The notes beneath the pieces were generated by a model. It did no database searches and had not been told where the DNA came from. It saw only the letters and a program-made list of their open reading frames with translations. Both the position numbers and the translations under genes were made by a program. A stretch of DNA of 23,998 bases from a virus, in the IMG/VR virus record IMGVR_UViG_3300017598_001353, positions 1 to 23,998 of that record; one strand, written 5' to 3'. Shown here piece by piece: positions 1-23,998 of this stretch; within the stretch, counting starts at the first letter, position 1, and each line of letters begins with the position of its first letter.

Positions 1-2
1 CT

Positions 3-185
3 GGATCCGGACTCACTGATGAAATGTCGGATCCATCTATTTGGACATTCCCATGTGTCATCGAAATCAAATATGATGCTCAGAACAAGAATGGGCACTT
101 TATATTTCCACGATTTGTCAAAGTTCATGAAGACAAAAAACCGGAGGAGTGTACATTAGAGGAGAACGAAATTGTTAATACCTGA
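3..185 (+). CDS. 3' end of an unknown phage protein (partial)
   Basis: An open frame enters from the left edge and stops with TGA at 183-185, giving about 60 C-terminal residues. The visible part contains a beta-rich stretch (SIWTFPCVIEIKYDAQ, then HFIFPRFVKVHED) and an acidic tail (KPEECTLEENEIVNT). I do not recognise the family. Its last 14 bases overlap the TTG start of the next gene, so the two are probably translationally coupled and belong to the same + strand operon. The true length and start lie outside the window. It is called coding because the frame is open throughout, the overlap is tight, and the ribosome-binding site of the next gene lies inside it. Confidence 0.55.
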   Translation, partial: GSGLTDEMSDPSIWTFPCVIEIKYDAQNKNGHFIFPRFVKVHEDKKPEECTLEENEIVNT

Positions 186-783
186 AGAAGATTACAAAAG
201 AATATCAAGCACAATTTATTCTTTATTATTAAAAACGAAGATTGATAAAAGTTGTATTTATTTTGGATTGATCGGCGCTGCATTACTACAAGAATTTTAT
301 AAGGTAGAAGCATGGCTTGGTTGTGGCTCATTTGTACTATGTGTCAAAAAAGATGCAATGCTTGCATTCGGTGAATTAGATGGAGACAATTTAATATCAA
401 CAAGGAAAAATTTCCATGCTTTCACATTCACAGATGACTGGGCAATAGATTTCATGGCGCCATTTTATACAGACACTGAATCATACGCATTAAAAGGAAC
501 AAGACCAAGCATCGACAGGAAAATGTTTCAAAAAAAGCTTGATGATAATGGAAAAGACATGGACATAGTTGGTTCATTTAACTTAGGATATGATCATGAT
601 GTTCTCGAAAATGTTAAAGAATCTTTCTTAAGTCATCCATTCAATATGGATTTATTAGTCGGTGCAAAAACTTGGTATCATAAACCACCAAGAAAAATGC
701 CAAAATATATAGCAGTTGATACATTAAACAATGATATATCAACAATAAATTTCGTTGAATGTGAAATAAACGGATATTGGTAA
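172..783 (+). CDS. DUF2026-like phage protein
   Basis: A 203-residue protein whose layout matches my recollection of the DUF2026 family: an N-terminal I-P-x-x-D-Y-x-R-I segment, then K-S-C-I-Y-F with I-G-A-A-L-L, a central H-A-F-T-F-T-D-D-W-A-I-D-F-M-A-P motif (about residues 83-100), and a C-terminal T-W-Y-H-K-P-P element near residue 167. The family has no established function; the conserved Cys, His and Asp residues resemble a papain/transglutaminase-like fold, but that is inference. The start is TTG at 172, chosen because GAGGAG lies at 159-164 with about 7 bases spacing. It overlaps the upstream gene by 14 bases and ends in TAATG, shared with the next gene. No signal peptide or membrane segment is visible. 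Confidence 0.7.
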   Translation: MLIPEEDYKRISSTIYSLLLKTKIDKSCIYFGLIGAALLQEFYKVEAWLGCGSFVLCVKKDAMLAFGELDGDNLISTRKNFHAFTFTDDWAIDFMAPFYTDTESYALKGTRPSIDRKMFQKKLDDNGKDMDIVGSFNLGYDHDVLENVKESFLSHPFNMDLLVGAKTWYHKPPRKMPKYIAVDTLNNDISTINFVECEINGYW

Positions 784-1388
784 TGTCCAAATTGATGTTC
801 CCATGCATGATGAGATGTGATATCGAATCTTCACTTTATGTATGGATGAAAAGAGAAAGCTGTGGAATAGTCATAAATGGAAAACCAAATATAACTCTTT
901 TTGACTTACACGATAGTTATTACGGCCCAGGTATCAGAGAAATAAAAAGCTTAAATGATATTGTAAAAATTGAAACAGATAGGCAAAAAATTGTAAAAGT
1001 ACACAATATAATAGACAATGATTTGGCTAAGTACATTGCAGATTCGGTACAAAGAAGAGAAAAGTTCAATAAAATTTATATGAACATATTAGATAAAATG
1101 AATAAAAAGGAGAGAGAAATGAAAACAAAAGAAAAAGTAACCAAGGTATTCGAGTTAACCCAAAAGGAACTAATCGCAGCTATAAAGGATTATCTTTCAA
1201 AAAGGGTAAAATTGTCAGGCGCTGTAACCATTCACTGCGAAACAGAAAATGGTGGACGAATGAATCTGCTGCCAATGAACCAGGATGATGGAGAAGAGAT
1301 AATTACTTGTGTTGAAGTATCTGATATTGAATCAACTAAACCGGCTATATTAAAGACCGATGAACAGAAAATGAGTCCGGTCCCATGA
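783..1388 (+). CDS. Unknown phage protein with possible internal start
   Basis: A protein of about 201 residues. An upstream TTG at 777 is also in frame, but the ATG at 783 overlaps the previous stop as TAATG and is the more natural coupled start. I do not recognise the family. The first 112 residues include a Cys-containing beta-like start (FPCMMRCDIES) and a charged helical end (NKIYMNILDKMNKKERE). The remaining 89 residues begin with another Met at 1119-1121, preceded by AGGAGAG at near-ideal spacing, and contain a helical TQKELIAAIKDYLSKR segment and a beta segment (VTIHCETENGG). The gene may therefore make two products or be an in-frame fusion of two small genes. It ends in ATGA, overlapping the next gene. 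Confidence 0.6.
   Translation: MSKLMFPCMMRCDIESSLYVWMKRESCGIVINGKPNITLFDLHDSYYGPGIREIKSLNDIVKIETDRQKIVKVHNIIDNDLAKYIADSVQRREKFNKIYMNILDKMNKKEREMKTKEKVTKVFELTQKELIAAIKDYLSKRVKLSGAVTIHCETENGGRMNLLPMNQDDGEEIITCVEVSDIESTKPAILKTDEQKMSPVP
1119..1388 (+). other. Possible internally started 89-aa product
   Basis: The in-frame ATG at 1119 sits behind AAAGGAGAGAGAA, a much better ribosome-binding site than the one at the annotated start of the 783-1388 gene. The segment from here to the stop looks like a self-contained small domain: an amphipathic helix followed by beta-rich sequence. This is either a second, shorter translation product or the original gene to which an upstream frame has become fused. 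Nothing here proves that both products are made. Confidence 0.35.
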
Positions 1389-1603
1389 GAAAAGCCATCT
1401 GCATCAAGTCTATTGAAAAGTACAAAGAGGATAGATTATATCAATATAGTAGGGCAAATGATGTTTGTTTTTTATATACAACCGGATATCACAAAACTGC
1501 GACATTTGGAGAAGCTGAATATAGTAAAAATAGCACGGACATTCGTTTTTGGTTTACAATAGGAAAAGAACTCTTTAACAAATATTTTAGGCACTTCTGT
1601 TAA
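1385..1603 (+). CDS. Small phage protein, unknown function
   Basis: A 72-residue protein that starts at ATG 1385 within ATGA, so it is coupled to the preceding gene. It begins MRKAICIKSIEKYKEDRLYQ, has a Tyr/Phe-rich beta-like middle, and ends in a Phe/Tyr-rich helix (GKELFNKYFRHFC). The general layout resembles many tiny phage accessory proteins with a beta-sheet core and a terminal F-x-x-Y-F helix, but I cannot assign a family. It is the last + strand gene of this block. Its stop lies only three bases from the end of the oppositely oriented portal gene, and no terminator hairpin is visible between them. Confidence 0.55.
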   Translation: MRKAICIKSIEKYKEDRLYQYSRANDVCFLYTTGYHKTATFGEAEYSKNSTDIRFWFTIGKELFNKYFRHFC

Positions 1604-1606
1604 ATA

Positions 1607-3055
1607 TTAATCTTCTTCAGGAATTCCACTACTATCGACTTCATTATTAATTTCCTCGGAAGATTCCCGGATTTCACCCTCGATAACCTCGTAGTCAGTA
1701 TCTGTAAGGTCCGGAAGCACCATCTTGGTCATATGCTTCTGGGCCTTCTCTTTAAAAGTTTTGCTTGTCACCTCACTCATAGCCTTGATTATATTATCCA
1801 GACTAAGACTAAGATCATCAATCGAAAAGTGTGGAGATCTGGTTATATCAACTTTTTCAAACTTGTCTTCGATATTTTGCCATTTCAACCACAATCGGAT
1901 TATATTCTGTTCCGATTCAAGAAGATTGGCATTTTTTTGAATCAACACACTATTAAGTTGTTGAAATTCGTATCGAAGGGCCAACCCGGACGAAACTTCA
2001 TTATTGCTTTTGCGTTGACCATGAACACCTGACAAGTGGGCTATCCGATAGGTCTCGTCAACCTTTCGATCAATCCAATCCAATACGGAATTAATGGGTT
2101 CTGCAATAGCAGCTTCCATCCAATCCGGTCTGGCCTGGGGATTATCAGGTGGAAATTCCTGAACTGCCCGAACACCAACAGTTTCTCCAGCCGGCTCATC
2201 GCCTTCCTTCTGCATTGGAAGACGAAGCATCGGAAATCCGGCAAATTTTATTACTTCCTCACCATGAGACAGATTCCGGATAATACTGGCTGTAATATAC
2301 GAAATTTCACGAATATCGGAGATGCCAATATATGGAACATATATGTTTTTAATATTAGGAAGCCATACAAATGGAATCTCACCTAGTGGATTACCACCTG
2401 CACCAACAAGAATAGCATCACCTTTATACTGATATGCCGATGCTGTATTTTCTTCCGATGTCTTTGATCTCCAAATTTCCCATTTGTCTCTTGTCCAAAT
2501 TGTATATGTATCCTCCAGACTTTCCTTTAGTTTCAAATAGCTCAAAACAGGACGATGGGTATTCGGATCTTTTTCCCATGCCCAATCATATATATTTGAC
2601 AAGGTATAAAGGCTGCAATACGGATAAACTCCTGCTTCAACCTCCTGGGCAACTGTCTGCAGACTTTCGGCCTTATTGACTAAAACACCGGCAGATCCAT
2701 ATACAGATGCAAGTTTCTGTGAATTATTCAAAAACATATCAAAATTTGTTCCGGACAGATCCGCATCTTCCTCGAACATTCTCCATTGAGGATTCTTTTC
2801 CACACCTCCCATATGCCTAATGGGAGATCTTTCTGTAAGATAAAAATTGAATAAATCCACAATCGCTGCGGAATAATTAAAACAAATACCCTCTTCTATA
2901 CGCGTCTTCCAATTGTCAAACGATTCAAGAGGATGTTTAACTAATGAAGCTTCAATAAACGGACGCCCGCCATCATATGCCAATCTGTAAAAATTCCACG
3001 ATTCTTCGTAGTCTGTATGAATTTTATTCTTTTCTTCCAGCTCTGTCTTCTTCAT
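1607..3055 (-). CDS. Phage portal protein
   Basis: A 482-residue protein with the character of a phage portal: the ring at one capsid vertex through which DNA enters and leaves. Supporting features are the acidic/aromatic N-terminus (about residues 1-60, with W-x-x-R-x-x-E-x-x-x-F-N), an alpha/beta wing (GAGGNPLGEIPFVWLPN near 210-235), the long stem helix region (ISDIREISYITASIIRNLSH) and a crown segment rich in Gln/Asn/Leu helices (LALRYEFQQLNSVLIQKNANLLE). Length and position fit: it lies directly downstream of terL and one small gene. The start ATG at 3053-3055 has GAGGAA about 7 bases upstream, inside the end of the preceding gene. The C-terminus is strongly acidic. It could be of the DUF4055/SPP1-like type, but I cannot settle the subfamily. 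Confidence 0.8.
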   Translation of the reverse strand: MKKTELEEKNKIHTDYEESWNFYRLAYDGGRPFIEASLVKHPLESFDNWKTRIEEGICFNYSAAIVDLFNFYLTERSPIRHMGGVEKNPQWRMFEEDADLSGTNFDMFLNNSQKLASVYGSAGVLVNKAESLQTVAQEVEAGVYPYCSLYTLSNIYDWAWEKDPNTHRPVLSYLKLKESLEDTYTIWTRDKWEIWRSKTSEENTASAYQYKGDAILVGAGGNPLGEIPFVWLPNIKNIYVPYIGISDIREISYITASIIRNLSHGEEVIKFAGFPMLRLPMQKEGDEPAGETVGVRAVQEFPPDNPQARPDWMEAAIAEPINSVLDWIDRKVDETYRIAHLSGVHGQRKSNNEVSSGLALRYEFQQLNSVLIQKNANLLESEQNIIRLWLKWQNIEDKFEKVDITRSPHFSIDDLSLSLDNIIKAMSEVTSKTFKEKAQKHMTKMVLPDLTDTDYEVIEGEIRESSEEINNEVDSSGIPEED

Positions 3056-3056
3056 T

Positions 3057-3263
3057 TTATTTCCTCTTTTTCAAACACAAGCTTTTATATTTACGACATA
3101 CGGCGGCCCGAACTTTTTTCTTTTCTTCGGATGTACCATGTTGAGATACCCTGGCAAGGGCGTTTCTGGCATGTGAGATATCATGAATAGGATATCTTCG
3201 CCCAGGTAATGCAAAATTTTTTCCCTTGATCTTTTTCCGACCTTTTGATGAAAGTTTGCTCAT
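3057..3263 (-). CDS. Small basic phage protein (DUF6582-like motif)
   Basis: A 68-residue, very basic protein. Residues about 19-55 carry the motif L-P-G-R-R-Y-P-I-H-D-x-x-H-A-R-N-A-L-A-R-V-S-Q-H-G, followed by a Lys/Arg-rich helix (EEKKKVRAAVCRKY). This motif recurs in phage proteins, often as a short domain attached to head-maturation or portal-region proteins; DUF6582 is the name I associate with it. Here it stands alone between terL and portal. Its ATG overlaps the terL stop as ATGA, and its own stop is one base from the portal start, so the three genes are tightly coupled. Function is unknown; nucleic-acid or head-protein binding would suit the charge but is only inference. Confidence 0.65.
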   Translation of the reverse strand: MSKLSSKGRKKIKGKNFALPGRRYPIHDISHARNALARVSQHGTSEEKKKVRAAVCRKYKSLCLKKRK

Positions 3264-5788
3264 TTCCAGTATAACCTCCTTGAACGTCGATACTGCGGAC
3301 GTGCAGACCAGCGAAGAAACTGTGATGTAGAATCGACAATATCATCAAATTTCCCATATGGAAACTGCGCCATCTGGGTTTCAAAATCAACTCTCCAGCT
3401 AGCTTTCTCCGGAATAAATACACGACCGGCCTCAAGCAGTGGTGACGTTTCGCTCATACGAATCTTCTTGTTCACGTCAGCCTTTATAGGAATGACACTG
3501 AGTTCCGTATGGTTTTGCTTCAGATCTTGAATAAGACTTTGTCCACTGGCCTTATCCTCTATTAAAATAGGAATAGGGCCAAATCCGTATCCAACCCATT
3601 TGTCATGCAATGCAACCACCCTCCTTTTTAATCTCGGATATGCCATTCGTTTATTAATTAAATCCAACAAATAATAATTGCCATTATCACCAATACCCCA
3701 AACTGTTCCAGCGGATGGATCATTCATTTGCGCTTCTTTAAAAGCTGTATCCCACGAACACACCACTTTTGTAAGCTTTGGCAAAACACCATCGAGTATT
3801 TGTCTTCTCCACTTGTTTTTTAACCTGTCCAGGCTAAACAACGCCTCACAATTTGGAAACATAAAATATTGCCATTCATGCAAAGGAAAATGCTGCAACC
3901 AATTTATATTTACAATTCCTTCACCTTCCGGGATAGGTCGTTGTTGATACAATGACGACCATTCTCTAGTTCCGATAGTTGTTCTCGTGCTTGCAAGTCT
4001 GTCTCCATCGTATCTTGAAGGCCAGAGAGCTTCTCCAGACATCCTGCCAATAACATCCCCATCTTCTTCGGCAATTGCCGGAAGTTCAAGTATTTTCCAA
4101 TCTTCATGTGCGGCCTCTTCTATCAAAAATCCGGCTAAGTCATAGTAACTCCACCGTGTCATAATCAGAATAATGGCATGTTCCTTCATTAAACGGGTAT
4201 AAGCTACAGCCCGAAACCAATTCCTGAGATCTTGCTGAGAAGCTTCGGAATCTGCATCTTTCCTGCCTTTAATCGGATCATCTATTATAAATAAATGGGC
4301 TCCACGACCGGTAACCGCACCGCCTACACCCGTGGAAAAATAAGCTCCGCCCTTTTCCGTATTGAATTTATTTGCACTTTTACTATCAGATGAGATTGTT
4401 GAACCAGGAAAAATTTCATTATAAACAGGATCTGTCAGTTGATTTCTGACTTTACGCCCAATGTCTGTGGAGCGATCAAACGAATAAGTTGCTGATATTA
4501 CCTCACGTGACGGGTTTCTTCCAAGATACCAGGCCGGGAAATACTCTGAGACAAGCATTGTGTTATGGGTTGGGATAAGTTGTTTGCCAACTAAATAAAG
4601 ACCGTCTTCACGATCAACCTTTATACAATGCCCCATTTCAGGCTTTTCTGCTAATCGGATATCTGTAATAGAAATTCTTCTGCGAATATCAAGCCCTGAT
4701 ATTTGTTTTCTCGGAATGCGCGTTGGCAAGCTTCTTGTTGGTTGAAAGCCTACCTGATAAACAATTTTTTTACCAACAATTCCACTTGAGCTGGTTGTAG
4801 GTTGTACCTCTATAATATATGGACGAAATCCTAAAGTCGTGGCTAAATCAAAAACACCATCACGTAATTCTTCAGAACAAGTTGAAAATCTAACTCGTCC
4901 TTTTTTATCCACATGACCATCTGTATCTATTAAACCCGCAAGTAATTCTTCTCTTTGTTCACGATTCGATCTGAGGTAAACTTCAGGGATATGCTTATTC
5001 TTCCAAAGATTTAATCTTTTTAATTGGCGAACATATCCATGGTTAAAAGTGGTATAATTGACATTTGTTTGCCATTGTACAGAGTAGCTGGTTTTTCTAT
5101 AACCACAGGCAGCTATTGCCTCTACGACTTCAGTATCGTCTTCATGATAAGAGATTCTCATCTTATCACTCTGTCCATCACCAAGCCAAGCACCTAAAGT
5201 ATAAGGATGTATCGGTAAAATTACCCGCTGGAATTGAATCGGTTTAACATCAGGAAGCTGCCATCGTGCCCTGCCACCACGTTTACCTTTTTCTCCATAC
5301 CAAACCCTTTTCATAAGGGCTCGGGTTTCCACCGTACGCCATTTTGCAGCAGATCTATCATATACAGTCCAAAGATGATCCTTATTTGTTTTGATCACCT
5401 CTCCATTTGAAAATTCAATTTCGACATCACAAATTCTTTTTTCACTGCAATAGGTAATGAGCGCTGGATTACCATCAGGACTAAATACATAATCCCCAGG
5501 AGATAAATTACCATGTTTTCTCCAGCCGGAAGGAGTTAAAACATCAATAATATCAGCTACTCGCTTCCCGTGACGAGGCGGCATAAAGATCATTAGTCGA
5601 TGAATTGTGCCATCTTCGACACCTTCGAGATGTGCAGCAATTAATTGATGGTGTGGAGCTATTTCATATTTTGGGTATTGAAGTTTGACATAGGAAAGCA
5701 ACTTCGAATGTGCATAGGCATGAAGTTTTGCAGTTTTGTCATTAAATCTATTGGTGGGCTTGGACGACTTCAACAAGGTTGCCATCAC
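3260..5788 (-). CDS. terL: Terminase large subunit with in-frame intein
   Basis: An 842-residue precursor (counted from GTG at 5788; ATG at 5785 is an equally good or better start behind GAGGGA). The exteins together make about 508 residues, normal for TerL, the packaging ATPase and headful/cos nuclease. The Walker A motif MPPRHGK ends at residue 75 and its natural continuation, TMLVSEYFPAW, resumes at residue 410; residues 76-409 are the intein. Walker B is LFIIDD (499-504), followed by the coupling motif LIMTRW (541-546). The RNase H-like nuclease acidic residues appear as SWD680, IED745 and FDD815-816 with D819. The start overlaps the end of terS by about 40 bases. Splicing is needed to rebuild the ATPase P-loop. 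If the intein did not splice, the protein should be inactive. Confidence 0.93.
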   Translation of the reverse strand: MMATLLKSSKPTNRFNDKTAKLHAYAHSKLLSYVKLQYPKYEIAPHHQLIAAHLEGVEDGTIHRLMIFMPPRHGKRVADIIDVLTPSGWRKHGNLSPGDYVFSPDGNPALITYCSEKRICDVEIEFSNGEVIKTNKDHLWTVYDRSAAKWRTVETRALMKRVWYGEKGKRGGRARWQLPDVKPIQFQRVILPIHPYTLGAWLGDGQSDKMRISYHEDDTEVVEAIAACGYRKTSYSVQWQTNVNYTTFNHGYVRQLKRLNLWKNKHIPEVYLRSNREQREELLAGLIDTDGHVDKKGRVRFSTCSEELRDGVFDLATTLGFRPYIIEVQPTTSSSGIVGKKIVYQVGFQPTRSLPTRIPRKQISGLDIRRRISITDIRLAEKPEMGHCIKVDREDGLYLVGKQLIPTHNTMLVSEYFPAWYLGRNPSREVISATYSFDRSTDIGRKVRNQLTDPVYNEIFPGSTISSDSKSANKFNTEKGGAYFSTGVGGAVTGRGAHLFIIDDPIKGRKDADSEASQQDLRNWFRAVAYTRLMKEHAIILIMTRWSYYDLAGFLIEEAAHEDWKILELPAIAEEDGDVIGRMSGEALWPSRYDGDRLASTRTTIGTREWSSLYQQRPIPEGEGIVNINWLQHFPLHEWQYFMFPNCEALFSLDRLKNKWRRQILDGVLPKLTKVVCSWDTAFKEAQMNDPSAGTVWGIGDNGNYYLLDLINKRMAYPRLKRRVVALHDKWVGYGFGPIPILIEDKASGQSLIQDLKQNHTELSVIPIKADVNKKIRMSETSPLLEAGRVFIPEKASWRVDFETQMAQFPYGKFDDIVDSTSQFLRWSARPQYRRSRRLYWK
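4562..5563 (-). mobile_element. Class 3-like intein with LAGLIDADG endonuclease in TerL
   Basis: Residues 76-409 of the TerL precursor. The splicing blocks are present: an N-terminal block (DVLTPSGW, then LSPGDYVFSPDG), block B (H138-L-W140), block F (C388-I-K-V-D...GLYLVG) and block G (P-T407-H408-N409 before Thr410). The first intein residue is Arg rather than Cys, Ser or Thr. Trp at block B position 12, Cys at block F position 4 and Thr just before the terminal His-Asn form the W-C-T triplet that defines class 3 inteins, in which the block F Cys replaces the N-terminal nucleophile. Between about residues 196 and 340 sits a homing endonuclease with LAGLIDADG motifs LGAWLGDG and LLAGLIDTDG. 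Insertion between Lys and Thr of the P-loop is a typical, functionally indispensable intein site. Confidence 0.9.
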
Positions 5789-6317
5789 TTTCCCTCATAG
5801 CATTGACCAATCCTTCGAATTCGTTGTTCTGTGACGCTCTAACTACTTCATCAATTTCTGATTTGGAAAGATTGGCTGTAATGCTTTTAAGATTAACATT
5901 CTTCGTATTCATTTGACCAGCACCGGTAAGTTTTGCTTCCAGCTCTACCATCTTCCGAAGTTCCTCGAAGAGCTTCCCTCCTGTCGCATTTTTTGGTAAG
6001 CTTAAAAGCTTTTCAAACGCCATTCTTTGCAACCTTCTGAGAGTTACCATGCAGCGTACAAGAACAATGCCTGAATCAATTAGAGCATCATTAAGCAATT
6101 GATACCTGACAACTTTCAGGTCTCTCATAATCGTGTCATAATGGACTCCAAATTCTTCAGCCATGTCTTTCACGAGCCAGCCTTTTTCCCATAACTTCTG
6201 GACTTCCGCACGACGCACGATTACCTTTCTTGACAGGCGCCGGTGGTGTTTCGTTGGCACTTGGCTTTTGTTATATTTTTTTCCATAACCAATTGGATTA
6301 GCAGGATTTATAGCCAT
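5748..6317 (-). CDS. terS: Terminase small subunit (DNA-binding)
   Basis: A 189-residue protein placed directly upstream of terL and overlapping it by about 40 bases, the usual position of the DNA-recognition subunit of the packaging motor. A helix-turn-helix is visible at about residues 39-67 (VQKLWEKGWLVKDMAEEF, then VHYDTIMRDL). It is followed by helices suited to the ring oligomerisation domain (TLRRLQRMAFEKLL and KLFEELRKMVELEAKL), and an acidic C-terminal tail that would contact TerL. The N-terminus is basic. The ATG at 6315-6317 has GGAGG about 10 bases upstream. It is the first gene of the leftward packaging operon, driven by the promoter at 6375-6403. The family is assigned from context and the HTH rather than from strong sequence signature. 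Confidence 0.75.
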   Translation of the reverse strand: MAINPANPIGYGKKYNKSQVPTKHHRRLSRKVIVRRAEVQKLWEKGWLVKDMAEEFGVHYDTIMRDLKVVRYQLLNDALIDSGIVLVRCMVTLRRLQRMAFEKLLSLPKNATGGKLFEELRKMVELEAKLTGAGQMNTKNVNLKSITANLSKSEIDEVVRASQNNEFEGLVNAMRESDGNLVEVVQAHQ

Positions 6318-6367
6318 ATAGTGTATACCTCCATCAAGTTATACGCAAGATGTAGTAAAAAAAAAGC

Positions 6368-6396
6368 TTGACTTTTAATAGAATATAAAATAAAAA
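6368..6396 (+). promoter_or_regulatory. Possible rightward promoter, overlapping the leftward one
   Basis: On the + strand TTGACT (6368-6373) is followed after 17 bases by TAAAAA (6391-6396). The match is weaker than that of the opposing promoter and both occupy the same helix face region, so the two could compete. A second possible -35, TTGTCA at 6397-6402, with a poor -10 (TAACAG) 17 bases later, is less convincing. Confidence 0.35.
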
Positions 6397-6403
6397 TTGT
6401 CAA
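6375..6403 (-). promoter_or_regulatory. Sigma70-like promoter for terS-terL-portal
   Basis: Read on the - strand there is a perfect -35 box TTGACA (6403-6398), a 17-base AT-rich spacer, and TATTAA (6380-6375) as the -10 box. It lies about 60 bases upstream of the terS start codon and points into the leftward packaging operon. Confidence 0.65.
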
Positions 6404-6419
6404 CAATAATATGGTATTG

Positions 6420-6553
6420 TAACAGGGGCAAATGATAACTGAAAAGTCAAAAGGGCGAGATGCTCGGTTGATGGCGTGAGGCCAACGTTATGATTTACCT
6501 CTAAGATGGCAAATAAAAAACAGCGGGATGCTGTATGACGGGAGGTCAAAGCC
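6420..6553 (+). promoter_or_regulatory. Leader region with small hairpins and possible leader ORF
   Basis: This gene-free leader precedes the scaffold gene. It can form at least three short hairpins: CGAG-ATG-CTCG near 6455-6465, TGGC-GTGAG-GCCA near 6470-6483, and CAGC-GGGAT-GCTG near 6521-6533. An ATG at 6432 behind AGGGG opens a 15-codon frame (MITEKSKGRDARLMA) ending at TGA 6477-6479. The ribosome-binding site of the scaffold gene (GGGAGG, about 6540-6545) follows the last hairpin. I do not recognise a known riboswitch or ribozyme in it. Confidence 0.35.
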
Positions 6554-7366
6554 ATGAAATTAAAGCTTGATGATGAAGGACACGTAATCGTAAAGAATGA
6601 AATGCCGGTTTATGTCGATGAAAACGGAAAGGATATTGTTCATGATGCGCCCAGACTTCTTTTTAAAGTAACAAGTTTGACAGAAGAGAAGGACAGGCAT
6701 TTTGAAAAAGCAAACGGTCTACAAACTCAACTTGACATATTCAAAGGTATAGATCCTGAAGCGGCTAAGGCAGCTCTTGAAACTGTAGAAAAACTTGATG
6801 GCAAAAAAATGATCGAAGCTGGAGAGTTTGATAAGTTAAAGGAGCAAATGAAAGATATCTCAGATACCCAGTTGAAAGAGCAGCGTGATATTTTCGATGC
6901 AAAAATTACTGACATGGAAAAAACGACCTCTACTCAAAAAGAAACAATTGAACATCTGATGGTAACAAATCATTTTGCCCAAAGCCCTTATTTTTCTGGC
7001 ACAAAACCAAAGACTGTATTGAGTGCGGATCTTGCAACAAACATCTTCAAACCATACTTCAAGGTCGAAGGTGAAGGTTCGGAAATCAAGATGGTCGGAT
7101 ATATAGGTGGAGAAAAAATTCCATCTAGGAAAGATGTCGGTCAGCCAGCGGATTTTAATGAAGCAATCGAAACAATCATTGAGCAACACCCAGAGAAAGA
7201 TCGCTTCCTGACTTCCTCGCTAGGAGGTGGTCCCGGTTCAGGCAGTAATTTTAATGTAGACGATGGGACTGTTGTAATTTCTGCTGAAGATGCAAGCATA
7301 CCGGCTAAATATCGGGCGGCACGCGAAAAAGCGGAAAAAGCAGGGGTTCCGGTTAGCATCGTCTAA
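6554..7366 (+). CDS. Phage scaffold-like protein (DUF6651-like)
   Basis: A 270-residue, mostly helical charged protein immediately before the major capsid gene, the expected place of the scaffolding protein that shapes the procapsid. The N-terminus (MKLKLDDEGHVIVKNEMPVYVDENGK) is the short beta hairpin opening I associate with phage DUF6651/scaffold-type proteins. Residues about 40-135 form a long coiled-coil-like stretch (LTEEKDRHFEKANGLQTQL and LKEQMKDISDTQLKEQRD). The central part is beta-richer and ends in a Gly/Ser-rich linker (GGGPGSGSNFNVDDGT). The C-terminus is a basic Ala-rich helix (KYRAAREKAEKAG), like the capsid-binding helix of known scaffolds. ATG 6554 has GGGAGG about 8 bases upstream. 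There is no sign of a protease domain. Confidence 0.72.
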   Translation: MKLKLDDEGHVIVKNEMPVYVDENGKDIVHDAPRLLFKVTSLTEEKDRHFEKANGLQTQLDIFKGIDPEAAKAALETVEKLDGKKMIEAGEFDKLKEQMKDISDTQLKEQRDIFDAKITDMEKTTSTQKETIEHLMVTNHFAQSPYFSGTKPKTVLSADLATNIFKPYFKVEGEGSEIKMVGYIGGEKIPSRKDVGQPADFNEAIETIIEQHPEKDRFLTSSLGGGPGSGSNFNVDDGTVVISAEDASIPAKYRAAREKAEKAGVPVSIV

Positions 7367-7390
7367 TTTCCTATAAAGGAGATTTAAAAA

Positions 7391-8599
7391 ATGGCGAATA
7401 ACATTGATCCTTATAATCCTATTTTTTATGCCCAGGAAGCGCTCATTGTTTTGGAGAATGCTCTTGGCATGGCAGCTCGAGTTCATCGCGGCTATGATGC
7501 TGAGCGTAAATCCGCTAACAAAGGTGATACGATTCAGATCAGCAAGCCCGGTACATTTTCAACTTACGTCGGTGGTAATGGCACAACCGTCCAAGATCTC
7601 GAACCTACCAGCATTGACATAACGCTGGATAATTGGCGAGAGGTCAAGTTTGGCTTGACGGACAAAGAACTTGCCTATACGACCGAAAAAATCATCTCCG
7701 ATCATCTCTCCCCTGCAACATATGCTCTGGCCAATTACATTGAAACCCAGATCACAGATCTCTACAAACATGTTCCGTGGTCTTATGATATCGATAGTAC
7801 CCCCGGTGCAAACGATATCGTCGGCACAAGGAAAATTCTGCGTGACAATGCCGGCACAATTGTCGATTCTGACATGATTCATTTTGGAATCGATTCAAGC
7901 CTTGAAGCATCTTTCCTGCAGGCTGAGATTTTCCATGCTGCAAGAATTGCTGGAGATGACAGCAAGGAAGCCTTGATGCGAGGTTCCCTCGGTACGCGCT
8001 TTGGTGCCGAGCACTTTGTACAGCAAACCCTCGCGACACACACATCCGGTACAGTTATCTCTGCAGCTAGCGATCTCTTGGCAACAGTTAATGGAGATCA
8101 TACAAAAGATGCCACCACACTTGCCATTACTGCGTTGACTTCCAACAGTTCTTCCGGTAATGTCGAGACATTCAAAGCCGGTGACAGCTTTGTTATTGCT
8201 GGTAATACACAGCGATATTCCATTACTGCCGATGTATCGTTAGGTGTCGGAACCGGTGCCTGTTCCCTGGCAATCTGGCCACAGCTCGCAGCTGATGTAA
8301 CAAGCGGCGCCGTGGTAACATTCGAAACTGCTGATTCAGATACCTTCGCTGACTCCTACTATGCAAACCTGATGTTTCACCGCAACGCATTCGCAATTGC
8401 CCTGGCTCCTCTCCCCAACCTCGGTAATAACGCAGGTGCACGCATGGCAGTTGCGACAGACCCAAGAACCGGCCTGTCCATCCGCTCCAGACTTGCATAC
8501 AATGATTCAACAGCAAAGATCCTGATTACACTTGACGTTCTGTTTGGCGTAAAGTGCCTGGATCCGAACCTGGCAGTTGTAGCACGAAGAAACGTTTAA
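7391..8599 (+). CDS. Major capsid protein, P22 coat-like
   Basis: A 402-residue protein that follows the scaffold gene behind a strong AAAGGAG site, 24 bases after its stop. The opening (NIDPYNPIFYAQEALIVLENALGM), the phrase KPGTFSTYVGG with VTLDNWREVKFGLTDKEL-like sequence, and the late FHRNAFAIALAPLPNLG followed by TDPRTGLSIRSR match the P22 gp5/HK97-fold coat family as I know it. A beta-rich insertion at about residues 220-320, including KAGDSFVIAGNTQRY, corresponds in place and character to the P22 I-domain that stabilises the coat monomer. Length is slightly under the P22 coat (430). A strong terminator follows, consistent with the high expression expected of the coat gene. Confidence 0.9.
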   Translation: MANNIDPYNPIFYAQEALIVLENALGMAARVHRGYDAERKSANKGDTIQISKPGTFSTYVGGNGTTVQDLEPTSIDITLDNWREVKFGLTDKELAYTTEKIISDHLSPATYALANYIETQITDLYKHVPWSYDIDSTPGANDIVGTRKILRDNAGTIVDSDMIHFGIDSSLEASFLQAEIFHAARIAGDDSKEALMRGSLGTRFGAEHFVQQTLATHTSGTVISAASDLLATVNGDHTKDATTLAITALTSNSSSGNVETFKAGDSFVIAGNTQRYSITADVSLGVGTGACSLAIWPQLAADVTSGAVVTFETADSDTFADSYYANLMFHRNAFAIALAPLPNLGNNAGARMAVATDPRTGLSIRSRLAYNDSTAKILITLDVLFGVKCLDPNLAVVARRNV

Positions 8600-8625
8600 T
8601 CTTTAAAAATATCTTCAACCTGGAT

Positions 8626-8660
8626 AGGGCGGGTAGATTTTAATCTGCTCGCCCTTTTTT
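8626..8660 (+). terminator. Rho-independent terminator after the capsid gene
   Basis: A near-perfect inverted repeat (AGGGCGGGTAGAT with ATCTGCTCGCCCT, a few G-T pairs) encloses a small T-rich loop and is followed by a run of six T (8655-8660). It lies 27 bases after the capsid stop and just before the next start codon. It would limit read-through of head transcripts into the host-interaction genes. Confidence 0.88.
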
Positions 8661-8679
8661 AATGAACAGGAGTATAAAA

Positions 8680-8964
8680 ATGAAATTAGAAACGATTAAA
8701 GTTGTACATCTGGAAGATGGTACAAAACCCATGATCATTAATGAAAGTGACTATGATCCGGACGTCCATGTGCTTTGGGAAAAACATTTGAAAGAAGCAT
8801 TGAAACAGCGCGAGCTTGATATAAAGAAAAGAAAGGCCAAAGAAGAAAAAAAGAGGAAGCTCGTAGCTGAAAGAAAGGCTGCCGAAGCCAAGAAAAAAGC
8901 TGAAGAAGCCAAGAAAAAAGAAGCTGAAGCCAAGAAAAAAGAAACCGAAATCAAGAAAAAATAA
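8680..8964 (+). CDS. Small Lys-rich protein after the capsid gene
   Basis: A 94-residue protein starting at ATG 8680, preferred over the in-frame ATG at 8662 because AGGAG lies at 8668-8672 with 7 bases spacing. Residues 1-34 form a small globular-looking head (VVHLEDGTKPMIINESDYDP), a pattern I have seen in short proteins next to phage capsid genes. Residues about 43-94 are an uninterrupted charged helix with Glu-Ala-Lys-Lys-Lys units repeated (KKKAEEAKKKEAEAKKKE). The tail is single-helix-like and strongly basic, so it might bind DNA or the acidic capsid interior. The function is not known. It lies just beyond the capsid terminator, so expression may depend on read-through or on an unseen promoter. 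Confidence 0.6.
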   Translation: MKLETIKVVHLEDGTKPMIINESDYDPDVHVLWEKHLKEALKQRELDIKKRKAKEEKKRKLVAERKAAEAKKKAEEAKKKEAEAKKKETEIKKK

Positions 8965-9014
8965 TTTCTCACCAAGCGTGTTATCTCTGTACACAAATAA
9001 AGGGGCTAAAAAAA

Positions 9015-9320
9015 ATGAAAACACTTATTATCGTTATGGCATTTGCTCTAATCGTCATTCCACAGGCGATGGCAACAGATCTGGTAACCGACCCAATGGC
9101 AGGAGTAAGTCTTTATGATGTAGATCATAATGGAACTATCATTGAAGACATAGCTGCCGAATCTGATGGAAGTTTAAAATTCAATGTTGATTCATTGCCT
9201 GCTGGGAATCATACATTCAGAGTAAAGCCTATAGGGCAAGGAGGTTGGCCCGCTGATTGGTCTGCCCCTTTCGATGCAACGAAACCTCAGACAGCGAGTG
9301 GCATCAGAATTGTACCCTAG
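9015..9320 (+). CDS. Exported Fn3-like small phage protein
   Basis: A 101-residue protein with a clear Sec signal peptide: MKTLIIVMAFALIVIPQAMA, cleavage likely after residue 20 (A-M-A|T-D). The mature part reads as one small immunoglobulin/fibronectin-like beta domain (AGVSLYDVDHNG, then SLKFNVDSLPAGNHTFRVKPIG, ending SGIRIVP). AAAGGGG at about 9000 precedes the ATG. Signal peptides are unusual on virion proteins, so this is more likely exported by the infected cell or lysogen to the envelope or surface. It is the first of four consecutive Fn3-like ORFs. The function is unknown; superinfection interference or cell-surface binding are possible but unsupported roles. Confidence 0.65.
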   Translation: MKTLIIVMAFALIVIPQAMATDLVTDPMAGVSLYDVDHNGTIIEDIAAESDGSLKFNVDSLPAGNHTFRVKPIGQGGWPADWSAPFDATKPQTASGIRIVP

Positions 9321-9339
9321 ATGATGACAACGGTGGAAA

Positions 9340-9717
9340 ATGTTTCGTAAACTCTGTATAATTTGGCTGGGAGCTTTCTTGCTGGGGCTCCCGGCTACAA
9401 GTCAGGCGTGGACTGTCACACTCGGATGGACACACCCTGCACCGCATACAGTACTTGGATTTAATATCTGGTGGAAAAGCACAAGCCAAAGCTGGGACGA
9501 TTCTCGAAAACTAACTGTACCATGCTTGGTCAATGGGCCCAATGAAGAACAAGAACAAGAAGTCGAATTGACTACAGGTATATATTGGTGTGTTGCTGTA
9601 ACTGCCTTCGATAATTTTGGACGGGAATCTTCTCTTGATTCAGGGCCATTTCCAATCGATACACCAGGACATATAGAATGCTTGTGGATCAATCCTGACA
9701 ATATAAGAATAGAGTGA
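9340..9717 (+). CDS. Exported fibronectin type III-like protein
   Basis: A 125-residue protein with a signal peptide (MFRKLCIIWLGAFLLGLPAT, likely cut after Ser-Gln-Ala at residue 23). The mature part begins directly with a beta strand (WTVTLGWTHP) and shows Fn3 hallmarks: a strand-B Trp, V-L-G-F-N-I-W-W in place of the usual G-Y-x-I-Y, and Y-W-C-V-A-V-T-A-F-D-N-F-G-R-E-S-S before the last strand. Two to three Cys residues could form a disulfide after export. Its stop overlaps the GTG start of the next ORF (GTGA). The fold is inferred from pattern; the partner is unknown. Confidence 0.65.
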   Translation: MFRKLCIIWLGAFLLGLPATSQAWTVTLGWTHPAPHTVLGFNIWWKSTSQSWDDSRKLTVPCLVNGPNEEQEQEVELTTGIYWCVAVTAFDNFGRESSLDSGPFPIDTPGHIECLWINPDNIRIE

Positions 9718-10055
9718 AAACATTCTTTCAAATACTTGTCATTGTATATTTCGCCTGGCAGCCAAATACCGAGCCAGACATGTCTCATTACAGGCTTTAT
9801 CAACGGATAGGTTCTAGTATAATCCGTTTGAAAGACAATATCCCCCATCCAGCGGCAACAACAAACCACAATATTCCAACAACAGATCTGGCTATAGCAT
9901 CATACTATTTAACAGCAGTAGATACAGAAGGTTTCGAATCTGAACCAAGCCTCGAATATGATTGCAGCGAGCAATGGTGTATTGATAAATATTTATCAGG
10001 AAATGGAGATCCACCTGAAAACGCAACAGAGACCGCGATAAAAACATACGAGTAA
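9714..10055 (+). CDS. Fibronectin type III-like small protein
   Basis: A 113-residue protein that starts at GTG 9714, overlapping the previous stop as GTGA. After a short hydrophobic opening (KTFFQILVIVYF) it runs into an Fn3 pattern: A-W-Q-P-N-T-E-P-D-M-S-H-Y-R-L-Y, then ASYYLTAVDTEGFESEPS. The C-terminal section has a paired-Cys element (YDCSEQWCIDKYLSG) repeated almost unchanged in the next ORF. The hydrophobic start may be a fused remnant of a signal peptide merging with strand A, because the Fn3 domain begins before a normal cleavage site. It may have arisen by duplication of a Fn3 unit in this cluster. Confidence 0.55.
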   Translation: MKTFFQILVIVYFAWQPNTEPDMSHYRLYQRIGSSIIRLKDNIPHPAATTNHNIPTTDLAIASYYLTAVDTEGFESEPSLEYDCSEQWCIDKYLSGNGDPPENATETAIKTYE

Positions 10056-10068
10056 AGGAAAATCTGCT

Positions 10069-10305
10069 GTGAAGCTCCAAACTGCACAAGAAATAGAACC
10101 AGAAAAATTCTTTTTCTCCAGGGTAAATATAGACGGAAGAACTGTTTATCTTGCTGTTGGGGCATACTATTTAACAGCGGTGGATACACAAGGGCTTGAG
10201 TCAGATCCCAGTATTGAATATTATTGCAATGAGCAATGGTGCATCGACAGATATCTATCAGGAGTGGTTGATCCTGAGAGTAGTATTTTAAGGATAACGC
10301 AATGA
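10069..10305 (+). CDS. Truncated chimeric Fn3-like protein
   Basis: A 78-residue frame starting at GTG 10069 behind AAAGGA. Residues 1-19 (MKLQTAQEIEPEKFFFSRV) resemble the first 20 residues of the giant protein downstream (P-E-E-F-F-F-S-R-L). Residues about 30-66 (AYYLTAVDTQGLESDPS, then YYCNEQWCIDRYLSG) closely match the second half of the upstream 113-residue Fn3 protein. The first half of the Fn3 domain is missing, so the fold is probably incomplete. It looks like a recombination product between its two neighbours. It could be a decaying remnant; its stop overlaps the giant gene as ATGA, which keeps translational coupling. Confidence 0.45.
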   Translation: MKLQTAQEIEPEKFFFSRVNIDGRTVYLAVGAYYLTAVDTQGLESDPSIEYYCNEQWCIDRYLSGVVDPESSILRITQ

Positions 10306-13300
10306 GACTTGAACAAATAGATCCGATAAACACACCTGAAGAGTTCTTCTTTTCCCGGCTTGTGCCCGAAGAAATTGTACCCGAAGAAATTGCACTTGAT
10401 GACGATGGTGTTGAATATATTATACCTGAACATATTATACCAGAGCATGTTGCATATGATCTCACCCATGAAGAAGAAACTGTAGCGACAGGCAAGAAGA
10501 TCAACAAACGTGTCAAAAACGGTGTGCAATCGGTTCATGTTCACGATGACATTTCCGTTGATGTCTATTTGGACGATGCGCTTGTAGCAACGTGGTTTGT
10601 TCAGGGTCAATACGATCAAAGTGGTTGGCAGAACTTTAATCGTGCATGGCAATATGTCGATGTTGTTGACGGACATATACAGGGGTCAGGTACTCAGGGG
10701 GCTTTCAGTTGGGACATAGACATCCCTTGCTTTTATGGAGAAGACAACAAGTGGACAGTCAATGTGGTAGCTCCCGGCTTTACTGTTCGCATGATCTGGG
10801 AAATTACACTCACTGAACTGGGGCAGCAGCTTTTTGCCAATGGCGACCTAAAAATAAACACCGATGGATATACTGGCAATGTCTCGGACGATGAGGGAGC
10901 GGTTGTTAGGACGATTATCTTTGAGCCTGATGGTTTGGTTGATGGACTTGAGATTGATCCATATATTTCGGTCGATGAACAAGCCACTTATATAGATGTT
11001 CACTGTGATGGGTTCGTTGCGAGAACTTATTCCAACGGCAGTGAAGCGTTTCTTGGGCGAATTTATGACCCGACCATAACTGATATATGGTTTACGTTTG
11101 GATCAAAAGTGGTGGTGGGGGGTACGACTTATTGCATCAGCGAGGACACTGGGATTACGCTTGAGATTGTAGAGAATACGTCAACCAGAGTCAGACTAAG
11201 AGCTGTTGGAGACTTTGAGGACTCAGGGCAGTCAAGCCTTGCAGATGAATCGGGTTCGAGCCTTGAGTTGTATATTTATCCTGATCGTATAGCCATGACA
11301 GCGAAGTTCAATGCAACTGCTTCAATCACCCTGTCCGATAATGCTGCAAACGGTTTGTGTTTTATGGACACGGACACGATTACCAGTGGTGATTCTAAGT
11401 ATGAAAGCACAGGAAGTGAAGCGGATGCTGGCGGTGACGGTGTTCAGTCAAGTGCTGATTATATAGCTACCTTGTCTGATGAGTGTAACGTGCAGGGAAT
11501 TATGACCGAATCAACCCTTGGCGGCGGCGATAGCACTTATATTCAGTATATTGACGATCCCGGTGTGGCGCTTAGGTTCGGCTGGAACAATGGAACCGTA
11601 ACGGCACTGACAACCCTAACGGTCATGTGGATTATCGACTCAACCGACCGTGAAAAGAATAGTATATTCTCAGATACTTTTTCTACAGGGTCAGACCTTA
11701 ATTCTAACTGGACAGATTTTGGAAGTCATGATTTCAGTGTATCTGGTGGAGTAGCGAAACCACTTTCAACTTGGGATACTTGCAAGGCATATCATAACGT
11801 AAGTGGAACGGTGGAGACGGATTATCTCATAGGCCATTGGAAGTGTGATGATAATGCTGCGAGTAGTACAGTTGTCGATGAAGTCGCAAGTAGTGATGGT
11901 AACTGGGAAGTAACTTCAACATCTGCAAGTAGAGATACAGACAATGATTCGATAACGGATCCTATAGGGGGCAGATCGTTAGATTCAAAAGGACTGTATT
12001 CCATTGATATGGTAGTTGGCAGTGGAACAATACACGACAATGATTTCTTGAAGAAAGGATCAATTACACTTCAAATTAAACCTCAGTTTGCTTATGACGT
12101 TGGGGCAGATGAGAGTATCTGGAGACTAAGATATGATGACAATAATTTAATTGATTGTTGGTATGAGTCAAATTCGGATGATATTAGATTTCGAGTAATT
12201 TGGGGGGGAGCTGCCCAGGTAGTATGTGACACCGATGCTTTTACCTCTAATAATGAGTTACAGCAATGGACTACGATTCATTGTTGCTGGGACTCTGATA
12301 AAGATTTTATGGCTCTTGTCGTTAATGGCGAGACAATTGAAACTGGAAGTCCAACAGGTACACCTACAGCAAGCCATCCAGGAGAATTTGAAATTGCTCG
12401 TAGAGGGTCTGGCGATGGTGATATAATCATCGATGAAATCAAAACATTTGATGCCTGCATCCCTTCAATAGGAAGTGCGGATAACTGGGCACAAGCTGAT
12501 TTAGAAGTTGATCTATCTCAAGATGATTCATCAGGGGTTTTGTTTAGATATGATTATAGTGCTGATACCGGATATGCAGCATTATTTAATGCCAGTGGAA
12601 GATTATATCTTAGGTCTTGGAATGGATCATCTTATACGTGGGTAGCAACTGGAACAGTGGTAAGTAGGATTGCTGGCATGTATACAGTTTTTGCCCTAAT
12701 AACAGGAACAACCATTAAAGTATATGTTGATGGAACAATAGACATAGATGCAACTTCTTCAACATATAGTTCTGGAAATTACGCTGGTATGGTTGCACTT
12801 GCTGATGGTTCAAACTACACGAGTGTTGATAATTTTTCATGTGGGACTGCTTTTAAATATACCTCAGTTGAACGCCTTGAAATCGGGGATGAGTTTAAAG
12901 ATTTTAGCCTTGGTGAAAAATCAAAATGGGTAGGTTTCCCGAATGACGAAGGAACGCCAGATTCCCCAATTGGATCATGGGCGGTGTATGGTACAAATTC
13001 TGATAGAGTTTATTGTCGTGAATGGACCGCAACGGAAGACGGAACCATAACTCATCTCAATGCAATGGGGACCACGGAAGATTACTGGCAGGAAGCGTGG
13101 TTAGTTGTTTACAATGGGTCAACTTTAATTGGAACTGTAGATTTGGCTTCATGGAGCCCTACTAATGATTGGAATGGAGAAAAATCTGTAACCGTTTATG
13201 GAGGTGAGAGTTTAGATTTTTCAACAAATGATGTAATACGTTTTGGTATAGCATGGGATAATGATCTATCTGGCAGTACAGCTTTGAATAGAGACAATGG

Positions 13301-16300
13301 CGCAGGTGCTGATGGTGGCATTCCTTATGACAATACATCGGCAGTAGAAGGAAACCCACCAACAACGGCTTCTTTTAACGTATCAACTACATATGGATTT
13401 GGAATAATTTTAAGATATACAGCAGGAGATGCTCCAGATACAGGAACGTGGGTTTCTGATCTAATTATTCCAAAAGGCATTGACGATGGAGCAACAGACG
13501 GAGCCTTGCATATAGACGCCCCCCACTTCTTCCAACCATGCAACGGTGATTCAAGTGTTTTGTTTTATTTGGATTTTGAAGGAGACACAGAAGCTGAAAG
13601 ATGCACTGATAAAATTGGTTCTATCGCAGCCAATGAAATAAATGGAGCAACGACAACGACACATATAGCTGGGTCAAGAGGATATGATTCAGGTGGTGTA
13701 GGAGATGTCAATTACTCAAATGCAACCAACATAATTGACCCACTAAAAGGATCAATTATGTTTTGGTTTAATTTTCAAACTTTTGGCAATAATGATTACC
13801 TATTTGGAGCTGGCCCTAATACCAACAATAAAATCCAATTGTATATTACTCTCAGTACCAATTATTATTTAGGAGGACACCGAATAGCAGGTGGAACTGG
13901 TACTTCGTGCTTCGACACTGTTTATCCGCTGACTTTGAGTACGTGGTATCACGCAAGGCTCTCATGGGATGAGGATTGGTCGGCATTGTGGTTAAATGGT
14001 ATTCTTATAGAAGAACACACAGATGCCGGAATTTGGGCAGGGACAATCTCAACTGTATATATTGGAAAGGAATATGATGATACAAGTGATGCAGATGCTA
14101 TATTTGACCAAATATACATAACCAACAATCCCAACACACCACGAAACTGCCACGATGCAAAGTTCACGAATGATCGAGCAAGGCACAATCTGGCGGTGGT
14201 CAAGCATGACCCGATGTTCCTGAGTGGAACGGTGGGGAGTGAAACGTTTCTGGTTGGGCGAGGCGGGATTCGGACCGATCATCTAATAGGCCACTGGAAA
14301 TGTGATGATAATGCTGCGTCAAGTACAGTACTCGCTGAAGTTGGACCGAACGCTAATTATGAAGTTATTTCATCTCAAGCGAGTAGAGATACTGACAATG
14401 ATTCCACAACGGATGCAGTAAGTGGTCGAGCCTTAGATACAAAAGATGCGTACTTTATTGATATGGTCTGCGGTTCTGGAACAGTCCACGACAATGATTT
14501 TTACCAGAATGGTTCTGTCATGATAACATTTAAACCCAACTTTGTCTATAATGTTGGTTATTATCGATATATTTTTGAGCTTAATGTGGGGGTTGGAGAT
14601 GAGCGAATTTATTTTCTTTATGATAACTATAATGATTATTTTAGGTTGACTGTGGATTATGGAACCGCAGTTGAAATTATGTCTCCTGTATATACTGAAA
14701 ACAATACATTACAACAATATCACACAGCATTGCTTTCATGGAGCACAGACAACGACTTTATGCTATTCGCTCTTGATGGTAAGGTTATCGGTACTAATAC
14801 CGGTCTTGATACTCCATCTTCAAGCCATCCTGCTGCTTTTACTTTTGGATGTAACGATACATACAATACTCTTTATGCTGGAGACATAATCATCGATGAA
14901 ATCAAAACATTTGATGCCTGCATCCTTCCAGAGGTTGATTATCTTGCAGGTCATTGGAAGTGTGATGATAATGAAGCTGCTTCAAGTGCGATACTTGCTG
15001 CGGTTGGGCCAAACGCTAACTGGGAAGATGTTGCAACTTCTTCAGATAGAAATACAGACAATGATTCAATAACAGATGCAACAAGAGGTCGGGCATTAGA
15101 TACCAAAGGATTATATTATGTAGATATGGTAGTTGGTAGTGGAACTATACACGACAATGATTTTTTAAAGAAAGGATCTGTTCTTTTCACGTTTAATCCA
15201 CAGTTTATTTACAATGTCGGAGCAAATCAACATATATATTATTTGCGGTATAATGACAGCGATGCCATTGAGTTCTGGTATAACCACAATTCTGATTATT
15301 TTAATTTCAGAATCAATTATGGAGGTTCTGCTTATGATATAGTTACAAGTGCATATACAGAAAGCAATTCTTTGCAGCAGTGGCATACCGTATTACTCTC
15401 ATGGGATTCAGATAATGATTTTGGACTATTTGTTTTTGATGGGCAAGTCATAGGAACAGCTACGCCAACAGCTACACCAACAACCAGTCATCCGATACAG
15501 CATAGAATCAGCAGAAGCGGTGGCAGTAGTGGTTCTGACATAATCATCGATGAAATCAAAACCTTCTCATCTTGCATCCTCCCATACGGCAGCATCTTCA
15601 CAGGCAACGGCGCAGTCGATACGGATGTTGCCGAGAAAAGTGTTTTGTTTTATTTGGATTTTGAAGGGGCAGATGATGCCACAAGAAGAACGGATAAAAT
15701 AAATTCAGTTGTTGGTACTTATGGTTCAAGCGGTGGGATTATTCAGGTAGGAGCAGTATTGGCAGGAACTTATGGATATAACAATCAGGATATCAGCGCA
15801 AATTATTATTTAGAATATGCAGTAACTAATCAGGACATTGTAAATCTAAACATCGGCGCAATTAGCCTTTGGGTTTATTTAGATTATATAGCTACAAATG
15901 ATCGTATATTTGAAATAGGAACGAGTGGAGATGCTGATAACAGTATAGGCATACAAATGAACACTTCTGTGGGTCTGATTGCAACATACAGGGCTAATGG
16001 TGTAAATGAAAGTGTTCAAGTGGGGTCAAACCAAACGGCTGATCTCTGGTATCATTTACTAATGACATACGATTCACTTGGGACATATGATAATAAAATT
16101 CATTTTTATGTAAATGGTGAGGAAGTAGGAACGGCGCAAACGATAGCTAATGAGTGGAACGGTACGTTATCCCCTACTCTATATTTTGGATGTGATAGAT
16201 CTGAAGGCAATAATGCGGGCATTTATATAGACCAAGTCTACATAACCAACGATCCCAACACACCGCAAAACTGGACGGCATTCGGTGTTCCGTTGCATGT

Positions 16301-16322
16301 GCCATTATTGGAAATAACTTAA
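10302..16322 (+). CDS. Giant mosaic LamG/concanavalin-like adhesin or tail-fibre protein
   Basis: A 2006-residue protein with no signal peptide. It begins with tandem short motifs (VPEEIVPEEIA; IIPEHIIPEHVA), then a unique beta-rich region to about residue 450. A concanavalin-like domain starts at about 458 (DTFSTGSDLNSNW) and appears to continue only at about 726 (ADNWAQADLEVDL). The gap is filled by a LamG cassette at 507-720 whose relatives lie at 1326-1543 and 1546-1760. A jelly-roll-like segment occupies about 885-1045. A second cassette type (VLFYLDFEG ... YITNNPNTP) occurs at about 1084-1283 and 1780-1993. LamG-like sandwiches commonly bind glycans, so a receptor-binding or surface-decoration role is likely. 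There are no catalytic motifs that I can recognise. It overlaps the preceding gene (ATGA). Confidence 0.82.
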   Translation: MRLEQIDPINTPEEFFFSRLVPEEIVPEEIALDDDGVEYIIPEHIIPEHVAYDLTHEEETVATGKKINKRVKNGVQSVHVHDDISVDVYLDDALVATWFVQGQYDQSGWQNFNRAWQYVDVVDGHIQGSGTQGAFSWDIDIPCFYGEDNKWTVNVVAPGFTVRMIWEITLTELGQQLFANGDLKINTDGYTGNVSDDEGAVVRTIIFEPDGLVDGLEIDPYISVDEQATYIDVHCDGFVARTYSNGSEAFLGRIYDPTITDIWFTFGSKVVVGGTTYCISEDTGITLEIVENTSTRVRLRAVGDFEDSGQSSLADESGSSLELYIYPDRIAMTAKFNATASITLSDNAANGLCFMDTDTITSGDSKYESTGSEADAGGDGVQSSADYIATLSDECNVQGIMTESTLGGGDSTYIQYIDDPGVALRFGWNNGTVTALTTLTVMWIIDSTDREKNSIFSDTFSTGSDLNSNWTDFGSHDFSVSGGVAKPLSTWDTCKAYHNVSGTVETDYLIGHWKCDDNAASSTVVDEVASSDGNWEVTSTSASRDTDNDSITDPIGGRSLDSKGLYSIDMVVGSGTIHDNDFLKKGSITLQIKPQFAYDVGADESIWRLRYDDNNLIDCWYESNSDDIRFRVIWGGAAQVVCDTDAFTSNNELQQWTTIHCCWDSDKDFMALVVNGETIETGSPTGTPTASHPGEFEIARRGSGDGDIIIDEIKTFDACIPSIGSADNWAQADLEVDLSQDDSSGVLFRYDYSADTGYAALFNASGRLYLRSWNGSSYTWVATGTVVSRIAGMYTVFALITGTTIKVYVDGTIDIDATSSTYSSGNYAGMVALADGSNYTSVDNFSCGTAFKYTSVERLEIGDEFKDFSLGEKSKWVGFPNDEGTPDSPIGSWAVYGTNSDRVYCREWTATEDGTITHLNAMGTTEDYWQEAWLVVYNGSTLIGTVDLASWSPTNDWNGEKSVTVYGGESLDFSTNDVIRFGIAWDNDLSGSTALNRDNGAGADGGIPYDNTSAVEGNPPTTASFNVSTTYGFGIILRYTAGDAPDTGTWVSDLIIPKGIDDGATDGALHIDAPHFFQPCNGDSSVLFYLDFEGDTEAERCTDKIGSIAANEINGATTTTHIAGSRGYDSGGVGDVNYSNATNIIDPLKGSIMFWFNFQTFGNNDYLFGAGPNTNNKIQLYITLSTNYYLGGHRIAGGTGTSCFDTVYPLTLSTWYHARLSWDEDWSALWLNGILIEEHTDAGIWAGTISTVYIGKEYDDTSDADAIFDQIYITNNPNTPRNCHDAKFTNDRARHNLAVVKHDPMFLSGTVGSETFLVGRGGIRTDHLIGHWKCDDNAASSTVLAEVGPNANYEVISSQASRDTDNDSTTDAVSGRALDTKDAYFIDMVCGSGTVHDNDFYQNGSVMITFKPNFVYNVGYYRYIFELNVGVGDERIYFLYDNYNDYFRLTVDYGTAVEIMSPVYTENNTLQQYHTALLSWSTDNDFMLFALDGKVIGTNTGLDTPSSSHPAAFTFGCNDTYNTLYAGDIIIDEIKTFDACILPEVDYLAGHWKCDDNEAASSAILAAVGPNANWEDVATSSDRNTDNDSITDATRGRALDTKGLYYVDMVVGSGTIHDNDFLKKGSVLFTFNPQFIYNVGANQHIYYLRYNDSDAIEFWYNHNSDYFNFRINYGGSAYDIVTSAYTESNSLQQWHTVLLSWDSDNDFGLFVFDGQVIGTATPTATPTTSHPIQHRISRSGGSSGSDIIIDEIKTFSSCILPYGSIFTGNGAVDTDVAEKSVLFYLDFEGADDATRRTDKINSVVGTYGSSGGIIQVGAVLAGTYGYNNQDISANYYLEYAVTNQDIVNLNIGAISLWVYLDYIATNDRIFEIGTSGDADNSIGIQMNTSVGLIATYRANGVNESVQVGSNQTADLWYHLLMTYDSLGTYDNKIHFYVNGEEVGTAQTIANEWNGTLSPTLYFGCDRSEGNNAGIYIDQVYITNDPNTPQNWTAFGVPLHVPLLEIT
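11820..12462 (+). repeat. LamG cassette copy A (nested)
   Basis: Encodes about 214 residues opening with D-Y-L-I-G-H-W-K-C-D-D-N-A-A-S-S and closing with I-I-I-D-E-I-K-T-F-D-A-C-I. Its last 40 or so bases are identical to the end of copy B. The 13 bases AGTGGAACGGTGG just to its left (11802-11814) also occur upstream of copy B (14223-14235). It interrupts another domain. Confidence 0.85.
13551..14155 (+). repeat. Cassette type 2, copy D
   Basis: Encodes S-V-L-F-Y-L-D-F-E-G at its start and Y-I-T-N-N-P-N-T-P at its end, with a LamG-like body (IMFWFNFQ, then WYHARLSWDED and LWLNGILIEE). The opening about 30 bases are nearly identical to copy E at 15638. Confidence 0.82.
14277..14932 (+). repeat. 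LamG cassette copy B
   Basis: Second copy of the D-x-L-I-G-H-W-K-C-D-D-N cassette, about 219 residues. It is followed directly by copy C, so B and C form a tandem. The 3' end is identical at DNA level to copy A over about 40 bases, while the middle has diverged. Confidence 0.85.
14937..15585 (+). repeat. LamG cassette copy C
   Basis: Third copy, tandem with B. It shares V-V-G-S-G-T-I-H-D-N-D-F-L-K-K-G-S with copy A and diverges at its end (K-T-F-S-S-C-I in place of K-T-F-D-A-C-I). Confidence 0.85.
15638..16280 (+). repeat. Cassette type 2, copy E
   Basis: Second copy of the S-V-L-F-Y-L-D-F-E-G cassette, ending Y-I-T-N-D-P-N-T-P-Q-N-W, close to the C-terminus of the giant protein. The body has diverged from copy D but both ends are highly alike. 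Confidence 0.82.
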
Positions 16323-16337
16323 ACGCACGGGGGAAAC

Positions 16338-17807
16338 ATGAATCTATCAGTAGTAATACCGGCAAGGAATGAACCTTATTTACAAAAAACAATTGACGAC
16401 CTGTTGGCTAAATCCAAGAAAAGCATTGAGATCATTGCAGTACTTGACGGGTATTGGCCTGATCCGCCAATCAAGGATGATCCGAGGGTAATTCTTATTC
16501 ATCATCCAGTTGCGGAAGGCATGCGGCCCAGCATCAATGAAGCAGCAAGAATTGCTAAAGGCAAATATTTGATGAAGTGCGATGCCCACTGCTGTTTTGG
16601 AGAAGGATTTGACAAAATCTTATCACAGGATTGTAGACCGGGTTATACCTTAGTACCAAGACGGTATAACCTGGACACAAAAAAATGGGACAAAGGTAAT
16701 AAAATTTTTGATTTTCAATATATCTCAAGTCCGGATGATAAACGCTATCCCTTAAAAGGTCACAATTGGCCCGAGTATGGTGAACGTGTAAAAGGGAAAA
16801 AGATTTGCCCGCTCATGACATCTCAAGGATCTTGCTGGTTTACACATAGGAAACGCTTTTTTGAACTTGGTGGATTGGATGATGAAAATTATGGAGTCAT
16901 GGGCAGAGAAGCTCAAGAAACTTGCTTAAAGGCATGGTTGTCCGGTGGCAAATATATGTTAGATCGAAACACATGGTATGCACATTGGAAAAAGAATGCC
17001 GGTGTTAAGCATCCCCATCGAGCAACTTATCCAAAACCAAGAGACGAATGGAACAAAAGTGCAAAATTTCTGACAAATCAATTTGCTCATGAAAATCCAA
17101 AATGGCCACTGCAGAAAAGAAATCTTGCATGGCTGGTAGAAAAATTCAAGCCGGTCCCAACCTGGCACAACACAGAAAGCCTCAAGGCTACACGATATTT
17201 CAGGGAAAAGTTTAAGTTAAACGATGTAAGAAAAGCACCTATCAAATTAAAAGGCCAGCTGCGAAAAGATCTTTATAATATGTTCAATGAATTGAAGTAC
17301 AAGATCGGCTGTGAGGTTGGTGTGATGGAAGGAATAAATGCGGAATTCATGTTCCAAGCTATCCCAGGCTTAAAATTATATTTGGTTGATCCATGGATTG
17401 ATTATGAAGGACAAAGGAAGCATCGGGGCAAAGAGCTTTTAGATAATGGTAAGGCCAGCACAATAAAAAGAGTTGAGACATATGATGCAGAGATAATGGA
17501 AATGTTTAGCGATGAAGCTGCAAGATTAGTTCCAAATAATTCATTGGATTTTGTTTACATTGATGGAAATCATACATTTAACTATACAATAATGGACATA
17601 ATATTATGGACTCCGAAAGTCAAGGTCGGAGGTATTGTTTCAGGACATGATTATTATCATCATCCAAAAGCAAACATGGAAGTACGTCCGGCAGTAGAAG
17701 CTTATATTGCTCAGCACAAAATATTTCCACATTATCTTACCGATTCTCAAAGAAAACCTCATCATAAAGGAGACCGGCATTCATCCTGGTTTTGGGTGAA
17801 AGAATGA
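16338..17807 (+). CDS. GT2 glycosyltransferase fused to a class I methyltransferase
   Basis: A 489-residue two-domain enzyme. Residues 1-281 are a GT-A fold family 2 glycosyltransferase: S-V-V-I-P-A-R-N-E at the nucleotide-sugar site, A-V-L-D-G-Y-W, and the metal-binding acidic motif in K-C-D82-A-H-C, then G-G-L-D-D-E-N-Y-G-x-M-G-R-E-A-Q-E near the acceptor side. Residues about 282-489 are a Methyltransf_24-like SAM methyltransferase with G-C-E-V-G-V near 324 (motif I), L-Y-L-V-D-P-W, Y-I-D409-G-N-H and G-G-I-V-S-G-H-D-Y. It may add a sugar and methylate it, or methylate a related glycan. GGGGGAAAC precedes the ATG. The two halves have separate homologues later in this cluster (206-residue methyltransferase and 304-residue GT2). 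Confidence 0.87.
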   Translation: MNLSVVIPARNEPYLQKTIDDLLAKSKKSIEIIAVLDGYWPDPPIKDDPRVILIHHPVAEGMRPSINEAARIAKGKYLMKCDAHCCFGEGFDKILSQDCRPGYTLVPRRYNLDTKKWDKGNKIFDFQYISSPDDKRYPLKGHNWPEYGERVKGKKICPLMTSQGSCWFTHRKRFFELGGLDDENYGVMGREAQETCLKAWLSGGKYMLDRNTWYAHWKKNAGVKHPHRATYPKPRDEWNKSAKFLTNQFAHENPKWPLQKRNLAWLVEKFKPVPTWHNTESLKATRYFREKFKLNDVRKAPIKLKGQLRKDLYNMFNELKYKIGCEVGVMEGINAEFMFQAIPGLKLYLVDPWIDYEGQRKHRGKELLDNGKASTIKRVETYDAEIMEMFSDEAARLVPNNSLDFVYIDGNHTFNYTIMDIILWTPKVKVGGIVSGHDYYHHPKANMEVRPAVEAYIAQHKIFPHYLTDSQRKPHHKGDRHSSWFWVKE

Positions 17808-18775
17808 AACATGGCATACCATTGCTAACAAAGAAAATAAAAGACCTATCGGTTATTGTCTCAACTAAAAACAAAAGATTCTCAACTGCCAATAATATTC
17901 TTGAAAATAAACAAGCAGGTACTGAGTTAATAATAACAGTAGATGGTCCACCCATGGTGCATATACCAGATCATCCGGACATTAGGGTAATATATTATTC
18001 CGAACCTATCGGAGAAAAAGCGGTTATAGAAGAAGCAACAAAACTTTCTCAGGCAAAGCAGGTAATGACAATAGATGAATACTCTCCCATGAATAAAGGA
18101 ATCGTCTATTACACGGATAACCAGGCTGAAGAAAGAATCTATGCTGTTGCCCGTAAGATATTACTTAGCATGAATATTCCAATTATATCTGTGTCCCAAT
18201 ATCCGATTGATTTTGGCAAAAACTTCGTAATGGAATTAAATCGATCACATATATCCATGTTTAAACAAGTTCTAAAGGGCGTAGAAGAAAGTGCAGCGGA
18301 CATAATATATTTGTGTGAACATGATTTATTTTATCATAAAAGCCATTTTGATTTTATACCTGCAAAAGAAAACGTGTTTTACTTTAACCAAAATCGTTGG
18401 GCAGTTGATATCTTAACGGGCGCGGCAATATATTACAAAACATATTGTCCTTCGTTATTAATAGCACATAGAGAATTATTATTAAGCTATTATAGTCAAC
18501 GGGTAGCAATTCTAGAAAAAGAAGGTTTTACGGCTAGAATCGGCAATTCACCACCGCGAGGAGTAAAAGGTGACTGGAGCACACAAAAAATTATGAGCAA
18601 GCAGCCGGTCATCGATATACGCCATAGCAATAATTTAACTCCCAATCGATTTAACAAAAAAGATTTTACTAAAGAAGGTGCCAGAAAAGGTTGGAAAACT
18701 TCTGAATCTGTTCCGGGTTGGGGTAAAACATATGGCAGAATGTCAGAATTCATAAGGGAGCTATATAATGATTGA
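17804..18775 (+). CDS. Degenerate GT2 half fused to phage-type glycosyltransferase
   Basis: A 323-residue protein from ATG 17804, which overlaps the previous stop as ATGA (a TTG at 17792 is also in frame). Residues about 11-95 align with the start of the GT2 enzymes of this cluster (K-D-L-S-V-I-V; H-P-D-I-R-V-I-Y; E-P-I-G-E-K-A), but the P-A-R-N-E segment has become S-T-K-N-K and the D-A-H motif has become I-D91-E. The GT2 sequence stops there. Residues about 98-323 are a second phage glycosyltransferase type, with I-V-Y-Y-T-D-N, I-I-S-V-S-Q-Y-P-I-D-F-G-K-N and an acidic E172-H-D174 motif followed by L-F-Y. The N-terminal half is therefore probably non-catalytic. The C-terminal half may be active. 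Confidence 0.75.
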   Translation: MKHGIPLLTKKIKDLSVIVSTKNKRFSTANNILENKQAGTELIITVDGPPMVHIPDHPDIRVIYYSEPIGEKAVIEEATKLSQAKQVMTIDEYSPMNKGIVYYTDNQAEERIYAVARKILLSMNIPIISVSQYPIDFGKNFVMELNRSHISMFKQVLKGVEESAADIIYLCEHDLFYHKSHFDFIPAKENVFYFNQNRWAVDILTGAAIYYKTYCPSLLIAHRELLLSYYSQRVAILEKEGFTARIGNSPPRGVKGDWSTQKIMSKQPVIDIRHSNNLTPNRFNKKDFTKEGARKGWKTSESVPGWGKTYGRMSEFIRELYND

Positions 18776-19403
18776 TCGCTTAACAGTCATTTATTATACT
18801 TGTAACCAAGAAGAGGAAGCATTCGAAAAAATAATACAAAAGTCCTTACTCAATGTTATAGGTGACACACCTTTGATATCTGTCTCACATAAACCGATCA
18901 ACTTCGGCAAAAATATCTGTGTCGGAAATATTGGCGCTTCAGATATGAATATCTTTAGACAACTCCTCATGGGTTGCGAAGCTGCAACAACTCCACTGGT
19001 AGCAACAGCGGAAGCTGACTGTTTATATCCACCAAGCGGCTATTTTGATTTTAAACCTGTTAAAGAGGATATGGCATACCGATACACAAATCTATGGTTT
19101 ATATATCGAAAAAAAGCTTTCTATTATAAAAAAGATTATAGTTTATGTGCACAGCTTTCCGGTCGTGAGTATTTAATCAAGTATTTAAAAAGACGAATAT
19201 TGAACGGTTTTTCTGATCGCAGAAAAGATATTTTGCCATGGAAAGATTGTTGGAAAAACATTGACAGTGATATCCCATGCGTAAGTATTAAGTCCGGCAA
19301 TAGTATGAGGTCGGTCTCAGGACGAAACAAAGGCATTGAACCAACGCAAACATTACCTCATTGGGGAAATATAGAGGACCTCAAAAAAAGATTATGGACA
19401 TAA
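18768..19403 (+). CDS. Phage-type glycosyltransferase
   Basis: A 211-residue protein that starts at ATG 18768, inside the last eight bases of the preceding gene. It is a free-standing version of the C-terminal domain of its neighbour: V-I-Y-Y-T-C-N-Q near the start, L-I-S-V-S-H-K-P-I-N-F-G-K-N-I-C-V-G, M-N-I-F-R-Q-L-L-M-G-C-E, and the acidic motif E82-A-D84-C-L-Y-P-P. These are familiar from phage genes annotated as glycosyltransferases, where the E-x-D would hold the metal and sugar nucleotide. The C-terminus ends with a W-G-N-I-E-D-L-K-K motif similar to the W-G-K-T-Y-G-R-M end of the neighbour. Donor and acceptor are unknown. Confidence 0.78.
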   Translation: MIDRLTVIYYTCNQEEEAFEKIIQKSLLNVIGDTPLISVSHKPINFGKNICVGNIGASDMNIFRQLLMGCEAATTPLVATAEADCLYPPSGYFDFKPVKEDMAYRYTNLWFIYRKKAFYYKKDYSLCAQLSGREYLIKYLKRRILNGFSDRRKDILPWKDCWKNIDSDIPCVSIKSGNSMRSVSGRNKGIEPTQTLPHWGNIEDLKKRLWT

Positions 19404-20014
19404 GAAAATACCTTGAAAAACATTATACTGTAACTGAAAAGAATGGATTTGTAACTGTATTAAATTTTTTCAGAAGAGAATTGTATGTCTTATTCAGAGA
19501 CTTAGGGTTCAAAACAGGCTGTGAAGTAGGTGTGTTAAAAGGGAAGAATGCTCAAGGTATGTTTAAGTATATCCCAGGTTTAAAACTCTATATAGTTGAT
19601 CCTTACATAGATTATGATGGCGGACAAAGAACTTATGGTAAAAAAAACAAGAATCATCTTGAAGAAATGATGCAAAGAATGTCCGGCAAAAACTATGAAT
19701 TTTTCAAAATGAAAAGTCATCATGCTTGCAAATATGTTCCTAACGATTCCCTGGACTTTATTTATATCGATGGAAACCATAAATATGATTATGTCATGAT
19801 GGATCTAATCAATTGGATTCCAAAAATAAAAAAAGGCGGCATACTTTCCGGACATGATTTTTTCAATCGGGTAGAAGGTTTGCGTGGTGGGTTTGGTGCA
19901 AAGGCTGCAATTATAGATTATATCACATTTCATAAATTCAAACCATTGTATATAACACATAAAACCAAGGGGAGAAGACGTGTTCATCCATCATGGTTTT
20001 TCATAAAAGAATAA
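19394..20014 (+). CDS. Class I SAM methyltransferase (Methyltransf_24-like)
   Basis: A 206-residue protein from ATG 19394, which overlaps the end of the previous gene by 10 bases; an earlier in-frame TTG at 19361 has no good ribosome-binding site. It is a free homologue of the C-terminal half of the 489-residue fusion: G-C-E-V-G-V-L-K-G near 42 (SAM-binding motif I), L-Y-I-V-D-P-Y, Y-I-D-G-N-H at 124-129, and K-K-G-G-I-L-S-G-H-D-F. These fit the Methyltransf_24/cephalosporin-hydroxylase-like group often found in sugar-modification loci. The short N-terminal helix R-K-Y-L-E-K-H-Y matches the linker region of the fused version. A sugar substrate is likely but unproven. Confidence 0.82.
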   Translation: MDIRKYLEKHYTVTEKNGFVTVLNFFRRELYVLFRDLGFKTGCEVGVLKGKNAQGMFKYIPGLKLYIVDPYIDYDGGQRTYGKKNKNHLEEMMQRMSGKNYEFFKMKSHHACKYVPNDSLDFIYIDGNHKYDYVMMDLINWIPKIKKGGILSGHDFFNRVEGLRGGFGAKAAIIDYITFHKFKPLYITHKTKGRRRVHPSWFFIKE

Positions 20015-20024
20015 ACGGGGCAAA

Positions 20025-20939
20025 ATGAGAGACTTATCAGTATTGATACCGGCAAGAAATGAAGAATTTCTTAACAACACAATTGACGATATCATCAAAA
20101 ACAAACGAGCCAATACCGAAGTTATTGCAATCCTGGATGGATACTGGCCCGATCCTGGAATTCACGATCATCCAGACGTCAAACTTATTCATCATACGGA
20201 ATCAATTGGACAACGAGCGGCAACCAATGAAGCAGCCAAAATATCACAGGCAAATTTTATAATGAAAGCCGATGCACACTGCGCCTTTGATAAAGGCTTC
20301 GATGTGAAACTCATGGAAGATTGTGAACATGACTGGACCATAGTTCCAAGAATGTATAATCTGCACGTATTCGATTGGAAATGCACCGAGTGTGGAAAAA
20401 GGACTTATATGGGCCCTTATCCTGAAGAATGCAAAAAGTGCGGTAAAAAAAATGGTAAGTTTATAAAGAAACTGGTTTGGAAGCCACGCTGGAGTCGAGT
20501 TGCCGATTCTATGAGGTTTGATAAAACCATGCATTTTCAATATTGGCGCGCATTCAGTAAACGCAAGGAAATAGAAGAGCAAGACATAGCACCATTGCTT
20601 TGCGGACTTGGTGCATGTTGGATGATGCATCGAAAAAGATATTGGGACATTGGCGGATTAGATGAAGATCATGGTTCGTGGGGTCAAATGGGTGTGGAAA
20701 TAGCTTGCAAGTCATGGCTTTCCGGTGGACAGCATCTGATAAATAAAAAAACTTGGTTTTCACACATGTTTCGTACACAGAAAGATTTCAGCTTTCCGTA
20801 TAAAATTAGCGGTAAGCAAGTAAGCAAAGCACGAAAGCACAGTCGAAATCTATGGAAAAATGGCAAGTGGTCTAAAGCTGTGCATGATCTTGATTGGTTG
20901 CTTGAAAAGTTCAAACCTGTTCCAGATTGGCATGATTAA
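20025..20939 (+). CDS. GT2 glycosyltransferase with zinc-ribbon insertion
   Basis: A 304-residue family 2 glycosyltransferase with S-V-L-I-P-A-R-N-E, A-I-L-D-G-Y-W, K-A-D83-A-H-C and G-G-L-D-E-D-H-G-S-W-G-Q-M-G-V-E, all matching the GT2 half of the 489-residue fusion. Unlike that enzyme it carries a CxxC-x12-CxxC insertion (C120, C123, C136, C139) between the D-A-H motif and the acceptor region, reading W-K-C-T-E-C-G-K ... E-E-C-K-K-C-G-K, a typical zinc ribbon. It ends E-K-F-K-P-V-P-D-W-H-D, exactly where the fusion enzyme continues into its methyltransferase. GGGGC precedes the ATG. The zinc site might shape acceptor binding. Confidence 0.87.
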   Translation: MRDLSVLIPARNEEFLNNTIDDIIKNKRANTEVIAILDGYWPDPGIHDHPDVKLIHHTESIGQRAATNEAAKISQANFIMKADAHCAFDKGFDVKLMEDCEHDWTIVPRMYNLHVFDWKCTECGKRTYMGPYPEECKKCGKKNGKFIKKLVWKPRWSRVADSMRFDKTMHFQYWRAFSKRKEIEEQDIAPLLCGLGACWMMHRKRYWDIGGLDEDHGSWGQMGVEIACKSWLSGGQHLINKKTWFSHMFRTQKDFSFPYKISGKQVSKARKHSRNLWKNGKWSKAVHDLDWLLEKFKPVPDWHD

Positions 20940-20949
20940 AGAGGTTATT

Positions 20950-21171
20950 ATGGATTTGACAACGAAATTTGCAAAAAGTTTAACTCAAGAAAAAAGAAAA
21001 GAATTTTCTCGTGTGATAGATGAAATTGAAAGACGAACATATTTCGAAACAAAAAGATCAATATTGAATGGATTAAAAAAGGCTTATGATAACAATGGCG
21101 GCTTGCGGGGGCTTTATGATAATTTGATATACAGGCTTAATAAACCTGATCCTTTTATAAAAGAAAAATAA
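20950..21171 (+). CDS. Small helical charged protein, unknown
   Basis: A 73-residue protein. The ATG at 20950 is preferred because GAGG lies 5-9 bases upstream; the frame is open further upstream but that overlaps the GT2 gene. The sequence is almost all helical and charged (KFAKSLTQEKRKEFSRVIDE, then RRTYFETKRSILNGLKKAYD) with a short Gly-containing turn and a basic end (KPDPFIKEK). It has no signal peptide and no Cys. Its stop TAA directly abuts the ATG of the next giant gene, so they may be coupled. I do not recognise a family; a chaperone or connector for the following fibre protein would fit its place but is a guess. Confidence 0.55.
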   Translation: MDLTTKFAKSLTQEKRKEFSRVIDEIERRTYFETKRSILNGLKKAYDNNGGLRGLYDNLIYRLNKPDPFIKEK

Positions 21172-23998
21172 ATGGCTGCTGGCGAAATATTTATAATTGA
21201 GGACACTGGTTCAGAAACCAATAAGTCCTTTACCACTGAAGCAGATCGGGCATTAGCAGGGACACCGACTGCTCAAGGTGATTGGTCGGCTCAGTGGTCT
21301 TCTCCAGAACTTACTGTTCCAAACACCGCTCTTTATATCTTCGGGTATTCGGATCATTTATATGAATCGGGTACACAACGATCAGGCGCCATTGCTCAGT
21401 TCTCGTTAAATACAGGTGGCGGTCATGCTCTTGTCGGTATTCATGGAGCTACCAAATGGGGCTATCTCCGGTATTCTGGTTCTGCTGATTACATAGATAG
21501 GCATGGTTGTTATGTTGAAAGTCTTGATGCAGATGATATTGTCAAGGTTCGTGAAGGTACTCAGCTTAATTCATCTGATAGAGTAGGTGATTATGACAGG
21601 TTGGCTGGAGATCCAAGGGGTATGTGGGCTGTTGATCTTGGATCGGATCAAGATTATTTATTTGCAAACACTACCGGGACGGATACAGGTTCTGGTGTTT
21701 ACAACAACTCTCCACGGCCTATTGATTTAGGGACTCCGAGTTCTCCTTCCGGTTCTTTCAAGATAGTTACATGGGACAATACCAGCGATTCAAGCGGAAC
21801 AACAATAACTCGTTCAAGCAGTACGTTTACAATTGCTGCAAATTCTAAAGTTCTGATTGATGCTCACTTTCAGTTTACAGGGGCGACAGATCGAAATTCA
21901 GCGATGGTGGCTGTTTATAAAGACGGTTCACCCTATTGCTGGACAACCTGTTATTATCGTGGTTCTGGATATAATGATGGTGCCACATCAGTTGTCACCG
22001 TTCCTGTTGTAACTGGCGGATCGTCCGAGACAATTGAGTTCTATTTTGTAGATCAAGTAGAAGAAGCATCTGGCGGAGAAATGGATTGTACTTCTGCATC
22101 TGCCAGATTTATCGATGTCACATCTCAGGATGTAATTATACTTGGTAAAACAGATGCTGATATTACAGATATCGATAATACCCAAAGACAGATTTCATTT
22201 CCTGTAGCAGATGAGATTGTTGATGATGCCAGCTTCGACCATTCTGCAAATCTTACCCAAATAGAAAATGATGCGGGAGAAGAAATAACTGTTCTCGCTG
22301 GTGGTGTTGCCTGTTGGGATAAATCAAGTACCGCAAGTGGTCAAAGATGCACCCCTCAACATCAACTAAGCAAGACAGGTACAGAAGTAGACTACGCCAT
22401 ATGGGGCGAGTTCTTAAGAGGACAGCAAAGCGGTGATGATCAGTTCGTTAGTGGCTCATCTTTCTGTGCTCCGGTGGTCCTTGGTTCATCTGATTATCTT
22501 GAGATGAATTACATTGATCGGTCTGGTACGGGCGGAGACAGTGTAATTCTCAACGCTACAGATGGAGCAGCGGTTCTGTTCTGGGCTATTCGTCTTGATG
22601 ACATGGGTGGGGCTGGAGCTTCACCTTCTGCATCTATAAGCGCAAGCCTATCTGCTAGTCCATCACCTTCTATAAGCGCATCGCTATCGGCTTCGCCATC
22701 AATTTCTGCCAGCTTATCTGCTTCTATATCAGCATCCATAAGTGCGTCACCGTCTGCCTCTCTGTCAGCCTCTATATCAGCCTCTCCTTCCTCGTCTATA
22801 AGCCCAAGCGGTGAAGCTGGCATTTGGTATGGTTATGGCACTGGTGCAAATGATAATACATCGGTGAGTAGTTATTTCTATTCTGTTTATGTATCTAGTG
22901 GAACACCTGAAACATTCTCTGATGACGGTATCGTCAATTCAATAAAGATATATAACACAACTGCAAGCGGACGACTTAGAATTTGGAAAGGTACGTTTTC
23001 TGGTACTACCTTTATTTTTGATAGTTATGATGAAATCGTTGATATAAGCGGGCTATCAACTGGATGGATTACATTAACGGCACCAACAGATTTTGATGCT
23101 TTTGAAGTAACAACAGATACTGGGCTTGGTTTTTATAGTCATTCAACAAATACTACAGGCTTAATATTTGGTGGTGGAACAGGCGTCGGTAATATGTTCT
23201 ATGGTTATAATTCCGACGACCCGGATTATTCATCCTCATTATCATTAAGTCAAGGAACATCCAGAAGACTTGAAATTTACATTGAGGGAACTGTTGGATC
23301 ACCCTCAGCTTCTATATCAGCAAGCCCCTCACCATCAATATCTGCAAGCCTTTCAGCATCAATATCTGCAAGTCCTTCAATATCAGCATCAATTTCTACA
23401 AGTCCCTCACCCTCACCATCAATATCTGCAAGCATTTCACCTTCTGAAGAAATTGGTGGTAACCCAGTTCAATGGGGCGATACATATGATATAGTTCGCT
23501 TGCCTGATGGAACTTTTTTAGTAACTTCTAATAAAAAAATTATTGCTGATGAAATCTGGGAGTTTAAAAATGCTTTTGCCATAGAAGATAGTCCATCGGC
23601 TTCTATATCAGCTTCTGCCAGTATTTCTGCCAGTCCATCGGCTTCACCATCAGTTTCTGCAAGTATATCTGCTTCACCTTCAGCCTCTATAAGTGCAAGT
23701 CCAAGCATAAGTGCTTCAATTTCTGCTTCAGTTTCTCCATCATGGCCTCCATGTACAAAATGGGACGATGACTTTACTGGTGATGATGATGATCCGCCTG
23801 ATTCAGATAAATGGACAGAGATAGATCCTAATTCTGAACTATCAATTCAATCAAACAAATTAAACTTTAATTCAACTGGAACAGCAGAATCTACTGGTGT
23901 ATTAATAAGCAGATACAAATTTCCAGGTGATTTTGATGTTCGTATAGATTTTGATGTTACCTCATGGGATGCGCCCGATACTGATTTAAACAATAATA
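21172..23998 (+). CDS. Giant fibre/adhesin-type protein with Ser-rich linkers (partial)
   Basis: A frame open from ATG 21172 to the right edge (942 codons, no stop), so the 3' end is missing. Residues about 1-480 are beta-rich with Trp/Gly motifs typical of phage tail or host-range proteins. Three low-complexity linkers of Ser, Ala, Pro and Ile follow at about 484-546, 710-758 and 807-857, separating a jelly-roll-like domain (about 547-708) and a short domain (759-806). After the third linker a concanavalin/LamG-like domain begins (KWDDDFTGDDDDPPDSDKW, then ELSIQSNKLNF), similar in opening to the domain at residue 458 of the 2006-residue protein. No signal peptide. It is likely to be exposed on the virion and to bind surface sugars or proteins; the function is inferred from architecture. 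Confidence 0.78.
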   Translation, partial: MAAGEIFIIEDTGSETNKSFTTEADRALAGTPTAQGDWSAQWSSPELTVPNTALYIFGYSDHLYESGTQRSGAIAQFSLNTGGGHALVGIHGATKWGYLRYSGSADYIDRHGCYVESLDADDIVKVREGTQLNSSDRVGDYDRLAGDPRGMWAVDLGSDQDYLFANTTGTDTGSGVYNNSPRPIDLGTPSSPSGSFKIVTWDNTSDSSGTTITRSSSTFTIAANSKVLIDAHFQFTGATDRNSAMVAVYKDGSPYCWTTCYYRGSGYNDGATSVVTVPVVTGGSSETIEFYFVDQVEEASGGEMDCTSASARFIDVTSQDVIILGKTDADITDIDNTQRQISFPVADEIVDDASFDHSANLTQIENDAGEEITVLAGGVACWDKSSTASGQRCTPQHQLSKTGTEVDYAIWGEFLRGQQSGDDQFVSGSSFCAPVVLGSSDYLEMNYIDRSGTGGDSVILNATDGAAVLFWAIRLDDMGGAGASPSASISASLSASPSPSISASLSASPSISASLSASISASISASPSASLSASISASPSSSISPSGEAGIWYGYGTGANDNTSVSSYFYSVYVSSGTPETFSDDGIVNSIKIYNTTASGRLRIWKGTFSGTTFIFDSYDEIVDISGLSTGWITLTAPTDFDAFEVTTDTGLGFYSHSTNTTGLIFGGGTGVGNMFYGYNSDDPDYSSSLSLSQGTSRRLEIYIEGTVGSPSASISASPSPSISASLSASISASPSISASISTSPSPSPSISASISPSEEIGGNPVQWGDTYDIVRLPDGTFLVTSNKKIIADEIWEFKNAFAIEDSPSASISASASISASPSASPSVSASISASPSASISASPSISASISASVSPSWPPCTKWDDDFTGDDDDPPDSDKWTEIDPNSELSIQSNKLNFNSTGTAESTGVLISRYKFPGDFDVRIDFDVTSWDAPDTDLNNN
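22621..22806 (+). repeat. Ser/Ala/Pro/Ile linker 1
   Basis: About 62 residues of S-A-S-I-S-A-S-P-S type sequence without tandem DNA identity: all six Ser codons are mixed, so the repeat is conserved at protein level rather than freshly expanded DNA. Confidence 0.85.
23299..23448 (+). repeat. Ser/Ala/Pro/Ile linker 2
   Basis: About 49 residues with units such as S-P-S-P-S-I-S-A-S. Short near-repeats of the DNA (TCAATATCTGCAAG) occur three to four times, a bit more regular than linker 1. Confidence 0.85.
23590..23742 (+). repeat. Ser/Ala/Pro/Ile linker 3
   Basis: About 51 residues of the same composition, between a short Trp-containing domain and the C-terminal concanavalin-like domain. Confidence 0.85.

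Follow-up and report, generated by a model that had tools for sequence, protein, structure and literature searches.

A class 3 intein with arginine at residue 1 in the P-loop of a phage large terminase

The terminase gene and the anatomy of its insert

The window analysed in this work is the whole stretch of 23,998 nt that makes up positions 1 to 23,998 of the IMG/VR virus record IMGVR_UViG_3300017598_001353. Its minus strand encodes a large terminase subunit precursor, which is recognised via Terminase_6C and phrog_38 and not via the Pfam model PF03354, for which no match was obtained in the window's own record. The start codon of this precursor is GTG, and an ATG at 5785 is also possible. 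Ahead of the terminase ORF, where a small subunit is usually encoded, lies a small ORF with an HTH (6317..5748), and a portal gene (3055..1607, phrog_145) comes after the terminase. Elsewhere in the window, a 2006-aa ORF on the plus strand (10302-16322) has no PHROGs match and contains repeated stretches such as LIGHWKCDDNAASSTV, which probably are repeats of the concanavalin/LamG type in a tail or surface protein. Downstream of this giant ORF, a series of glycosyltransferase- and methyltransferase-like ORFs is present on the same strand (16338-20939).

The terminase reading frame carries an insert whose features are listed in Table 1. The first-pass annotation had placed, within the Walker A motif of TerL, a class 3 intein that bears a homing endonuclease, exactly between Lys75 and Thr410 of the P-loop. 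The coordinates it gave are exact and agree with an empty site in a related genome, and the identification is borne out by motifs, profile, tree, structure and empty site. With the splice junctions marked by a slash, the translation reads ...RLMIFMPPRHGK75 / R76VADIIDVLTPSGW... at the N-terminal junction, N135KDH138LW140 in block B, and GHC388IKVDREDGLYLVGKQLIPT407H408N409 / T410MLVSEYFPAWYLGR at the C-terminal junction. The W140-C388-T407 triplet that had been pointed out earlier is confirmed in this translation, both in its residues and in their spacing, and it aligns with the family; the terminal His-Asn and the two LAGLIDADG motifs, likewise reported before, are also present. Both of the latter motifs are intact according to the translation and the Pfam matches, with each acidic residue kept.

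Table 1. Features of the terminase precursor and its intein (window coordinates)
Feature	Position	Strand	Basis
Terminase large subunit precursor, 842 aa	3260..5788	-	Terminase_6C 2e-12, TIGR01630 1e-22
N-extein, aa 1-75, Walker A stretch MPPRHGK at end	5564..5788	-	joined to C-extein in intein-free L016
Class 3 intein, 334 aa, precursor residues 76-409	4562..5563	-	motifs, alignment, tree, empty site
Intein residue 1, Arg76, codon CGA	5561..5563	-	empty site
Block B:7, Asn135, variable position	5384..5386	-	translation, family survey
Block B:10, His138	5375..5377	-	invariant in family alignment
Block B:12, Trp140 (W of WCT; intein W65)	5369..5371	-	invariant in family alignment
LAGLIDADG motif 1 (block C), LGAWLGDG, aa 198-205	5174..5197	-	translation, alignment
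LAGLIDADG motif 2 (block E), LLAGLIDTDG, aa 282-291	4916..4945	-	LAGLIDADG_3 2e-8, Hom_end 2e-7
Block F:4, Cys388 (C of WCT; intein C313), predicted initiating nucleophile	4625..4627	-	translation, alignment
Block G:5, Thr407 (T of WCT; intein T332)	4568..4570	-	translation, alignment
Terminal His408-Asn409	4562..4567	-	translation, family survey
+1 Thr410, predicted second nucleophile and P-loop Thr	4559..4561	-	translation, empty site
C-extein, remaining ATPase domain and nuclease	3260..4561	-	phrog_38 7e-91

Boundaries of the insert and its assignment to class 3

The presence/absence polymorphism at this site is provided by an intein-free relative (L016), whose terminase is 85% identical to that of the window over the C-extein. 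Over the empty site it reads MPPRHGK/TMLVSEFFPAWYLGR, with the junction GK/TMLVSE, and its terminase is uninterrupted (MPPRHGKTMLVSEFFPAWYLGR); no copy of the intein was found in a search of its 78-kb contig. The boundaries of the intein cannot be shifted, since its first residue is R and not T and its last is N and not K; alternative splice boundaries are ruled out by the empty site. Residue 1 is therefore Arg, encoded by CGA, and alignment with the intein-free TerL puts this residue, and not Cys or Ser, at intein position 1, which upholds the earlier statement that the usual nucleophile is absent there.

An assembly error is ruled out by a second contig from another metagenome (L001/L015), which is 99.70% identical to the window over 5633 nt, with 17 mismatches, 0 of them inside the intein; since the intein that it carries is identical, Arg1 does not result from misassembly. 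Just past the intein, in the C-extein (window 4466-4508, minus strand), a stretch of 43 nt contains five of the 17 positions at which the window and L015 differ, against none in the 1002-nt intein. This cluster may mark the border of a tract of recombination or co-conversion. When co-conversion around the insertion was looked for, flank identity to L016 did not rise near the site.

When scored with a profile from which the window and its nearest relative had been left out, the window intein gave 8e-111, the best E among 1000 shuffles being 0.03, and the match is not due to chance. Class 3 inteins are defined by the WCT motif, with Cys F:4 as the obligate initiator (PMC3196547; PMC5222942). The window intein has this motif (W140, C388, T407) together with H138, H408-N409 and T410, and the standard Cys, Ser or Thr is absent at its residue 1. 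WCT, His B:10, HN and Thr+1 are conserved across the 212 distinct relatives, from 245 loci, in our family survey, which is not an unbiased sample and includes one class 1 sequence (L212). Membership in class 1 is ruled out by Arg1 and membership in class 2 (KlbA) by the presence of WCT.

The class 3 references used were the solved mycobacterial DnaB inteins and Mycobacterium/Nocardia P-loop loci. The best PDB matches to the splicing part by phmmer were the class 3 mycobacterial DnaB inteins 6bs8 (1e-10) and 6rix (6e-9), and the family profile matched both DnaB structures at about 3e-29, the value for gp41-1, a class 1 intein, being 8e-11. In a tree of 46 related WCT/WST inteins with a small class 1 outgroup (n=4), the former were split from the four class 1 inteins with support of 100/99, and the neighbours of the window intein were L002, L017, L020 and L018. 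An AlphaFold model of the intein (51 sequences, pLDDT 92.6) matched the intein-endonuclease PI-SceI over its whole length in Foldseek and gave target-normalised TM values of 0.75-0.79 with most chains of class 3 splicing domains; as modelled, the intein has the Hint splicing fold. Based upon these results, the inserted segment is almost certainly a class 3 intein of the mobile kind, located between Lys and Thr of the P-loop in a phage large terminase.

Variation at residue 1, block B:7 and block F:4

Among the 212 distinct relatives, residue 1 is Ala in 106, Leu in 31, Gln in 24, Gly in 9, Arg, Glu, Asp or Pro in 8 each, and another residue in 10. The suggestion that Arg1 is a fresh variant is thus not sustained, as its eight occurrences include L047, L092, L061, L083, L084, L196 and the cultured Rhodobacter phage RcKickapoo (L180). 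At least five changes are required on the tree for Arg1, and at least 22 for residue 1 overall among the 46 sampled sequences. In the nearest relative, L002, whose intein is 80% identical, Gln1 is encoded by CAA, a single transition away from the CGA of the window. Given the recurrence of Arg1 and its single-base distance from Gln1, Arg1 amounts to a single step at a labile position, and its standing as a new feature is ruled out by the survey and the one-base difference. While residue 1 shifts this often, the active-site His, Trp and Thr are almost constant, and this contrast is what a non-nucleophilic residue 1 would lead one to expect. In the accessible literature, no study was found in which Arg1 had been tested in a class 3 intein. 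Three of the Arg1 inteins (L061, L083 and L084) are class 3 inteins at a neighbouring site, PPRH/TKSEF, in another terminase type, and L061 has Gly, not Thr, at G:5.

The first-pass annotation had also marked Asn135 in block B as deserving a check. This residue does sit at B:7 with the correct N-K-D-H spacing; its treatment as an anomaly is ruled out, as B:7 varies both in the survey (Asp 96, His 76, Ser 14, Gly 12, Cys 8, Asn 4, others 2 of the 212 relatives) and in the literature, where class 3 inteins are stated to lack a conserved residue at this position (PMC7891396). On the aligned sequences, Asn135 reads as a minor variant at B:7.

A different kind of variation is seen at F:4, where Ser replaces Cys (W-S-T) in six distinct TerL P-loop inteins from IMG/VR contigs, which form two groups (L018 and L253; L021, L026, L184 and L185); the L026 intein is identical in L182 and L183. 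A scan of DNA with the pattern S-I-x-V-(D/E)-x-x-D-G-x-Y-x-V-G detected 8 contigs, viz. the seven already known and L253, and the Cys version of the pattern detected 103. Residue 1 is Ala in L018 and L253, Ser in L021, Gln in L026 and Leu in L184 and L185, a nucleophile thus being absent there in five of the six. W, T, H, HN and Thr+1 are kept in L018, L021, L026, L184 and L185, and Thr+1 is found in all six (Fisher p 0.001 versus the Cys set, ignoring relatedness). The Ser codons at F:4 are TCC, TCT and TCA. Within each of the two groups, Ser persists although the proteins are about 60% identical, a pattern that favours a functional residue over a recent mutation. Two Cys/Ser changes at F:4 are seen on the tree, with a single origin not rejected (AU p 0.42). 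The L021 terminase (contig 3300031566_012467) carries, in the same ORF as its P-loop W-S-T intein, a second, class 1-looking intein at the C-motif (CLTGDTPIL...VVHN/TRWHFDD).

All active class 3 inteins have been argued to have Cys F:4 (PMC3196547), and an engineered Cys-to-Ser change abolished activity of the AceL NrdHF intein (PMC7891396). No report of natural class 3 inteins with Ser F:4 was found in the literature searched, outside of which lies Tori and Perler (2011). Judged from their sequences, we favour regarding the W-S-T TerL inteins as a candidate serine-initiated class 3 variant; a compensating nucleophile elsewhere in these inteins is possible. If they splice, class 3 chemistry can begin from serine and the WCT definition needs widening. 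These natural variants make the class 3 nucleophile requirement testable with natural sequences, and the window intein, which is 56% identical to L018, would be the natural Cys counterpart for such a comparison.

Proposed splicing and relation to known inteins

Since the rest of the terminase is intact and its Walker A motif is broken by the insert, terminase function should require splicing, and the sequence makes it very likely that the window intein splices. By analogy with studied class 3 inteins, the terminase would be produced as an inactive precursor with Walker A split by 334 residues. Cys388 would attack the Lys75-Arg76 bond, aided by His138, Thr407 and Trp140, to give a branched thioester, from which the acyl group would move to Thr410. 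Asn409 would then cyclise with the help of His408, and an O-N shift would restore the GKT Walker motif. As residue 1 has no nucleophilic part in this scheme, Arg would be tolerated. The LAGLIDADG domain is predicted to cut intein-free terminase genes of related phages, into which the intein would be copied. In comparison with L002, the codons of the window intein show 110 silent and 66 replacement differences, with the frame intact.

Decayed class 3 inteins are known (PMC3196547), and position 1 can matter, as A1G abolished splicing of AceL NrdHF (PMC7891396); hence Arg1 could be viewed as a sign of decay in a non-splicing intein like Arth_1007 of Arthrobacter FB24. However, Cys F:4, His B:10 and a real extein are all missing from the Arthrobacter intein, whereas in the window every catalytic residue is kept, as are the two LAGLIDADG motifs and the complete terminase; the window intein is identical on two contigs, and intact relatives also show Arg1. 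Decay is therefore improbable, and we continue to regard the insert as a class 3 intein that very probably splices.

Still less probable is a class 2-like intein, in which Thr+1 would attack the N-terminal junction directly and Cys388 would be incidental. Residue 1 is non-nucleophilic, as in class 2 (KlbA) inteins, but the full WCT triplet is present, the intein clusters with class 3 in the tree, and tested class 3 inteins were blocked by Cys F:4-to-Ala and not started by Ser+1 (PMC5222942). The single open frame would also accommodate a domain particular to this terminase, or a homing endonuclease fused to it, either of which would stay in the protein. Such a domain would separate the Walker A Lys from its Thr, the terminase of L016 continues seamlessly without it over the similar C-terminal part, and the insert has the terminal HN/T and the Hint fold; hence we consider this explanation extremely unlikely.

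The first-pass description of class 3 inteins as rare is outdated, as 1,701 were present in nr by 2020, of which 82.5% had LAGLIDADG motifs (PMC7891396), and 755 phage records match the window intein. Inteins of mycobacteriophages occur most commonly in TerL, and an insertion point between Lys and Thr of the P-loop has been called "classic" (PMC5050341). As class 3 and P-loop TerL inteins are already in the literature, the window intein is of a known type; it is genuine but ordinary, and its odd Arg1 is found in several relatives. Like it, the M. smegmatis DnaBi1 (6bs8) and M. chimaera DnaB1 (6rix) inteins have WCT, His B:10 and a Thr-His-Asn end, and they occupy a comparable site, the P-loop Lys/Ser of a nucleic-acid ATPase. 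These solved DnaB inteins are mini-inteins with Ser+1, whereas the window intein has an endonuclease, Arg1 and Thr+1 and resides in TerL. The TerL inteins of Gordonia phage ViaConlectus, Porphyromonas phage005b and Bacteroides phage B124-14 are 36-41% identical to it and share the TerL site between Lys and Ser or Thr, WCT, LAGLIDADG and a length of about 330 aa; they differ in having Leu, Gln or Glu at residue 1 and Ser+1. The RcKickapoo intein shares Arg1, WCT, Thr+1 and the terminase P-loop Lys/Thr site, although it is only about 31% identical and its terminase is more distant. L002 (IMG/VR contig 3300013099_000125) has the site, Thr+1 and Asn B:7 in common with the window and differs in Gln1 and in a second intein of class 1 type; this class 1-looking intein (CVCGGTL...VHN/CFLIDDP) lies in Walker B of the same terminase, the class 3 intein being in Walker A. 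To these known systems the window adds an example with well-defined limits, for which a matching empty site is available, and the Gln1/Arg1 sister pair allows the effect of residue 1 to be viewed in isolation.
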